In this document: one piece after another, positions 1-64,000 of the stretch
Numbering within the stretch: position 1 is the stretch's first letter
Layout of the letters: every line of letters starts with the position of its first letter
Assembly (NCBI GenBank): GCA_030432235.1
Contig: JAUIHT010000002.1
Coordinates: 437,136 to 501,135 of the forward strand
Source of the DNA: Verrucomicrobiia bacterium
GTDB lineage: Bacteria; Verrucomicrobiota; Verrucomicrobiia; Opitutales; Cerasicoccaceae
Direction of reading: 5' to 3'
Length of the DNA: 64,000 bases
Translations under genes and position numbers: made by a program
The notes under the pieces: generated by a model
What the model was told of the DNA's origin: nothing
What the model saw: the letters and a program-made list of their open reading frames with translations, nothing else
The model's database searches: none

Positions 1-505
1 TCAGCTCTTTGGCGGCACGAGCCAACTTCAGGTAGTCTGGACGAAAATTGTGCCCCCAGGCGGAAATACAGTGTGCCTCATCGACGGCCAGCAAGCTGAT
101 GCGAATTCCGCGCACAAGGCTGAGAAAACGCTCATTGCTCAGACGCTCCGGTGCCACGAAAAGCAGCTTTACTTCTTTCCGACGAAGCTTGCCGATAATT
201 TCACGATAGGTGTCCTCATCCAGACTCGAATCCAGCCGGAAGGCCTCAATGCCCTTGCCGCGGAGGGCGTCGATTTGGTCTTTCATGAGGGCGAGCAACG
301 GGGAAACCACCAGCGTCATGCCGGGCAGCAATTGTGACGGCAACTGGTAGCAAAGGCTCTTGCCCGCCCCCGTGGGAAAGATAGCCAGGGCACTGCGCCC
401 TTCCAACAGGCAACGAATGACCGGCTCCTGCCCCTGGCGAAACGCAGCATGGCCAAAGCGCTCGCGCAGTTCTCTTTCCAAATCAATATTTGCCAATAAG
501 CCCAT
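1..505 (-). CDS. recQ: ATP-dependent DNA helicase RecQ (N-terminal part, runs off window)
   Basis: This is the first 168 codons of a 3'-5' superfamily 2 DNA helicase that acts in recombination and replication-fork repair. Translating the minus strand from the ATG at 505 gives a RecQ start: the Q-motif-like [14 protein letters not shown], Walker A ([14 protein letters not shown]), [12 protein letters not shown] (motif Ia), the DEAH box in [13 protein letters not shown] and the RecQ-specific aromatic-rich loop continuing into NFRPDYLKL. The C-terminal helicase half, zinc-binding and HRDC domains lie outside the window. The upstream gap to tsaD is short and the gene points out of the window. Family assignment is very safe; completeness cannot be judged. 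Confidence 0.95.
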
Positions 506-571
506 TAAGTGCTCAAAAGTTCACATTATTTGGGGATAGTCAAGATACATTTACCGTATCCATTAAAAACA

Positions 572-1594
572 TCACCGCGCCAGCGGAAGTGCCGGGTCAA
601 AGGTGTCGACAGACAAACACCCACCGGGGTCGGCGTAAGCGGCGAAGGCAATCATGCCGGCGTTGTCTCCGGTGTGACGTGGTTCGGCGGCCAGCAGGGG
701 CACGCCGGCGTCGGAGGCAAGTTCACCCAGGCGCGCGCGCAAGGCCTGGTTGTTGGCCACGCCTCCGGAAAGCCCGAGGCTGCGGTAAGGTCCGCTTTCG
801 AGTGCGTGCCGGGTTTTGTTGGCGAGCTGCGTGATGACGGCCTGCTGGTAGCCTGCACAAAGGTCCGGCAGGGCGGCAGAGATTTCCTCCGGGGTCATCT
901 TTTCCAGGCGATAGCGCAGGCTGGTCTTGAGGCCGGAAAAGCTGAAGCGCAGGTCCGCCTTTTCCGCGATGCCGCTGGGAAAATCATACACACCCGGGTC
1001 ACCCTTGGCTGCCTGCTTTTCCACCAAAGGCCCGCCGGGGTACGGCATGCCGAGGAGCTTCGCGCCTTTATCGAGAGCCTCCCCGGCGGCGTCGTCCACC
1101 GTCTGCGCGAGGATGCGGATGCCACGGTCAGCGTTCAGCTCGAAGAGCACGGTATTGCCGCCGGAGACCAGCAGACCCAGATGCGGGCAGAGCGCGGCGA
1201 ACCTCTCCTCGAACTCTGCGGGAGCGTCCTGGTGAACTCCGATAAAGGGTGAAAAGGCGTGGGCGCGCAGATGGTTAACGCCCACCAGCGGCACCTCCCA
1301 GAGCAGCCCGAGGGCCTTGGCCGCAGCCATCCCCATGGCCAGGCATCCGGCCAAGCCCGGGCCGACGGTGACCGCGATTTTCTCGACCGCGTCGAGGTCC
1401 GCCTCTTTGGCAACCTTGGCCAGCATCGGCCCGAAGCGCTCCAGATGCTCGCGACTGGCCAGATCGGGCACGACGCCGCCGTACTCGCGGTGCAGGTCGA
1501 TCTGTGAATGCACCCACTCGCCGCAAAGCCCCCGTGCGGGGTCGAAGAGGGCCAGCGCGGACTCGTCACAGGAACTTTCAACGGCAAAAATCAT
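572..1594 (-). CDS. tsaD: tRNA N6-adenosine threonylcarbamoyltransferase TsaD
   Basis: The protein (340 aa) transfers the threonylcarbamoyl group from TC-AMP to A37 of ANN-decoding tRNAs, working with TsaB and TsaE in the cytoplasm. Visible signatures are the ASKHA start MIFAVESSCDESALAL, the HREYGGVVPDLASREH block, the metal-binding HxxxH (NHLRAH), GLLVSGGNT, KGAKLLGMPYPGG, FSFSGLKTSLRY and the C-terminal GDNAGMIAFAAYAD. An upstream in-frame ATG at 1630 would add 12 residues absent from the family, so the start at 1594 is preferred. The length is usual for the family. A CGCAAAG-type word-repeat palindrome separates it from the protease upstream. Confidence 0.96.
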   Translation of the reverse strand: MIFAVESSCDESALALFDPARGLCGEWVHSQIDLHREYGGVVPDLASREHLERFGPMLAKVAKEADLDAVEKIAVTVGPGLAGCLAMGMAAAKALGLLWEVPLVGVNHLRAHAFSPFIGVHQDAPAEFEERFAALCPHLGLLVSGGNTVLFELNADRGIRILAQTVDDAAGEALDKGAKLLGMPYPGGPLVEKQAAKGDPGVYDFPSGIAEKADLRFSFSGLKTSLRYRLEKMTPEEISAALPDLCAGYQQAVITQLANKTRHALESGPYRSLGLSGGVANNQALRARLGELASDAGVPLLAAEPRHTGDNAGMIAFAAYADPGGCLSVDTFDPALPLAR

Positions 1595-1605
1595 AATAAA
1601 TATCT

Positions 1606-1674
1606 CAACAGAAGGTCGCAAAGAACGCAAAGCTCTATGCCCCTAAACTTAGCGCTCTTTGCGAGCTTCTGTTC
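1606..1674. repeat. word-repeat palindrome (CGCAAAG type)
   Basis: The left arm (about 1606-1633) reads CAACAGAAGGTCGCAAAG followed by a near-copy of its own last word. The right arm (about 1651-1674) is its imperfect reverse complement. The arms consist of near-tandem words containing CGCAAAG. It fills the gap between tsaD and the S41 protease, just past the protease stop codon. It is one of a family of such elements in this window. A role as a transcription terminator is possible but unproven. Confidence 0.7.
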
Positions 1675-1678
1675 AATT

Positions 1679-2962
1679 TTAAGTTCCTCTCTTTGTGTCC
1701 TTCTCGAAGGCCAGGACACCACGCAGGATGGCCTCGGCGGCGGCTCGCTGGCGGTCGGGCATCTTGGCGACGCCGAACTTCGCTTCGAACTCGGCCTCGG
1801 GCATGTCGCGGTAAGCTCGTTGCGCCAGCAGACGCAGGCGCTCCTCGGAGGACAGTTCGACGAGGATGTCCGGCGTGACGCCGACCTCGTTGATGGTGCG
1901 TCCGCTGGGCAGGTAATAGCGGGCAGTGGTCAGACGCACGGCCTCGGCGCCATCCAGATAGATGATGCTCTGCACGGAGCCCTTGCCGACAGTCTGCGCG
2001 CCCACGATGACGGCGCGACCCTCGTCCTGCAGCGCGCCTGATACGATCTCAGAGGCGCTGGCACTGCCGCCGTTAACGAGGACGATCAACGGGTAGTTGC
2101 CCGCGCGCGGCGGGGTGTCAGTCTTTTCGACGCGCTCGCCCTCACTACGACCCCGGGTTGAGACCACCACCGTGCCCTCCGGCAGGAACTCACCCGCCAC
2201 AGCCACCGAAACGGGCAGCAGGCCGCCGGGGTTGTCACGCAGGTCAAGGATGAGCGCCCGCATGCCCTTGGATTCCAAAATGTCCAAAGCTGCGGCGAGC
2301 TCCTCGGCGCTACGGCGGCTGAACTGTGACAGGCGGAGGTAGGCGATGCCACCGGGCCCCAGCTCGACGTCGCGCACAGTCGGGTAGTCCACGTTGCGCC
2401 GGGTGATATCGACGGTGAACTCCTTATCCTCGGCTGGGCGGAAGAAAGTCACCGGTATATCCGAGCCGACGGGGCCGCGGATGAGCGCCACAATGTCGCG
2501 CAGGCCGAACTCGCGCGTATCCTCGTCATCCACGCCCACGATCTGGTCGCCTGCCTCCACGCCCGCCTCAGCGGCGGGGCTGTTCTCAAAGACGTCGGTC
2601 ACGGTCACGCGGCGATTGAGCCGCTCGATTTCCACCCCAATACCCGCATAGTGCTGGTCGGCACTGACCGTGAAATCCGCGAACTCCTCCGGGTCGAGGA
2701 AGTCCGAGTAGCGGTCGAGCCCGTGCAGCATGGCGTCGAGAGCGTCCTGAGAGAGGCTTTCATAGCGGGCCTTGTCGGCGTCGACGTAATGCGCGTTGAC
2801 GATGCTGATGACCTCGCCAAACTTCGCGGCATGGTGCCAGAAGTTCGGGGAAAACCAGGCCCGCGACTCCGGCCGTAAAATCAACACCACCATCAAACGC
2901 CCCAGCAGGAGCGCTATCAGAATCAACAGGATAAACCGTACAACGGGCCGCATCGTAATCAC
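1679..2962 (-). CDS. ctpA: S41 family C-terminal processing peptidase (CtpA/Prc type)
   Basis: This is a periplasmic or membrane-anchored serine protease that cleaves protein C-termini. The 427 aa comprise an N-terminal signal anchor (FILLILIALLLGRLMVVLIL, residues 10-29), a helical segment, a PDZ domain around 100-185 (YAGIGVEIE, AGDQIVGVDDED) and the S41 core. The catalytic Ser is S302 in NGGSASASEIVSGALQD and the catalytic Lys is K327 in TVGKGSVQ; the 25-residue spacing matches E. coli Prc. Strand motifs LILDLRDNPGGLL and ARYYLPSGRTINEVGVTPD are typical. The substrate is unknown. The symbol follows family usage and orthology to a particular Ctp is not established. Confidence 0.93.
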   Translation of the reverse strand: MITMRPVVRFILLILIALLLGRLMVVLILRPESRAWFSPNFWHHAAKFGEVISIVNAHYVDADKARYESLSQDALDAMLHGLDRYSDFLDPEEFADFTVSADQHYAGIGVEIERLNRRVTVTDVFENSPAAEAGVEAGDQIVGVDDEDTREFGLRDIVALIRGPVGSDIPVTFFRPAEDKEFTVDITRRNVDYPTVRDVELGPGGIAYLRLSQFSRRSAEELAAALDILESKGMRALILDLRDNPGGLLPVSVAVAGEFLPEGTVVVSTRGRSEGERVEKTDTPPRAGNYPLIVLVNGGSASASEIVSGALQDEGRAVIVGAQTVGKGSVQSIIYLDGAEAVRLTTARYYLPSGRTINEVGVTPDILVELSSEERLRLLAQRAYRDMPEAEFEAKFGVAKMPDRQRAAAEAILRGVLAFEKDTKRGT

Positions 2963-2981
2963 CTAACAAACAGAATTAAAT

Positions 2982-3064
2982 TTACCACCAAAGGTACGAA
3001 AAGCACGAAACGGATAAAAACCCATATATTTATTTCGTGTCTTTCGTTGTTTTTCGTGGTGAAG
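2982..3064. repeat. word-repeat palindrome (CACGAAA type)
   Basis: The left arm (2982-3020) contains ACCACCAAAGGTACGAAAAG then CACGAAA. The right arm (about 3029-3064) is the imperfect complement, reading TTTCGTGTCTTTCGTTGTTT then TTCGTGGTG. Each arm is made of near-tandem words ending in CGAAA. It lies between the divergent starts of the S41 protease and the MidA-like methyltransferase, so it occupies the region where both promoters should be. Confidence 0.7.
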
Positions 3065-3092
3065 AAAATCGTGTATCCAGGCAGACAAGCAA

Positions 3093-4073
3093 GTGAGCGA
3101 ACAGGGAATCATTCAAGCGCTTAATGAACGCGCCGGACCAGCGGGGCTACTGAGCTTCCGCGACTTCATGGAGCTCGCGCTCTATCATCCGGAGTACGGC
3201 TACTACCACCGGGAAAAACACCGTGTGGGCCGCACCCGCGAGGCCGACTTCTACACCGCCGAAAGCATCGGGCCCGTCTTCGCGCGACTGGTCCTGGCGG
3301 CGGCCGACCATCTTCTGGGCGGCACCCTGGCAGAGCACACCTTTATCGAGCTGGGCGCCGAGCCGGACCTCTCCCCTTTCGCCAAAATGGCCGCCGAGCG
3401 CTGTGCGGGCTACCGGGCTGCCGGCCCGTCGAATGCCTTGGACTTCGAAGGCCCCTGCGTGGTTTTCGGCAACGAGGTTTTCGACGCCCAACCCTGCCAC
3501 CGGCTCATCTTCACAGAAGGGAGCTGGCACGAGTGCGGGGTGAAAATCGAAGGTGACACGCTCACAGAGACGCTGCTGCCGGAGTTGTCCGTAGCCGTCC
3601 AGCAAGCCGATCTGCCCCTGCCCAAGGTCATGCCCGAGGGCTACCGGCTCGACATCGCTTTGGACGCCGAGCAGCTCCTCGCGGACATATTAACCAAGCC
3701 GTGGCGGGGCCTGCTGCTGCAACTGGACTACGGCCGCGCCTGGAACGAGTTCATCACCGCGCGTCCGCAAGGCACCGCCCGCGCCTACTATCGGCACGAG
3801 GTCAGCGACGACCTCCTGGCCCGCCCCGGCGAGCAGGACCTCACCGCGCATGTCTGCTGGGATCGCCTCGAGGAAGTTTGCCGCGCCCACGGCCTGGAGC
3901 CCAAGGTCCAGCGGCAGGAGAGCTTTTTTGTGCTCAACGCCGAACAGGAAATCGCCTCCATCATCCAGAGCAAAGCCGACGCCTTCGACCCCGCCCGCCA
4001 GAGCCTGATGGAGCTCCTCCACCCCCAGCACCTCGGCGCCAAGTTCCAGGTGCTGCATGCGGTGAATCCGTAG
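3093..4073 (+). CDS. class I SAM-dependent methyltransferase, MidA/NDUFAF7 (DUF185) family
   Basis: The 326 aa protein starts at GTG. It opens with the diagnostic family block LLSFRDFMELALYHPEYGYY, followed by a SAM-binding Rossmann fold (TFIELGAEPDLSPF) and GPCVVFGNEVFDAQPCHRL. Eukaryotic NDUFAF7 methylates a complex I subunit; bacterial substrates are generally unknown and none can be inferred here. The C-terminal half (LLLQLDYGRAWNEF, DLTAHVCWDRLEEVCRAHGL) is also family-typical. It is a single gene transcribed away from the S41 protease. The GTG start was chosen because it directly precedes the conserved N-terminus. Confidence 0.85.
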   Translation: MSEQGIIQALNERAGPAGLLSFRDFMELALYHPEYGYYHREKHRVGRTREADFYTAESIGPVFARLVLAAADHLLGGTLAEHTFIELGAEPDLSPFAKMAAERCAGYRAAGPSNALDFEGPCVVFGNEVFDAQPCHRLIFTEGSWHECGVKIEGDTLTETLLPELSVAVQQADLPLPKVMPEGYRLDIALDAEQLLADILTKPWRGLLLQLDYGRAWNEFITARPQGTARAYYRHEVSDDLLARPGEQDLTAHVCWDRLEEVCRAHGLEPKVQRQESFFVLNAEQEIASIIQSKADAFDPARQSLMELLHPQHLGAKFQVLHAVNP

Positions 4074-4104
4074 CAGAATGTGTCAGCGTTTCAGCCCCGA
4101 GCTG

Positions 4105-4593
4105 TTACTGCTGTGATGAATTTTCGAGAAAATCCGCAGCATTATCCCTCAAGTTTTTCGAACGGGCAATCAACTCTTGAATAGCGCTCTCATCCATCCA
4201 TTGGAGTTTGAATATATTATCGACGTATTGGACATCTATAAATTGCGAATGGCTCCAATCTGGAGCCTCTATTTTTCTCACAAGGATTTTTACTCCATGC
4301 CAAACTCCTTCCCAGCCCTCAATAAGGACGAATTCAGCGGAAATAACTAAGAACAAGTATCCAGAGACAGGCTTCCCATTATCACTAACATCAGTAATTT
4401 TCGAAAGAAGCTCAATGCTATTAACCCATTGAATTTCTTTTATGTTCCCTAGCTCAAGTATCTTATTCTCGACATCGCTATCTAGTCGAAATCCAGGCTT
4501 ATTTTCTCGGTAGTTTTTATAGGTCAGCTCGGATGCATGAATTCTACAGCAGACAATCAGAACAATAAATACCGTAAATATATATTTTTTCAT
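4105..4593 (-). CDS. hypothetical secreted protein, AT-rich orphan
   Basis: This 162 aa protein from the ATG at 4593 has a clear signal peptide (MKKYIFTVFIVLIVCCRIHA then SELTY), so export is likely; a Cys pair precedes the cleavage region. The mature part shows IQWVNSIELLSKI, GYLFLVISAEFVLIEGWEG and WSHSQFIDVQYVDN. No family is recognised. It has visibly AT-rich codons compared with both neighbours, which are strongly GC-rich. It lies between the methyltransferase and the chromate-type transporter with no operon logic. The composition suggests acquisition from elsewhere or weak codon selection; function unknown. Confidence 0.7.
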   Translation of the reverse strand: MKKYIFTVFIVLIVCCRIHASELTYKNYRENKPGFRLDSDVENKILELGNIKEIQWVNSIELLSKITDVSDNGKPVSGYLFLVISAEFVLIEGWEGVWHGVKILVRKIEAPDWSHSQFIDVQYVDNIFKLQWMDESAIQELIARSKNLRDNAADFLENSSQQ

Positions 4594-4663
4594 GATGATA
4601 TCGTGATGTATGTATATCACGTATGAGAACAGGTAAAAAACAGTGTTACGCCCCTTGCTTTTT

Positions 4664-5857
4664 CTACAGCAGCACCTGCCCACCGACTCCGCAGAGGATG
4701 ACGACGACCCAGGCGGGGGCGCGGCCGTAGCGCAGCAGGGCGAAGGCGGTCAGGGCGAAGGCGAAGCGCAGCGGGGTGGTCACGGCGACGAAAAAGATGG
4801 GGTTGTAAAAGGCGGCCATGAGCAGCCCGACAACGGCGGCGTTGGCCCCCATGAGCGCGGCTCGGGCGGCGCTGAGGCTGCGCAGCTTGTCCCAGTACGG
4901 CAATACGCCAAGAACGAGCAGCCAGGACGGGAGATACACCGCCACCAGGGCGAGCAGGCCGCCCGGGATGCCGCCGGGCCCGGCGTCAATGTCCGTACCC
5001 AAAAATGCGGCGAAGGTGAACAACGGACCGGGCACGGCCTGGGCCGCGCCGTAACCCGCGAGGAACTCACTGCCGCTGATCCAGCCGGGGTCGACGGTAA
5101 AGGCCTCCAGCAGCGGCAGGACGACGTGGCCGCCGCCAAAGACGAGCGACCCGGCGCGGTAGAAGCCGTTGACCACCGCGACGGTACTGTCCGGCGGCAG
5201 AGCGTTGGCCAGCCAGGGCAAAGTGACGAGCAGTGCGGCGAAAACCGCCAGCCAGGGCCAGCCGCGTCCGCGTGAGACCACACGCTCCTGCAGGTCGAGG
5301 TGGTTGTCCGCGCGGTGGTAGAGCAGCCAGCCCACACACACGCCAAACGCGATAGCCACGAGCTGCCAGCGGACGGCATCGCCCACCACCAGCAGAGCGG
5401 TGCTGCCGAGTGCGATGAGCGCCCGGGGACGGTCCGGGCACAGGCGCGGCGCCATGTTCCAGATGGCATCGGCCACCACCGCGACGGCGGCGAGCTTGAG
5501 GCCCGCCACCCACCCCGCTCCGGTGAGGTCGCCCAGGCTCGCCATGCCGAAGGCGAAGGCGATCATCAGCACCGCGGAAGGCATGGTAAACGCCACCCAG
5601 GCAGCAAAGGCGCCGACCAGCCCGGCGCGCCGGTAGCCGAGCGCGAAGCCCACCTGGCTGCTCGACGGCCCGGGCAGGAACTGGCACAGCGCCACGAGGT
5701 CGGCGAAAGCGGCGTCGCCAATCCATTCGCGCTTTTGCACGAATTCCTTGCGGAAGAAACCCAGGTGCGCCACCGGTCCGCCATAGGATAGACAACCGAG
5801 CTTGAGGAAGGCCCAAAAGACCTCCGCCACGCTTCCCGTTTGCCGCTCTTCGCTCAT
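4664..5857 (-). CDS. chrA: chromate transporter, CHR family (ChrA-like)
   Basis: This is a cytoplasmic-membrane protein of about 397 aa with many hydrophobic segments and the two-fold repeat of bidomain CHR proteins. The first half has LGCLSYGGPVAHLGFFRKEF and CQFLPGPSSSQVGFALGYRR, the family hallmark. The second half repeats it as GSLVFGGGHVVLPLLEAF and GYGAAQAVPGPLFTFAAFLG. ChrA proteins export chromate, probably by proton exchange, but many homologues have untested substrates. The start at 5857 (MSEERQTG) is preferred over an ATG 12 codons upstream. It is not in an obvious operon. Confidence 0.93.
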   Translation of the reverse strand: MSEERQTGSVAEVFWAFLKLGCLSYGGPVAHLGFFRKEFVQKREWIGDAAFADLVALCQFLPGPSSSQVGFALGYRRAGLVGAFAAWVAFTMPSAVLMIAFAFGMASLGDLTGAGWVAGLKLAAVAVVADAIWNMAPRLCPDRPRALIALGSTALLVVGDAVRWQLVAIAFGVCVGWLLYHRADNHLDLQERVVSRGRGWPWLAVFAALLVTLPWLANALPPDSTVAVVNGFYRAGSLVFGGGHVVLPLLEAFTVDPGWISGSEFLAGYGAAQAVPGPLFTFAAFLGTDIDAGPGGIPGGLLALVAVYLPSWLLVLGVLPYWDKLRSLSAARAALMGANAAVVGLLMAAFYNPIFFVAVTTPLRFAFALTAFALLRYGRAPAWVVVILCGVGGQVLL

Positions 5858-5973
5858 CGGGCTCCAGCAAAACGCATCCTGCGCCAATGCCAAGCCCGCT
5901 TCCTAAGCTATGCTTGAACAATGCCTTCGACCTTAAAGGGTCCTATTCACCGAAAGAGCAGGTAGAACTCAGG

Positions 5974-6837
5974 TTATTCCGGGGAAGTCTCAAGCGACCT
6001 TATATAATCCCCGTATTCTCTCAGTAGTTGTCTATATTCGGAGTCTAGTTGCTTTCTTTTAAGCCTCAATTCTTCTGCGTTCTCGGCAAATGGATCATTG
6101 AGATCGAACGTCCCATATATGCTCTTTTTTCGCATCTTAAAGTCAACGCGAACTGCTTCAGGTACCAGAAAACAGGCATCAAGATTTTGAGTTAGTTCTG
6201 CTAGTGCATCTTTTCTTTTCTGCTCATCTTCTTCCCTGAGGATATAAACAAAAGCCATAGCCGAATTTGTTATATCGTTTGCCAAAGTAAAATCATCTGG
6301 GCTCCACGTATAGCCATACATATTTGTATAATCCATGATGAGTGACTTATCATTCCGCTTGATTGCTTCTTCGAATCCTAAATATCGGTTATTATAGTAA
6401 AAATAAAAGCTCTCACCATCATCACCTCTGGGACCATTTGGATACGACACGGTCAGTAGCGCCTTTAGAAAGAAATCCGTGATTATAGCTCTTTGCTCCT
6501 CAGTGATTTCAATCGTGTAGATTTTCTTTTGGTCCTGATAAATCTGTTTCAAGTAGAGCAGGTTTACTTCCAAAGGAAGATAAAGCACAGAAGTATTATT
6601 GAAACCTAAACTTAATTCGAATGGAAAAGCAGGAGCATAAATAAAGGCTAGCTCATTACTATAATCGAAAATTTCAGGATAGGTTTTTTCTAAACTTTCA
6701 TAGTGATACGGCCTCAACGGATTCAGTCCCGTACTTTTCTCGGTAGCCAATAATTGCCCAAGGCAGAAAATCGGCATGAAGATCAGCAACGATAAGACAG
6801 GCAGACAGGGACGTTCAACCATACTGAAATATATCAC
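5974..6837 (-). CDS. hypothetical secreted protein, AT-rich orphan
   Basis: A 287 aa protein with a hydrophobic N-terminus (CLPVLSLLIFMPIFCLGQLL), likely a signal peptide; the ATG at 6822 is an alternative start five codons in. The body contains an aromatic-rich part (GESFYFYYNNRYLGFEEAIK, MYGYTWSPDDFTLANDI) and a charged helical C-terminus (LRLKRKQLDSEYRQLLREYG). No domain is recognised. Codon use is AT-rich compared with the flanking chromate-type transporter and desaturase genes, as for the genes at 4105 and 54906. These three may be unrelated accessory cargo; I see no convincing sequence similarity between them by eye. Confidence 0.7.
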   Translation of the reverse strand: MIYFSMVERPCLPVLSLLIFMPIFCLGQLLATEKSTGLNPLRPYHYESLEKTYPEIFDYSNELAFIYAPAFPFELSLGFNNTSVLYLPLEVNLLYLKQIYQDQKKIYTIEITEEQRAIITDFFLKALLTVSYPNGPRGDDGESFYFYYNNRYLGFEEAIKRNDKSLIMDYTNMYGYTWSPDDFTLANDITNSAMAFVYILREEDEQKRKDALAELTQNLDACFLVPEAVRVDFKMRKKSIYGTFDLNDPFAENAEELRLKRKQLDSEYRQLLREYGDYIRSLETSPE

Positions 6838-6845
6838 TTAATTTT

Positions 6846-6897
6846 GTTTCCTTGGCGAACTTCGTGGATAAAGACTCTGTGCTCTCTGTGGTTAAAA
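6846..6897. repeat. single-arm word-repeat sequence (CACAGAGAG / CCACGAAG type)
   Basis: Read on the minus strand it contains ACCACAGAGAGCACAGAG followed by CCACGAAGTTCGCCAAGG. These are the same kind of near-tandem words as in the palindromic arrays of this window, but no matching opposite arm is evident. It lies between the stop of the desaturase gene and the start of the hypothetical gene at 5974-6837. It is probably a degenerate relic of the family. Confidence 0.45.
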
Positions 6898-6902
6898 GTC
6901 CC

Positions 6903-8372
6903 CTACTGCGCCGCCAGGCGACCGCTCGTCAGTACCAAGGGGATGCCGCCGCCGGGATGGGCGCTGCCGCCGGCGAAGGACAGCCCCTTGACGGGGCCGC
7001 GGTTGCGCACGCGGAAGAAGGCAGCCTTGGTGCTGTTGGAGGCCGGACCGTAAATCGAGCCCTGCCACGCCGCATAGTTGTCGCGCAAAAACGGCGGCCC
7101 GAAAGGCGTACTCCACTGAACGTCCGCGTGGCTAAAACCCGGCACGAGCGCCTGCAGGCGCTTGACGAGGAAACCGGGATAATCCGCGGGCCAGCCCGAA
7201 AAGCGGTCGAGGCTGGGCGCGTTGACCAACACAAACCACGCCTCGCCCCCCGCCGGCGCCTGCGTGTCGTCAATCTTGCAGGGCACGGAAATGTAAACGG
7301 TGGGATCGCCGAGGGGACGGGCGTCGCCGAAAATCTCGCGAAACTCCCGCTCATAGTTTTCGCAGAAAAAGATGTTATGACAAAGCAGCTCCGGAAACCG
7401 CTTGCCCACCGCCAGCAGTAACACATAGCCGCTGCCGGAGACCTCGCGCGGCGCCCATGTCTCACGCCACCGGGCGGCCTTGGGGTGGCGCGCCATCAGC
7501 GGACCACACAGTGCGGTGACGGCATCGGCGTTGATAACCACACGGCGCACCGGTAGCGTCATGCCGCGGGACAGAGCCACACCCGTAACCGCCTTACCGT
7601 CACTGGAAAAGTCCACCGCTTCGACCGGGCTGTCCGTACGAATCTCCACGCCGAGCTCATCCGCGAGCTTGGCCAGGGCCAAAACGAGCCGGTAGATGCC
7701 GCCCCGGATGTGCCAGGAGCCGAACGCCATCTCCACGTAGGCGATGACGTTGAACGTCGCGGGGCAGCGCGCGGGGTCGGAGCCGTTGTAAGTGGCGTAG
7801 CGGCTGAACAACTGCAACAGGTGCGGGTCTTTAAAAAAGCGCTTGAGGGAAGCTTGCAAGGTCTCGGGCTTCAGCGCTGCCAGGCCGGCCAGACCCTTGA
7901 ACGGGTTGATTTTAAAAAGCGTCGAGGCCTCCATCGGGTTGAAAAGGAAGGCCGGGCCGCTGACCTCCCAGAGGCGCTTGCCGTAGGCCATGAAACGGTC
8001 GAAGCCGGCCTCCTCACCGGGGAAAGTTTGCGCAATGGCCTCGCGCATGCCCTCGACCGAGCCCGGCGCATCGAAGCACACGCCATCAGCAAAGTAATAG
8101 CGGCAAGCGGGCTTGACCGGCATGAGGTCGAGATAGTCCTCCAGCCGACGGCCCGCCTTCTGGAAAAGCTCGCGCAGGACGAAAGGCATCGTCACCAGCG
8201 ACGGGCCCGTGTCGAACTGGTAGCCCTCCCACTGGCGATGGTTGGCCTTGCCGCCGAGGGTATCGTTCTGCTCCACCAAGGTGACGCGATGGCCGGCGAT
8301 GGCCAGATGTATAGCCGCGCTGAGGCCTCCAAGGCCCCCGCCAATCACGACCGCCCTGTTATTGCCCGCCAT
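6903..8372 (-). CDS. phytoene desaturase family FAD-dependent oxidoreductase (CrtI/CrtN-like)
   Basis: The 489 aa protein belongs to the CrtI/CrtN/CrtD amine-oxidase-like FAD family that desaturates carotenoid or squalene-derived chains at the membrane. The N-terminal dinucleotide motif is AVVIGGGLGGLSAAIHLAIA, followed by DTLGGKANHRQWEGYQFDTG. The C-terminus has the family's GLSFAGGSAHPGGGIPLVLT. The ATG at 8372 places the FAD motif at residue 7; a longer frame to 8492 overlaps the upstream gene and looks spurious. The four-helix-bundle gene ends 5 bp upstream, so the two are probably cotranscribed. No crtB or crtE is visible, so whether it acts on phytoene, another carotenoid or squalene (HpnE-like) is open. 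Confidence 0.88.
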   Translation of the reverse strand: MAGNNRAVVIGGGLGGLSAAIHLAIAGHRVTLVEQNDTLGGKANHRQWEGYQFDTGPSLVTMPFVLRELFQKAGRRLEDYLDLMPVKPACRYYFADGVCFDAPGSVEGMREAIAQTFPGEEAGFDRFMAYGKRLWEVSGPAFLFNPMEASTLFKINPFKGLAGLAALKPETLQASLKRFFKDPHLLQLFSRYATYNGSDPARCPATFNVIAYVEMAFGSWHIRGGIYRLVLALAKLADELGVEIRTDSPVEAVDFSSDGKAVTGVALSRGMTLPVRRVVINADAVTALCGPLMARHPKAARWRETWAPREVSGSGYVLLLAVGKRFPELLCHNIFFCENYEREFREIFGDARPLGDPTVYISVPCKIDDTQAPAGGEAWFVLVNAPSLDRFSGWPADYPGFLVKRLQALVPGFSHADVQWSTPFGPPFLRDNYAAWQGSIYGPASNSTKAAFFRVRNRGPVKGLSFAGGSAHPGGGIPLVLTSGRLAAQ

Positions 8373-8377
8373 ACCCG

Positions 8378-8761
8378 CTACTCGCTTTTGGAACGCCGAC
8401 TGGACGAGAGCCGCGCGGCCGTCAGACGTGCGGAGGTTTCCCGGGACAGCTTGATCAGCGGAACGGTGACCTCCGGCGGCAGTTGACGGCAATCCTGCGC
8501 CAGCGTCAGCCAGTAGGTAGCGGCGTCCACCTGCTCGCAGACACCCGGCAGCGATGCGTAGAACTCCGAGCGGGACTTGGCCCGGCAGGCCTCCCGGTAA
8601 AGCAGCCCAGCCTGACCGACCACCCGGATAGCCTCTTGGGCCAAGGTAGCCCCGGCGGTATCCATGGGCGCACGACCGAGAATCTGGATAACCTCGTGGG
8701 TCAGGTCTACGATGGCTTGGCGGAGTTCTTCAGTAGTCGAAAGAGAGCTTTCTTCGGGCAT
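8378..8761 (-). CDS. four-helix-bundle protein (S23 / IVS-encoded protein family, variant)
   Basis: A 127 aa, mostly helical protein resembling the family first found in 23S rRNA intervening sequences. The recognisable part is GQAGLLYREACRAKSRSEFY followed by LPGVCEQVDAATYWLTLAQD, matching the usual YREA-R-SR-EF and EADE-YWLELL blocks. The first helix (TTEELRQAIVDLTHEVIQIL) is divergent. Biochemical function is not known for this family; structures form pentameric four-helix bundles. It lies 5 bp upstream of the desaturase and immediately beside a word-repeat palindrome (8778-8851), like the other family member at 43110. Confidence 0.75.
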   Translation of the reverse strand: MPEESSLSTTEELRQAIVDLTHEVIQILGRAPMDTAGATLAQEAIRVVGQAGLLYREACRAKSRSEFYASLPGVCEQVDAATYWLTLAQDCRQLPPEVTVPLIKLSRETSARLTAARLSSSRRSKSE

Positions 8762-8777
8762 GATGGAGATATTTTTT

Positions 8778-8851
8778 TACCACAGATGGACACTGATTAA
8801 CACTGATTCAGGAATCTCTTAATCAGTGTCTATCTGTGTTCATTGGTGGTT
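8778..8851. repeat. word-repeat palindrome (CACAGATG / CACTGATT type)
   Basis: The left arm reads ACCACAGATGGACACTGATT with a further near-copy of its last word (about 8778-8810). The right arm (about 8818-8851) is the imperfect reverse complement, ending in TTCATTGGTGG. It lies directly upstream of the four-helix-bundle gene start (8761) and past the yicC stop (8871), so it could overlap a leader or a terminator. Confidence 0.75.
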
Positions 8852-8870
8852 CGCATAAACGTTACAAATT

Positions 8871-9743
8871 TTACTCGATGTTCTGAACCTGCTCGCGGAT
8901 GCGCTCGAGTTCGTTTTTCACTTCGATGACGAGCCGGGTGACGTCGAGGTTATTGGCCTTGCTGCCGACGGTATTGATCTCGCGGTGCAGCTCCTGGCAG
9001 AGGAAATCGAGCTTCCGCCCGATGGGCTCGGAGAGCTTGAAGGTGTCCTCGAATTGGCTCAGATGGCTTTCCAGGCGGGTCAGCTCCTCGGTCGTATCGC
9101 AGCGGTCGGAAAAGAGCGCGATCTCCTTGAGCACACGCTCGTCGGAGAGGTCGAGCTCAAGGCTGGCCTTTTGCAGGCGTTCCAGCAGGAGCTCGCGGTA
9201 GCGCGGCACGGTGCCCTCGGAGGCGGCACGAATTTCGCCGACCCAGCCACGAACGGCATCGAGGCGTGTTTTCAAATCTATCTCCAGCGTCGCGCCCTCG
9301 GTGGCACGCATGGCGTTGAAGGCCGTCAGCGCCTCTGCCAGTGCCTGCTCGGCCAAAGGCAGCGCACTTGTCCACTCGGGCAAGTCGTGGGAGCTTTCCA
9401 GCGCCTCGATGATGCCCAGCAGCGCCTGCGTATCCGGGGCATAGGCCACGCCCAGCTCCCGGGACAGAGTGCGCAGGCGCTCCAGGGTGGCTTTTACCTG
9501 CGCGTCGTCCCAGTCCAGCCCTTCGGCGGCTCCGGAGTGCTTGAACGTAAGCGAGAGGCTGACCTTCCCGCGGCCGACCGCGTTGCGCACACGTTCGCAC
9601 AGATCGCGCTCCATACCCTGCCAGTCTCGCGGCAGGGAGGCAGAGACCTCGAGGCCCTTACGGTTGACCGAGGAAAGCTCGACGGTGAGGTCGAGGCGGT
9701 CGTCGCTGGCCGCGCCGCGGCCGTAACCAGTCATCGATTGCAT
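8871..9743 (-). CDS. yicC: YicC/YloC family endoribonuclease
   Basis: A 290 aa cytoplasmic protein with the family's opening MQSMTGYGRGAASDD and VELSSVNRKGLEVSASLP, and the highly conserved end LDFLCQELHREINTVGSKAN. E. coli YicC is an endoribonuclease linked to small-RNA turnover. The length is typical. The gene is read leftwards and diverges from the GYF_2 membrane protein gene. In many bacteria yicC neighbours gmk; that is not the case here. A start three codons later (MTGYGRG) is possible. Confidence 0.92.
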   Translation of the reverse strand: MQSMTGYGRGAASDDRLDLTVELSSVNRKGLEVSASLPRDWQGMERDLCERVRNAVGRGKVSLSLTFKHSGAAEGLDWDDAQVKATLERLRTLSRELGVAYAPDTQALLGIIEALESSHDLPEWTSALPLAEQALAEALTAFNAMRATEGATLEIDLKTRLDAVRGWVGEIRAASEGTVPRYRELLLERLQKASLELDLSDERVLKEIALFSDRCDTTEELTRLESHLSQFEDTFKLSEPIGRKLDFLCQELHREINTVGSKANNLDVTRLVIEVKNELERIREQVQNIE

Positions 9744-9884
9744 GGGGATAGTTCTATGGGTAAGTGGGTGGGCTTAAAGCGAAAAGAGTACGCGAAAATG
9801 GCGACTATGGACCAATGGCCCGGCCCGGTGCAACCGTGCTTTTCGACTTGCCCGATTTGCCTCCCTGCGGCACAACTTTTACTC

Positions 9885-10643
9885 GTGAGCGAATATTACA
9901 TCCGCCAGCCGGAAGAGAACGAGGCGCGGGGCCCCTATACCGTGCCAAAGATTTCCGACCTCATCGAGTCCGATAAAGCCAATCGCGAGACGCTCTACTA
10001 CGACGAGGAAAAGGAGGACTGGGTGCCCATCGTCGACAATGTGAACCTGCGCGACGTGCTTTTCCCGGAAAAGCAGCGGCTCAACCTCAAGGCCAAGGAG
10101 GTCGCCAACAGCCTCAACCAGGAGGATGTCGCCGCGCCCGCCGTCACGGTGGACGAGATGCTTGCCGCCGCTGAAGGCAAGACCGAGGATACCAAGCACC
10201 TCACCACCAAGGCCACCAGTATGGAGCGCGCAGCCGCTCTTTCGCTGCCCGCCCTCGGTATCATGATGCTGCTCAGCGGCATCGCCAACGTCTACCCCGG
10301 CATCAGCATCCTGCAGACCGTGATGGACGACAAGGAGTACATGCTGCTGCTCCAGCATCCGCTGCTCATCCTCGGCGTCTTCGACCTTTTCCTGGCCTTG
10401 TGCTGCTTCCTGTCCGTGACGGATGCCTTCCCGCTGTTGCGCTTCCGCGCCATGGTGGGCCTGGGCTACTTCGCGTACGTTTTCTGGGCCTGGGGCGAGA
10501 TGCCGCAGCTCATAGCCGTGGCCGCCGGCTCGATCAGCGTCTACATCTGCACTATGACGCTCAACCTTTACCTGATGCTAATCTGTGCGGTGGCCGGTAT
10601 CGCCGGCATGGGAGCGCTCGCGGTGCTGGCATTTCTGGGCTGA
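9885..10643 (+). CDS. GYF_2-domain membrane protein
   Basis: This 252 aa protein begins, if GTG at 9885 is used, with SEYYIRQPEENEARGPYTVP, a GYF_2-type domain (YYIR...GPY...L, then W at WVPI). The rest has about four to five hydrophobic segments (ALSLPALGIMMLLSGIANVY, LILGVFDLFLALCCFL, YFAYVFWAWGEM, LNLYLMLICAVAGIAGMGAL). GYF_2 domains are thought to bind proline-rich peptides; the partner is unknown. The open frame extends far upstream, antisense to yicC, but that part lacks protein character. ATG codons at 9798/9807 are less likely starts because the domain begins at the GTG. Confidence 0.7.
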   Translation: MSEYYIRQPEENEARGPYTVPKISDLIESDKANRETLYYDEEKEDWVPIVDNVNLRDVLFPEKQRLNLKAKEVANSLNQEDVAAPAVTVDEMLAAAEGKTEDTKHLTTKATSMERAAALSLPALGIMMLLSGIANVYPGISILQTVMDDKEYMLLLQHPLLILGVFDLFLALCCFLSVTDAFPLLRFRAMVGLGYFAYVFWAWGEMPQLIAVAAGSISVYICTMTLNLYLMLICAVAGIAGMGALAVLAFLG

Positions 10644-10709
10644 CCCCGCCGGGACGGCCCCGGGTGGGCTGTTGACTAATCCGCATCGCGCGGTGACACT
10701 TTAAAAGAC

Positions 10710-12260
10710 ATGGGCAACGGCTCCTCAGCCAAGAGTATCTTCACCCAGGCGCGTGACGTCGTGCGCCAGGCTCCGCAGGTGCTGGGCAAGGAGATCTGGC
10801 ACACCAAGACCCTGGAGGAAAAAGGCCCCCGTGCCTTCTTCTTCGGCGTGCTGCGTGTGATGACCATCACGGTCGAAGGTGTTCTCAAAAATCGCATCCC
10901 CAGCCAGGCCGCCGCCCTCTCCTACTACACGCTCATCGCCCTCGGGCCGTTGATCGCCATCGTCATCATGGTCTCCGGCTTCGTCGTGCGGGACAACCAG
11001 GACGAGGTCGCAACCAAGGCTCTGACCAAGCTGATCTATTTTATCGCGCCTTCCGCCGAGCAGGCCGAAATGGAATCCGAAGCGGAACTGGACAACTTTT
11101 TCGGAGAACTGGATATCAACAGTGAATTAAACACCATTGATGGTGAAATGCTCACTGCAGAGTCCCTGGAGGGCAATGAAGAGCACGAAGAGGCCAAAGC
11201 CAGGATTGCTGGAATCATAGGCGATCTGGTGGAAAACGCCCGTTCCGGGGCGGTGGGGGTAGTTGGCTCGCTCATACTCATCGTCATCAGCATCCAACTG
11301 CTGGCTACCATCGAGAAGACCTTCAACGGCATCTGGGGCGTGCGCAACGCCCGCGGCATCGCCCAGCAGGTGGTGTTCTACTGGACCTTTATCAGCCTCG
11401 GGGCCGTCATCGGCTTCACCGCACTGACCATCGGTACGGTCAGCGCCATCGCGCGGCGGTTTGAGTCCATGCCCTTCTTCGGCGAGCTGTTGCGCGATTG
11501 GTTTGTGGCCATGGGCCCGTTGCTGGCCTTCCTGCTCGTCATCGTGCTGGTTACCTGCTTCAACCGATTTATCCCCAACACCCGCGTGCGCTGGCTGCCC
11601 GCGCTGCTTGGGGCGACCATCGTGGCGCTGCTGCTGTACCTGAATCAGGCCGTGAGCTTCCTCTACATCGGCTTCGTGGTGCGGCAAAAGAGCCTCTTCG
11701 GTGCGGTCGGCATCCTGCCCATCCTGCTCTTCGGGCTCTTCATCTTCTGGCTTATCCTGCTGCTGGGCGGGCAGCTGACCTACGCCATCCAGAACGCCAA
11801 CGCTCTGACTAATCAACGCGCCTGGGAAAACGTCAGCCTGCGCACGCGCGAGGCCCTGGCCCTGGCCGCGCTGCTGCTCGTCGCCCGCCGTTTCGACCAC
11901 TGCGAGGAAGCCTACTCCACCGACGAGCTTTCCGCCAAGATGCGCGTGCCCGGCAACACCCTCAACGAGACCCTTACGCGCCTGTGCGATCTCGGTTACC
12001 TGAGCGTGGTCGAAAACGTCGGTGACGAGCAAAGCACCGGCACCCGCTACCAGCCGAAGATTCCGCTGGAACGCATTACCCTCGCCGGCTTCAAGGAGCG
12101 CATGGAGACCTTTGGCAACAATGACGGACGCGAGCTTATCGAAACCCTCGATCCGCTCTTGCCCTACTTCCAGGAGCACTACCTCGCCTACGAGCGCGAC
12201 AACGATGCCAACAAATCCCTGGCCGAGCTGCTCAAGCAAACCGGCAAGGCCAATGCCTAA
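10710..12260 (+). CDS. YihY/BrkB family membrane protein (UPF0761)
   Basis: A 516 aa inner-membrane protein, formerly misnamed ribonuclease BN. Family features are RIPSQAAALSYYTLIALGPL near residue 65, SIQLLATIEKTFNGIWGVRN, TRVRWLPALLGATIVALLLY and GILPILLFGLFIFWLILLLG. A C-terminal cytoplasmic winged-helix-like tail of about 130 residues follows (ALAALLLVARRFDHCEEAYS). Residues about 125-163 form an acidic, less GC-rich insertion (ELDNFFGELDINSELNTIDG) that I do not associate with the family. It is convergent with the LRR gene, 3 bp apart. Transport function is unknown. Confidence 0.88.
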   Translation: MGNGSSAKSIFTQARDVVRQAPQVLGKEIWHTKTLEEKGPRAFFFGVLRVMTITVEGVLKNRIPSQAAALSYYTLIALGPLIAIVIMVSGFVVRDNQDEVATKALTKLIYFIAPSAEQAEMESEAELDNFFGELDINSELNTIDGEMLTAESLEGNEEHEEAKARIAGIIGDLVENARSGAVGVVGSLILIVISIQLLATIEKTFNGIWGVRNARGIAQQVVFYWTFISLGAVIGFTALTIGTVSAIARRFESMPFFGELLRDWFVAMGPLLAFLLVIVLVTCFNRFIPNTRVRWLPALLGATIVALLLYLNQAVSFLYIGFVVRQKSLFGAVGILPILLFGLFIFWLILLLGGQLTYAIQNANALTNQRAWENVSLRTREALALAALLLVARRFDHCEEAYSTDELSAKMRVPGNTLNETLTRLCDLGYLSVVENVGDEQSTGTRYQPKIPLERITLAGFKERMETFGNNDGRELIETLDPLLPYFQEHYLAYERDNDANKSLAELLKQTGKANA

Positions 12261-12263
12261 GCT

Positions 12264-14804
12264 CTACTGCGCAAGGAAGGTCCACTCGTCGGTGGTCGTG
12301 TCCTGAATCCAGGAGCCTCCACCTTTCTCACTGAGGACGAAGACCCATTTGCCGTCAGAGTTGCGGTAGAAGTAACGTCCGGTATCGGCACTGCCCCACA
12401 TCCAGCTTTCCATGTTGAAGCTCCACCACCACATATTATCGGCAGTGCCCACCGGGCTGACCCAGGCCCAGCCGAAGTCCATGGTGTAGAGGAAGGTGTC
12501 CGCGGCATCACTCTTGAAAAAGCCGCCAAACCACTCCGACAGGTAAAAGCCACCGCCAAAGTCCTCCGCCTCGCGTAGAGGCCGGGGGCGCGGATTGGTG
12601 GGGTCCGGGTCGGGATTGGGTTCAGGCTCGGGCTCGGGATCGATATCTTTGGGCTCTAGTTTGACGGTAAGGTTAAAGCTTTCATGGAGCCCTATGTCTT
12701 TGGCCTCGGTTTTTTGCGAAACGTAGCCGGGAGCTGAGATTTCATACCAGTAAAGCCCGTCGGTTAATACCGCATACTCAGGATAGGTCTCTGGTTTCCC
12801 ATCGGCTCCTGTCATATCGCTGTACATCTGTTTATTCTGGTACTGGAAAAGTTGTACCGTGGCACCTTTGATGGGTTCAGACGTATTTGCGTCCAACACT
12901 TTCACGCTGGTAGTTTGGAGCACGTTAAATCTAACTGCTGTGGGTTTTGCGCCTCCGAAATAAACCAGAATCTTGTAGTGGCCCAGTCCGCCACTCTTCA
13001 CGCTTTCGATTTGGTTAACCATGACAGAATTGAACTTATACGAATTGGTTTTTCCGCTATTCAGCCTTACAACACTGTCATCATAGCTGAAAATATCCAC
13101 ATCCTCAAAGGCGTAGAAAATTTGGCTGTCGATCGGGACATCAGCATTATTTGTAATATCAAAATCGAGGCTCAGAGTTTGGATGGGGGAATAGGACTTC
13201 ACCTGATCCTGCTCAATCGTGACATAGTCTGGCGATGCCTTTTGCGGTGTATACTCGACCTCTACATCGGCGGCAATTAGTTGAGAAATCAATGTATGGT
13301 TGGGAGAGCCATCGGCTACCAGCAGGCAGTTGTCACTCAGATAGAAACCTGTTAGATTTTTCAAGTCCAACAAGCCTTCAGGCAACTCGCCACTGATATA
13401 ATTACTGCGGATGTTGAGCATTTCCAACACCGCGAGATTTGCGAAACTCTCTGGAACAACTCCGTGTAACTCGTTGCCGTACAGGTAAAGTTCGTTCAGC
13501 TTCGACAGGCTGCCAAGGCTCTCCGGGATTTCTCCCGTAAAATTGTTATTGTGGAGCCCAATAAAATAGAGGTTGGAAAGATCGCCGAAAAACGAGGGTA
13601 TCTGCCCGCTGAGTTGATTGGCCCGGAGAGTGAAAAACTCCACACTTTTCAGATTCTTAAAGCTACCTGGTATAGTCCCCGTGAATTGATTCTCGCCTAA
13701 GCTGAAGGTGATGAGCTGTCCTAAATTGCCCAAGCTTGAGGGCAAGGAACCCGTCAGTTGGTTTTCATACAAAAAGAGCTTCCAGAGGTTTGTAAGGTCG
13801 CCCAAGCTGTCCGGTATTAACCCGCTGAGTTGATTGGCCCCCAAGTTTAATATAATCAGATTGCTCAAGTTACCCAGGCTAGGCGGTATCGAGCCCGTTA
13901 GCTGGTTTTCGTCCAGATAGAGATTTTCGAGGTTTGTAAGATCGCCTAAGCTGTCCGGTATTGACCCGCTGAGTTGATTGGCCCCCAAGTTTAATGTAAT
14001 CAGATTATTTAAGTTACCCAGGCTGGACGGTATCGAACCTGTTAGCTGATTGTTTTTCAGGCTTAAATCTGTAAGAGTGCTAATGTTCCCCAAGCTTGGA
14101 GGAATGGATCCTGTCAATTGATTGTTGTGCAAACTCAGGCTACTAAGCGTGCTGGAGTTGCCGAGATTCGATGGGATTGCACCAGATAGCTGATTGTTGA
14201 ATAAGCTTAAACTTATTAACGTGTTTGAGTTACCCAGGGTTGACGGGATGGAGCCAGTAAAGTTATTGGAGCCTAGCGATAAAGTGGTGAGCTTAGGGAG
14301 GTTCCCAAAAAAATCGGGTATTTCTCCGGATAGTTCGTTACCCCACAAATCTAGTGTTTTAAGATTTACAAGATTCTCAAAAGCAGCGGGGATGGGGCCA
14401 CTCAAGCCACAATCTTGTAGATGTAGCCTGGATAGGTTGGTTAAGTTACCGAGGCTCTCGGGTATCTGGCCGGAACCTGCTGCAATAATATCAAAAAGAA
14501 ACCATATTTCATCTATCGAACCGTATTCTAAAAGCTGTTCGTCATCATCCCCGAAGCCCTTATCGATGTCCGGCAAATTCATATGAATACTATCTGATAT
14601 GAATTCCCAATAACTACTTTCCGGTTCCCAGCTCCAGTCAGGGAACACTTTTTTCAGGTCAACCAGAGCCTGGAGTTCCTCTGGTGGCAGTACCTCCTCG
14701 TAAGTCCAGGTATGCCCATCTTCTCTAGTCAGGATGGCTCCATAGGCCGAGGAAAACCCTAGTGCAAAAATAGCGAATATAAAACAGCGTTTAATAAAAT
14801 CCAT
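12264..14804 (-). CDS. secreted plant-type leucine-rich-repeat protein with Trp-rich C-terminal domain
   Basis: An 846 aa exported protein. A signal peptide (MDFIKRCFIFAIFALGFSSA) is followed by a short cap and about sixteen 24-residue LRRs (about 120-510) of the plant consensus, for example NNQLTGSIPPSLGNISTL. A beta-rich section comes next (about 540-720, including a CarboxypepD-like TSEPIKGATVQLFQYQNKQM), then a Pro/Glu/Asp linker (EPEPEPNPDPDPTNPRPRP) and a Trp-rich tail (MWWWSFNMESWMWGSADTGR) of a kind common at the end of verrucomicrobial surface proteins. The repeats probably form a ligand-binding solenoid; the ligand is unknown. A two-repeat unit has been duplicated at DNA level. A LuxR-type regulator gene lies 88 bp upstream in the same orientation. 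Confidence 0.88.
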   Translation of the reverse strand: MDFIKRCFIFAIFALGFSSAYGAILTREDGHTWTYEEVLPPEELQALVDLKKVFPDWSWEPESSYWEFISDSIHMNLPDIDKGFGDDDEQLLEYGSIDEIWFLFDIIAAGSGQIPESLGNLTNLSRLHLQDCGLSGPIPAAFENLVNLKTLDLWGNELSGEIPDFFGNLPKLTTLSLGSNNFTGSIPSTLGNSNTLISLSLFNNQLSGAIPSNLGNSSTLSSLSLHNNQLTGSIPPSLGNISTLTDLSLKNNQLTGSIPSSLGNLNNLITLNLGANQLSGSIPDSLGDLTNLENLYLDENQLTGSIPPSLGNLSNLIILNLGANQLSGLIPDSLGDLTNLWKLFLYENQLTGSLPSSLGNLGQLITFSLGENQFTGTIPGSFKNLKSVEFFTLRANQLSGQIPSFFGDLSNLYFIGLHNNNFTGEIPESLGSLSKLNELYLYGNELHGVVPESFANLAVLEMLNIRSNYISGELPEGLLDLKNLTGFYLSDNCLLVADGSPNHTLISQLIAADVEVEYTPQKASPDYVTIEQDQVKSYSPIQTLSLDFDITNNADVPIDSQIFYAFEDVDIFSYDDSVVRLNSGKTNSYKFNSVMVNQIESVKSGGLGHYKILVYFGGAKPTAVRFNVLQTTSVKVLDANTSEPIKGATVQLFQYQNKQMYSDMTGADGKPETYPEYAVLTDGLYWYEISAPGYVSQKTEAKDIGLHESFNLTVKLEPKDIDPEPEPEPNPDPDPTNPRPRPLREAEDFGGGFYLSEWFGGFFKSDAADTFLYTMDFGWAWVSPVGTADNMWWWSFNMESWMWGSADTGRYFYRNSDGKWVFVLSEKGGGSWIQDTTTDEWTFLAQ
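13804..14091 (-). repeat. 144-bp tandem duplication inside the LRR gene
   Basis: Two adjacent 144-bp units (13804-13947 and 13948-14091, start measured at AAGCTGTCCGG) are nearly identical at DNA level and each encodes two 24-residue LRRs (LGANQLSGSIPDSLGDLTNL type). High nucleotide identity, including silent positions, points to recent unequal exchange rather than ancient repeat divergence. Confidence 0.7.
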
Positions 14805-14892
14805 AAAGCAGACTCATGGAAACGACCTGCTAGATACAAGTCCAACCGTACCCCCAAAATAGGGGGATGCGTTTATGGTACCATGCCAGCGA

Positions 14893-15648
14893 CTAACTGC
14901 CCTGGAAAAAGCGCCTCATCAACTTCGGATGAGAATTGACGCCGAAGTGCCGGTAAAGCTCCTTGGCGTAGCCCTGAACGGTATTGAGCGTAATATCCAA
15001 ATGCGCAGCAATCTGCTTACGACTCCAGCCGTCGAGCAGGAGGTTCAGCACGGTACGCTGGCGTGGCGTGAGCTCCGGCACGGAGACGCCACGGTCCTCC
15101 GGCCAGCCACTCATATGCAGCCAGGGCACTTCCGATAGAATAAGGTGTGCAATCTTAATTTCACGCTCGGAAAAATCCTGCTCGCACTTGCGACGGTAAA
15201 TACCAATGCCGCTGGCCGAACTTTCATCCAGGGGATGGCAACTCATAATCAATGGACCCACATCGATTTGCTCCCAGAGTTTACCGACCGGACTTTGGTA
15301 AGCGATACCCTCCGGGTCGATATCCCTGCGCTGCATGGTCAGAGGCTTTTTCTGCGTGGCAATCTCTTGAAAAAAGCGCTCGGCGACTTTGGTCATATCA
15401 GGGTGCTCCAGAGCCTTCAGGAAGGTCGAGTACCGCTCCTCACTGAAGCCGTCATGGAGAAAACTGGCGTAGACCTGTGATTTCCCAGGCACATTCTGGC
15501 AGCTCAAAGTCCACACCCAACTGTCAGCCACTACTAAACGGCAGAGACCTTGCATTAGGAATCGCTTTTTCTCAGCATGCCCTCCCTGCACAGTAGCGGT
15601 TTGCCCCAGTAGGCGAATCATTGCTCGTGCATCCGATTCAGATATCAT
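14893..15648 (-). CDS. LuxR-type (GerE HTH) transcriptional regulator
   Basis: A 251 aa cytoplasmic regulator. The last 65 residues are a LuxR/GerE helix-turn-helix: ELTPRQRTVLNLLLDGWSRK, QIAAHLDITLNTVQGYAKEL and YRHFGVNSHPKL. The N-terminal about 180 residues (MISESDARAMIRLLGQTATV onward) look like a sensor domain of unknown ligand, without a receiver-domain Asp pattern that I can recognise. It lies upstream of, and reads towards, the LRR gene, so it may control it; this is inference from position only. Confidence 0.85.
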   Translation of the reverse strand: MISESDARAMIRLLGQTATVQGGHAEKKRFLMQGLCRLVVADSWVWTLSCQNVPGKSQVYASFLHDGFSEERYSTFLKALEHPDMTKVAERFFQEIATQKKPLTMQRRDIDPEGIAYQSPVGKLWEQIDVGPLIMSCHPLDESSASGIGIYRRKCEQDFSEREIKIAHLILSEVPWLHMSGWPEDRGVSVPELTPRQRTVLNLLLDGWSRKQIAAHLDITLNTVQGYAKELYRHFGVNSHPKLMRRFFQGS

Positions 15649-15697
15649 TATTCTGTCTTTAAAAAGAAAACCAACAGTAGTTCAAACGGGAAATGCA

Positions 15698-16576
15698 ATG
15701 AGACATGATACCCCAAGCCTCACTCGTCGCTCGCTTGTACATCGGATATTGTTTTTACCCATTGTGCCCATTCCTCGTTTTAAAAATAGATATCTGCGCA
15801 TGCTATTCGATATACTCACCTTCTGCGTTATCGCCTACCTGTGCGCGTGTCTCTTCGCGGTGCTGTTTGCCAACCGCATGATCTTCCCGGCCCCGAAGCC
15901 CTCCTACGAGGACGGTAAGGGCATTATCCGCCTGCCCCTGCCCGACGGCGGGGAGATTGCCGCCCTCTACCTGCCCAATCCCGAGGCCGAGTACACTATC
16001 TTCTACAGCCACGGCAACGGCGAAGACCTCGGCCATGTCCTACCCTGGCTGCAGGAGTTCCAGAAACGTGGCTTCGCCGTCATGGCCTACGACTATCCCG
16101 GCTACGGCACCAGCGACGGCAAGCCCAGCGAGCTGGGCGTCTACCAGGCCGCCGCCGCCGCCTTTTCCTATCTGCTGGTCTTCCACGAGACTGATCCGGA
16201 CAAGGTCATCCTCTACGGTCGTTCCCTGGGCAGCGGGCCGTCGGTCGAGCTGGCCTCGAAGAAACCGGTGGCCGGACTTATCCTCGACGGAGCCTTCTCC
16301 AGCACCTTCCGCGTCATGACGCGCTGGCAGCTGCTGCCCTGGGATATCTTCGACAATGTCTCCAAGCTGCCTGAAGTCCGCTGCCCCGTGCTCATTATCC
16401 ACGGTGGGCAGGACAAAACCGTGCCCTTCCGGCACACTGGGGAGAACGCCGCCGCCCTCCCCGAGTCCCCGCAGACGCTCTATCTGCCGGACGCCGGGCA
16501 CAACAATTTGGTTGAAGTAGCCGGGCCGCGCTATTGGGATGCCGTTTTGAACTTTCGTGACAGCTTGAAACCATGA
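15698..16576 (+). CDS. alpha/beta hydrolase, membrane-anchored (ABHD13/17-like)
   Basis: A 292 aa serine hydrolase with a hydrophobic N-terminal anchor (MLFDILTFCVIAYLCACLFA). The core shows the oxyanion region FYSHGNGEDLGH, the YDYPGYGTSDGKPSE loop, the nucleophile elbow YGRSLGSGPSVELA with its Ser, the acid in HGGQDKTVPF and the His in PDAGHNNL. Homologues include lipid or protein depalmitoylases and esterases; the substrate is not known. A start at 15800 (MLFDIL) is a reasonable alternative; 15698 has a better-spaced GGGA upstream. The stop overlaps the ATG of the DJ-1 gene, indicating translational coupling. Confidence 0.85.
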   Translation: MRHDTPSLTRRSLVHRILFLPIVPIPRFKNRYLRMLFDILTFCVIAYLCACLFAVLFANRMIFPAPKPSYEDGKGIIRLPLPDGGEIAALYLPNPEAEYTIFYSHGNGEDLGHVLPWLQEFQKRGFAVMAYDYPGYGTSDGKPSELGVYQAAAAAFSYLLVFHETDPDKVILYGRSLGSGPSVELASKKPVAGLILDGAFSSTFRVMTRWQLLPWDIFDNVSKLPEVRCPVLIIHGGQDKTVPFRHTGENAAALPESPQTLYLPDAGHNNLVEVAGPRYWDAVLNFRDSLKP

Positions 16577-17130
16577 GCAAAACCGCGCTCGTCATCCTGC
16601 ATCCGGGCTTCGAGGAAATCGAGGCCGTCACCCCCATCGACATCCTGCGCCGCGGCGGGGTGGAAGTCATCGTGGCCTCCCTGGGCAGGGAGCCGGCCGT
16701 CACCGGGCGTAACGACATGATTCTGCTGGCGGACGCCCCTCTGGACGTCGTGCTGGAAACGGACTTCGACCTGGTCATGCTCCCGGGCGGACCGGGCATC
16801 CTGAAGGAAGTGCGGGGAGACGCCCGCGTGGAAGCTCTACTGAAGCGTCACCTGGGCTCCGGCAAGCTCACCGGGGCCATCTGTGCGGCCCCGCTGGTCC
16901 TGCTCGACGCCGGGCTGCTGGAGGGCAACCAGTACACCGCGCACTTTTCCACCGCCGAGGAGCTGACCGCCATCGACGAAAGCCGGGCCGTAGTCGAAGA
17001 CGGCCCTCTTATCACCTCACGCGGCGCCGGAACCGCCACGGACTTCGGGCTGGCACTGCTGGCACGCCTGTCCGGGCCGGAAACCGCCGACGCCGTAGCC
17101 CAGAGCATCTGCGTGATGTCATCCCACTAA
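16573..17130 (+). CDS. DJ-1/PfpI family protein (YajL/DJ-1 type)
   Basis: A 185 aa cytoplasmic protein aligning closely with DJ-1. It has MSKTALVILHPGFEEIEAVT, the nucleophile C104 in GAICAAPLVLLDAG (equivalent to DJ-1 C106), E17 (equivalent to E18) and the C-terminal SRGAGTATDFGLALL. Proteins of this family act in oxidative-stress protection; the proposed glyoxalase or deglycase activities are debated. It overlaps the hydrolase stop by 4 bp and is followed 10 bp later by the membrane gene at 17141, so the three probably share a transcript. Confidence 0.92.
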   Translation: MSKTALVILHPGFEEIEAVTPIDILRRGGVEVIVASLGREPAVTGRNDMILLADAPLDVVLETDFDLVMLPGGPGILKEVRGDARVEALLKRHLGSGKLTGAICAAPLVLLDAGLLEGNQYTAHFSTAEELTAIDESRAVVEDGPLITSRGAGTATDFGLALLARLSGPETADAVAQSICVMSSH

Positions 17131-17140
17131 AGACGACCCC

Positions 17141-18607
17141 GTGTTTGAGGAAGAATACCCGACTCCTGGGCTGCACAGCCTGACCGAGCATTACATCCTG
17201 CTCCAGCTCTCGGCCATGGGCATCGTATCGGCCTGGGTTCTGGGCGGCAGCCCATTCTGGATCATCGGCTATCTGGCCGCCATGGGTATGCTCACGCCCA
17301 TTATCGTGGAGGGACACCGGCGTCATGGGCACTTTCTCATCGCCCACCCGATCAAGCGCTACTGTACCGCGCTGATTCCGGTTTGGTATCTGATTGCGGT
17401 TTATCTGGCAGGCCTTATCTGGGATCCGTCCAGCGATGTCGAAATCCAAGGGCAAACCTTTGTCAGCCTGAACCCCAGCTCCATGTGGACCCCCTGCACC
17501 TTCCTGCTGCAATCCAGCTGGCTGACGATGCTCTACCTGGCAGCCGTCTATATGGCAGGCATCGGTCTGATATTCGTCGCCCTGACGACCTCACTGCTGA
17601 GGCGGCTCCTCGTTATCCTGTCAGTAAACGCGGTCGTCATCGCGATCCTGGGATTCATACAGCTGTATGGAGGCGCTCAGGAAATCTTCTGGATCTTCGA
17701 GCCGGTGGATTCGTTTTTCAGCACCTTTACGCATCAGGACCACTTCGCCAGCTATGCCCTGATTTGGACCATCGCCTTCTTCGGTCTGATTTTGCACCTG
17801 CGGCGGCTGGCGGATGCGGAAAATTTCCTCGAAAAGTGGGGCATCCTGCTGCTGGCGGCCTGCGGTGTACTGGCCTGTTCCGTCTGTGTCACCGGCACGC
17901 CCCTGCACCGTACTCTCCTCGGAATCGCTCTGGGATGGTGTATTATCTCCGAAGCTACCTTTTCCGCCTCCACCGGCAAGAAAACGGGCGCTATTATGGC
18001 AATCTTATCCGGGCTTGCCCTGGGCGGAGCAGGTATCGTCTACCTGGGATACGCGTATATGCAGGGCACCCCGCTGACCGGGCTGGACTGGGCGATTCAG
18101 ACAGAACTGTGGCACAACGCCTGGGCCTTATTCCTGGACAAGCCGCTTTTCGGCTGGGGAGTTGGCTCGTACAGCTTCCTCTCGGCCATGCAGGGCGAAG
18201 TCAACCTGCCCGCCGGAGCCATCCTCACCCCGCATTCCGATCTGCTGCACCTGCTGGTTGAGCAGGGGCTGTTGGGACTGGTGTTCTGGACGGCGCCCTT
18301 GGTTTACCTGATGAGCCGATTTCTGTTATCCGATAAAAAGCGCCTGCTCAGCGCACACCTGTGGGTAGCGGTCATCTGCACACTGGTGCTGGCCCTGGTC
18401 TCTTTCCCTCTGCAAAACCCCGCCTGCCTGTTTTCCTTCTGGCTGCTTGCGGGAGCATCCGACGCCTGGCTCCGCGTGCAGTCACTCGACCTCTCCCTGG
18501 AGACGCGCATCGTCTTCGACCATGACGAAATGAACCGCATTCCGAAGCTGGACAAGCCCCGGGGCAACACCCGTTCGCGTATCGAGATGCGCAACTGGTT
18601 TAAATAA
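17141..18607 (+). CDS. O-antigen ligase / Wzy_C-like polytopic membrane protein
   Basis: A 488 aa protein from a GTG start, with roughly ten to twelve membrane segments. Typical elements are the periplasmic FSTFTHQDHFASYALIW, a large periplasmic loop with KPLFGWGVGSYSFLSAMQGE, and HSDLLHLLVEQGLLGLVFW, which is the hallmark of WaaL/Wzy-type ligases and polymerases. It probably joins or polymerises lipid-linked glycans; the acceptor is unknown and no glycosyltransferases adjoin it. It is cotranscribed with the DJ-1 gene by position. Confidence 0.82.
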   Translation: MFEEEYPTPGLHSLTEHYILLQLSAMGIVSAWVLGGSPFWIIGYLAAMGMLTPIIVEGHRRHGHFLIAHPIKRYCTALIPVWYLIAVYLAGLIWDPSSDVEIQGQTFVSLNPSSMWTPCTFLLQSSWLTMLYLAAVYMAGIGLIFVALTTSLLRRLLVILSVNAVVIAILGFIQLYGGAQEIFWIFEPVDSFFSTFTHQDHFASYALIWTIAFFGLILHLRRLADAENFLEKWGILLLAACGVLACSVCVTGTPLHRTLLGIALGWCIISEATFSASTGKKTGAIMAILSGLALGGAGIVYLGYAYMQGTPLTGLDWAIQTELWHNAWALFLDKPLFGWGVGSYSFLSAMQGEVNLPAGAILTPHSDLLHLLVEQGLLGLVFWTAPLVYLMSRFLLSDKKRLLSAHLWVAVICTLVLALVSFPLQNPACLFSFWLLAGASDAWLRVQSLDLSLETRIVFDHDEMNRIPKLDKPRGNTRSRIEMRNWFK

Positions 18608-18650
18608 GCGATGCGTGAAAGGTTCGGCCCGCGAACCCGACAAACCAAAC

Positions 18651-19397
18651 ATGCATTTGAACACACGCTGTCCCTGTTTTTATATCCGCATCGTCCTCCT
18701 GCTGATGCTCATAGGCCTGTTGGCCGTCCAGGTCTTCGGCGCGGAGGAATCGCTGCAGGAACAACTCGATGCCCGCAAGGCGACCTTTCGCGCCCGCACG
18801 CCCCAGGACTTGGCGGAGATGATGGCCGAGGGCAATCGCAAGGTGGCCGAGTCAGGCGTGCTCGAAAGCGCCAAGCAGGTCGGTGACGACGCCCCGGACT
18901 TCACCCTTGAGGACGCCACCGGCCAGCCAGTTTCATTGGCTTCTCTCTTAGAAAAAGGTCCCGTGGTGCTGCTCTGGTACCGAGGTGGCTGGTGCCCCTA
19001 CTGCAACCTGACCCTCCACGCCTACCAGGAGCATCTCGACGAAATCAAATCCGCCGGGGCGACCCTCGTGGCACTGACGCCCGAAGTGCCCGACCAGTCC
19101 CTCTCGACCGCGGAGAAGAACGAGCTGGAGTTCGTCGTTCTCAGCGATACGGGCAACAAGGTGGCCCGGGAGTACGGCGTGGTCTTCGAGCTTCCGCCCG
19201 AAATCCACGAGCTATACCAGAGCCGCTTCGACCTGCATGCCTACAATGGCGACGACTCCGGCACGCTGCCCCTCAGCGCCACCTACGTCATCGCGCCCAA
19301 CGGCAAGATCACCTACGCCTTCCTTGACGCGGACTACACGAACCGCGCCGACCCCGTGGAGGTCATCGAAGAGGTGAAGGCGATCCAGACCGAATAA
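18651..19397 (+). CDS. exported peroxiredoxin-like (AhpC/TSA) protein
   Basis: A 248 aa protein with a signal peptide (IRIVLLLMLIGLLAVQVFGA) and an AhpC/TSA thioredoxin fold: DDAPDFTLEDATGQPVSLAS, VVLLWYRGGWCPYCNLTLHA with a CxxC redox centre, and PLSATYVIAPNGKITYAFLD. The WCPYC form belongs to the peroxiredoxin-like group (AhpC/TSA family 2-like), so it probably reduces peroxides or disulfides in the periplasm. The ATG at 18651 was chosen over a GTG at 18615, since it gives a normal signal peptide. Confidence 0.85.
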   Translation: MHLNTRCPCFYIRIVLLLMLIGLLAVQVFGAEESLQEQLDARKATFRARTPQDLAEMMAEGNRKVAESGVLESAKQVGDDAPDFTLEDATGQPVSLASLLEKGPVVLLWYRGGWCPYCNLTLHAYQEHLDEIKSAGATLVALTPEVPDQSLSTAEKNELEFVVLSDTGNKVAREYGVVFELPPEIHELYQSRFDLHAYNGDDSGTLPLSATYVIAPNGKITYAFLDADYTNRADPVEVIEEVKAIQTE

Positions 19398-19516
19398 TTG
19401 TCGGGGCCACGACATGCGCAGCATGTACGACATGGGCGTAGCCCATCATTGTCCTGTGCGGTCACGCACCGCGGGTCTGGAGCGCGCAGCCCCAGGTCAT
19501 GCTTTGCAGCCGTACG
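19398..19516. repeat. REP-like mini-hairpin chain with one copy of a 47-bp dispersed repeat
   Basis: This intergenic stretch holds successive short perfect hairpins: CATGCGCAGCATG, ATGGGCGTAGCCCAT and GTGCGGTCACGCAC. Bases 19452-19498 match 45485-45531 in reverse orientation at 45 of 47 positions. It separates the convergent peroxiredoxin and glgB genes, where termination of both would be needed. Confidence 0.75.
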
Positions 19517-21724
19517 TCAGCCCTCGTACTGGAAGATGAAAGTGGTCAATCCGGGAAGTGTCAGCTCGAGGCACTGATGACGACCGTCGCGGGACTCGTT
19601 CCGCGTCATGAGCCCACCGCCATTGCCCTCGCCCTTGCCACCGTAGCAATCTGCGTTGGTGTTGATAAGTTCCCGCCAGTAACCGGCATAGGGCACGCCA
19701 ACCAAGTGGGCCTTACGGTCGACCGGAGTGAAGTTGCCGACGACGAGGAAGGTTTCCTTCGGCGAGGCGCCGCAGCGAACAAAGCTCAGCACGGAGTTCT
19801 CCCAGTCGCCGCCGTTGATCCACTGGAAGCCCTGCGGATTGCCGTCCATCTTGGCCAGTGAGGGATTGGACAGGTACCAGCGGTTGACATCCGCGACGAG
19901 CTTTTGCACGCCCTCGTGGTCCATGTACTGGAGCAGATGCCAGTCGAGAGAGCCATCGTACTTCCACTCGTGCGACTGGCCGAACTCGCAACCCATGAAG
20001 AGGCACTTCTTGCCAGGCCAACCCCACATCCAGGCGTAGAGTGAGCGCAGGTCCGCCGCCTTTTCGGTCATGCCCCAGCCACCGCCCATCTTGGTCATCA
20101 TAGAGCCCTTGCCGTGCACGACCTCATCATGGGAAAAGACTTCGATGAAGCTTTCGGAGTACTGGTAAAGCATCCCGAAGGTCATGTCGTTGTGGTGGAA
20201 CTTGCGGTAGACCGGATCTTTCTCGAAGTACTGCAGGGTGTCGTGCATCCAGCCCATGTTCCACTTAAAGTCGAAACCCAGACCGTGCTCGGAAGTCGGC
20301 TTGGTCACGCCCCCGAAGGCGGTCGACTCCTCCGCGATCATGAGGCTACCCGGGTAGTACTCATGCACGAGGTCGTTGACCTGCCGGAGGAACTCCAGCG
20401 CCTCGATGTTCTCGCGGCCGCCGTACTGGTTGGGTATCCACTCGCCCTCCTTGCGGGAGTAGTCGAGGTAAAGCATGGACGCCACCGCGTCGACGCGCAG
20501 TCCGTCGATGTGGAAGCGGTCGAACCACGCCAGCGCGCTGTTGATGAGGAAGCTGCGCACCTCGTGGCGACCGTAGTTGAAGATGAGCGTACCCCAGTCC
20601 ATGTGCTGCCCCTGGCGGGGGTCGGCGTGCTCGTAGAGACAGGTGCCGTCGAACTCGGCCAGCGCCCAGGTGTCGCGCGGGAAGTGCGCCGGCACCCAGT
20701 CGATGATGACGCCGATGTCGTGCTGGTGCAGGTAGTCCACCAGGTACATGAAGTCCTGCGGCGAACCGTACCGGTGCGTAGGGGCAAAGTAGCCGGTGAC
20801 CTGGTAGCCCCAGGAACCCGAGAAGGGGTGCTCCGCCACGGGCATGAACTCCACGCAGTTGAAGCCCATGCGGTGGCAATACTCGGCCAGCTCCACCGCC
20901 ATCTCACGGTAGTTCAGCGGACGGTTGCCGTCTTCCACCACCCGCTTCCAGGAGCCGAGGTGGACCTCGTAAATCGACAGCGGCGTCTCCTGCGCCTTCC
21001 ACTTGGAGCGCTTCTTCAGCCAGCCGTTGTCCTGCCACTCGTAGCCGTCGTCGTCCCAGACAATGGCAGCGTTGTGCGGGGGAGCTTCAAAAAAACTGCC
21101 GTAGGGGTCCGTTTTCAGGCGCAGATAGCCGTCCCCACCGATGAGCTCGAACTTGTACTTCGCGCCGGGCTCGACCCCGGGGATGAACAATTCCCACACA
21201 CCGGAACCACCCAGGGCCCGCATCGGGTGGTAGCGGCCGTCCCACTGGTTGAAATCGCCCACGACCGAGACGCGCTTCGCGCTCGGAGCCCAGACCGCGA
21301 AGGACACGCCCTGCACGCCCTCGTAGTGCTGCACCTGCGCGCCGAGCTTGCGATAAGCACGATGGAGGTTGCCCTGGTTGAAGAGGTAAAGGTCGTCGTC
21401 GCTCAGCGTCGGCAGGAAGCAGTACGGGTCCCAGAACTGCCGGATCTCGCCGTTGTAGCGCACCGTGCGCAGGCGGTAGTTAAAGGTCTTGTCTCGCCCG
21501 GAGATGACGCCCTCGAAGAGTCCGCTCTCGTCGAGCTGCTCCAGCGGCCAGCGCTCGTCGGTGTCGACATCAACGACCTCGCAGGACTGCGCGTCGGCCA
21601 GGAAAGCCCGGGCCACAAGCGCCTTCTTGCCCTTTATTTTTGCGGGATGCAGCCCGAGAATATCATGCGGCGCGGCGTGACGCGCCTTGAGAAGCAAGTC
21701 GAGGTCTTTTTTGGCAAGTATCAC
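19517..21724 (-). CDS. glgB: 1,4-alpha-glucan branching enzyme GlgB (GH13)
   Basis: A 735 aa cytoplasmic enzyme that forms alpha-1,6 branches in glycogen. It has an N1 domain (HDILGLHP), a CBM48 domain (FAVWAPSAKRVSVVGDFNQW) and the GH13 barrel: MPVAEHPFSGSWGYQVTGYF, the nucleophile Asp in GLRVDAVASMLYLDYSRKEG, the acid/base Glu in MIAEESTAFGGVT, and FSHDEVVHGKGSMMTKM. The C-terminal beta domain ends the chain (GLTTFIFQYEG). The length matches the long GlgB class. No other glycogen genes are in the window. Confidence 0.97.
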   Translation of the reverse strand: MILAKKDLDLLLKARHAAPHDILGLHPAKIKGKKALVARAFLADAQSCEVVDVDTDERWPLEQLDESGLFEGVISGRDKTFNYRLRTVRYNGEIRQFWDPYCFLPTLSDDDLYLFNQGNLHRAYRKLGAQVQHYEGVQGVSFAVWAPSAKRVSVVGDFNQWDGRYHPMRALGGSGVWELFIPGVEPGAKYKFELIGGDGYLRLKTDPYGSFFEAPPHNAAIVWDDDGYEWQDNGWLKKRSKWKAQETPLSIYEVHLGSWKRVVEDGNRPLNYREMAVELAEYCHRMGFNCVEFMPVAEHPFSGSWGYQVTGYFAPTHRYGSPQDFMYLVDYLHQHDIGVIIDWVPAHFPRDTWALAEFDGTCLYEHADPRQGQHMDWGTLIFNYGRHEVRSFLINSALAWFDRFHIDGLRVDAVASMLYLDYSRKEGEWIPNQYGGRENIEALEFLRQVNDLVHEYYPGSLMIAEESTAFGGVTKPTSEHGLGFDFKWNMGWMHDTLQYFEKDPVYRKFHHNDMTFGMLYQYSESFIEVFSHDEVVHGKGSMMTKMGGGWGMTEKAADLRSLYAWMWGWPGKKCLFMGCEFGQSHEWKYDGSLDWHLLQYMDHEGVQKLVADVNRWYLSNPSLAKMDGNPQGFQWINGGDWENSVLSFVRCGASPKETFLVVGNFTPVDRKAHLVGVPYAGYWRELINTNADCYGGKGEGNGGGLMTRNESRDGRHQCLELTLPGLTTFIFQYEG

Positions 21725-21778
21725 GGTATCAACGATTCAAACCCATACCCCCCGCGCTTGTCGATGCGAAACGTTGGT

Positions 21779-21855
21779 AAGCTAAAAGCCCAAAGCTCAA
21801 AGCCAAAAGTCGGAATTCCTTTTTGCTTTCAGCTTTTCGCTTTCCGCTTTTAGCT
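21779..21855. repeat. word-repeat palindrome (AAAAGC / AAAGC type)
   Basis: The left arm (21779-21809) reads AAGCTAAAAGCCCAAAGCTC plus further AAAGC words. The right arm (about 21820-21855) is the imperfect complement (CTTTCAGCTTTTCGCTTTCC then GCTTTTAGCT). The word period is 8-9 bp. It lies 8 bp upstream of the EVE gene ATG and within the divergent region with glgB. Confidence 0.72.
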
Positions 21856-21862
21856 CCTCTTC

Positions 21863-22327
21863 ATGAACCACTGGCTCCTCAAGTCCGAACCCGACGTATT
21901 CTCCATCGACGACCTCAAGGCGCGCGGCAAGAAAGGCGAGCCCTGGGACGGCGTCCGCAATTACCAGGCCCGTAACTTCATGCGCGACGACATGAAGAAG
22001 GGCGACCTCGCTCTCTTCTATCACTCCAACACCGACGTACCCGGCGTCGTCGGCGTCATGGAGGTGGCCAAGGAGGCGCAGCCCGACCCCTCCGCCCGCG
22101 ACCCCAAGAGCAAGTACTACGACCCCAAAGAGACGGCCGAGAACCCCCGCTGGGTTTGCTGCACCTTCCGCTTCGTGGAGAAATTTCCCCGCACCGTCAG
22201 CCTCGACGAAATCAAGGCCGACAAAAAGCTCGCCGAGATGCGCGTGGCCCAACGCGGCAATCGCCTCTCGATAACGCCCGTGACCAAGGCTGAGTTCGAG
22301 CGCATTTGTAAATTGGCAAAAAAGTAA
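21863..22327 (+). CDS. EVE domain protein
   Basis: A 154 aa single-domain cytoplasmic protein: HWLLKSEPDVFSIDDLKARG, WDGVRNYQARNFMRDDMKKG, DLALFYHSNTDVPGVVGVME and FPRTVSLDEIKADKKL. EVE is a PUA-like fold that recognises modified bases in DNA or RNA and is found both in tRNA/RNA quality control and in defence modules. Here it is free-standing. The start codon lies immediately downstream of a word-repeat palindrome. The specific ligand cannot be told from sequence. Confidence 0.92.
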   Translation: MNHWLLKSEPDVFSIDDLKARGKKGEPWDGVRNYQARNFMRDDMKKGDLALFYHSNTDVPGVVGVMEVAKEAQPDPSARDPKSKYYDPKETAENPRWVCCTFRFVEKFPRTVSLDEIKADKKLAEMRVAQRGNRLSITPVTKAEFERICKLAKK

Positions 22328-22339
22328 ACTCAACCGCGA

Positions 22340-22367
22340 TTGACAGCGGCAGGGCGTGGGTTAGCTT
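22340..22367 (+). promoter_or_regulatory. candidate sigma-70-type promoter for the aldehyde dehydrogenase gene
   Basis: TTGACA at 22340-22345 is followed after 16 bp by TAGCTT at 22362-22367, 27 bp upstream of the ATG at 22395. The -35 is perfect and the -10 is weak. This is a pattern match only. Confidence 0.35.
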
Positions 22368-22394
22368 TGCTTAACAACCCTATACCCTGAACTT

Positions 22395-23891
22395 ATGAGT
22401 TACCCTAAGCCTAAATTCAAAAAGCGTTACCAGAACTTCATCGGCGGCAAGTGGACCAAGCCCGTCGACGGCAAATACTTCAAGAACCCCTCGCCCATCG
22501 ACGGCGAAGTCTTCTGCGAAATTCCCCGCAGCAACGAGAAGGACATCGATCTGGCCGTCAATGCCGCCTGGAAGGCCGCCGCCACCTGGACCAAGACGTC
22601 CGCCGCCGAGCGCAGCACCATCCTCAACCACATCGCCGACCGCCTCGAGGCCAACCTGGAAAAGCTCGCCGCCGTCGAGACCTGGGAGAACGGCAAGGCC
22701 ATCCGCGAGACCCTCAACGCCGACATCCCGCTGGCCATCGACCACTTCCGCTACTTCGCCGGGGTCATCCGCGCCGAGTCCGGCGACATCTCCGATATCG
22801 ACTCCAGCACCGTCTCGATGGAAGTGCACGAGCCCCTCGGCGTCGTCGGGCAAATCATCCCGTGGAACTTCCCCATCCTCATGGCCACGTGGAAGCTCGC
22901 GCCCGCCCTGGCCGCCGGCAACTGCGTCGTGCTCAAGCCCGCCGAGCAAACCCCGGCCAGCATCCTCGTCGTCATGGAACTCATTGCCGACCTCCTCCCG
23001 GACGGCGTCGTGAACGTCGTCAACGGCTTCGGCCCCGAGGCCGGCAAACCCCTGGCCTGCCACAAGCGCATCAAGAAAGTCGCCTTCACCGGAGAGACCA
23101 CCACCGGGCGGCTCATCATGCAGTACGCCTCGGAAAACATCATTCCGGTCACACTGGAGCTCGGCGGCAAGTCTCCCAACATTTTCCACGAAAGCGTTAT
23201 GGACGCCGACGACGGCTTCCTCGACAAAGCGGTGGAAGGCTTCGTGCTCTTCGCGCTCAACCAAGGCGAGATCTGCACCTGCCCCTCCCGTGCCCTCGTC
23301 CACAAAAAGATTTACGACAAGTTCATGGACCGCGTCCTCAAGCGCGTCAAAGCCATCAAGATGGGCGACCCGCTCGACCCCGCCACCATGATGGGCGCGC
23401 AGGCCTCCAACGATCAGTACGAGAAAATTCTCAGCTATATCGACATCGGCAAGCAGGAAGGCGCCAAGGTCCTCATCGGCGGCAAGGCGTACAAAAACAA
23501 GAAGTACCCCAAGGGCTACTACATCACGCCGACCGTCTTCGAGGGGAAGAACAAGATGCGCATCTTCCAGGAGGAAATCTTCGGCCCCGTCGTCAGCGTC
23601 ACCCCGTTCAAGGACGACGCCGAGGCGCTCCACATCGCCAACGACACCCTCTACGGCCTCGGGGCCGGCGTCTGGACCCGCGACGTGCACCAGATGCACG
23701 CCTTCGCCCGCGGCATCGAGGCCGGGCGCGTCTGGTGCAACTGCTACCACGCCTACCCCGCGCACGCCTCCTTCGGCGGCTACAAAAAGTCTGGCATCGG
23801 CCGCGAAACGCACAAGATGATGCTCAACCACTACCGCCACACCAAGAACATATTGATGTCCTTCTCGCAGTCCAAGCTGGGATTTTTCTGA
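22395..23891 (+). CDS. NAD(P)-dependent aldehyde dehydrogenase, AldB/ExaC type
   Basis: A 498 aa cytoplasmic enzyme oxidising aldehydes (acetaldehyde in the AldB/ExaC group) to acids. It has the cofactor and catalytic motifs [34 protein letters not shown], the general base in [12 protein letters not shown], and catalytic C294 in [15 protein letters not shown]; the CTCPSR version is typical of AldB/ExaC. The C-terminal [20 protein letters not shown] is family-typical. A DUF779 gene, the usual partner of this dehydrogenase type, follows after a word-repeat array. A candidate promoter is at 22340. Confidence 0.95.
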
Positions 23892-24082
23892 GATGGGATG
23901 TGAGATTTGTGATGTGAGATATGAGATGGGAGATGTGAGATGCTAGAAAAATTTGATGCAGCAAAGCGATGTGTACGCGCTAACCTCGTATCACATACCT
24001 CATAACTCATATCCCACATCTCCCAACCCATATCTCCCATCCCCTATCTCATATCTCACATCCCATATCCCACATCCCATCC
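23885..24082. repeat. long word-repeat array with inverted halves (GAGATGT / ATCTCAC words)
   Basis: From about 23889 to 23943 the plus strand is a purine-rich run of near-tandem words (GAGATGGGATGTGAGATTTG, then GATGTGAGATATGAGATGGG). From about 23991 to 24080 the words are their complements (CATATCCCACATCTCCCAAC, CCCTATCTCATATCTCACAT). About 47 bp of unrelated sequence lies between. It is the longest array of the family here and fills the gap between the aldehyde dehydrogenase and DUF779 genes. Confidence 0.75.
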
Positions 24083-24083
24083 G

Positions 24084-24455
24084 ATGCCCGAGCGTGTAAA
24101 GATCACCGAAGCGGCGGAGAAGGTCGTCGAGCAGCTCCGCGCCGAGCACGGCCCGCTTTTATTCCACCTCAGCGGCGGCTGCTGCGACGGCTCCGCGCCC
24201 ATGTGCCTGGCGCAAGGGGACTTTCTCATCGGCTCGCGGGATTTAAAACTCGGCACCATCGCGGACTGCCCCTTCTACATCGCCGAGGACACCTTCTCGT
24301 ATTACCGTGCCTGCGAAATCACCGTGGATGTGACACCCGGCCGCGGCGCCAGCTTCTCCCTCGAAATCCCCCTGGACCTGCGCTTCCTCATCCGCTCCCG
24401 CATCCTGAGCGATAAGGAAATCAAAGCCTTGCCGAAGCCGACGCACTCCGCTTAA
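24084..24455 (+). CDS. DUF779 domain protein, aldehyde-dehydrogenase partner
   Basis: A 123 aa protein matching the DUF779 pattern: LLFHLSGGCCDGSAPMCLAQ, DCPFYIAEDTFSYYRACEIT and VDVTPGRGASFSLEIPLDLR. DUF779 genes are recurrently found beside AldB/ExaC aldehyde dehydrogenases, as here, but their biochemical role is not settled; the Cys-rich GGCCDGSAPMC may bind metal (inference). The gene follows the dehydrogenase in the same direction after the word-repeat array, so expression may be joint. Confidence 0.88.
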   Translation: MPERVKITEAAEKVVEQLRAEHGPLLFHLSGGCCDGSAPMCLAQGDFLIGSRDLKLGTIADCPFYIAEDTFSYYRACEITVDVTPGRGASFSLEIPLDLRFLIRSRILSDKEIKALPKPTHSA

Positions 24456-24494
24456 GGCTTCACAAAGTCCGTCGGCACTGCGATAGATGAAGTC

Positions 24495-25046
24495 GTGGCA
24501 AAACTAAAAACGTTCGAGGACGCCGTCGCCTTCGTGCTGGAGAACAAGGTCGTGACCGTCTTCGGCAGCAAGGGCTCGCCCCACCCCTCGCTCTGGGACA
24601 ACACCGCGCTCTCCGCCGCCAAACCCAAGTCCGGCTGGAGCCCGCGCGTCCGGGCCGTGTGGGACTGGAAAACGCGCATCCCCATGACCTATCCCGACGA
24701 GGTCTTCTACGGCAAGCTCCCCGACGGCGACGCCGCCCTCATCGAGATGGACCACCTGCGCGCCGTCCACTACCCCGAGGCGCACCGCCCCGTCACCGAG
24801 CTGCCCCCGCTGGCCCAGGAGGTCTACGAACTCATCCGCAACGAGCCCAACTACACCGGACCGCTCCGCAAGCAGGCCATCGAGAAAACCGGCACGACCA
24901 AAAGCCGCTTCGACACCGCCCTCAAGCACCTGCAAAGCTCCCTCAACATCGTCCGCTCCCTCGACCCCGACCACGACAGCGACTTCTGGCTCCCCTTCAA
25001 GGACGTGCATCTCGACACCGTCCAGATGTGGGAAAACCAAAGGTAG
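24495..25046 (+). CDS. AlkZ-related winged-helix protein
   Basis: A 183 aa protein beginning at GTG (24495). The N-terminal half (TFEDAVAFVLENKVVTVFGS, SLWDNTALSAAKPKSGW, VRAVWDWKTRIPMTYPDEVF) and YGKLPDGDAALIEMDHLRAV resemble short AlkZ-related proteins, distant to HTH_42/AlkZ interstrand-crosslink glycosylases. The C-terminal half looks like a winged helix (LAQEVYELIRNEPNYTGPLR, KQAIEKTGTTKSRFDTALKH). The catalytic QxQ motif of AlkZ is not visible, so a glycosylase activity should not be assumed. Assignment is from memory of family patterns. Confidence 0.6.
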   Translation: MAKLKTFEDAVAFVLENKVVTVFGSKGSPHPSLWDNTALSAAKPKSGWSPRVRAVWDWKTRIPMTYPDEVFYGKLPDGDAALIEMDHLRAVHYPEAHRPVTELPPLAQEVYELIRNEPNYTGPLRKQAIEKTGTTKSRFDTALKHLQSSLNIVRSLDPDHDSDFWLPFKDVHLDTVQMWENQR

Positions 25047-25051
25047 GGACG

Positions 25052-25096
25052 GACCGCCGGGCCGTCCACGGATGCCTCGGCGAGGCATCCCTACCC
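25052..25096. repeat. tandem mini-hairpins
   Basis: Two short perfect hairpins follow the AlkZ-related gene stop: GGACGG...CCGTCC, then GGATGCCTCGGCGAGGCATC (plus one C). They are of the same style as the hairpin chains at 19398 and 45478. They may act as a terminator or mRNA stabiliser; there is no T-tract. Confidence 0.5.
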
Positions 25097-25166
25097 TGTG
25101 TGGCAACTCACCCGCCCACCTTAAAGCTTCACAAAGCTTCCTCAGTCCGTAATAGTTTCGGGCAAG

Positions 25167-27560
25167 ATGCCCGATGACGCCACTACTCCGCCGGATGATT
25201 TAAACGCCCCGCTTCAGCCGCTCTTTCTCTTCAGCGATGAGCCCGTCCTGGAATTCGAAAAGACGGCCCGCGACGACGCCAAGCGCTTCGCCCGCACCAT
25301 CGCCGGGACCGTGCTGGGCGTCAACGGCCCTTTCAACATCGGGGTCTTCGCCGGGTGGGGCCAGGGCAAGACCTCCGCCCTGCGCCTCGCCCAAGACCAG
25401 CTCGATCGCGAGGCCCGCTCACCCGACAAGCCCGAGGGGCACGATATCGTCACGGTCTGGGTCAACGCCTGGAAGTACGAGCACGACAACGACCCCATCC
25501 TGCCGCTCATCGCCTGCATGGTCGACGCCATCGAGCAAAAACAGGCCAAGCTCAAGGCGCTCGAACTGGAATTCAAGGACGGCCAGGAACTCACCGAGCC
25601 TCAACGCACGCGCAAGCAAATCGTCGAGCGCACCAAAACCTTTTACAGCCGGGCCAAGCGCGCGCTGCGGGCCATCGGCTACGGCACCAACGCCAAGGTC
25701 AAGCTCGGCCTGCCCGGCTTCGCCGAGGTCGAGGCGGGCTTCGTGGCCAAGGAGATGATCGACCGCGACGACGACCTGGCCCGCACCCGCGACCCCCTGC
25801 TCGACCAGTCCATCTACTACAAGGCCGACACCATCCTGGAGGAGCTGTACCGCGGCTTCGCGGACGAAAAGGAAATCTCCCAGACCAAAATTGTCGTCTT
25901 CATCGACGACCTCGACCGCTGCTTCCCCAAAAAGGCTCTAGACCTGCTCGAGTCCATCAAACTCGTCCTCGCCCACCCCGGCTTCGTCTTCTGCATGGCC
26001 ATCGACCGGGACGTCATCGACGCCTACCTGCGCAAACGCTACGAGCAGGACTACGGCCTCAAGGAGTACGGCATCGCCGGGGGCGGCCACTACCTCGACA
26101 AGCTCATCCAGCTCCCGCTCTACCTGCCCCGCGCCCACGAGGCCTTCGAGAAGCACGTCGCCTTCGAGCTGGAGCAGTACGAACAGCGCCTTGATAACTT
26201 CTACAAGGGCGACCTACCGGAAAACACCCGGCAGGTCATCGACGCCCTCAAAGATTCCCAGGAGGCCATCACACTCGGGACGGACGCTAACCCCCGCGCC
26301 CTCGTCCGCCTCCTCAACCGCCTGCTCATCGACAGCCGCCTCTGGCAAGGCCAGCCCGCCGAAGACCAAAAGAAAGTCAGTATTGAGCAATTTATCTCTC
26401 TCGCTGCCATCTCCCGCCTTCTCGAAGACCGCCTCGGCCACAAAGACTACGAGTGGCTGGTAGATGCGGGAAAACAAATAGTAAAAATATTGCAGGTCTT
26501 TATTCAACAGGCCTCAAAAAACAGCACAACATTGCTAGATGAGATTGAATTTGCACTGGAAAAGAATGGTAAACTATCAACGAGAGCAACTGTAGGAGAT
26601 AATACAATTATGGAGCGCAACAGAGCATACAACTGGATGGGAAGCATGCAAAGGGAATCGCGCAGCTATGCTCATAGTCTACATGGACGATTTGAATCCA
26701 TATGTGCCAAACTTGATGAGCGCCCTTACCTTAAGAAAATGCTACTATGTCCACATGGAGAAGCCTGGCTCAAGGACACCAATGGTCGCGAACTCATAGA
26801 GAACTACCTCGCTGCCTCTCGCCAACCAGAGGATGAGCAGGTTGAAGAGCCAAAGCAGTCCTTTGAGGAACTGGCTGCCATAATAAATGACAAGGACAAG
26901 TCAGATAGCCAACGTAAAGCTGCAATCAGTCTTCTCGCTGTGGACTATCCAGAGCATACGCAGACTCCTGAACTTCTGTGGCAATGTTTGAAAGACAAAC
27001 AGGATATTAGGTATGTGCGTGAAAGAGCCCTGCACGGCCTTATAAAAACGAATAATTGCAACGAAGATTTACGTGCCTATTTAGTTAATCTGCTACGAGA
27101 TAAAGATGAGGCTTGGTGGCTGCGCTGTAACGCTATCCGTGCATTAAATAGGCACTGGCTGGAAGACAACAACGTGAGACAGCTAATCATTGAAGTTTTA
27201 AAGGATAAAGAAGACGATAGGGGAGTACGTGGAATTGCGAGCTATACCCTCGCAAAGCATTGGAAGGGTGATGAAGACATTCGGCACTTGCTCATCCAAT
27301 GTCTAGCTGACTCAGATGATGCAACTTATACACGTTCTCAGGTAGTTATGGGTCTTGCTGAGTATTGGCAGGGTAACAGCGAAGTCAGGTACGCTCTCAT
27401 CGACTTCCTTAGCAAGCCACCAGAAGATTTATTCTTCCACTCAGAATGGGCAGAAGACCTAGTCGAGCAGTACAAAGACGACCCGGAGCTGCGGGATTTG
27501 TTCGCCAAGTATGTGGAGAAGGAGGACGAGGGGCCGGTCGGGGATGCTGAGGCGGGGTAG
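25167..27560 (+). CDS. KAP family P-loop NTPase with C-terminal HEAT-like repeats
   Basis: A 797 aa protein. The KAP NTPase core occupies about residues 25-430: Walker A FNIGVFAGWGQGKTSALR (K68), VWVNAWKYEHDNDPILPLIA, Walker B IVVFIDDLDRCFPKKALDLL (242-261) and the sensor region FVFCMAIDRDVIDAYL. A helical linker leads to about six HEAT-like repeats (about 560-768; e.g. DIRYVRERALHGLIK, GVRGIASYTLAKHW). KAP NTPases are membrane-associated or defence-linked ATPases; no transmembrane insertion is obvious here. Bases 25167-26455 are GC-rich with normal codons, 26455-27470 are markedly AT-rich, and the last 90 bp return to high GC. This suggests a mosaic origin of the C-terminal recognition part. 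Confidence 0.88.
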   Translation: MPDDATTPPDDLNAPLQPLFLFSDEPVLEFEKTARDDAKRFARTIAGTVLGVNGPFNIGVFAGWGQGKTSALRLAQDQLDREARSPDKPEGHDIVTVWVNAWKYEHDNDPILPLIACMVDAIEQKQAKLKALELEFKDGQELTEPQRTRKQIVERTKTFYSRAKRALRAIGYGTNAKVKLGLPGFAEVEAGFVAKEMIDRDDDLARTRDPLLDQSIYYKADTILEELYRGFADEKEISQTKIVVFIDDLDRCFPKKALDLLESIKLVLAHPGFVFCMAIDRDVIDAYLRKRYEQDYGLKEYGIAGGGHYLDKLIQLPLYLPRAHEAFEKHVAFELEQYEQRLDNFYKGDLPENTRQVIDALKDSQEAITLGTDANPRALVRLLNRLLIDSRLWQGQPAEDQKKVSIEQFISLAAISRLLEDRLGHKDYEWLVDAGKQIVKILQVFIQQASKNSTTLLDEIEFALEKNGKLSTRATVGDNTIMERNRAYNWMGSMQRESRSYAHSLHGRFESICAKLDERPYLKKMLLCPHGEAWLKDTNGRELIENYLAASRQPEDEQVEEPKQSFEELAAIINDKDKSDSQRKAAISLLAVDYPEHTQTPELLWQCLKDKQDIRYVRERALHGLIKTNNCNEDLRAYLVNLLRDKDEAWWLRCNAIRALNRHWLEDNNVRQLIIEVLKDKEDDRGVRGIASYTLAKHWKGDEDIRHLLIQCLADSDDATYTRSQVVMGLAEYWQGNSEVRYALIDFLSKPPEDLFFHSEWAEDLVEQYKDDPELRDLFAKYVEKEDEGPVGDAEAG

Positions 27561-27594
27561 GCGCGGGATGAGGCGATGCGGGCAATCTATAACC

Positions 27595-30500
27595 CTACCC
27601 GCCTGGGGTTTCGATGACGAGTTTGCCGAAGGCGTGGGTCTGGTCTTCCATAGGGACGGAGTACTCCAGGTAGTGCACGCCGTCCTCGGTGTAGATGCGC
27701 TTCTGCACCGCGCCGCCGGTCCACGGTTCGCCCTCCAGGCCGGATGAGATTTCAAAGTGGTAGTAGGTCGTCTCGGCGTCCTCGTTCAGCACGGAGCGCC
27801 AGACGAAGCGGTCGCCGTCCGCTTCCACGCGTTCGGCCGGGCGGCTGGCATGGCCGGGGCTGGTGCCCTGGAAAAACTCGAGCAGGTTCGCCCGGCCATC
27901 CCCGTCGGGGTCGGCATCGGGGTGCCAGGGGCTCAACAGGCCCTCCAACGCGACGTTGCCGAAGTACAGGTTCGCCCAGGCCATGTAGCGGATGCCGAAG
28001 GAACCCGGTTCGCTCAGGAACAAGACCACCGGCAGGGTCAGCTCGGGCGTGAGCGGGTCGTTGCTGGTGATGACCAGATTCATGGCGTGGCGGCCGGCGT
28101 CCAGGGTCGACGTGTCGATGGAAACGTCAATCGCCTCCGAGCCACCGGCAGCGAGGACGCCCGTGGTCGGCGTCAGGCTCAGCCAAGGCGGCGTGACATG
28201 ATCGAGGGCCGTGCGCACGTTGAGCCGGCCGCCCGAGAGCATCTTGCCGGAGAGCGCCGGGAGTGGGTCCACGGAATCCAGCAGGGCCTGCTTGATCTCG
28301 GCGGCGGTGGCGGCAGGCGCATACGCCTTGAGCAGCGCGGCGGCCCCGGAGACATGCGGCGTGGCCATGGACGTGCCGCTCTTGCTGCCGTAGCCGTTAT
28401 TCGGCAGCGTGCTCAGAATGGAGGAGCCCGGCGCGGCCAGGTCGACCGAGGTGGCACCGTAGCAGGAAAAGGACGAGAGCGCGTCGTTGTGGTCCGTAGA
28501 GGCGACGGCGATGATGTTGTCGGCATCGTAGGACGACGGGTAGTGCGGGCTCGAGTCGTTGTTGCTGGAAGTATTACCGGCGGCAGCGATAAAGAGCTGC
28601 CCGGCCTCACCGGCGGCGGCGATGACATCGTGCAACGCAGAACTGAAGCTGCCCCCGCCCCAACTGTTGCTCGTCAGGTCGACGCCCACGGTGACGGCGT
28701 ACTCGACGCACTTGATGGCGTTGGTGGTCGAGCCGCTGCCACTATCGGCCAGGAACTTGATCGGCACGATGGTGCAAAAAGGCGAGACGCCGACCACGCC
28801 GGTGCCATTGTTGCCGAGGCCCGCGATGGTGCCCGCGCAGTGCGTACCGTGGCTATGGCCGTCCATCGGGTCGTTGTCGTTGTTGGCGAAGTCCCAGCCG
28901 TGCACATCGTCGACGAAGCCGTTGTCGTCGTCGTCGATACCGTTGTCAGGAATCTCGCCGGGGTTGGTCCATATGTTGGCCGCCAGATCGGGATGGTTGT
29001 AGTCCACCCCGGTGTCAATGACCCCGACGAGGACGCTGCGACTGCCGGTGGAGAACGCCCAGGCCTCGTCGGCGTCGATATCCGCATCGGGCGTGCCTCC
29101 GGTCTGGCCGGTGTTCCTCAGTCCCCACAGTTCGTCGAAGCGCGGGTCGTTCATCGTTACCGGCTGATCGAGGCTCACGATGTAATCAGGCTCGGCGTAG
29201 CGCACGCGCGGGTCGGTGGACAAGGTCGTGACGGCGGCGGCGGTACTGGTGGCCTCGGGGAGCTCCAGCACGACGAGGCCGTCGACCAGCTTTGAGCGGT
29301 AGGCCACGTTCGCCCCGAGCAGGTAAATGAGCGCGTCCTCCTCGGCGGCGTCCACCCCCGGCTCCAGCCGGACGATGAGCGAGCCCGGAGCGGCTGCGGC
29401 GGAGAGGTCCGGCGTCGGCGCCGAGGCCTGCGCGAGCGCAGCGGCGGCCTGAAGCTTCGGAGGCTGCGTATAGTGGATGCTCCATTCCAGCGGCGAGCTG
29501 CCCACGTTGAAGAGCGTAAAGCTGCGCGAACCGGACTGCCCTGGCATCAGCTCGAATTCCAGCCGCGAATCACTCACCTGAACAATCGGCGGCTCAAGCG
29601 CCTCGGCGGTCAGAGGCACCGCATAGACCGGGTCGCTTTCGTCGTTGCTGAAGATATCCAGCATCGCATCCAGGGAGCCCGGACCCGAAGGCTGGAAGCG
29701 AATCGTGACCGCTGTGCGCTGGCCCGGAGCGATAGCCAGCGGGAAATCCGTCCCGATGACGTCGATGTCGCTGCTGTCGGCGAAGATGTCGTCGACGATC
29801 AGGACATCCGTGCCCGAATTGACGATCTCCAGCTCCCGCGTCTCCATGTTGCCGACAAAGAGCGTGCCAAAGTCCAGCAACCCGGGGGTGACCTGGATAC
29901 CCGGCGCGCCTTCCACTTCCAGCGTCACCGGCACCATAAACTCGGGGCTGAGCGGGTCGTTGGTCGTCACGACGATTTCCTTCTCGTAGATACCGGCATT
30001 CAGGCGTGACGTATCAACCGTGACGTAAAACTTCTGGGAGCTGCCACCTGCGATTTGCCCTGCGGCAGTATCCAGACTGAGCCATTGCAGGCCACCGCCC
30101 GCCGCTTCGTCCGCCGCCACCGCGGAGGGAGGCATCGAAACCGACGCACTGCCAATCAGGTTGCCCGTATCGGGGTCCAGGTAGCGCAATACGGTGGACC
30201 CCGCGTCGCCGACAATCAGCGCGCTGGCAGCCTCCGAATAGCCCAGGCCGTAAATCGTTCGGGTATTGCTGAGCTGGTTGATGACCGCGCCGGTCTCCAC
30301 ATCGATTTCGGAAATAGCGCCGCCGAAATTTGCTACGAACAAGGTGCCCCGGCTACCCCCCGCCGTGATGCCCCCGCCGATGGATACCTGCGGGTTCAGG
30401 TAGCGGACGAGTTCCAGCTCCGAATCGTAAACCGCAATACGCCGAAAGCCATATTCCTGAACGTAGAGAAACTCACCGTCATGCGCCAGGCCGTCGATGG

Positions 30501-33500
30501 GATTGATGATTGTTTTCGAGGCAGAGACCTGACCTGACGTCACATCGAACTGGTAGAGCGTCCTTCTGCCGAAATAATTGTAGAAATACAGGAACTCCCC
30601 GTCATAGGCCAGGCCATCGGGTCCACCGGAGGCCCTCTCAGGCAAGTCAATCGTACGGATGGTCTCGCCGGTCACCGGATCGATCTGAAGGATAGCGCTG
30701 CCCGCGCCCACTATGAAAATCGTAGCCTCCGCGATGCCTTCCGTGGTGTTGCTCAGGACCAGCAACGGCGCCGGTTCAGGTGACGGACGGAGATAAGGAT
30801 CGTCCGCAATCATGACTCCGGCAACCTCCAGCGCGTCGTCCCCAGGTACATTGCGCACGGACAGGCTGACCTCAAGCGGTGAGGTGCCAATGGCGGTATT
30901 GCCGATCTTGATGCTCTTCGTGGCGGTGTCGCCCGACAAAAGATGGAAAAACAGCGAGGATGGCGTGACACTAGCCGTGGGCGCAGGCTTGCCGCTGCCG
31001 CTCAGTGTAATCGCGACCGTGGGATTGTCGGGGTCGTTGGAATTTATCTGCAAAACTGCCTCGTCCAGCCCCGGGCCATCCGGCGTGTAGTGCAATGGCA
31101 TGTCGAAGGACCCACCGGGCGCCATCACAAGAGAGCCGGTCCACTCGACAGCGAACAAGGCGCTGTCCGTGGTCATGGAATTGATCACCAGAACGGATGT
31201 TCCGGTGTTCGCCATGGTTAAGGTCAGTGTCTTTTCGGTCCCCAAATCCACCAAGCCAAAATCGATTGGGCTGGTGGAAACGCTCAGCTCGGGGTCGACG
31301 ACCACCGTAACCGTCAACGGCACGACGAACTCCGGATGGTCCGGGTCGTCCGTCTGTACGACCACATCGACGTGATGATCGCCAGCCGCCAGTGTGGAGG
31401 AGCTGATATTCAAATCGATATCCGACATCCAGTTACCGGACGTGCCGCCGGAGGTTCTCGGCATTGATATCCAACTGGGCGTGATTTCATTGTCCGTCCC
31501 CGACTCCCGGAAAATCACCGACCACCACAACGTTCCATCGCCGTTGTTTTCGAGCCAGAGAGTCTCGCTGGCGGTGAGGCCCTGGTTGACCGTCAGCGCG
31601 ACCGGGGTCACGTCCATGGCTGCATCCGGAAAATCTTCTCCCAGCGCGGAGAGCGGAATCGAGTATGAGTTGCCGGTCTCCTCGTTGGTCGTGAAGGTCA
31701 ACGCACCGCTGACAGCGCCGACGCTTTCCGGGGAGAAGGTCACCTCTATAGGTGCGGACTCCAGCGGCTGTAGCGTCAGGCTATCCGGTGTCATCGAGAA
31801 TGGTGCACCGGTCGCAATGCCGGAGAGCGTCAACTCCTCGCCGCCGAGATTTTCCGCAGTGAGGGAGAGCGTTTTGGTCCGGTCGATACGCACGTCACCA
31901 AAGTTGAGAGCGGACGCGCTCAATTTCAAATTCGGTGGCCCGGTGGGAGCGCTGTCCGGGTTGGCAATCCAGCGGAAGTTGTCGAGGGCCACGCGATTGG
32001 AGCCGCTTACATCACTGGTCAGGTGAACGCGAACACTGGAAATATCCGAAGCGGATGTCGAGAAAGCGCCGGTGGAAAAGACCTCACCGTTCAAAGCGAC
32101 AGTCATTGTATTACTCGCTAGCGAAATATCGATGCGTATCGTAAAAAGCTCATCGAACGGAAACGTCCCCATGTTAGGTCCCGCAAAGGCAACGTCGATG
32201 GTGCCATCAGGCTGAAAGTCGATGCGATGGGTGGACGGAGTATCCAAATGCACGACCAATTCCCCGTCGGTCAATTTATCCACGTACATATCGAACTCGA
32301 TGCGGTACTCATCCGCTCCCCGATTGCCGTTAAACTGAATCTGTTCATAATAACCGCAACAAGCAGATGTGCCGCCTTCGAACTCCAGGCAGGAATCCGC
32401 ATAACCACCGATCGACGTAATAATCTTGGGCGAACCGAAATTGACAGCTCCAATGCCATCCGGCTCGCCGCTGATCGGAGCGCCACCGTCGGCATGAGGC
32501 GGGATGGAAAAGGTGGCGTCGTAGACGACCGTCTGGACTGCATCGACGGCACTGACCGGCATCGCGTAAAGCGCATCCTGGAACGTATCCGCATCGTAGA
32601 CACTTCCCTGTGCCACATAGGCCGCAAGCAATGGTTCCCCGCGCGCGGCCTGGCGCACGAACTCCGCCGCCTCCACTGCGGTCAGTCTGAGGTCCTTGGC
32701 GAAAACCCGAGCGGCCGCGGCAGCCACCTTGGGCGCGGCCATGGAGGTACCGCTGCGCGTGCCGTAGAAACCGCCGGGCTCCGTGCTTTGGATGTCAGCT
32801 CCCGGCGCAAGCAGATCGACCGCGTAGGCATCGTAGTTGGAAAAAGCGGCCAGTGCGCCTGAGCCGTCCGTGGCCCCGACAACGATGAGGTTGTCCAAAT
32901 CGTAAGCCGCCGGATAGACCGGATACTCGGTCAGGGAGGCGCCGGAGTTACCCGCAGCCGCCACGAAAAGCGCTGGGGAGTCTTGCATGGCCTGCTTCAG
33001 GGCCGGCGATGATGCGGAAGCCGCCCAGGACAGGTTGACCACGCGTACCCCGAGCAGGTCCAGATAGCGGATCGCCGCGACGGCATCCGAGACCGTGCCG
33101 AGGCCGCTGGCATCCAAGATACGCGCGGGCACGATATCGAGGCCCGAAGCGCCCTCCCCGCCTTCGGCCACCCCGCAAAGGATGCCCGCGACGTGGGTAC
33201 CGTGCCCGTTGAGGTCGTCCGGCTCGGCGTCATTGTCCACGAAGTCCCAGCCGGCGAGATCGTCGTTGTAGCCGTTGGCATCATCATCCACACCGGCCTG
33301 GCCTTCCACTTCGCTGCCATTGAGAAAAACGTAACCACTCAACGCCGGATGGTCCGCATCGAGCCCCGAGTCGACCAAGCCAATGGACACCCCATAAAGC
33401 GTGGATGACGTCGCGCCGCCGTTGCTTGCCAACACGAGCGGATCGGCAGGCTGGGTATCACAGGTGTACACCAGATAATCCGCTTCGGGAACGAATCCAC

Positions 33501-34068
33501 TGGCGAAAAGCTGCCTGAGCAGGTCGGGGACCGTATCGATGTCCGGCGCGGTGTCCACCACCAGATAGAGATTGCCGGCTGGTTGCGGCACGAGGGTCAG
33601 ATTCTTCCTGTTCGTGAACTCGTGCAGCCGCTCGGCCTCGAGACGGCTTCGAGCTTGTACCAGCACATGAGAGCCCACCATCGCGCGTGTCCGCACCTCG
33701 CCATCCGCCCGCAGGCTGCGCTCAAGCCGGACCCATCCATACTTGAAGGGCGCGTCCAGCAGGTCGACGCGCCGGTCGGCCTCCGTGCGGCTGTCCACAA
33801 TGCGCGAAGCCGCCAGCAGGTTTGAAAACGGCCCCGCCGTTGTCCAAGCGGATGCCTCCGGAGCGGCTTGAACGGGAGCGACAGGAGCCTCGGCGGGTGC
33901 ATCCATGTACACCACCTCCACCTTCTCGGCCTGAGCCACTTCGGTGTCCAGTGCCGCCTGGACCGGTGGCCCGCTTCCCCCATCCCTCAAGGCGTTAAAA
34001 ACCAAGCCAATAGACGCCAGCATGCAAAGCAACGCCATGCCAATAATGCGTCTGGAGGGAGGGTGCAT
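27595..34068 (-). CDS. giant secreted protein with two subtilisin-like (S8) protease domains
   Basis: This 2157 aa protein has an N-terminal signal anchor (IIGMALLCMLASIGLVFNAL). S8 domain 1 spans about 225-460 with triad D233 (GLVDSGLD), H289 (NGHGTHVAG) and S442 (GTSMAAP). Then come a LamG-like section (510-700), ASH/Hydin-type repeats (about 710-1070; MTPDSLTLQPLESAPIEVTF), a YncE-like propeller segment (about 1100-1300; GPDGLAYDGEFLYFYNYFG) and more ASH repeats. A fervidolysin-like prodomain (about 1550-1650; VRYAEPDYIVSLDQP) precedes S8 domain 2 with D1685, H1740 and S1900 (GTSMATP). The end carries DPDGDGRANLLEFFQGTS, common in verrucomicrobial exported proteins. Both triads look intact. 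The role is probably extracellular proteolysis or processing of surface proteins. Confidence 0.92.
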   Translation of the reverse strand: MHPPSRRIIGMALLCMLASIGLVFNALRDGGSGPPVQAALDTEVAQAEKVEVVYMDAPAEAPVAPVQAAPEASAWTTAGPFSNLLAASRIVDSRTEADRRVDLLDAPFKYGWVRLERSLRADGEVRTRAMVGSHVLVQARSRLEAERLHEFTNRKNLTLVPQPAGNLYLVVDTAPDIDTVPDLLRQLFASGFVPEADYLVYTCDTQPADPLVLASNGGATSSTLYGVSIGLVDSGLDADHPALSGYVFLNGSEVEGQAGVDDDANGYNDDLAGWDFVDNDAEPDDLNGHGTHVAGILCGVAEGGEGASGLDIVPARILDASGLGTVSDAVAAIRYLDLLGVRVVNLSWAASASSPALKQAMQDSPALFVAAAGNSGASLTEYPVYPAAYDLDNLIVVGATDGSGALAAFSNYDAYAVDLLAPGADIQSTEPGGFYGTRSGTSMAAPKVAAAAARVFAKDLRLTAVEAAEFVRQAARGEPLLAAYVAQGSVYDADTFQDALYAMPVSAVDAVQTVVYDATFSIPPHADGGAPISGEPDGIGAVNFGSPKIITSIGGYADSCLEFEGGTSACCGYYEQIQFNGNRGADEYRIEFDMYVDKLTDGELVVHLDTPSTHRIDFQPDGTIDVAFAGPNMGTFPFDELFTIRIDISLASNTMTVALNGEVFSTGAFSTSASDISSVRVHLTSDVSGSNRVALDNFRWIANPDSAPTGPPNLKLSASALNFGDVRIDRTKTLSLTAENLGGEELTLSGIATGAPFSMTPDSLTLQPLESAPIEVTFSPESVGAVSGALTFTTNEETGNSYSIPLSALGEDFPDAAMDVTPVALTVNQGLTASETLWLENNGDGTLWWSVIFRESGTDNEITPSWISMPRTSGGTSGNWMSDIDLNISSSTLAAGDHHVDVVVQTDDPDHPEFVVPLTVTVVVDPELSVSTSPIDFGLVDLGTEKTLTLTMANTGTSVLVINSMTTDSALFAVEWTGSLVMAPGGSFDMPLHYTPDGPGLDEAVLQINSNDPDNPTVAITLSGSGKPAPTASVTPSSLFFHLLSGDTATKSIKIGNTAIGTSPLEVSLSVRNVPGDDALEVAGVMIADDPYLRPSPEPAPLLVLSNTTEGIAEATIFIVGAGSAILQIDPVTGETIRTIDLPERASGGPDGLAYDGEFLYFYNYFGRRTLYQFDVTSGQVSASKTIINPIDGLAHDGEFLYVQEYGFRRIAVYDSELELVRYLNPQVSIGGGITAGGSRGTLFVANFGGAISEIDVETGAVINQLSNTRTIYGLGYSEAASALIVGDAGSTVLRYLDPDTGNLIGSASVSMPPSAVAADEAAGGGLQWLSLDTAAGQIAGGSSQKFYVTVDTSRLNAGIYEKEIVVTTNDPLSPEFMVPVTLEVEGAPGIQVTPGLLDFGTLFVGNMETRELEIVNSGTDVLIVDDIFADSSDIDVIGTDFPLAIAPGQRTAVTIRFQPSGPGSLDAMLDIFSNDESDPVYAVPLTAEALEPPIVQVSDSRLEFELMPGQSGSRSFTLFNVGSSPLEWSIHYTQPPKLQAAAALAQASAPTPDLSAAAAPGSLIVRLEPGVDAAEEDALIYLLGANVAYRSKLVDGLVVLELPEATSTAAAVTTLSTDPRVRYAEPDYIVSLDQPVTMNDPRFDELWGLRNTGQTGGTPDADIDADEAWAFSTGSRSVLVGVIDTGVDYNHPDLAANIWTNPGEIPDNGIDDDDNGFVDDVHGWDFANNDNDPMDGHSHGTHCAGTIAGLGNNGTGVVGVSPFCTIVPIKFLADSGSGSTTNAIKCVEYAVTVGVDLTSNSWGGGSFSSALHDVIAAAGEAGQLFIAAAGNTSSNNDSSPHYPSSYDADNIIAVASTDHNDALSSFSCYGATSVDLAAPGSSILSTLPNNGYGSKSGTSMATPHVSGAAALLKAYAPAATAAEIKQALLDSVDPLPALSGKMLSGGRLNVRTALDHVTPPWLSLTPTTGVLAAGGSEAIDVSIDTSTLDAGRHAMNLVITSNDPLTPELTLPVVLFLSEPGSFGIRYMAWANLYFGNVALEGLLSPWHPDADPDGDGRANLLEFFQGTSPGHASRPAERVEADGDRFVWRSVLNEDAETTYYHFEISSGLEGEPWTGGAVQKRIYTEDGVHYLEYSVPMEDQTHAFGKLVIETPGG

Positions 34069-34220
34069 ATTTATTTGGATACAGAAGGACTCATTCTATT
34101 ACTATCTTCTGAGCGGACTTTTGTCACACTAAAAGAGAGCCCATACATCGTATCATGGCATCAGCAGGCTACCTGATAGGTGTGATAAATACGGCGCAAT
34201 AGAGACCAGTCGTCTCCCTC

Positions 34221-36401
34221 CTACTCGACCATGCTGAAGCCGTCCGGCTCGGGGGATTTCTTGTCCTTGGCGGCCTTCGGCGTGGAGGACTTATCCGAAG
34301 CATTCTGCCCGCCGTCGCGTTTACTACTTCCCTTGGAATAGTAGTCGTAGTTGGCCGTGTAATAGTTGTAATCGCCTTCGCCGGTGGGCGGCACGCGGTT
34401 GAGCACGACGCCGAGCGGCTTGGCGCCGTTCTTCTCCAGAATGTCGGTGGCGCGGAGGGTCATGGCGCGCGGATTGCGGCGATGTTGCACTACCAACAGG
34501 ACGCCGTCGGCGCACCCGGCGATGACTGCCGCGTCGCTGACCCCGATGACCGGGGGCGAGTCCAGCAGGATGCGGTCGAAGCGCCCGGCTAGATTTTCCA
34601 GCAGATCGCGAAAGCGCTTGGCCTGCAGAACGGTCAGGTGGAACACGCCACGCCCGCTGGGCATGATGGACAGACCCGGAACTCCGCAGGCATGGATGGC
34701 CGCGTCAGCCTTGGCGGGATCGCTAAGCGCGTCGATGAGGCCCGGGCTGCGCTCGACCTCGGCGCGCTCGTGCTGGGTAGGCCGGCGCAGGTCGGAGTCT
34801 ATGAGCAGCACCTTCTGCCCGGACAAGGCCATGGCGGCAGCGAGGTTGTACAGCGTGGTCGACTTCCCCTCGCCCGGACCGGCGGACTGCACTGTGAGGA
34901 TGCGTGCGGCGTCCTTGCCCGCAGCGAGATCGAGATTCGTCTGCACCACCCGGTAGGGCTCGGCCTCGGGGCCGTTAAAACTCTCCTTTGTCAGCAACGA
35001 AACCTCGCGCGGGACCACCCCGAGGATGGGCAGACCGAGCTGCGCCTCGAGGTCCTCGATGGAGCGGAAGCTGGTGTCGAGGAACTCCACCAAGAGCGCC
35101 ACGCCGATGCCCAGCGCACCACCCGCTACCAGCGCCAGCAGCATGTTGAGCAGCCAGCTGGGGCGCTCGGGGAAGCTGGCGGGCTCCGCAGCGTTGAGAA
35201 TTTCGATACTCTTCTTCGGTGCCTGAAAGTCGATTTCGCGCTGCCGCAGGGTCAGCTTCAGCGTCTGGTAGATGCGTTCCTCCTCGCGGAGCTTTTCCAC
35301 AGCGTCCTCGAATGGCCGCATGACCGAACTGGCCGACGAAATCTGTGCCAGCCGGGCGGACTTCAACTGCGTCTCAAGCTCCGTGACGCGCGCCTGGGAC
35401 TCCAAATAGGCGATTTCCAGCGACTTAGCGTAACCGTCCAAAAGGTCGTTGAGCTGCTTCTCGATGAGGGCGAGATTGCCCTGCGCCGCCTGCAAGTCCG
35501 GGTGGTTTTCCCCGAGCTGCCCGCGCATGCGCGTGACCTGCTGCTGCGCCACCAGATAGGCCTGCAGGAGGTCCTTGATATTCGGGTCCTGAATGAGTTC
35601 GGAATTGACGAGGTTCAGGCGGTCCTCACTCGGTATCTTCTTAAAATTCTCCCAGCGGGATTTGCGCCCGATGGCGTCCAGACGCAGGCTGACCAAGGTC
35701 CGCTCCATGGCGCGGAGGTTCTCGATTTCCTGCGTCATCATCTCCGAGTCGAGGTTCACGCCGGACACGCCCAACTCAGCCCGCAGCTTCTCTACCTGGT
35801 CCCGTTGCGCGGCCACGACAGCCTCCTGGGATTCAAGCTCCTTTTTCAGGCGGGCCACGCCCTCGATCTGGTCAGAGACGGCGAAGGCCACGCGGTCCTC
35901 GGCATAGATTTGCGCGATGGCGTTGGCGATGGCGGCGGCCAAACGAGGGTCCTCACGCGCCCACACGCCGATGTCGATAAGCGCGGTGCCGGCCTTGGCA
36001 CTGTCGATATCGAGCATCTTGTAGCGCAGGATGCGGTAGGCCTGCTCCGGTGAGAGCGTTTCGCCCTCGGCGAAGACGTTACCCAGCACCTGCTGGAGGT
36101 CCAACGCCTCGATGACCTGATAGAGGATTTGCTTGCTGCGCAGTATCTCGAGCTGCTCCTGCGTGAAATACGGGTCGAAGAAGCCCTGGCTCTCGGCCTG
36201 GAACAGCGACACTTTCTCCTCCGGCTTCTGCACCCGGATCATGGCGGTGGACAGATACCAACGCGGCATGAAGGCTGTCACAATGGCCGCCGTCACCAGC
36301 GTCAGCAGCAGCAGGACAAAGATGAGAGCCTTACGGGCGTTGAGTACGGCCAGGATCTGGCCGAGGGTCAGCCCGTCTGTGTTGGGTGCAGTTTGCGCCA
36401 T
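34221..36401 (-). CDS. polysaccharide biosynthesis tyrosine autokinase (Wzc/CpsD, GumC-like)
   Basis: A 726 aa inner-membrane co-polymerase/BY-kinase that controls length and export of capsule or exopolysaccharide. The N-terminal Wzz domain has a first TM segment (ALIFVLLLLTLVTAAIVTAF). The central periplasmic part is coiled coil (residues about 190-380). A second TM segment follows (LLNMLLALVAGGALGIGVAL), then a cytoplasmic kinase with Walker A SAGPGEGKSTTLYNL, Walker A' KVLLIDSDLRRP and Walker B ILLDSPPV. The tail has a tyrosine cluster (GDYNYYTANYDYYSKG) for autophosphorylation. No other exopolysaccharide genes are adjacent; accA diverges. Confidence 0.95.
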   Translation of the reverse strand: MAQTAPNTDGLTLGQILAVLNARKALIFVLLLLTLVTAAIVTAFMPRWYLSTAMIRVQKPEEKVSLFQAESQGFFDPYFTQEQLEILRSKQILYQVIEALDLQQVLGNVFAEGETLSPEQAYRILRYKMLDIDSAKAGTALIDIGVWAREDPRLAAAIANAIAQIYAEDRVAFAVSDQIEGVARLKKELESQEAVVAAQRDQVEKLRAELGVSGVNLDSEMMTQEIENLRAMERTLVSLRLDAIGRKSRWENFKKIPSEDRLNLVNSELIQDPNIKDLLQAYLVAQQQVTRMRGQLGENHPDLQAAQGNLALIEKQLNDLLDGYAKSLEIAYLESQARVTELETQLKSARLAQISSASSVMRPFEDAVEKLREEERIYQTLKLTLRQREIDFQAPKKSIEILNAAEPASFPERPSWLLNMLLALVAGGALGIGVALLVEFLDTSFRSIEDLEAQLGLPILGVVPREVSLLTKESFNGPEAEPYRVVQTNLDLAAGKDAARILTVQSAGPGEGKSTTLYNLAAAMALSGQKVLLIDSDLRRPTQHERAEVERSPGLIDALSDPAKADAAIHACGVPGLSIMPSGRGVFHLTVLQAKRFRDLLENLAGRFDRILLDSPPVIGVSDAAVIAGCADGVLLVVQHRRNPRAMTLRATDILEKNGAKPLGVVLNRVPPTGEGDYNYYTANYDYYSKGSSKRDGGQNASDKSSTPKAAKDKKSPEPDGFSMVE

Positions 36402-36584
36402 CCGATTGCGTTACAGAAAGAAAGGTGCGTTTTAACCCCTCCGCCCCACCCTGGCAAGCGCCTTGTCCCTGTCAGGCAGCCGAGAGCATCTGAAAGCTTA
36501 TTGAGCACCACTATTGTAAAAGTACGGTGAATAACCAACCCTTGACAAAGGGGGGCTGGCACGGCCTTAATACCGGATTTAAAG

Positions 36585-37583
36585 ATGGAGAAGCCAAAGT
36601 ACTCCCTCGATTTCGAGAAGCCCATACACGACTTGGAAGAGCAGCTCACCAAGTTGCGCCAAACCTCCGCCCAGTCCGACATCGACGTGGAGGAGGAGAT
36701 CCGCGCCATCACCGAGAAGCTGGAATCGACCAAGAAGCGCATCCACAGCGCGCTGACGCCCTGGCAAAAGGTGCAGCTCGCCCGGCATCCGGCCCGCCCT
36801 TACGCGCTGGATTACATCGGGGCGCTCTTCGACGAGTTTGAGGAGCTGCACGGCGACCGCCTTTACCGCGACGACCGGGCCATCATCGGCGGCACCGCGC
36901 TCTTCAACGGCGAGCCTGTCATGGTCATCGGCCAACAAAAAGGCCGCACGACCAAGGAAAACCTCGCCCGCAATTTCGGCTGCCCCAATCCCGAAGGCTA
37001 TCGCAAGGCCCTGCGCCTGATGAAAATGGCGGAGAAATTCTCCATGCCCATCGTCTGCCTCATCGACACCCCCGGGGCCTTCCCCGGCATCGGAGCAGAG
37101 GAGCGCCACGTGGCCGAGGCCATCGCGGTCAACATCCGCGAGATGAGCGCGCTAACCACTCCCATCATCGCCGTCGTTATCGGCGAAGGCGGTTCCGGCG
37201 GCGCCTTGGGCATTGCCGTGGCCGACAAGGTGCTGGTCTTCCAGAACGCCTACTATTCCGTTATTTCGCCCGAGGGCTGCGCCGCCATCCTGTGGAAGGA
37301 CCGCGTCCACGCCCCCCGTGCCGCCGAGGCGCTCAAACTGACCGCCGAAGGCCTGATCGAGCTCGGCATCGCCGACGAAATCATCGAGGAGCCCCTGGGC
37401 GGCGCCCATGTGGACCCCAGCCAGGCCTCGCTCAATCTCCGCGACGCCATCGAGCGCAACCTCTCCCCGCTCAAGAAGCTTTCCACTGCCAAGCTCTTGG
37501 ACGGGCGCTACGCCAAGTTCCGCGCCATGGGCCAGTTCGACGAAAAGTCCCCCGCCGTCGTCGAATTCGCCAAAGAAGCTTAA
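36585..37583 (+). CDS. accA: acetyl-CoA carboxylase carboxyltransferase subunit alpha
   Basis: A 332 aa cytoplasmic subunit that, with AccD, transfers CO2 from biotin-AccB to acetyl-CoA in the first step of fatty-acid synthesis. It has the AccA N-terminal helices (LDFEKPIHDLEEQLTKLRQT), then WQKVQLARHPARPYALDYI, GTALFNGEPVMVIGQQKGR, the oxyanion loop IGEGGSGGALGIAVADKVL and SVISPEGCAAILWKD. The length is normal. A possible -35 TTGACA (36542) with a poor -10 (TTAATA at 36567) precedes it. The gene diverges from the tyrosine kinase and converges on the TIM-barrel gene. Confidence 0.97.
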   Translation: MEKPKYSLDFEKPIHDLEEQLTKLRQTSAQSDIDVEEEIRAITEKLESTKKRIHSALTPWQKVQLARHPARPYALDYIGALFDEFEELHGDRLYRDDRAIIGGTALFNGEPVMVIGQQKGRTTKENLARNFGCPNPEGYRKALRLMKMAEKFSMPIVCLIDTPGAFPGIGAEERHVAEAIAVNIREMSALTTPIIAVVIGEGGSGGALGIAVADKVLVFQNAYYSVISPEGCAAILWKDRVHAPRAAEALKLTAEGLIELGIADEIIEEPLGGAHVDPSQASLNLRDAIERNLSPLKKLSTAKLLDGRYAKFRAMGQFDEKSPAVVEFAKEA

Positions 37584-37611
37584 GCAAGGCAGCGGGTCAG
37601 GGACGCGATAC

Positions 37612-38370
37612 TTAGGCCAGCCAGCCCTTTAGTGCTTCGGCGTCGGCCAGGAACTGCTCCGGGGCATCGCCCTTGACGAACTCAATGAGTGCGTAGGGCG
37701 GCTGGAACTCGGCAAAGAATGCCTTCCAGCGCTCCTCGCCGTCGGCCAAGGGCTTGCGGTCGCATTTACCGTCGGCGGTCATATCCCAGGTGTAGACGTG
37801 GAAGTAATCGATCCAGTCCCGGACGCCCAACAGGGATTCCATCTGCTGCTCATAGGGCATGATGAGCGTCGGCTGCCAGAGCGTCTTGAGATTCGGATGA
37901 TTAACGGCTTCCAGGAGTTGTACGGCGGATTCCAGCGTTTCGGTCAAGGTGTTGGCGTGAAACTCCAGCGCGATGCCGACCCCGCGTGCGGATGCCTGCT
38001 CGGCAGCGGACCGGAGGTTGGCCGCGACAGCCTCGCGGTAGTCCGGTGTGGCGTCGACAGGCCGCTTGGTTCCGGGCCAAACGCGAATGGTGGGCGCGCC
38101 CAGGGCCACGGCGGTGTCGAGAACGGAAGCGAAGGTCAGCCCTTCGGCCTCACTGTCCACCGTGCGGTAGTAGGAGCCGTACGAGGCGACTTCGAGCCCG
38201 GCTTCGCGGGTCATGGCCGCTACTTCACGGGCTTTTTCGAGGTCGCCATGCGGCACATGGACGTCCCCGCCCCACTCGATGGCATCGACGCCCGCCACCT
38301 GGCAGAGGTCGGTAATCTGCTGCGGCGTGAGCTGTCGAAAGGTGATGGATACGAGTCCTGTTTTGGTCAT
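37612..38370 (-). CDS. TIM-barrel sugar phosphate isomerase/epimerase family protein
   Basis: A 252 aa xylose-isomerase-like (AP endonuclease 2 fold) protein: MTKTGLVSITFRQLTPQQIT, VDAIEWGGDVHVPHGD, GVGIALEFHANTLTETLESA and YALIEFVKGDAPEQFL. The metal-binding Glu in ALEFH and the Glu in LIEFV are visible. It is the last gene of a tight leftward operon (9 bp after the hydroxyacid dehydrogenase) that begins with KDPG aldolase, so a ketose/aldose or hydroxy-keto isomerisation in uronate breakdown is likely. The exact substrate is unknown. Confidence 0.82.
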   Translation of the reverse strand: MTKTGLVSITFRQLTPQQITDLCQVAGVDAIEWGGDVHVPHGDLEKAREVAAMTREAGLEVASYGSYYRTVDSEAEGLTFASVLDTAVALGAPTIRVWPGTKRPVDATPDYREAVAANLRSAAEQASARGVGIALEFHANTLTETLESAVQLLEAVNHPNLKTLWQPTLIMPYEQQMESLLGVRDWIDYFHVYTWDMTADGKCDRKPLADGEERWKAFFAEFQPPYALIEFVKGDAPEQFLADAEALKGWLA

Positions 38371-38379
38371 GATTCAGTA

Positions 38380-39378
38380 TCAGGCTAAGCGTGCAAAATT
38401 GTCCTCGGTGATGGGATGCATCGGCTCGTCCCCGCGCAGGTAGCGGCGGCACTCCTCCATGGCCATACGGCCCATGCGACGGCACTCGCGCCCCATCGAA
38501 CCGGCAATGTGCGGCGACAGGATGACGTTGGGCAAGGTATACAGCGGAGAGTCCGGCTCGGGTGGCTCGGGGTCAGTCACATCGAGGACGGCGAGCAGGT
38601 CCGGACGAGATTGCAGCACCGAAATCATTTCCGGCTCGTCCACCACCGCGCCACGGGAGGTATTGATAAAGGTAGCCCCCTGAATCATGGAACTGAAATG
38701 AGCCCCTTTGATCATACGTAGCGTTTCATCGAGCTTGGGTGTGTGCAGGGAAACGACGTCGCAGATGGCGAAAAGCTCGGACAGGCTCGCCTTGTGCGCA
38801 CCGAGACTGCGCATGTCCTCGTCGCTGATGAAGGGGTCGTAGGCGTAGATCTCGACGTCCAGCGCGCGCAGACGCTCGCACACCATCTTGCCGATAGCCC
38901 CGAGGGAAATAATGCCCACCTTGGTGCCGAAGAAAGCACCGGGCATATCATCATGACGCTGCCAGTTTCTTGTCTCCTTCATGGCAAAGACCTGCTGCCA
39001 GGTCTTTTTCAGCGAGAGAATGATCTGTGCAAACGTGAACTCCGCCACCGGACGCGCATTGGCCACATAGGCGCTGGTCACCAGGATGCCCCGTTTCCAG
39101 ACCGCCGGCGTAATGATGTTCTTGACCGATCCCGCACCGTAAAAAATAGCCTTCAGCTTCGGCATGCGAGCCAGCAGCTTATCATCGAAAACAGGAGCGC
39201 CCCAGCCTGAGAAGACAATCTCAGCCTCCGCCAGAGAGTCCGCCAGGGCACTGTCTTCAGGAGAGCCTGGCTCGTCGCGGATGTTCACCAGCGAAGCGAT
39301 CGCATCGCGCTCATCACGCCCGTAAATGCTTTCGAAGGAATACGCGGGCAGGAAATATATGGCGTTGGGTTTACTCAT
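38380..39378 (-). CDS. D-2-hydroxyacid dehydrogenase (NAD-dependent)
   Basis: A 332 aa enzyme of the D-isomer-specific 2-hydroxyacid dehydrogenase family. The NAD-binding turn is VGIISLGAIGKMVCERL, followed by AYDPFISDEDM. The catalytic Arg lies in INTSRGAVVDEPEM, the Glu in VLDVTDPEPPEPDSPL and the His in LSPHIAGSMGRECRR. It would interconvert a 2-keto acid and a D-2-hydroxy acid. It lies between KDPG aldolase (6 bp gap) and the TIM-barrel gene, so a sugar-acid substrate is likely. Subfamilies act on phosphoglycerate, glyoxylate or sugar acids; sequence alone does not decide. Confidence 0.9.
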   Translation of the reverse strand: MSKPNAIYFLPAYSFESIYGRDERDAIASLVNIRDEPGSPEDSALADSLAEAEIVFSGWGAPVFDDKLLARMPKLKAIFYGAGSVKNIITPAVWKRGILVTSAYVANARPVAEFTFAQIILSLKKTWQQVFAMKETRNWQRHDDMPGAFFGTKVGIISLGAIGKMVCERLRALDVEIYAYDPFISDEDMRSLGAHKASLSELFAICDVVSLHTPKLDETLRMIKGAHFSSMIQGATFINTSRGAVVDEPEMISVLQSRPDLLAVLDVTDPEPPEPDSPLYTLPNVILSPHIAGSMGRECRRMGRMAMEECRRYLRGDEPMHPITEDNFARLA

Positions 39379-39384
39379 GGAAAA

Positions 39385-39996
39385 TCAGGAAACTAGCTTC
39401 AGGCCTTCGGCTGTCAGACGCGTGATTTCGTCCCACTTGCCTTCCTTCATCAGACCGGCCTTGACGAACCAGGAGCCGCCTACGGCCTCCACTTGCGGAA
39501 TCGCCGCGTAGGCACCGCAGGTTTCCGGCGAGATACCGCCGGTAGGCACGAATTTCAGCCCGGTGTGACCGTAAGGGCCCACCAACGCCTTCAGCATGGA
39601 AACACCTCCGAGGGGCTCGGCGGGGAAAAACTTGACCGCATCGCAACCCAGCGAACGCGCCGTCTCAATCTCAGTCGGGCTGGTGATGCCCGGGTAAATC
39701 TGGAGGCCCGCCTCGTGGGCCGCCTCGACGACCAACGGGTTGATGCCCGGCGTCACCAGAAAGCTGACACCGATGTGCTTGAGCTCGGTAATGATGCCCG
39801 GCTCCAAAACCGTACCCGCCCCCAGACGCATCTGCGGGAACTTCTTCGCCACCCGCGCAATGCCCTCCAGGGCGGCAGGCGTACGCAGCGTGATTTCGAT
39901 CTGCTCGAGTCCACCGGCGATCAGGGCCTCGGCCAAGGGCTCGGCCCAGTCCACCTCGTTCAAAACAACTACAGGGAGAAGTCTCTGGTTTTTCAT
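39385..39996 (-). CDS. eda: KDPG/KHG aldolase (2-dehydro-3-deoxy-phosphogluconate aldolase)
   Basis: A 203 aa class I aldolase cleaving KDPG to pyruvate and glyceraldehyde-3-phosphate. It has the conserved ITLRTPAALEGIARV, MRLGAGTVLEPG, the Schiff-base Lys in DAVKFFPAEPLGGVSMLKAL and KFVPTGGISPETCGAY. The start at 39996 (MKNQRLLPV) is preferred to an ATG seven codons upstream. It is the first gene of a leftward operon and diverges from the cupin-XRE regulator 55 bp away, making that regulator a good candidate for its control. Confidence 0.94.
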   Translation of the reverse strand: MKNQRLLPVVVLNEVDWAEPLAEALIAGGLEQIEITLRTPAALEGIARVAKKFPQMRLGAGTVLEPGIITELKHIGVSFLVTPGINPLVVEAAHEAGLQIYPGITSPTEIETARSLGCDAVKFFPAEPLGGVSMLKALVGPYGHTGLKFVPTGGISPETCGAYAAIPQVEAVGGSWFVKAGLMKEGKWDEITRLTAEGLKLVS

Positions 39997-40025
39997 GGTT
40001 TTTTCTTGAAAAAACAAAAATAGGC

Positions 40026-40031
40026 TATAAT
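40026..40031 (+). promoter_or_regulatory. candidate -10 element of the regulator gene in the eda/regulator divergent region
   Basis: A perfect TATAAT hexamer sits 21 bp upstream of the regulator ATG (40052), in a short AT-rich spacer between the divergent eda and regulator starts. No good -35 is seen at 16-18 bp (TCTTGA at 40004 is weak), which would fit an activated promoter. Confidence 0.4.
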
Positions 40032-40051
40032 TTCAACTCAAATAAAAAGAT

Positions 40052-40588
40052 ATGGCCGAAAGTCTACCCCCTCTTGATTTCTCATTCGTTCGCGATTTGC
40101 GCAAACGGGCGGAGATGACATTGGAAGAGGTATCGAAGCGTTCGGGCATATCCATTGGGGTTCTTTCCAAGCTCGAACGCAATCAGAATCTCGTTGAGCT
40201 AGAGACGCTCTACCGGCTCGGGCGGGTCTTCGGCCTGTCCGCCTCGGATGTTCTCGGGCTGGCGGAAAATTGCAGCGCGCACGCCAAACAGGCCGAGCGC
40301 TACCGCTCCGGCCCCTTCGACTTCACCAAAATCGCCTTCCAAGGAATCGAGTGCTACCAGGCCTTCGCCAAGGCCGGCGACTCCCTCATGCGACCGGAGG
40401 CCCACGGGGACGACTTTGAGATCTGCTGGGTGCAGTCCGGCCGCATCCGCATCAGCTTTACCCGCGAACAGCATGAGCTTAGCGAGGGCGAGGCCCTCAA
40501 GTTCGACGCCGCCCTGCACCACACCTACGAAATCCTCGAGGACGCCGAGCTCTTCATTGTCCACCTGACCAAAACGCATCGCTTTTAG
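40052..40588 (+). CDS. XRE-family transcriptional regulator with C-terminal cupin
   Basis: A 178 aa DNA-binding protein. The N-terminal HTH_3 (FVRDLRKRAEMTLEEVSKRS, GISIGVLSKLERNQNLVELE, TLYRLGRVFGLSASDVL) is followed by a cupin_2 ligand domain (EAHGDDFEICWVQSGRIRIS, LSEGEALKFDAALHHTYEIL). Such HTH-cupin regulators often sense a small sugar or acid metabolite. Its position between the eda operon and the GH88 operon, diverging from the former, makes it the likely local regulator. Confidence 0.9.
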   Translation: MAESLPPLDFSFVRDLRKRAEMTLEEVSKRSGISIGVLSKLERNQNLVELETLYRLGRVFGLSASDVLGLAENCSAHAKQAERYRSGPFDFTKIAFQGIECYQAFAKAGDSLMRPEAHGDDFEICWVQSGRIRISFTREQHELSEGEALKFDAALHHTYEILEDAELFIVHLTKTHRF

Positions 40589-40699
40589 CGTCTCAGCATC
40601 CCGGGCCAAGAACAACCGGCCCACCAAGCGTTTACTTACCCACACAATACAGCTGCTTCTAATACCACCTATCGCACGGCTTTCTAAATTTCATAATCC

Positions 40700-42082
40700 A
40701 TGATCGACCTCTCCCAAGCCCCGCAACTAGCCGAGCTCAAGCCCGCTCTGGAGCGCACCTTTGAGCTCGCCGGCCAAAAAGTCGCCCTCATCGACAAAAA
40801 CTACGACGAGTCTCAGGGCTCGCCGGTGTTCACCGTCAAGGGTGAGTACACCACGCGTGGCTGGACCGAGTGGACCGAGGGTTTCCGTTACGGCATCGCC
40901 GTCCTGCACTTCGACGCCACCGGTGACGAAGCCAGCCTGCAAAGCGGCCGCGAGAAGACCGTCCGACGCATGGCCAGCCACGTCAGCCACATCGGCGTGC
41001 ACGACCACGGTTTCAACAACCTTTCGACCTACGGCAACCTGCGCCGCCTCATGCTGGAAGGGCGCATCCCGGAAAACGAGTGGGAGCGCAACTTCTACGA
41101 GTTGGCGATCAAGGTCTCCGGCGCAGTCCAAGCCGCCCGCTGGACCGTGCATCAGAAAGGCGGCTTCATCCACAGCTTCAACGGCCCGCACTCGCTCTTC
41201 GTCGACACGATTCGCTCCTGCCGCATCCTCATGGTGGCACATCAGCTCGGGCACGTCCTCATGGGCGAAGGCGACAAGGCCATCAGCCTGCTCGACCGCG
41301 CCCTGCAGCACATCCGCTCCACCGCAGAGTACTCCGTCTTCTACGGCGAGGGTCGCGACAGCTATGATGTCGCCGGCCGCACCGCCCACGAGTGCGTTTT
41401 CAACACCAAGGACGGTGCCTACCGCTGCCCCAACTCCCAGCAGGGCTATACCGGGTTCAGCACCTGGACGCGCGGCCAGTCCTGGGCCGCCGTGGGCTTC
41501 CCTGAAGAGCTGGAGTTGCTTGCCACCATGCCCGATGAAGCCTTCGAACCCTACGGCGGTAAAGCGCTATGGGAATCTTTGATGCTCAAAGCCGCCACCG
41601 CCATCGCGGACAACTTCATCGAGAACACCCCCACCGACGGCATCAGCTACTGGGACCAGGGAGCACCTCAACTCTATAAGCTCGGTGACTACCTGGACCG
41701 CCCTGCCGATCCCTTCAACGAGTACGAGCCGGTGGACAGCACCGCCTCCGCCATCACCGCCCAGGGTCTCCTGCGCCTGTCGAAGTATCTGTATCAGAAA
41801 GGTGATACAGAAGCCGCCGCCCGCTATGAGAAGGCCGGCCTCGTCACGGCCAAGGCCCTCATGAGCGCGCCCTACTTGAGCGAGGACGCCAACCATCAAG
41901 GCCTGCTCCTGCACTCCATTTACCACGAGCCCAACGGCTGGGACTACAAGCCCGAGCCCGGCAAGGTCGCCTACGGCGAGTCCTCCATGTGGGGCGATTA
42001 CCACCTGATGGAGCTCGCTGTCTACCTGCAGCGCCTCATCGACGAGAAGCCCTACCTGACCTTCTTCGGCCCCGAAGCCTGA
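40700..42082 (+). CDS. glycoside hydrolase family 88 (unsaturated glucuronyl hydrolase-like)
   Basis: A 460 aa protein with an (alpha/alpha)6-barrel pattern. It has GWTEWTEGFRYGIAVLHFDA, HVSHIGVHDHGFNN, GGFIHSFNGPHSLFVDTIRS, QGYTGFSTWTRGQSWAAVGF and DQGAPQLYKLGDYLDRPADP, all close to the family's substrate-binding blocks; the catalytic Asp lies in the FVDTIRS region. GH88 enzymes hydrate the 4,5-unsaturated uronic acid left at oligosaccharide ends by polysaccharide lyases, releasing 4-deoxy-5-keto-uronate. No signal peptide is seen, so it would act in the cytoplasm. It opens the rightward uronate operon. Confidence 0.85.
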   Translation: MIDLSQAPQLAELKPALERTFELAGQKVALIDKNYDESQGSPVFTVKGEYTTRGWTEWTEGFRYGIAVLHFDATGDEASLQSGREKTVRRMASHVSHIGVHDHGFNNLSTYGNLRRLMLEGRIPENEWERNFYELAIKVSGAVQAARWTVHQKGGFIHSFNGPHSLFVDTIRSCRILMVAHQLGHVLMGEGDKAISLLDRALQHIRSTAEYSVFYGEGRDSYDVAGRTAHECVFNTKDGAYRCPNSQQGYTGFSTWTRGQSWAAVGFPEELELLATMPDEAFEPYGGKALWESLMLKAATAIADNFIENTPTDGISYWDQGAPQLYKLGDYLDRPADPFNEYEPVDSTASAITAQGLLRLSKYLYQKGDTEAAARYEKAGLVTAKALMSAPYLSEDANHQGLLLHSIYHEPNGWDYKPEPGKVAYGESSMWGDYHLMELAVYLQRLIDEKPYLTFFGPEA

Positions 42083-42207
42083 AAACGATAGGTAATCAGT
42101 TTTCAGTGTATCAGTAATCAGTTCTCAAATGGGTGAATGACACAAAAACTACAAACAGCAATGAACCGAGAACGGATTAACCGAATACCGAACAACCTCT
42201 CAATCCA
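42083..42207. repeat. word-repeat sequence (AATCAGT / ACCGA words)
   Basis: After the GH88 stop there is a near-tandem run (TAATCAGTTTTCAGTGTATC then AGTAATCAGTTCTCA). About 40 bp later comes a run of opposite-sense words (GAACCGAGAACGGATTAACC, GAATACCGAACAACC). It occupies the gap within the uronate operon. The halves are weakly complementary, so this is a degenerate member of the array family. Confidence 0.55.
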
Positions 42208-43041
42208 ATGAAAGCCACGCCTATCAACTCGCTGAGCAAACTCTGCATCCACACCATCACGCACAAGCCCTGGAGCCTGCGTGAGGTGGCGGACAACTTC
42301 GCCCGCGTCGGCGTCAGCGGCGTCACCGTCTGGCGGGATGACCTGGCAGGCACCAATCCGGTCGAGGCCGGTAAGCTCCTGCGCAGCCGCGGCCTGGAGA
42401 TTGTTTCCTATTGCCGCGGTGGCTTCTTCCCGGCCAAGGACGCCTCGGACCGCAAGTCCGCCATCTACGACAACGAGCGCACCATCGACGAGGCCGCCGC
42501 CCTCGGCGCCCCGCTGGTCGTGCTCGTCTGTGGCGCCGTGCCCGGGCAATCCCTGGCCCAATCGCGCCGGCAAATCGTCGACGGCATCAACGCCGTGCTC
42601 CCCCGCGCCAAGGAAAAGGGCGTCAAGCTCGCCATCGAGCCGCTTCACCCCATGTACGCCGATGACCGCTCGGCCGTCAACGACTTGAAGACGGCCAACG
42701 ACCTGTGCGAAGAGATCAACTCCGACTACGTCGGCGTGGCCGTCGACGTCTACCACCTGTGGTGGGACCCGCGCCTGGAAGTTGAAATCCGCCGCTGCGG
42801 CCGCATGAAAAAGATTTTCGCCTTCCACATCTGCGACTGGAAAACCCCCACCGAGCACCTCCTGCTGGACCGTGGTCTCATGGGCGAAGGCTGCATCCCC
42901 ATCCGCGAAATTCGCAGCTGGGTCGAAGAATCCGGTTTCCACGGCTACAACGAAGTCGAAATTTTCTCCGAAAAACATTGGGCAGGCGATCAAAGGGATT
43001 TCCTCGATCAAATCGTCCATGCCTATCGGGAGCACAGCTAA
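42208..43041 (+). CDS. TIM-barrel sugar phosphate isomerase/epimerase family protein
   Basis: A 277 aa xylose-isomerase-like protein: SGVTVWRDDLAGTNPVEAGK, LVVLVCGAVPGQSLAQSRRQ, GVKLAIEPLHPMYADDRSAV, VGVAVDVYHLWWDPRL, FAFHICDWKTPTEHLLLDRG and GYNEVEIFSEKHW. Metal-ligand positions (E in IEPLHP, D and H in DVYH, H in FHICDW, E in EVEIF) are all present. It is distinct from the leftward isomerase at 37612. Its place after GH88 suggests isomerisation of a deoxy-uronate or its product; the substrate is not known. Confidence 0.85.
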   Translation: MKATPINSLSKLCIHTITHKPWSLREVADNFARVGVSGVTVWRDDLAGTNPVEAGKLLRSRGLEIVSYCRGGFFPAKDASDRKSAIYDNERTIDEAAALGAPLVVLVCGAVPGQSLAQSRRQIVDGINAVLPRAKEKGVKLAIEPLHPMYADDRSAVNDLKTANDLCEEINSDYVGVAVDVYHLWWDPRLEVEIRRCGRMKKIFAFHICDWKTPTEHLLLDRGLMGEGCIPIREIRSWVEESGFHGYNEVEIFSEKHWAGDQRDFLDQIVHAYREHS

Positions 43042-43109
43042 GCTGTGGCCGGTTATTCTGTTTATCAGTATCCAGTTGCTCCGTTCATCATTATAAACCT
43101 TCGAGAATT
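43042..43109. repeat. left word-repeat flank of the four-helix-bundle gene
   Basis: The stretch contains GGTTATTCTGTTTATCAGTA and TCCAGTTGCTCCG, whose complement shares words (AACAGAATA, ACGGA) with the right flank at 43476-43518. The pair therefore forms imperfect inverted flanks around the small gene. Confidence 0.5.
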
Positions 43110-43475
43110 ATGGCTATCATTCGCGACTTTGAAGAAATCGATGCATGGAAAGAAGCGCGGACATTGGTTAAGAGCGTGTACCGCATTTGCAAGGAGGGCG
43201 AACTGTCCAAGGACTTCGGGTTACGCGATCAAATCCGGCGCTCTGTCGTATCAATCAGCTCCAATATAGCAGAAGGCTTCGGACGTGAAGGCTCAACGGA
43301 ATTTGCCCGCTTTCTACGTATAGCCAAAGGCTCCGCATGCGAGTTCCGTTCCCAGCTTTGGAACCTTCTGGACGCAGAATACATCGACATCCCGACCTTC
43401 GAACAACTCCGTTCAGATGCGTTGAAAACTGAACGCCTCATCGGAGGATTCATCAACTATCTGTCGAAACAATAA
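43110..43475 (+). CDS. four-helix-bundle protein (S23 / IVS-encoded protein family)
   Basis: A 121 aa protein that matches the canonical family along its length: FEEIDAWKEARTLVKSVYRI, FGLRDQIRRSVVSISSNIAE, GFGREGSTEFARFLRIAKGS and ACEFRSQLWNLLDAEYI. The family is named from genes inside 23S rRNA intervening sequences of Leptospira and Coxiella; its biochemical role is unknown. Here it sits in the middle of an otherwise metabolic operon and is bordered on both sides by word-repeat sequence, looking like an inserted cassette. The ATG at 43110 gives the normal N-terminus; the longer upstream frame is the 3' end of the TIM-barrel gene read out of frame. Confidence 0.92.
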   Translation: MAIIRDFEEIDAWKEARTLVKSVYRICKEGELSKDFGLRDQIRRSVVSISSNIAEGFGREGSTEFARFLRIAKGSACEFRSQLWNLLDAEYIDIPTFEQLRSDALKTERLIGGFINYLSKQ

Positions 43476-43518
43476 CCGACAAACGGAATACGGAATAACA
43501 GAATACCGAACAACCCTT
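43476..43518. repeat. right word-repeat flank of the four-helix-bundle gene
   Basis: The whole gap between the stop codon and the next ATG is near-tandem words: AACCGACAAACGGAATACGG, AATAACAGAATACCGAACAA. The words partly complement the left flank (43042-43109) and recur at 42160-42195 and 44668-44712. Confidence 0.55.
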
Positions 43519-44667
43519 ATGAAAATCCACGAAATCGGCATCATCATGAACGGCGTCACTGGACGCATGGGCACGAACCAGCACCTGCTGCGTTCCGTCA
43601 ACGCCATTATGGAGCAAGGTGGCGTGAAGGTATCACCGAACGAGGTGATCATGCCCAAGCCCATCCTGGTAGGCCGCAACGAGAACAAGCTCCAGGAGCT
43701 CTGCGCCCGCAGTCTGGTCAAAGACTACACGACTGACCTGGACAGCGTGATGAAGGACCCGGCCTACCCGGTCTACTTCGACGCGCAGACGACCCTGCGT
43801 CGCTTCGCCGCGGTCAAGCAGGCCGCCGAGGCCGGCAAGCACGTTTACTGCGAAAAGCCGACGGCCATCACGACCGAGGACGCCGTCAAGCTCTACGAGA
43901 TTTGCCGCGACGCCGGCGTAAAGAACGGCGTGGTGCAGGACAAGCTCTGGCTGCCCGGCCTGCTCAAGCTCAAGCGTCTGATGGAGTGCGGCTTCTTCGG
44001 GGAAATCCTCAGCGTGCGCGGCGAGTTCGGCTACTGGGTCTATGAAGGCCACAGCATCCCGGCCCAGCGCCCGTCCTGGAACTACCGCAAGGAAGACGGC
44101 GGCGGCATGGCCGTCGACATGCTTTGCCACTTCCGCTACGTGGTGGACAACCTCTTCGGCAATGTCACCGGCGTCAACTGCCTGGCCGCCACCCACATCC
44201 CCGAGCGCGTGGACGAAGAGGGCAAGCCCTACAAGTGCACCGCCGACGACAGTTGCTACACCACCTTCGAGCTCGATAACGGCGTCGTCGTTCACATCAA
44301 CGCCTCGTGGAACGTCCGCGTGCGCCGCGACGACCTGTTGACTCTCCAGGTGGACGGCACCCGCGGCTCCGCCGTGGCCGGCCTGCGCGACGTCACCATC
44401 CAGCACTACGGCAACACGCCCAAGCCGGTGTGGAACCCCGACGTCGATCAGCCCATCGACTTCTTCGAGGACTGGTCCAAGGTGCCCGCGCAAGAAGCCT
44501 ACGACAACGCCTTCAAGGTGCAGTGGGAAATGTTCCTCCGCCATGTCGTGCTCGACGAGCCCTTCCGCTGGAACCTGCTCGAAGGCGCCAAGGGCGTCCA
44601 GCTCGCCGAGCTCGGCCTCAAGAGCTCCGAGGAACGCAAGTGGATGGACGTGCCCGCGCTCGGATAA
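43519..44667 (+). CDS. Gfo/Idh/MocA family oxidoreductase
   Basis: A 382 aa NAD(P)-dependent sugar/polyol dehydrogenase-like protein. The N-terminal Rossmann fold carries IGIIMNGVTGRMGTNQHLL, with a longer than usual first loop. The catalytic motif is VYCEKPTAITTEDAVKLYEI, followed by QDKLWLPGLLKLKRLMECGF, FGEILSVRGEFGYWVYEG and GGGMAVDMLCHFRYVVDNLF. It is in the uronate operon between the four-helix-bundle cassette and the SDR gene (21 bp gap). It probably oxidises a sugar-acid intermediate; the substrate is unassigned. Confidence 0.88.
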   Translation: MKIHEIGIIMNGVTGRMGTNQHLLRSVNAIMEQGGVKVSPNEVIMPKPILVGRNENKLQELCARSLVKDYTTDLDSVMKDPAYPVYFDAQTTLRRFAAVKQAAEAGKHVYCEKPTAITTEDAVKLYEICRDAGVKNGVVQDKLWLPGLLKLKRLMECGFFGEILSVRGEFGYWVYEGHSIPAQRPSWNYRKEDGGGMAVDMLCHFRYVVDNLFGNVTGVNCLAATHIPERVDEEGKPYKCTADDSCYTTFELDNGVVVHINASWNVRVRRDDLLTLQVDGTRGSAVAGLRDVTIQHYGNTPKPVWNPDVDQPIDFFEDWSKVPAQEAYDNAFKVQWEMFLRHVVLDEPFRWNLLEGAKGVQLAELGLKSSEERKWMDVPALG

Positions 44668-44712
44668 CCGAGAACCGAAAACTGAGAAATGAAAACCGAA
44701 AACTCTTCAAAG
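44668..44712. repeat. word-repeat sequence spanning the SDR start codon
   Basis: Near-tandem ACCGAGAACCGAAAACTGAG and AAATGAAAACCGAAAACTC run from the stop of the Gfo/Idh/MocA gene through the SDR ATG (44689). The first codons of the SDR (MKTENSSK) are therefore encoded by repeat sequence. Confidence 0.5.
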
Positions 44713-45477
44713 CCCACAGCTTTGGTCACCGGCGGCAGCCGTGGCATTGGCTTCGGCTGCGCCCAGCATCTGGCCAAAGCCGGCTTCGACATCGCCATCA
44801 ACGGTATGCGTCCGGCCGAGGCCGTCTCCGAGCCCATCGAAGCCCTGGAGGCCCTCGGCGCCAAGGTACTCTACTGCCGTGGAGACATCGGCTCGGCCGA
44901 GGCTCGCGAGGCCATGCTGGCGCAAATCAAGGACGGCTTCGGCAAGCTGAACGTGCTGGTCAACAACGCCGGGGTCGCCCCCAAGGAGCGCAAGGACATC
45001 CTGGAGGCCTCCGAAGAAAGCTTTGACTACGTCGTCGGCACCAACCTGAAGGGCCCGTACTTCCTGACTCAAAGCGCGGCCAACTGGATGATTGGGCAAA
45101 AGGCCGTCGACCCGGAGGGCTTTTATGCCGTCATCAACGTCGGGTCCATCTCCGCCACGGTTGCGTCGGTCAACCGCGGCGAGTACTGCGTGGCCAAGGC
45201 CGGCATCGCCATGATGACCGCCCTCTTCGCCGCCCGCCTGGGCGAGTACGACATCCCCGTCTACGAGTTGCGTCCCGGCGTGATCAAGACTGACATGACT
45301 GCGGGCGTGACCGACAAGTATGACGCGCTCATCGAGGGTGGCCTATGCGTGACCAAGCGCTGGGGCTTCCCTGACGACATCGGCAAGGCCGTCGCGGCCA
45401 TGGCCCGGGGCGACTTCCCCTACTCCACCGGCCAGGCTATTTACATCGACGGCGGCCTGACCCTGCCGAGGCTGTAG
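44689..45477 (+). CDS. short-chain dehydrogenase/reductase (SDR), FabG-like
   Basis: A 262 aa NAD(P)-dependent classical SDR. The cofactor motif is ALVTGGSRGIGFGCAQHLAK, with VLVNNAGVAP, the catalytic Ser in INVGSISATVAS, YxxxK in GEYCVAKAGIAMMTALFAAR, and the tail PYSTGQAIYIDGGLTL. Although FabG-like, its place at the end of the uronate operon makes reduction or oxidation of a keto-uronate (DEH/KDG branch) more likely than fatty-acid synthesis. That is inference from context. Confidence 0.9.
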   Translation: MKTENSSKPTALVTGGSRGIGFGCAQHLAKAGFDIAINGMRPAEAVSEPIEALEALGAKVLYCRGDIGSAEAREAMLAQIKDGFGKLNVLVNNAGVAPKERKDILEASEESFDYVVGTNLKGPYFLTQSAANWMIGQKAVDPEGFYAVINVGSISATVASVNRGEYCVAKAGIAMMTALFAARLGEYDIPVYELRPGVIKTDMTAGVTDKYDALIEGGLCVTKRWGFPDDIGKAVAAMARGDFPYSTGQAIYIDGGLTLPRL

Positions 45478-45838
45478 GACAGGAGACCTGGGGCTACGCG
45501 CCCCAGACCCGCGGTGCGTGACCGCACAGGACTTTGTTTTGGCGCAAAGGGTGCCGGCTGAAACCAGCACTACCTTTGCGCCAAAAGACCTGTATGGTGA
45601 CAACCCAATGGATTGAGAATCACCTCAACCGGTACCCTCGCAGCGCGAAGCGTGTACGGCATGAACGGAGTTCATCACAAAGCGAAGCTTTGAGGATGCA
45701 AGGCTTTGCCTTGCTGCAGCCCATCTTTGTCCCGTGCGACCACGCACCACGCACTAAAAAAACCTACACGTGTAGGTTGTTGTTGCATTCCTGATCAATT
45801 CTCTTTGGGGTGATGGCAAACCTTGTAAAAATAGTATT
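45478..45838. repeat. REP-like region: hairpin chain, 47-bp repeat, large stem-loop; otherwise gene-free
   Basis: This 361-bp gap holds several ordered elements. 45485-45531 is the 47-bp repeat shared with 19452-19498. 45537-45586 is a large stem (TTTTGGCGCAAAGG paired with CCTTTGCGCCAAAA) with a nested GCTGAAACCAGC hairpin. Then come short hairpins (TGAACGGAGTTCA, AAAGCGAAGCTTT, GCAAGGCTTTGCCTTGC). 45720-45751 is a partial copy of the other end of the 19.4-kb element in the opposite orientation to 45485-45531. A perfect 18-bp palindrome lies at 45761-45778, then AT-rich leader. No coding sequence is credible here. Confidence 0.7.
45761..45778. promoter_or_regulatory. 18-bp perfect palindrome, candidate operator of the 45839-48134 operon
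   Basis: AACCTACACGTGTAGGTT is its own reverse complement over 18 bp and lies 60 bp upstream of the ATG at 45839. Perfect dyads of this length with a central CG step are typical of dimeric repressors such as LacI family members, but the binding protein is not known. Confidence 0.55.
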
Positions 45839-46996
45839 ATGTCAGACCCTAAAAAAGTCCGCATGGGCATCGTTGGCATGGGCAACATGGGCAACGCCCA
45901 CGCCCGCACCATTCAAAACGGAGAAGCCGGCCGCATCGAGCTGAGCGCCGTCTGTGACCGCAGCCCGGACCGCCTGAAGCCCTTCGACGGCATCAAGCAG
46001 TTCGACGATGCCGACGCGATGATCGCCTCCGGCGAGATCGACGCCATCCTGATTTGCACGCCGCACTACTCGCACACGACCATCGGTGCCGCCGCTCTCA
46101 AGGCCGGCCTGCATGTGCTGGTGGAAAAGCCCATCTCGGTCCACAAGGCTGACTGCGAGCGCCTCGTCGAAGCCCACACGAACGAGAAGCAGATTTTCGC
46201 GGCGATGTTCAACCAGCGCACCAACTCGCTGTACATCAAACTCCGCGAGCTGATTCAAAAAGGCGAGCTGGGCAAGCTTGAGCGCGTCAACTGGATCATC
46301 ACCGACTGGTTCCGCTCCGAGCAGTATTACGCTTCCGGCGACTGGCGCGCCACCTGGGGCGGCGAAGGCGGCGGGGTGCTGCTCAACCAGTGCCCTCACC
46401 AGCTCGACCTGTGGCAATGGCTCTTCGGCATGCCTTCAAAGGTCCGCGCCTTCTGCCAGATTGGCCGCTTCCACGACATCGAAGTGGAGGATTCCGTCAC
46501 CGCTTACATGGAGTACGACAACGGCATGACCGGCGTCTTCATCACCACCACCGGCGAAGCTCCCGGCACCAACCGCCTCGAGGTTATCGGCGACCGGGGC
46601 AAGATGGTCATCGAAGGCGACAAGCTCAGCTTCACGCGTAACGAAACGCCTGCCCAGGAGTTCAGCAAGACCACCAAACACAGCTTTGGCCGTCCGCCCA
46701 CATGGGATGTTACCATTCCTGTTTCCGGCGAGAATCCGCAGCACAAGGGCATCCTGAAAAACTTTGCCGAGGCCGTGCTGGACGGCACGCCACTCATCGC
46801 GCCCGCCTCCGAGGGCACTAACTCGGTGGAGCTGGCCAACGCCATGCTCTACTCAACCTTTACGGATAGTACCGTAAACCTGCCACTCGACGGAGCCGCT
46901 TACGAGACGGTGCTAAAAAAAAAGATAGCTGAGTCCACCTTCACCAAGAAGACCGTGAAGGCCGGAGCCGCCGAAGATTTCAGCAAGTCCTTTTAG
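45839..46996 (+). CDS. Gfo/Idh/MocA family oxidoreductase
   Basis: A 385 aa protein with the classic nucleotide-binding start RMGIVGMGNMGNAHARTIQN, then AILICTPHYSHTTIGAAALK, the catalytic VLVEKPISVHKADCERL, AMFNQRTNSLYIKLRELIQK, GEGGGVLLNQCPHQLDLWQW and VEDSVTAYMEYDNGMTGVFI. It probably oxidises or reduces a sugar or sugar acid with NAD(P). It follows the 18-bp palindrome and precedes another family member by 64 bp, suggesting a two-gene operon. Confidence 0.92.
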   Translation: MSDPKKVRMGIVGMGNMGNAHARTIQNGEAGRIELSAVCDRSPDRLKPFDGIKQFDDADAMIASGEIDAILICTPHYSHTTIGAAALKAGLHVLVEKPISVHKADCERLVEAHTNEKQIFAAMFNQRTNSLYIKLRELIQKGELGKLERVNWIITDWFRSEQYYASGDWRATWGGEGGGVLLNQCPHQLDLWQWLFGMPSKVRAFCQIGRFHDIEVEDSVTAYMEYDNGMTGVFITTTGEAPGTNRLEVIGDRGKMVIEGDKLSFTRNETPAQEFSKTTKHSFGRPPTWDVTIPVSGENPQHKGILKNFAEAVLDGTPLIAPASEGTNSVELANAMLYSTFTDSTVNLPLDGAAYETVLKKKIAESTFTKKTVKAGAAEDFSKSF

Positions 46997-47060
46997 GAAA
47001 CGCTGAAAGGCGGAGACACCAAAAGACACGACAGACAAAACCTACGAACCTATTATCCCC

Positions 47061-48134
47061 ATGGCGTCCTCTGACGGAATGAACTACGCGCCCACCGCGG
47101 CGAAACCACAGCCGGTGGTCAAGCCCGGCGAATTCGCCTTTGCCGCAGCCTGCTTTGACCACGGTCACATACACGGCCAGATCAACGGCCTCACCGAAGC
47201 CGGCGGCGAGCTCAAATACATTTACGACAGCGACGCGAAGCGCTTGGCTGAAATGGCTGAGAAGTACCCGCAGGCCAAACCCGTCAGCGAACTGGACATC
47301 GTCCTGGACGACCCCGAGGTTAAGCTCGTGACCGCCGCCGCCATTCCCTGCGACCGCGGCCCCCTCGGCTGCCGGGTGATGAAGGCCGGCAAGGACTACC
47401 TCACCGACAAGTGCCCCTTCACTACCTTGGAGCAGCTCGCCGAGGCCGAGAAAGTCGTCGCCGAGACCAAACAGAAGTACATGGTCTACTACTCCGAGCG
47501 CCTCCACGTTGAATCCGCCTGGTACGTCGACCAACTCATCCAGGACGGCGCCATCGGGGACATCGTCCACATGGAGATATTCGGGCCGCACCGGCTCAAC
47601 AAGCCCAGCCGCCCGGATTGGTTTTTCGAAAAGGCCAAGTACGGCGGCATCCTGACCGATATCGCCTCGCACCAGTTCGACCAGTTTCTGCACTACACCC
47701 GCTGCGACGAAGGCAAGATCGCCCACGCCATCGTCGACAACCGCGCCAATCCGGACAAACCGGAGCTGGAGGACGTCGGCCAGGCCTCGCTCATTCTCGA
47801 CAACGGCGTGCAATGCTTTTCGCGCGTCAACTGGTTCACACCCGACGGCATGCGCGGTTGGGGTGACGGCCGTACCTTTATCACCGGCACCAAAGGCGTC
47901 ATCGAAATCCGCAAGTACTTCGATTTCGCGCGCAGCAGCCAGGGCAACCTCATCTTCATCGCCGACGACAAGGGCGACCAGGAGCTGAACGTCGAGGGCC
48001 AGGTCGGCTTCCCCTTCTTCGGACAGTTTATACTCGATTGCCTCAATCGCACCGAGAAAGCCATGACCCAGCACCACGCCTTCCAGGCCGCCCGCCTCTC
48101 TCTGGAGGCCCAGGCAATGGCCGACAAGGCGTAA
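47061..48134 (+). CDS. Gfo/Idh/MocA family oxidoreductase, divergent
   Basis: A 357 aa protein of the family but atypical. The usual GxGxxG strand-turn is replaced by FAFAAACFDHGHIHGQINGL, and the EKP motif by DYLTDKCPFTTLEQL (the Lys is kept). Later blocks are normal: YYSERLHVESAWYVDQLIQD, GAIGDIVHMEIFGPHRL, GGILTDIASHQFDQFLHYTR. The cofactor-binding loop is thus unusual and its activity may differ from the neighbour at 45839. It ends the rightward locus and converges on the gene at 48189. Confidence 0.85.
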   Translation: MASSDGMNYAPTAAKPQPVVKPGEFAFAAACFDHGHIHGQINGLTEAGGELKYIYDSDAKRLAEMAEKYPQAKPVSELDIVLDDPEVKLVTAAAIPCDRGPLGCRVMKAGKDYLTDKCPFTTLEQLAEAEKVVAETKQKYMVYYSERLHVESAWYVDQLIQDGAIGDIVHMEIFGPHRLNKPSRPDWFFEKAKYGGILTDIASHQFDQFLHYTRCDEGKIAHAIVDNRANPDKPELEDVGQASLILDNGVQCFSRVNWFTPDGMRGWGDGRTFITGTKGVIEIRKYFDFARSSQGNLIFIADDKGDQELNVEGQVGFPFFGQFILDCLNRTEKAMTQHHAFQAARLSLEAQAMADKA

Positions 48135-48144
48135 TCGCGTAGAA

Positions 48145-48185
48145 CCATTGAGATGCGCAGCATCTCGGGTACAGGGCCCCTGCCC
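48145..48185. repeat. mini-hairpins after the Gfo/Idh/MocA operon
   Basis: GAGATGCGCAGCATCTC, with a perfect 7-bp stem and GCA loop, is followed by CAGGGCCCCTGCCCTG. They are in the same style as the chains at 19398 and 45478. The elements sit between convergent stops and could terminate both transcripts. Confidence 0.45.
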
Positions 48186-48188
48186 TGC

Positions 48189-49562
48189 CTATGCTTTAGC
48201 GAGGCGCAGGGGGAAAGGACGCCGTGAGGGACGTTCTCGCTTGGCAAAGGGATCCGCGCAGAAATGCTGCTGCAAGGGCGACCAAAGCTCGGTCACGATC
48301 CCCGCGCCGCTGTCCCGGCCACAGCCACGTGCAACCGCACTGACCGTACGCGGCGACAGGGGGTTGTCCCGCCCGGTGGGGAAGGCACGCCGCGCCAACT
48401 CCAGGTAGCCGCTCCCCAGCTCCAGAGAACGGGTAGCGAGACGTTCGTTGCCGGAAATCTCTGCAGCCAGCCCAAGGAGCAGCGGGTTGTGCTGACGCGC
48501 CTGGGTATTTTCACGCCAGGCTACCGCGTCGATGTGGTCGTCTTTGCTGCGCTCGTAGTTGTTCACGTTGAGCGACTCGATGAAATACGGGAAAAGGAAT
48601 TCGGTGGTCTGCAACACGGTGTCGTCGTACCGAACGCGCCCGGAGTGGTTGCGGTAAAAGCGGATAGCCGCCACCAGGGCGTTGGAGCCCGGTTCACCGA
48701 TGCCCGGCACCAGAAGGTCCAGCGTGCGCTCTACCGCCTCGATAAAGCGCGGCTCGCGGGCGTATTGCCAGAGTTTGAGCAGCAGTGGGATTCCGCCAGC
48801 CTGCAGCACGGCCTCGGCCCGCAGAGCATCGTCGCCGGTCTGCGATTTGGGCATCAGGAACTCTCCGTAGAGCGCAGCCGCACGCCGGGGCAGCTTGGCC
48901 AGCCCGCCGTCCGGCCCGAGAGCCAGCGGATAGGCCTCGGCGGAAACAATGGCGTCGGCCCAGCGCGAAGCCCCGGCCAAGGCGAGGTTCAGGTACTGAC
49001 TTTGCCCGCTCATGCGGTAGGCTAGCAGAGCCATGTCCAGGCCCTTCAGGTGCATCGGGATGTTGTACGGAAAATCTTCCGTCTGCGAGGGGCCGTTTGA
49101 GCCCAGGTAAACTGAGCGGAACAGCCCCGTGTCCCAGTCGAACCAGGCAGGCACATCCTCGTTCCAGTTGCCCAGGTGCTCGGCGGCATCCACGGCCATT
49201 TCGATAGTCACCGGCTCCTGCGGCATGATTTCCCAAAGGCCGCCGAGGAAAACCAGAAAGTGGTCCATGCCGCGCCCGGCCTCGTGACTGCGCCAGTAGC
49301 CGTGGAACCACTGATCGGTGCGGGTAAAGTGGTCGTCGACGGCGTCCCGGTAACGCAACAGCCATTCCGTGCCGGGGTGCTCCTTGTGACGCTTCAGCCA
49401 AGGCATCCACCCACTGGTAAAGACCGCCTGAGCCGGGTTATCGTCGGGCAGCGTTTCCGCGTACTCGCGGATACAGGCATTGATCCACAACTCGATCGCC
49501 TCGCTGAGCGCCTCCTCGGCAACGACCACAGAGCCGCTGGAATCTACCTTGTAGTGGAACAT
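48189..49562 (-). CDS. uncharacterised protein, probable (alpha/alpha)-toroid, carbohydrate-related by context
   Basis: A 457 aa soluble protein with no signal peptide, rich in paired helices with aromatic turns: DQWFHGYWRSHEAGRGMDHF, WNEDVPAWFDWDTGLFRSVY, DFPYNIPMHLKGLDMALLAY, GGIPLLLKLWQYAREPRFIE and DHIDAVAWRENTQARQHNPL. This pattern resembles (alpha/alpha)-barrel glycoside hydrolases or polysaccharide-lyase-like proteins, but I recognise no specific family. Its position beside the uronate locus supports a carbohydrate role. A 52-bp dyad lies just upstream of its start and may regulate it. Confidence 0.6.
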   Translation of the reverse strand: MFHYKVDSSGSVVVAEEALSEAIELWINACIREYAETLPDDNPAQAVFTSGWMPWLKRHKEHPGTEWLLRYRDAVDDHFTRTDQWFHGYWRSHEAGRGMDHFLVFLGGLWEIMPQEPVTIEMAVDAAEHLGNWNEDVPAWFDWDTGLFRSVYLGSNGPSQTEDFPYNIPMHLKGLDMALLAYRMSGQSQYLNLALAGASRWADAIVSAEAYPLALGPDGGLAKLPRRAAALYGEFLMPKSQTGDDALRAEAVLQAGGIPLLLKLWQYAREPRFIEAVERTLDLLVPGIGEPGSNALVAAIRFYRNHSGRVRYDDTVLQTTEFLFPYFIESLNVNNYERSKDDHIDAVAWRENTQARQHNPLLLGLAAEISGNERLATRSLELGSGYLELARRAFPTGRDNPLSPRTVSAVARGCGRDSGAGIVTELWSPLQQHFCADPFAKRERPSRRPFPLRLAKA

Positions 49563-49573
49563 GTACCGCCGCA

Positions 49574-49625
49574 GTTATGCTATGAACAGTGCATCCTATT
49601 CTCAGGATTCATTGCATAGCATAAC
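49574..49625. promoter_or_regulatory. 52-bp dyad/stem-loop upstream of the 48189-49562 gene
   Basis: Perfect 11-bp arms GTTATGCTATG (49574-49584) and CATAGCATAAC (49615-49625) enclose a second stem ATCCT/AGGAT with an ATTCTC loop. It lies 12-63 bp upstream of the leftward ATG at 49562. It could be an operator (two half-sites) or a leader hairpin. No known riboswitch is recognised. Confidence 0.5.
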
Positions 49626-49666
49626 GGGAAACACTCCGGTGACAAGCGCCCAGCGGTGAAACTACG

Positions 49667-50038
49667 TCAGATATGCCGTGAATCCGCCTCATCCTTCTTC
49701 GTGTAGCCGCTGTCCTGCCGGTCATGGTTGACCTTATTCTTCTTGGTATAGGCGGCATGCACGTCGTCGGCACTCATGCCCAGAACCTGGGCCAGAGAGA
49801 TGAGAAAGTGAAACAGGTCGACGACCTCCACGCGGGCATTCTGCTCGTCGAACTCCTGGTACTTGGCCCACCATTTCCAGGGCACCGAGTCGATCAGTTC
49901 GGCCGTCTCCTGCTGAAGTGCGCGGGTGTAGTTGAGCACCCACTTGGTCTTTTCCTCGTCGCTCATACCGGCGGTTTTAACACCGATGCGCTCGTTCAGG
50001 CCTTCCTGCAGGGCAAAAATCTCTTCCAGCTTATCCAT
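49667..50038 (-). CDS. dimeric dUTPase (all-alpha NTP-pyrophosphatase)
   Basis: A 123 aa helical enzyme hydrolysing dUTP to dUMP and PPi, keeping uracil out of DNA. Diagnostic are MDKLEEIFALQEGLNERIGV, the metal-binding helix ALQQETAELIDSVPWKWWAK, EVVDLFHFLISLAQVLGMSA with the E...D pattern, and AYTKKNKVNHDRQDSGYTKK. The start at 50038 matches the family; the 13 upstream residues look non-coding. It diverges from the gene at 50250. It belongs to the dimeric (MazG-fold) class rather than trimeric dUTPase. Confidence 0.9.
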   Translation of the reverse strand: MDKLEEIFALQEGLNERIGVKTAGMSDEEKTKWVLNYTRALQQETAELIDSVPWKWWAKYQEFDEQNARVEVVDLFHFLISLAQVLGMSADDVHAAYTKKNKVNHDRQDSGYTKKDEADSRHI

Positions 50039-50249
50039 GAATTGACGCAACAGTGCGGAACCGCTCTGGGCAAGCACAAAGCCCGTCGAAAAAGCTTGAG
50101 GCCGGCCCGTAATTGTTATGGACTAATAATCTCTTTGTGGAGACGCCGCGCCTTCTCGTTTTGAAGTTGCTGCGGCCCGCGCAATCGCGCCAGCGTCCGG
50201 CCTGATCCACTACTGCCCGGCGCCCACCCACCGACATAAATCCTGAACA

Positions 50250-51341
50250 ATGCCTTCATTCGAACACTCCAATCAATCCTCTCCTCAACACAACGCCGAC
50301 AGCCTCTACCAACCTGGTAAAAATCGCGAAAACGACAGTAACAACGCCGAAGACGAAGTCTCCGAGGAGCTTTTGCCGACCACGCAGTTGGTCACTCGCA
50401 AGGGCGATGTAGCCGCCGCGGCGGAAATGGCTGCCGCCGAGGAAGCCGCCAAAGAGGCAGCCCGCGAGGAAATCGCAAACCGCTCGCCGCGCTATATCGA
50501 CGCCGAATACGGCGATCCCGCGCCCACCATCCAGCAGAGCATCCGCATCAAGCCCCAGCCCGCCGGCCCCCGTAAGCCCGGTCTGCGCAGAGGCGGCCGT
50601 CCCGCCACCTCCAAGGAGGTCGTCAAAGGAGGCGGCAGCTTCGGCGAAGTCGAATCGCCCACACTCTCGCAGGAGACCCTCAGCGGCAACCGCGTCAAGG
50701 ACGGCAAGGTCGAAGAGCCTCAACGCCGCGAACGTAAGCCCCGCGAACCGCGCGAGGAAAAGCCCGCTGCCGAGGAAGCCTCCTCCGAAGGAGAAGCTCA
50801 GGCCAAGGCACCCCGCGAGCCGCGTGAACCACGCGAACCGCGCAAGGATGGCGAATCTTCCGGTAACTCCCGCAAGCGCGGAGGCCGCAACCGCAACAGA
50901 AACCGCGACCGCCAGCCTCGCCAGGAAGGTGACGCGAAAAAGGGCGATCGCCCGCAGCGCCCCCGTCAGGAAGCTCCCAAGCCCAAGGCCGAGCCCAAAG
51001 CACCCGAGCCCACCGGCCTCTTTGGCAAAATCAAAAAGGCCCTAGGTGGCATCTTTGGCGCGGAAGAGCCCGCCAAGCCCCAGGCCAAGCAGGAATCTCA
51101 AAAAGGTGACAAGCCCCGTCAGGGCAACCGCCCTCCCCGCAAGGACAACCGCCAGCAAGGCGGCAACCGCAAGGGCCAGGGAGGCAATCGCCAGAATCGC
51201 GGAGATCAGGACCAGGAGCAAGGCGACGGCCCCAACAAGCCGCGTCGCCGTCGCGGCGGACGCCGTCGCGGTGGCCGCAACCGCTCCAACCAGAACCGGG
51301 ACGGCCAGCAGGCTCAGCAAAACGGCGGCGACGCTTCCTAG
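50250..51341 (+). CDS. basic, intrinsically disordered RGG-like protein, putative RNA-binding
   Basis: A 363 aa protein of low complexity without a signal peptide. There is an acidic/neutral N-terminus (about 1-90, with an Ala/Glu helix AAAAEMAAAEEAAKEAAREE), then Pro/Arg/Glu repeats (APREPREPREPRKDGESSG), Arg/Asn runs (KRGGRNRNRNRDRQPRQ) and a single amphipathic helix GLFGKIKKALGGIFG near residue 255. The tail is RRRRGGRRRGGRNRSNQNRD. Such RGG/RN-rich tails bind RNA and occur in bacterial RNase E, DEAD-box helicases and Rho extensions, but no catalytic domain is attached here. The stop is 9 bp from the murA ATG, so the two are probably cotranscribed. Confidence 0.7.
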   Translation: MPSFEHSNQSSPQHNADSLYQPGKNRENDSNNAEDEVSEELLPTTQLVTRKGDVAAAAEMAAAEEAAKEAAREEIANRSPRYIDAEYGDPAPTIQQSIRIKPQPAGPRKPGLRRGGRPATSKEVVKGGGSFGEVESPTLSQETLSGNRVKDGKVEEPQRRERKPREPREEKPAAEEASSEGEAQAKAPREPREPREPRKDGESSGNSRKRGGRNRNRNRDRQPRQEGDAKKGDRPQRPRQEAPKPKAEPKAPEPTGLFGKIKKALGGIFGAEEPAKPQAKQESQKGDKPRQGNRPPRKDNRQQGGNRKGQGGNRQNRGDQDQEQGDGPNKPRRRRGGRRRGGRNRSNQNRDGQQAQQNGGDAS

Positions 51342-51350
51342 GTTTTACCA

Positions 51351-52655
<1,305 letters not shown>

Positions 52656-52657
52656 TC

Positions 52658-53206
52658 TCAACCGGGGCCGCCAGTCTCGCTTTTCTTTTTCCGCACAAAC
52701 TCAATCTCGAAGGTCTGCCCTGTGGCGCCCAACGTATAGCGACCCACCAACTTGGGGCCTTCGGAATCGTAATAGAGCGCGTATTTCGAGCCCTCGTAGC
52801 CTTGGTCGCGCAGAACAATGGTCAGCTCCCATTTGCCGCTCTTTTTGACGAAACGGGCGGACTCGACGTTGATGGGCTGGGGGTTGAAGTACTTCACCTT
52901 GACCGTGTTCCTGTCCGTATCGACATCGCTGATGCTGAGCGTGTAGGGGCCGTCCGTGCGCTGCCAGTCACCGCTGAAACTCTGCCGGCCAGTCAGACGC
53001 ACCGGGGAACCATCATCAGTCATTTCCTCGCGAATAAGCGCCTCACGAGCCACCGCAGGCGCAACCGGATTGGGGCCTGGGGCCGGAGCGGGTGAGGGCG
53101 CAGCCGGTGGCGGAGGCCCGGGGGGCGCATACATCGTGGCGCTGAATCCCATAACCAGAGCCGCTACCAGCAGCCCACGAACGAATGGATAAAGGGTTAC
53201 TCGCAT
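52658..53206 (-). CDS. hypothetical exported protein with Pro/Ala-rich linker
   Basis: A 182 aa protein from ATG 53206. A signal peptide (MRVTLYPFVRGLLVAALVMG then FSATMYA) is followed by a Pro/Ala-rich linker (PPGPPPPAAPSPAPAPGPNP) and a beta-rich C-terminal domain of about 120 residues (QSFSGDWQRTDGPYTLSISD, NTVKVKYFNPQPINVESARF, GSKYALYYDSEGPKLVGRYT). No family is recognised. The upstream extension to 53467 is antisense to ilvA's 3' end and was discarded. It converges on murA with a 2-bp gap. Confidence 0.75.
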   Translation of the reverse strand: MRVTLYPFVRGLLVAALVMGFSATMYAPPGPPPPAAPSPAPAPGPNPVAPAVAREALIREEMTDDGSPVRLTGRQSFSGDWQRTDGPYTLSISDVDTDRNTVKVKYFNPQPINVESARFVKKSGKWELTIVLRDQGYEGSKYALYYDSEGPKLVGRYTLGATGQTFEIEFVRKKKSETGGPG

Positions 53207-53252
53207 GCCGTGATAATGCCGCAGGCCGTCACTGTGTGCCAGACCAAAACAC

Positions 53253-54797
53253 CTACCCCACCAGGCGCTGCATTTCGCCGTTGGAGAGGGGGCGGCATTG
53301 GCGAAAACCCTGGCCGCTGGTGGGCAGAGCCTTGACGAAGGCGGCGCGTTTGTCAGCGGAGTCGAATTCCAGGCCGATGAGGGCGTGCCCGACGCGTTCG
53401 CCGGAATAGCGGTAGTTGAAGTAACAGAAATTCGCGCTGCCCTTGATGGTGTTCTCCAAAAAGGCATGCAGGGCGCCGGGACGCTCGTAGAACTCCAGCT
53501 CGAGGAAGAGGGGATGCGTCAGCAGGCGCGCCTCGCAGGCGATGGCGCGGTAACGCACCTCCACGGAGTCGTCCACCTCGGTGAAGGTGTAGCCGCCCGC
53601 CTTCAGGCGCTCAACCAGGGCGGCGTGCTCGGGCTCGGAACAGGAGAGGCCGAAGACCGGCCAGGCCTCGTCGGCGTGGGTTTTGCCGTACTGAAAGTCG
53701 ATGATGTTGAGGCTGCCGAGGCCGGTCTCCAACAGCGCCAGCATGGCCCCCGGACGCTCCGGGATTTCAATGCGCAGGTGACGCCGCTGCCCACCGCCAA
53801 TACCCGCGGCATCCGCGATGCGCGCGAGCTGGCCGAAGTCGAGGTTTGCCCCTGTGGCCACGACCAGCGCTCGGTGCAGGGGGTTCGTTTGGCGATCCTT
53901 GATCAGCCCGGCCAACCCCATCGCGCCAGAGGGCTCCTGCAGGCAGCGATGGTGCTCCCAGTACAGGCGGATGGCGTCGCTGACCTCCTCGTTGCTCACC
54001 GTGACGAAGTCGTCGATGACCTCCTTGCAGATGGCAAAGGGGGTCTCGCCCGCCTTGCGCACCGCCGTGCCGTCACAAAAGAGGTCCAGGCTGTCGAGGC
54101 GGACGGGCTTGCCCGCGGCCACAGCCGTCTTCATGGAGGCCTGCCCGGCACTCTCCACGCCGACGATGCGGATGTCCGGGTAAAACGTCTTGAGCCAGTT
54201 GGCCACCCCACCGGCCATACCGCCGCCGCCGATTTGCAGGTAGGCCACATCGAAAGGCCCCTCGCCCGACATCACGACCTCGTCCGCCAGCGTGGCCTGC
54301 CCCGCCATGACGTGCAGGTCGTCGTAAGCGTGGATGTAAACCCCGCCAGTGGCTTTCGCCTCGGCCAGGGCCGCCGCCAAGGCGTCGTCGTAGCTGTCGC
54401 CCTCAAGGACGATTTCGACGGCATCCCCTCCGTGACGCAGGACCGCGGCGCGTTTCACCGCCGGAGTCGTCACGGGCATGTAAACCTTGGCCCGGATGCC
54501 CAGGATACGGGCCGACAACGCGACGCCCTGCGCGTGGTTGCCCGCCGAGGCCGCCAGGACAGGCTTTTCGGACTCTTCCTTCGTCAGCAGCGCCATGCGG
54601 TTGTAGGCGCCGCGCCACTTATAGGCCTTGATGGCCGACAGGTCCTCGCGCTTCACCCAGACCTGCCCGCCCCGTGGTGAGCCCTGTCGAACCAAGCCGT
54701 CCAGCTCAATAAGCTCCAACGGCGTCGGCTCGCCGGCGCGGTAAACCCGCTGCCGCGCAAATAGCGTCTCCTGGCGAAGCTGTCGGAGCAAATCCAT
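53253..54797 (-). CDS. ilvA: threonine ammonia-lyase (biosynthetic, two ACT-like domains)
   Basis: A 514 aa PLP enzyme converting threonine to 2-oxobutanoate, the first step to isoleucine. The PLP-binding Lys is K60 in LSAIKAYKWRGAYNRMALLT. It also has AASAGNHAQGVALSARILGI and the Gly loop YLQIGGGGMAGGVANWLKTF. The C-terminal regulatory part has two ACT-like modules (EIPERPGAMLALLETGLGSL; LEFYERPGALHAFLENTIKG), as in isoleucine-inhibited IlvA. The length agrees with the long biosynthetic form. No other ilv genes are nearby. Confidence 0.95.
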   Translation of the reverse strand: MDLLRQLRQETLFARQRVYRAGEPTPLELIELDGLVRQGSPRGGQVWVKREDLSAIKAYKWRGAYNRMALLTKEESEKPVLAASAGNHAQGVALSARILGIRAKVYMPVTTPAVKRAAVLRHGGDAVEIVLEGDSYDDALAAALAEAKATGGVYIHAYDDLHVMAGQATLADEVVMSGEGPFDVAYLQIGGGGMAGGVANWLKTFYPDIRIVGVESAGQASMKTAVAAGKPVRLDSLDLFCDGTAVRKAGETPFAICKEVIDDFVTVSNEEVSDAIRLYWEHHRCLQEPSGAMGLAGLIKDRQTNPLHRALVVATGANLDFGQLARIADAAGIGGGQRRHLRIEIPERPGAMLALLETGLGSLNIIDFQYGKTHADEAWPVFGLSCSEPEHAALVERLKAGGYTFTEVDDSVEVRYRAIACEARLLTHPLFLELEFYERPGALHAFLENTIKGSANFCYFNYRYSGERVGHALIGLEFDSADKRAAFVKALPTSGQGFRQCRPLSNGEMQRLVG

Positions 54798-54905
54798 GGA
54801 ATGAGTTCAGTGTTCTTTGGTTACGAGTTCAAGCGTTCTTGAAGACTGTTAACATGCGCACGCAAAGACGCCAAGGTGCCACCGTTGTGATATATACTCA
54901 TTGCC

Positions 54906-56072
54906 ATGCTCAAATCCCCTTTACCCCTAGTGTTATCACTGTTTGGCCTGCTAACTATATATGCGAGGGCAGAGCTTTCCGCCGAGCACCAGGAGGCCAT
55001 CTCAGAACTGCTGGAGGCTCATTATACTGCAGTGCCTTATGAACGGAAATACTGGTATGATGTGATTCAGGACTACAGAGGCCAAAACAAACTCAAGGAG
55101 GATGAGGTAACGGAATATGTAAAGGTATGGGCCAAACAAAACTGGCAAAGGATTTTTCACGAGAGTATCAACAAACTGGATAGCACCCCGCTGGAAAGCA
55201 CATCGGACCCGGATGTTGCCACCGGCAAAAAGCTTCCCACGGAGTTCGCCAGTGCCGTGTTCATGCCCTATATTGTCTTCGAATTCACACAAGCAAGCAA
55301 AGGCTATCCGTATTCTCACGAGATGGACAGGTTGAGTAGTTCCATGTTCTTAGCCAGAATGGCAGACGATATAGATAAGCTGCCCGCAACGCTTAAGCCA
55401 TACGGCGATACTCTGCCGCCCACCAAGCGTGACTTGGACATCGCGAATGTTACGATTATGATGATATTTTTCATGGAACAGCAATATGGCTACTTTACGG
55501 GTACAACCGTAGATGCCTGGGAACCACTAATTGATTCCAAAAATCCATTATACCGCTTTTTAGCACTATGGAGTGTCGGAAGATCCGTCCCCAAAGACCT
55601 GCAGCAGTATAGTGTTGGGATGGGCCGTTCATACGAGATATTCTACCTCTCAAGACGTCCTAAGTATGAGTTATATCAGCGATTCTTCGATGACGAGTGC
55701 ATTGATATTAAGATATGGCTTTATCGGTTTCTCGGTGGCTGCCACTTCCCCGAGTCGCTTGACTACCTGAAAGCTGAAAAGAAACGATGGGAAGCCATAA
55801 CTGACGAAGAGGATACCAGCCTAGAAATTCGAGTCCCTAAAGCCTACTACTCGTCATTTGCCAGTACAGGTGCTGACCCCTTCGCTCCAGCCGAACCAGC
55901 TCCACCCCCTGAAAAGATGATAAAGGTGTTCAGCGCCCGAGAGTTGGCCTTGGAGGCGATCAACGAATCCATCAAAGGTATTGAAGAGGAGAACGCCACT
56001 ATGCCCGAGAAATACCGAAAGATGATAGAGGTGTATGAGCAGACGGGGCAAGTGATCGAAGTCGACCAGTAG
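54906..56072 (+). CDS. hypothetical exported protein, AT-rich orphan
   Basis: A 388 aa protein with a signal peptide (LKSPLPLVLSLFGLLTIYAR then AEL). The body is helical with aromatic clusters (NVTIMMIFFMEQQYGYFTG, VGMGRSYEIFYLSRRPKYEL, DIKIWLYRFLGGCHFPESLD) and a Pro-rich stretch (APAEPAPPPEKMIKVF). No family is recognised. Codons are AT-richer than in the flanking ilvA and flavoprotein genes. It is not in an operon with ilvA, from which it diverges. Function unknown. Confidence 0.72.
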   Translation: MLKSPLPLVLSLFGLLTIYARAELSAEHQEAISELLEAHYTAVPYERKYWYDVIQDYRGQNKLKEDEVTEYVKVWAKQNWQRIFHESINKLDSTPLESTSDPDVATGKKLPTEFASAVFMPYIVFEFTQASKGYPYSHEMDRLSSSMFLARMADDIDKLPATLKPYGDTLPPTKRDLDIANVTIMMIFFMEQQYGYFTGTTVDAWEPLIDSKNPLYRFLALWSVGRSVPKDLQQYSVGMGRSYEIFYLSRRPKYELYQRFFDDECIDIKIWLYRFLGGCHFPESLDYLKAEKKRWEAITDEEDTSLEIRVPKAYYSSFASTGADPFAPAEPAPPPEKMIKVFSARELALEAINESIKGIEEENATMPEKYRKMIEVYEQTGQVIEVDQ

Positions 56073-56132
56073 CATAGCCCAGGGCTCCCTTTGCCATTGC
56101 TTCGGCCTACGCGGTTAACGAGCATCCGGACC

Positions 56133-57377
56133 ATGAGCGCAAGCGGGCACGCAGGCAAACACATTGCCGTCATCGGTGGGGGCGCGGCTGGGTTTTTCGC
56201 GGCCATCACGGTGGCGGAGGCCAAACCCAACGCTCAGGTGACCATCTACGAGCAGAGCCAGCGGACGCTTACGAAGGTCAAGGTCTCCGGCGGTGGGCGC
56301 TGCAACGTCACTCACCAATGCTTCGACCCGGCCAGGCTAGTGACCTACTATCCGCGCGGCGGACGCGAGCTGCGCGGCGCCTTCCACCGCTGGCAGCCGC
56401 AGGATACCCTCGCGTGGTTCGCGGCACGGGGCGTAGACATCAAGGCCGAGCCTGACGGACGCATGTTCCCAACCACGGACGACTCGCAGACCATCGTCGA
56501 CTGCTTCCGCCGCAGCGCCGTGGAGGCAGGGGTTCAGCTACGTCTCGGCCAGGAGTTAAAAGCACTTCAGCAAAACCCCGAAGGCGGATTTACTCTTGAG
56601 CTTACTGACGGCTCCAGCGCATCCGCGGACAAAGTCTGCATCACGGCGGGCTCACTCAAGACCTCTCAGCTCTCCGCCGCGCTGGAAAGCATCGGCCACA
56701 CGATCGAGCCCCTAGCCCCCTCGCTCTTTGCCTTCAACATCCGGGACGAGCGCCTGGCCGAGCTTGCGGGGCTCGCCGTGGAAAAGGCCAGCGTGCAGGT
56801 GTTGCCAAAGAGCAAGCCGCAGAGCGGCCCCATCCTTATCACCCACAAGGGGCTCAGCGGCCCAGCCATCCTGCGGCTCTCCGCCTGGGAGGCCCGCGCA
56901 CTGCACGCCGTCAATTACCGGTTCGACATCGCTATTAACTGGCTCGGCGATGCCAAGGAGCAGCCGCTACAGGAACGCTTTGCCCGGCTCCGCCAGACCT
57001 CCGGCAAAAGCTTTGTGCGCACCAAGGTCTTTGACGCTATCCCGCGCCGCCTCTGGGAGCGCCTTGTGGCCGTCGCCGGGATTGGCCCGGACATCGTCTG
57101 GTCGCAGCTCCCCAAGGCCCAGGAAACGGCCCTCATCCGCGAGCTTATCGACGGCCGTTTCGCCGTTGTAGGCAAGACGACCAACAAGGAGGAGTTCGTC
57201 ACCTGCGGCGGCATCCGCCTAAAGGAAGTCGACTTCAAGACCATGGAGAGCCGCCTCGTGCCCGGGCTGCACTTCGCGGGCGAATGCCTCGACATCGACG
57301 GCATCACGGGCGGGTTTAATTTTCAAGCCGCCTGGACCACCGGGCACCTTGCGGGGTTGGCCATGAGCATCGCTTAG
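56133..57377 (+). CDS. BaiN/RdsA (HI0933/YhiN) family flavoprotein
   Basis: A 414 aa FAD-dependent oxidoreductase: HIAVIGGGAAGFFAAITVAE, TKVKVSGGGRCNVTHQCFDP (family hallmark), FPTTDDSQTIVDCFRRSA, ILITHKGLSGPAILRLSAWE, and the C-terminal GLHFAGECLDIDGITGGFNF with the FAD loop. Family members include the bile-acid flavoprotein BaiN; most have no known substrate. ATG 56133 is preferred to a TTG at 56091. It is read towards the convergent sulfatase gene. Confidence 0.92.
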   Translation: MSASGHAGKHIAVIGGGAAGFFAAITVAEAKPNAQVTIYEQSQRTLTKVKVSGGGRCNVTHQCFDPARLVTYYPRGGRELRGAFHRWQPQDTLAWFAARGVDIKAEPDGRMFPTTDDSQTIVDCFRRSAVEAGVQLRLGQELKALQQNPEGGFTLELTDGSSASADKVCITAGSLKTSQLSAALESIGHTIEPLAPSLFAFNIRDERLAELAGLAVEKASVQVLPKSKPQSGPILITHKGLSGPAILRLSAWEARALHAVNYRFDIAINWLGDAKEQPLQERFARLRQTSGKSFVRTKVFDAIPRRLWERLVAVAGIGPDIVWSQLPKAQETALIRELIDGRFAVVGKTTNKEEFVTCGGIRLKEVDFKTMESRLVPGLHFAGECLDIDGITGGFNFQAAWTTGHLAGLAMSIA

Positions 57378-57401
57378 CGCCCCGAAAGGCAACGCGAGAC
57401 A

Positions 57402-58997
57402 CTACTCCTTTTCCGGCTCAAAGGCCTCGTCGTCCCAGGTCGCCGACGTCATCACCGGTCCCGGAGGAGCCGTATTCTCCGCCTCAATTTCAGGCAACGA
57501 TTTGGCTAACTCCGCTTTGGCTTCACCGTACTGGGGATCCTCGGCCAGGTTACGCCACTCGTGTGGGTCGTCCAGCAAATCGTAGAGCTCCTCGTCACCA
57601 TTCCGGTAGCGGATATAACGGAACTGCTCGTTACGAATACTGTGATTGCCCTTGCCATAAGTGGAGAGCACAGGCCGTCCGCGCTCTGCAGATTCGCCGG
57701 AGAGGATGCCCGTCAAATCCACCCCATCGAGATCGTGGGTTGCTGGAGCCGGCAGATGACACAGGTCAATCAAGGTCGGGTAAATATCCATCAGGCTGAC
57801 AGGCGTATCGACCCTTTGCGTGGGATAGCCCGGCACCGATATGGCGAAAGGAACCCGGCAGGTTTGTTCCCACAGGGCGAATTTCAGCCAGTGTTCTTTT
57901 TCACCGGTATGAAAGCCATTGTCGTCCGCGAAAATCACGATGGTATCGCCGTGATTGGGTCCGTCATCCAGGGCATCGAGGACCCGGCCAATCTGCTCGT
58001 CGACATAGGCCGTGGAAGCGTACAACGCCTGAATGGCACTCTTCCATTTCCCTGCCGAGACGACGTCCGCGTGCTCCTTGCGATTACTGGCAATCCAGCG
58101 TCCCGGCTTGGGCAGATCGTCCAAATCTCCGGGCAGGTAGCCCTCCGGAATCTCAATGGAATCGATAGGGAACTTTTTGTAATAGCGCTCAGGCACCGTC
58201 CATGGCAGGTGGGGCCGATAGAAACCGCATATCATAAAAAACGGCCTGTCGTGCTTTTCGCTCAATACCTTGATAGCCCGATTGGCCTGCTGCGTATCCT
58301 GCTGCATTTTCGTCGGGTCGTCCCGATCCCAATCATCCGGCAGCACTCCCCACCACCAGTTTTTCGTCGCGGGGCCGGGGACGGTATTCAGGGTTCCCGG
58401 CAGGAGATAGTTTTTCAGGTCGCTCTCAGTGTGTGTGACATTCTCAGGATTATTGAAATACTTGTAATAGCCCGGAGTGTAATCACCGATGTCATCCGCG
58501 AGGAAGGCGTTGTGCGCCACTTTCCCATAACCGATGGTCAGATAACCGTTATCCCGGAAGATGCCGGGCAGCGAAGTCACCTCTGCGATAAAGGTGTCCG
58601 CCCGGCGGTAGCCTTGACTGTTGTAGTAAACGCCCGACCTCGTCGGATGTACCCCGGTCAGGATAGCGGTGCGTGAACCGCAGCAAAGCGGTGCGGCGTT
58701 GTATGCATGCGTAAACCAAGTGCCTCGATCAGCCAGCCGGTCCATATTCGGGGTGTCCACCTTGCCGGCCTGATGCACCTTCGGGAGTTGATAAGGCATA
58801 TCATCCACGAAGAGGATAAGCACGTTCGGGCGGGCAGTATTCCCGGACTTTTCCTCACCGGCAGGAGCACCGTAGAGCACGTTTAACAGGAATAGACTGG
58901 AAAGGAAACCCAGGAACAGGCGTCTCCACATCGGACCAGACAAGAGGGAAGTTCCAGTGCACTTCAGGCTTACAGACTGTGTTATGGAGGATTTCAT
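57402..58997 (-). CDS. sulfatase (type I, alkaline-phosphatase superfamily)
   Basis: A 531 aa exported sulfatase resembling iduronate-2-sulfatase-like enzymes. A signal peptide (MWRRLFLGFLSSLFLLNVLY) begins at residue 23, so ATG 58931 is a plausible start. The metal site is VLILFVDDMPYQLPKVH. The modified residue is C105 in APLCCGSRTAILTGVHPTRS, giving C-C-G-S-R where the usual pattern is C-x-P/A/S-x-R. Also seen are FFMICGFYRPHLPWTVPERY, IVIFADDNGFHTGEKEHW and SLMDIYPTLIDLCHLPAP. It needs FGly maturation; no maturase is in the window. A sulfated polysaccharide substrate is likely from family knowledge. Confidence 0.92.
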   Translation of the reverse strand: MKSSITQSVSLKCTGTSLLSGPMWRRLFLGFLSSLFLLNVLYGAPAGEEKSGNTARPNVLILFVDDMPYQLPKVHQAGKVDTPNMDRLADRGTWFTHAYNAAPLCCGSRTAILTGVHPTRSGVYYNSQGYRRADTFIAEVTSLPGIFRDNGYLTIGYGKVAHNAFLADDIGDYTPGYYKYFNNPENVTHTESDLKNYLLPGTLNTVPGPATKNWWWGVLPDDWDRDDPTKMQQDTQQANRAIKVLSEKHDRPFFMICGFYRPHLPWTVPERYYKKFPIDSIEIPEGYLPGDLDDLPKPGRWIASNRKEHADVVSAGKWKSAIQALYASTAYVDEQIGRVLDALDDGPNHGDTIVIFADDNGFHTGEKEHWLKFALWEQTCRVPFAISVPGYPTQRVDTPVSLMDIYPTLIDLCHLPAPATHDLDGVDLTGILSGESAERGRPVLSTYGKGNHSIRNEQFRYIRYRNGDEELYDLLDDPHEWRNLAEDPQYGEAKAELAKSLPEIEAENTAPPGPVMTSATWDDEAFEPEKE

Positions 58998-59100
58998 GGC
59001 ACTACGCGTCCGTCAACATGTATGCATATGCATCCCTTGAAAAAGTCAACGCCTTTTTACTCGTCTCAATAACATCGCGGGTAGCCCGCAGGCCTGCACC

Positions 59101-61098
59101 CTACCCCAACGCCTTGCGGTACTTCGCCAGCGTATAGAGCGGTAGGTACCACTGGTACGAGGTGTACTTCAGATAAAAGATGCGGGGGAAGCCGGTGCCG
59201 GTGAACTCATCGTAGCGCCAGGAGCCGTCTTCCTTCTGGGTTTTCAAAAGGTAATCGATGCCGCGCTGGATGCTGGCGCGATCGGGGTCGCCGAAGCACA
59301 GCAGGGCCAGGAGCGCCCAGGCGGTTTGCGACGCGGTGGAGGGGCCAATGCCACGGGTCTGGTCGTCGTGGTAAGTCCAGCAGGACTCACCCCAGCCGCC
59401 GTCGGGATTTTGGATATTCTCGAGGAAATTACGCGCTTTCTGCACCCAGGCAGCGGACATATCCTCGTCGATAGCCTTCAAGCCACGGATGGCATGGCTG
59501 GTGCCGTAGACGTAGTTGACGCCCCAGCGCCCGAACCACGAGCCGTCGTCCTCCTGAGTATCGATGAGGAAGCGGCGCGCCTTCTGCACCACCGGGTCGC
59601 TCTGACCGTAGCCGTGCAGGGCCAGCGTCTCCAGGGCGCGCCCGGTGATGTCGCTGCAAGGCGGGTCGAGAATGGCGTTGTGGTCGGCGAAAGGCACGGC
59701 CTCCAGCCACCAGTCGGTCACGTCCTTGTCGAAGGCGGCAAAGCCACCCTCGCGGCACTGCATGGCGCGGCACCAACGCATGCCGCGGTCCGTGGCGGCG
59801 GCGAGGCGTTCCTTGTCCGTGGCGCCAGTGGCGCTCAGACCGAGCAGCACTTGAAAAGTGTCGTCGACGTCGGGATACCACTCGTTGTTAAACTCGAAGG
59901 CCCAGCCGGTGGACTCGGGGAAGTCGCAATTCTCCTTCCAGTCGCCGCGTAGGCCGATTTCGCGGTCCAGGAGCCAGTCCCCGGCCTTGGCCATGCGTGG
60001 GTCGTCGTGGCCGATGCCGCTTTCGCCCAGGGCCATGGTGATAAGCGCGGTGTCCCAGACGGGCGAGTAACACGGGCCGACGCGCCAGCCCGGCTCGACC
60101 TTTTCGCCGTTCTGATAGTAGTCCGTGCGGTCGTTGGCCAGCGGGATGGGCTGCTCACGGTCGTACATGCACAGCTCCTCGAAGTGGCGACGGTTCTTTT
60201 TGAAAAGCCAGTGGTCCTTGGAATAACCGAGCAGCTCGAAGGCGATGAGGACGTTCATGATGGCCGGGAAGATGGCCCCCATGCCATCGCTGCCGCGGCC
60301 GACGCGATCGCAGATCCACTGCTCGGCCAGCTTGAGCCCGCGTTTGCGGGTGAATCCCTCCGGCAGGTGGTTGACGAAGCGCCCCATCTTGTCCAGCGCC
60401 AGGAAGACGTTCTTCATGGAGAAGGTGTCCTTGCTCCAGGGTAGCGACAGGTCCGAGCCGAGGGTACCCTCGGGGTAAAGCTCGTCGAGGTCCGGGCAAG
60501 ACTCGATGGTGCGAACGGGCTTGAAGTGGTTGATGACGGACAGCGGCACAAGCATGTTGCGGGTCCAGCTCGACATGCGGTAGATGTGCACGGGGAACCA
60601 CTTGGGCATCAGCAAAAGCTCGACCGGGATAAGCGGGCAGGCGTCCCAAGGGAAGCAGCCGACCATCGCGAGGTAGAGTTTTCCCCAAGTGTGCATCTTG
60701 GGGATGCCGCCGAGCTCCAGCGCTTTTACTCTGGCCGCCGCCATGTGTTCGGCGTTGGGGGAATCGCCGGCCATCTTGAGCGCGTGGTAGCCCTTAATGG
60801 TAGCGTTCAGCTCCGCCGGGCCACCGGGGAATTGCGGCCAGCCACCGCACTCGAGCTGTCGCCCCCGGATGAAGTCCGCGATACGCTTGACCGGGATGCG
60901 GTCCGTGTCGCCCGTCCAGAAGTAGTACAGGAGGAAGTCGCAGGCCACGGTGCTGTCGATAGGCAGCTCGCAATTCCAGAAGCCCTCCTCATGCTGGATG
61001 GCGAAAAGGAAATCCTGCGCGCGCTTGATGGCCTCGGCCACCGCCGAGGGATCTTCGGTCCCGACACCGTCACTTAACATGCGCCCTTTGGTAGCCAT
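59101..61098 (-). CDS. shc: squalene-hopene cyclase
   Basis: A 665 aa monotopic membrane enzyme cyclising squalene to hopene/hopanol. It has the acid motif DVDDT (D410-T414) in NEWYPDVDDTFQVLLGLS, several QW repeats (GRQLECGGWPQFPGGP, REGGFAAFDKD, EDGSWFGRWGVNYVYGTSHA, PDGGWGESCWTYHD, KEDGSWRYDEFTGTGFPRIF) and MPKWFPVHIYRMSSWTRNML. The length fits. Its upstream leader contains one arm of a perfect 32-bp inverted repeat. Hopanoid tailoring genes are not seen nearby; the CrtI-like protein at 6903 could take part in squalene formation, but that is speculative. Confidence 0.97.
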   Translation of the reverse strand: MATKGRMLSDGVGTEDPSAVAEAIKRAQDFLFAIQHEEGFWNCELPIDSTVACDFLLYYFWTGDTDRIPVKRIADFIRGRQLECGGWPQFPGGPAELNATIKGYHALKMAGDSPNAEHMAAARVKALELGGIPKMHTWGKLYLAMVGCFPWDACPLIPVELLLMPKWFPVHIYRMSSWTRNMLVPLSVINHFKPVRTIESCPDLDELYPEGTLGSDLSLPWSKDTFSMKNVFLALDKMGRFVNHLPEGFTRKRGLKLAEQWICDRVGRGSDGMGAIFPAIMNVLIAFELLGYSKDHWLFKKNRRHFEELCMYDREQPIPLANDRTDYYQNGEKVEPGWRVGPCYSPVWDTALITMALGESGIGHDDPRMAKAGDWLLDREIGLRGDWKENCDFPESTGWAFEFNNEWYPDVDDTFQVLLGLSATGATDKERLAAATDRGMRWCRAMQCREGGFAAFDKDVTDWWLEAVPFADHNAILDPPCSDITGRALETLALHGYGQSDPVVQKARRFLIDTQEDDGSWFGRWGVNYVYGTSHAIRGLKAIDEDMSAAWVQKARNFLENIQNPDGGWGESCWTYHDDQTRGIGPSTASQTAWALLALLCFGDPDRASIQRGIDYLLKTQKEDGSWRYDEFTGTGFPRIFYLKYTSYQWYLPLYTLAKYRKALG

Positions 61099-61127
61099 GG
61101 AGCCCGGAAAGTCGAGGGGGAAAAGAA

Positions 61128-61264
61128 TGAACGATAAAAGATGAAAGCAGAAAGATGAAAAACCAACGATGGCAACAAACTGACCTTCATACCGGTGTAG
61201 GACGCTTGGTGAACCTTATGCCCTGTCTTTACTTCATCTTTCTGCTTTCATCTTTTATCGTTCA
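61128..61264. repeat. perfect 32-bp inverted repeat (word type GAAAGATGAA), 73-bp spacer
   Basis: The left arm 61128-61159 begins TGAACGATAAAAGATGAAAG. The right arm 61233-61264 is its exact reverse complement, and its last three bases are the stop codon of the TVP38-type gene. The left arm starts 30 bp upstream of the shc ATG. A transcript running from that gene into shc would fold a long stem. Confidence 0.85.
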
Positions 61265-61939
61265 CCCCTCCTCTCTTAAAATGCGTCGTGTCTTGCGCGT
61301 AACCAGCCAGGTAATGCCGGCGAAGACTAGCACGCCGACGCCGAAGAGCGCGATTTGCCAGCCGTTCAGCTCCACGTCCTCGCCGAAGGAGCGCCGGGCC
61401 AGATAACCCGCGTAGACAAAGATAGCCGTGCCCGGCAGCATCCCGAGCATGCTGGCGAAGAGGAAACGCCAGAACTTCAGCGAAAGGCTGCCATAAAAGA
61501 GATTGCCCACCGTAAAGTGGATGAAAGGCGTCAGCCGCAACAGCCCCACCAGGTACACGCCCTCGGACTCGATAGCCTTGCGGATGGCCTTGAAGTACTT
61601 GTTCTGAAAGGCTGAATGGTGGCTGAACCGGTCCCAGAAATGCCCGCCGAGTTCAAACGCGATAGCCGAGGACAGCAGCAGCACGACGAGGCTCATCCCC
61701 AGGCCGATCCAAAAGCCAAAGAGCAGGCCACTCGCCACTACTACCGGAGAGATGGGCAGCATGAGCAGCGAGCAAAGCGTGCCCACCACCAGAAAGATAA
61801 AATAGCCCCAGGCACCGGCATCCTGGATGTAGTCCCAGAGCGGCTCCAGCCAATCCTTGAGCGGTAATTGGCTCAACGCCGCCAGAACAACGACCCCGAT
61901 GGCTACTCCAATGAGAGTTTTCTTTGTCTGCTTTTTCAT
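61262..61939 (-). CDS. TVP38/TMEM64 (DedA-superfamily) membrane protein
   Basis: A 225 aa inner-membrane protein. It has IGVAIGVVVLAALSQLPL, the superfamily block YFIFLVVGTLCSLLMLPISP followed by VVVASGLLFGFWIGL, LVGLLRLTPFIHFTVGNLFY and GMLPGTAIFVYAGYLARRSF. Related proteins act in lipid scrambling or membrane homeostasis; the exact role is unknown. The ATG at 61939 overlaps the stop of the upstream EEP-family gene (4 bp), so the pair is translationally coupled. Confidence 0.9.
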   Translation of the reverse strand: MKKQTKKTLIGVAIGVVVLAALSQLPLKDWLEPLWDYIQDAGAWGYFIFLVVGTLCSLLMLPISPVVVASGLLFGFWIGLGMSLVVLLLSSAIAFELGGHFWDRFSHHSAFQNKYFKAIRKAIESEGVYLVGLLRLTPFIHFTVGNLFYGSLSLKFWRFLFASMLGMLPGTAIFVYAGYLARRSFGEDVELNGWQIALFGVGVLVFAGITWLVTRKTRRILREEG

Positions 61940-62739
61940 GATGATGCGTTCGCTACGATATCTGCCACGACGATGCGATGGTCGGACAACCAGGCGCCGT
62001 CCCATTCCGGGTCGGCGACGGCATAGTGTTGGCACGCTAACCCCGGACTGAGCAGGCAGTGATCCACCCGCGCGGCAAAAAGTTTCCACGGCCCCCAACC
62101 CGCGTAAGTCGCGAAAGTGCCCTGATGCGCATCCGCATGGGCGGCATCCTGGAAATAAAGGCGGCCCTCGGGCGTGGGAAACTCGCGCAGCAGGCCACTG
62201 GATACCAGGGCCCCGGGACGCATATTGAAATCTCCACAGATCACGACCTCGCCCTCCATCTCAGCCTGACAGCGTGCCAGCCGGCGACGGATGAGGCCCA
62301 GGCTTTTCCGACGGGCCAGATGACTGGCGTGGTCGAGGTGGACGTTGGCCAGCCACATCCCGCTCCCCTCTCCTTCCGGTTGAAGCCTGACCACGGTCGC
62401 GATGCGGCGATGCATGGCGCCCCAGGAGCGACTCGGCTGATGCGGCGTCCGTGACAGCCAGAAATGCTGCTCGCCCGACAGGCGCCAGCGCTCGTTAAGG
62501 AGGAACACCGGATTGCCCTCCCCCAGCCGCTCGCCATCGTCGCGCGGCTTGAAAACGGAGGCCCGCGCCTCTAGGCGGTCACGGAGGAACAGGTAATCGC
62601 CCAAAAACGCCTCCTGCAGGCAAACGACATCGGGATGCTCTCGCTCCAGCAGGCTGGCGATATTCGACAGGCGCTCGTGGCGAATCTCCGTGGATTCGCC
62701 GAGGCGGTTCTGCATGTTGAAGGTGATGAGCCTAAACAA
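61936..62739 (-). CDS. endonuclease/exonuclease/phosphatase (EEP) family hydrolase
   Basis: A 267 aa metal-dependent hydrolase. It has RLITFNMQNRLGESTEIRHE (Asn), VVCLQEAFLGDYLF (Glu metal ligand), LANVHLDHASHLARRKSLGL, VICGDFNMRPGALVSSGL (Asp/Asn), ARVDHCLLSPGL and WLSDHRIVVADI (catalytic Asp-His). Substrates in the superfamily range from DNA to phospholipids; the adjoining cardiolipin synthase and DedA-type genes suggest lipid, but only by context. There is no signal peptide. Confidence 0.9.
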   Translation of the reverse strand: MFRLITFNMQNRLGESTEIRHERLSNIASLLEREHPDVVCLQEAFLGDYLFLRDRLEARASVFKPRDDGERLGEGNPVFLLNERWRLSGEQHFWLSRTPHQPSRSWGAMHRRIATVVRLQPEGEGSGMWLANVHLDHASHLARRKSLGLIRRRLARCQAEMEGEVVICGDFNMRPGALVSSGLLREFPTPEGRLYFQDAAHADAHQGTFATYAGWGPWKLFAARVDHCLLSPGLACQHYAVADPEWDGAWLSDHRIVVADIVANASS

Positions 62740-62756
62740 AACGTAAACTCCCGGAT

Positions 62757-64000
62757 TTACAGTACTGGCGAAAAGAGGCGGACGAAGCCCTGGCGCGCAC
62801 GCTCTTTGAAGGGGCGCTTCCGGAACTCATCCAAGGCAACCCGATCACTGCGCTCATAAAAGCCGTCATAGACTTTATCGAGGGCCTCAACGGTGGAGCG
62901 ATGCGAAAACAGCAGGCCGACTTCAAAGTTCAGGCGGATGGAGCGTATATCGAGGTTAGGCGAGCCAATCATGACCCAGTCGTCGTCGGCGATGTATACC
63001 TTGGCATGGTGGACGGCGTCGGGCAACTCGTAGAACTCCACACCAGACCTCATGAGGTTTTCGTAAAAGGCGCGCCCCAGGTCGACCATGTACTGGTGCT
63101 CGTTGAGCGTGGGGATGATCATACGCACGCGTACACCGCGCTCCGCCGCCATGCCGATGGCCAGCAGCATGGCCTCGTCCGGCGCAAAGTAAGGCGTGTA
63201 GAGGTCGAGCCGCTTCTGCGCGTGATTGCACAGGTATATGAAGCTCTTCAGGAAAGGCTGCTCCTCGCGATCCGGGCCGCTGCGGATGACAGCCGCCGGG
63301 ATGGGGTCCTGCGTCTTGGCTTTGCACCATAAATGGTCGCCCTCCACCTGCTCACCGGTGGCAAATGCCCAGTCGTCCAGGAAAGTCAGTTGCAATTCAT
63401 TAATCACAGGACCGCTCACGGACATCTGCATATCGTGCCACGGCCCGACATCCTTGTTGCGCCCCTCGTACTCCCGGCCGATATTCATCCCGCCCACGAA
63501 GGCGATGCGGCTGTCCACAATTTGAATTTTGCGGTGATTGCGGAGATTGAAGAAAAAACGATTGCGCCGCGGGTGAACCGTCAGGCACCAACTGAACTCC
63601 GCCCCAGCCTCGACAAGAGGTTGGAAATATTCGGTTTTCGCCTCTGGCGAACCCAGCTCATCCACCAGCAGACGCACCTCGACACCACGCTTGGCTGCAC
63701 GCACCAGGGCATCCAGGTATCGCTGGCCCACATCGTCGGGGCGCCAGACGTAGGTCTGGAAATGGATATACTGCTCGGCCCCGTCAATGGCCTCTTCCAG
63801 GCGCGGGTAGTAGGCTTCCGTATCCGGTAGAATTTCGGGCTGGTCGAGAAAGGTAAGTGCGTTGTTCCCAATGCCGCCCACATAGCGAAGGAGCGCAGCA
63901 TTGTCCCCGGTCAATTGCGGCTGATCCACGTGCTTCCCGGCACGGGCACGCTTGTTGTAGCGCTCCAGGCGCTTGCGCCGGATACGATCCGTGCCCAGCA
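62757..64000 (-). CDS. cardiolipin synthase / phospholipase D family (5' end beyond window)
   Basis: At least 414 residues; the frame stays open to the window edge, beyond a GTG at 63929, with LGTDRIRRKRLERYNKRARA upstream. Two HKD motifs are complete: NHRKIQIVDSRIAFVGGMNI and HHAKVYIADDDWVMIGSPNL. Between them are HFQTYVWRPDDVGQRYLDAL and YTPYFAPDEAMLLAIGMAA, as in ClsA/ClsB-type enzymes that make cardiolipin from phosphatidylglycerol at the membrane. Any N-terminal TM segments are outside the window. The gene ends 17 bp before the EEP gene, so a three-gene operon with the TVP38 protein is likely. Confidence 0.93.
   Translation of the reverse strand, partial: LGTDRIRRKRLERYNKRARAGKHVDQPQLTGDNAALLRYVGGIGNNALTFLDQPEILPDTEAYYPRLEEAIDGAEQYIHFQTYVWRPDDVGQRYLDALVRAAKRGVEVRLLVDELGSPEAKTEYFQPLVEAGAEFSWCLTVHPRRNRFFFNLRNHRKIQIVDSRIAFVGGMNIGREYEGRNKDVGPWHDMQMSVSGPVINELQLTFLDDWAFATGEQVEGDHLWCKAKTQDPIPAAVIRSGPDREEQPFLKSFIYLCNHAQKRLDLYTPYFAPDEAMLLAIGMAAERGVRVRMIIPTLNEHQYMVDLGRAFYENLMRSGVEFYELPDAVHHAKVYIADDDWVMIGSPNLDIRSIRLNFEVGLLFSHRSTVEALDKVYDGFYERSDRVALDEFRKRPFKERARQGFVRLFSPVL

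Follow-up and report, generated by a model that had tools for sequence, protein, structure and literature searches.

We find that an S23 gene in a sugar-acid operon of a Verrucomicrobiia bacterium, together with the inverted word tracts (arms) that border it, very probably forms a mobile cassette whose ends are the arms. A mobile cassette is the most likely reading because complementary arms are general among S23 loci, empty sites exist, word and protein are inherited together, and gene-less word pairs occur. The arms, their period, the empty sites, the joint inheritance of words and proteins at different sites and in different phyla, and the word-matched gene-less copies are established insofar as a comparison of sequences can establish them. 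The whole statement, in which the cassette also gives rise to gene-less derivatives and S23 binds the stem of its own word and recruits an enzyme, we regard as somewhat better supported than not. One part of it, S23 as the arm-specific factor that drives dispersal, is an inference on which we are evenly divided (movement was not observed, and the enzyme is unidentified).

The window, by which we mean the whole stretch of 64,000 nucleotides analyzed here, encodes a 121-residue protein of the S23 family (PF05635, 23S rRNA IVP / TIGR02436 four helix bundle; 43110–43475, forward strand). It scores 109.5 bits against the Pfam family, meeting the curated cut-off of 33.8, and 107.4 bits against the NCBIfam model. 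An AlphaFold2 model of the protein (pLDDT 96.2) is a four-helix bundle, as required of the family fold. The gene lies between an AP_endonuc_2 TIM-barrel gene (42208–43041) and a Gfo/Idh/MocA gene (43519–44667), both on the forward strand, and the original prediction of an S23-type gene within a metabolic operon is thus confirmed. A 24-nt imperfect inverted pair encloses the open reading frame, as do the terminal inverted repeats of an rRNA intervening sequence (IVS): the upstream arm (43054–43077) is complementary to the downstream arm (43482–43505), whose word tract runs on to ∼43513. The score of this pair was reached by 7 of 2000 dinucleotide shuffles (2 of 2000 under lenient scoring) and by none of 643 same-geometry segment pairs elsewhere in the window. 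Two complementary words had been proposed for the flanks, of which AACAGAATA is matched exactly (TATTCTGTT at 43054), whereas CCGAACAA matches at only 6/8 positions. The flanks had also been described as near-tandem. Periodicity at 7–8 nt is weak in the downstream tract (autocorrelation 0.58 and 0.53), and the upstream tract, with values of 0.37 and 0.50, is more degenerate still. As RNA, the window copy does not fold better than shuffled sequences (z −0.81, with 23 of 100 shuffles folding equally well). The window copy is among the weaker examples; most other copies in the genome, as well as relatives, show the pattern more clearly.

Two further features of the operon were observed. A palindrome with a 7-bp stem, CACAGCTAAGCTGTG, overlies the stop codon of the TIM-barrel gene (43033–43047). 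As a general feature of the cassettes, such palindromes were rejected: stems of at least 7 bp are enriched (8/97 cassettes versus 4/410 control stops), yet they remain a minority trait. Comparison of L012 and L024 revealed a matched two-sided change in the stop-codon palindrome of the upstream gene (CACTGG..CCAGTG versus CACAGG..CCTGTG). A periodicity scan located a solo tract of ACCGAAAAC-type words at 44661–44703, one gap further along this operon; it spans the stop/start gap between the Gfo/Idh/MocA gene and an SDR gene and is accompanied by a palindrome, CTCGGATAACCGAG, over the stop codon. The matching gap in genome G006 holds a short S23 remnant (L021).

The genome from which the window derives has eight PF05635 matches. 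Seven have inverted word flanks (flank complementarity p ≤ 0.02 for each), with a word private to each copy: AAAGC, GGGAGATA, GATGAAA, TTAACGC, GGGCGAA, GAATAACG, and the window's own. The eighth match (L008) scores under the family cut-off and is arm-less (p 0.45). We gathered 151 S23 loci from the bacterium's own family and phylum, from named genomes of many phyla, and from plasmids; L020 was left out (odd reading frame), giving 150 loci. Among the first 111 loci (L108 was excluded for a short flank), 75 exceed the 95th percentile of swapped flanks, compared with 17 of 209 other genes at the same loci, and the 99th percentile is passed by 41 in inverted versus 9 in direct orientation. Against dinucleotide shuffles, 118 of the 150 loci have complementary flanks at p ≤ 0.05 and 98 at p ≤ 0.01; after merging of 10 near-duplicates the counts are 109 and 90 of 140. 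In six genomes, where the test took in 38 of the 39 listed S23 matches, arms are significant at p ≤ 0.05 versus base-shuffled flanks in 32 of 38 loci. An enrichment of flank words over other genes, one of the checks originally suggested, was thus found. The absence of significant arms from 32 of the 150 loci counts against the cassette reading. The median arm length is 30.5 nt, and of 169 arms that measure 24 nt or more, 112 have a best period of 7 and 39 one of 8 (20 and 27 for shuffled arms). The family itself is present in 220 of 288 sampled genomes of the phylum, with up to at least 16 matches each, and in none of 14 control genomes.

Replication slippage could place repeats beside a gene by chance, and tandem heptamers are described, in the part of PMC6344855 available to us, as the most abundant periodic repeats in prokaryote intergenic regions. 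Slippage does not, however, make two arms ∼400 nt apart complementary, and as an explanation it is contradicted by the inverted pairing at 118 of 150 loci; it explains neither the empty sites nor the words inherited with the protein; we give it practically no weight.

Some observations lie at the margins of the family. L008, L023, and L022 are S23-like genes that lie below or barely over the Pfam cut-off and lack significant inverted flanks; an upstream neighbor seems to be common to L008 and L023, and all of these genes may be resident arm-less paralogs. Words of GCGCAAAGACGCAAAG / CGCAGAGA type occur without S23 at 18800–19346 of L227 and in the gaps of L115 and L120, and are perhaps another word family of the same kind. 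Long AAAAGCT runs are found in L181.

Empty sites bear out the original view of the gene as an inserted cassette: they were found in 28 relatives at the window site and at four plasmid sites, and presence/absence alleles at one site are what is expected of a mobile element. For the window site we compared 30 of 41 matching loci and, separately, genome G056, ten others being left out. In 28 relatives, a count that excludes the window's own copy and L130 (second gene not found), the TIM-barrel and Gfo/Idh/MocA genes adjoin each other at a distance of at most ∼250 nt with no S23 between them. These relatives are more distant from the window strain and their gaps have diverged. An allele lacking exactly 43042–43518, the form of empty site originally called for, was not found among the relatives compared, because the genomes include no close relative of the window strain. 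The same site is also occupied in G056 (L036) by an S23 that is 66% identical, with other words that are again paired; its right arm (L036/L348) is expanded, with a 14-nt AAACCGTAAACTGGT-type unit present about six times. Among the empty-site relatives, L118 has a solo tract of AACTGAAAACTG-type words between the two host genes, and L142 has solo AATTAGGAATT-type and CACTGATCACTA-type tracts there.

Nostoc and Calothrix plasmids hold occupied and empty alleles at four sites, each in the gap from one stop to the following start, and the S23 proteins at all four exceed the Pfam cut-off. At site 1, L177 and L183 carry an insert of 420 nt and L182 one of 602 nt; L174 and L184–L187 are empty (TAG, 3 nt, ATG), and L188 has another small gene. 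The 3-nt spacer is replaced on insertion. At site 2, L174 alone is occupied (505 nt, ATG duplicated), eight others being empty, and there the flanks of L174 and L177 are 99.7% (left) and 91.7% (right) identical. Two Calothrix plasmids carry S23 at site 3, which is empty in three relatives, and site 4 is occupied in L192, where S23 is antisense, and empty in the three relatives compared. Clean insertion edges are seen only at some sites, the relatives for sites 3 and 4 being too diverged to tell. A host gene of the ordinary resident kind, passed on vertically and equipped with regulatory hairpins, would fit those sites that several relatives have in common (e.g. the site of L001, L011, L012, L018, L024, and L015), and also L008 and similar sub-cut-off paralogs, which are arm-less and look resident. 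One Nostoc operon, with both empty and occupied alleles, already contradicts this explanation, and it is at odds with the empty sites, with the existence of gene-less copies, and with S23 proteins 75–80% identical across phyla beside different neighbors. We consider this explanation barely tenable.

The mobile cassette reading is further supported by the joint inheritance of word and protein. Using pairs of loci without similar neighbors, with a strict filter against same-site pairs such as L013/L014, we find that word similarity in the same orientation rises from 0.18 below 45% S23 identity (n = 3149) to 0.37 at 65% or above (n = 19), whereas in the opposite orientation it stays flat at 0.15–0.16. 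For S23 pairs of at least 60% identity (n = 52) the observed similarity was reached in none of 2000 permutations; L165/L167, 69% identical with a word score of 0.15, is an exception to the trend. S23 of Desulfacinum hydrothermale (L040) is 79.7% identical to that of a Planctomycete MAG (L048), and both have TGGTTTCTGGTT-type words. L042 and L044, from delta-proteobacterial MAGs at one common site, are 75–76% identical to L048 and have the same kind of word. S23 at a site named malate dehydrogenase by us from sequence (L035) is 78.8% identical to the window-site copy L036. The same element is thus found at different sites, as expected of a mobile element, and for L040/L048 in different phyla. 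At the site of L001 the words of the relatives differ and the arms are still paired.

Gene-less inverted pairs of similar words are dispersed in S23-bearing DNA. The window contains three: one at 21777–21858 of AAAGC type, like S23 copy L001 (own arm score 26, best other genome 12); one at 23894–24081 with a word like that of L003, located after a stop whose last base is 23891 and before an ATG at 24084; and one at 61127–61264, which has ACGATAAAAGATGAAAG in common with a flank of L004 and its best arm score with L007. Five base shuffles of the window gave none. Measured on spaced stretches of each genome, seven S23-bearing genomes have 14 pairs per 1.0 Mb, and seven genomes without S23 have 3 per 1.0 Mb (p 0.013). 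The pairs in the S23-free genomes G183 (2) and G007 (1) count against a dependence on S23, as does their absence from 100 kb of G177, which has eight S23 genes. For 17 S23-less pairs from six genomes, the best match is an S23 arm of the same genome in 11 (3.2 expected, p 3e-5; 7 of 9 in G000 and 4 of 8 in the five others). The remaining 6 match best elsewhere, among them a G214 pair whose best match is an S23 arm of G194, a same-family relative. The shuffles behind the window scan, the own-arm test, and the six-genome arm test keep base composition only. Nostoc L182 holds a gene-less copy of ∼180 nt that has the cassette's own word and interrupts the S23 frame. A scan of 1.16 Mb of S23-bearing DNA for arms 250–3000 nt apart recovered the S23 cassette of L197; other wide-arm pairs look like combinations of neighboring copies. 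One of these, at 31778–32643 of L197, surrounds an annotated DNA-binding protein.

Dispersed gene-less pairs with the repeats of a gene's flank are a hallmark of RAYT/REPIN systems, and the 11 of 17 own-genome matches make the original comparison with REP-associated transposases an apt one. As far as the accessible portion of PMC3116915 describes them, these systems likewise combine a gene with bordering repeats, gene-less inverted pairs of the same repeats, and cognate specificity. The cassette differs in having tandem heptamers as arms and, in place of a Y1 transposase, an S23 four-helix bundle (PMC3116915, same portion). S23 is the sole gene of the window element, and the RAYT requirement for a Y1 (HUH) transposase is not met.

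Word hairpins might instead be moved in trans by another transposase (e.g. an IS200/IS605-like Y1), with S23 as cargo only. Y1 genes are present in 6 of 10 genomes of the family, and in Nostoc four gene-less copies with common ends have GATA directly adjoining on one side; the only site with an intact allele shows no clear target duplication. The GATA-abutting copies recall the target use of IS200/IS605 elements. Against this, G001, G006, and G008 carry S23 without a Y1 match, the similarity of words tracks the S23 protein in a way not easily explained by cargo alone, and 10 of 12 tested Y1 loci of the family (three too near a contig edge and five more were left out) carry their own inverted flanks, different in kind to the eye. 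Judging by these Y1 flanks, the two look like separate hairpin systems, and movement by Y1 in trans appears improbable to us. Family Y1 genes L299–L302, L305–L307, and L311–L313 have long inverted flanks and are RAYT/REP-like. A common reverse transcriptase (RT) acting in trans was rejected: PF00078 is found in 7 of 10 family genomes (12 matches), but G001 and G005 have S23 without an RT match. Four of the 12 were viewed, two being of group II intron type and two of retron type (by eye, without a classifier). The RT matches of the window genome lie on contigs C38 and C10, and the window on C39.

Cassettes are found in core operons (atpA|atpG, sdhA|sdhB, cysD|cysN, and sufC|sufB, gene names assigned by us from sequence), and in 97 of 118 arm-bearing loci a same-strand frame ends at most 160 nt upstream (median 51 nt). 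On cyanobacterial plasmids, S23 lies antisense between nrdB and nrdA in L178, beside ABC-transporter genes in L179, and between cas6 and cas4 in L181. Judged by longest open frames, placement is co-directional in 66 of 95 loci, and in 7 of 95 both neighbors are on the opposite strand; one of the seven (L029) is a miscall, and L178 and L192 are antisense by annotation.

Co-directional placement as the rule would suit an mRNA counterpart of the 23S rRNA IVS, in which the arms form an RNA stem and an RNase III cut removes the S23 segment from the operon transcript. Harm to the host genes would then be limited, movement rare, and the arms kept by selection on RNA. The Coxiella burnetii IVS has an S23 ORF in a 28-bp terminal stem of 23S rRNA and is excised by RNase III; it has been called selfish, and its authors cite the idea of a mobile element with the ORF helping mobility (PMC4990558, seen in part). 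Family and plan are alike in that PF05635 and an ORF within terminal inverted repeats forming a long stem are common to both, and so is size (∼430 bp for the IVS versus ∼420–500 bp for S23 cassettes). Two further results favor this explanation: the L012 transcript folds by its arms (z −4.13), and five of six same-site ortholog pairs conserve their arms better than four-fold sites. Arm identity is 89–100% versus 61–73% at four-fold sites in three of these pairs and 68–86% versus 26–43% in two, the remaining pair showing no difference; the arm values were taken from the best local alignment between repeats and tend to be too high. The loci with both neighbors on the opposite strand do not fit, same-word gene-less pairs would still require a mechanism of dispersal, and the loci compared include no rRNA-located copy. 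We therefore regard RNase III excision from mRNA as unlikely on its own, though not to be dismissed, and it is compatible with a mobile cassette. The window element itself lies in an operon gap between two protein genes and not in 23S rRNA, as an IVS would. Heptamer arms, private words, and gene-less relatives go unmentioned for the Coxiella IVS in the part of PMC4990558 at hand. The S23 cassette works like both an IVS and a RAYT/REPIN, and the window element falls under neither, because it lacks the rRNA location of the one and the transposase of the other.

S23/IVP proteins have no known function according to the same partial source (PMC4990558). Nothing in Pfam, NCBIfam, PADLOC, or PHROGs matched the window protein beyond S23-type families; PADLOC and PHROGs gave no match at all, and the phage collection gave no tblastn match. 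The closest folds are XCC0516 (2gsc; TM 0.82–0.88) and BT_0352 (2rld; TM 0.76–0.80), followed by Avd of diversity-generating retroelements (DGRs), alone and in the DGR ribonucleoprotein (4dwl and 8ub7; TM 0.76 and 0.72). Trp-13, Gln-41, Ser-48, Asn-52 to Phe-57, Ser-75, and Glu-78 are invariant in 56 sequences. Avd has the same fold as S23, and it binds RNA. The neighbors of the window S23 are metabolic, namely the TIM-barrel and Gfo/Idh/MocA genes, and with no RT, template repeat, or variable repeat known beside it, the adjacent RT expected of a DGR is missing. A resemblance of PF05635 to Avd has been remarked upon before (PMC10053308, consulted in part).

In the mechanism we propose, a cassette would consist of a single S23 gene with an inverted word tract on either side; the word is short, most often a heptamer, and varies from copy to copy. 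These two arms would mark the ends of the element and could pair to form a stem around the gene. Cassettes would settle in narrow stop-to-start gaps, mostly co-directional with their neighbors, and gene-less inverted pairs of the same or a similar word would be non-autonomous derivatives. S23, an Avd-like four-helix bundle without a recognized catalytic domain, is inferred to bind the stem of its own arms, as RNA or single-stranded DNA; this rests on analogy with Avd. A host or unlinked enzyme brought in by S23 may then copy or move the element, a step that is likewise inferred and could involve DNA or RNA. The suggestion that protein and flanks form a small mobile element is thus largely supported, without evidence that S23 moves it.

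Cassettes with word flanks outside rRNA have, in the open-access literature, no description that we could find; preprints and most subscription journals were not covered. The STRR of cyanobacteria are intergenic tandem heptamers. STRR were reportedly described by Mazel in 1990, and Elhai is said to have described small dispersed repeats in 2008. The known intergenic tandem heptamers resemble the arms in their period of 7, intergenic location, occurrence in many phyla, and differing words (PMC6344855; TAACTGA, PMC4679880), and in the parts of these two papers that were accessible no link to S23 was found. The TAACTGA repeat is not explained here, because none of 150 S23 loci had flanks holding two copies of it. 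A broader proposal, which remains speculative and which we think rather less probable than its opposite, is that S23 represents a class of mobile element without its own recombinase. Such a protein would recognize its own heptamer word, perhaps in seven-nucleotide steps, and spread cassettes and gene-less hairpins, making it the source of much unexplained intergenic heptamer periodicity, with rRNA IVSs as one landing site. Taken together, an unexplained class of bacterial repeats gains a candidate source in S23 cassettes. The link makes both partners testable, predicting for S23 a cognate nucleic acid (its own arm) and dependants (gene-less pairs of the same word), and the other-word arms in the same cell provide a built-in control for its specificity.
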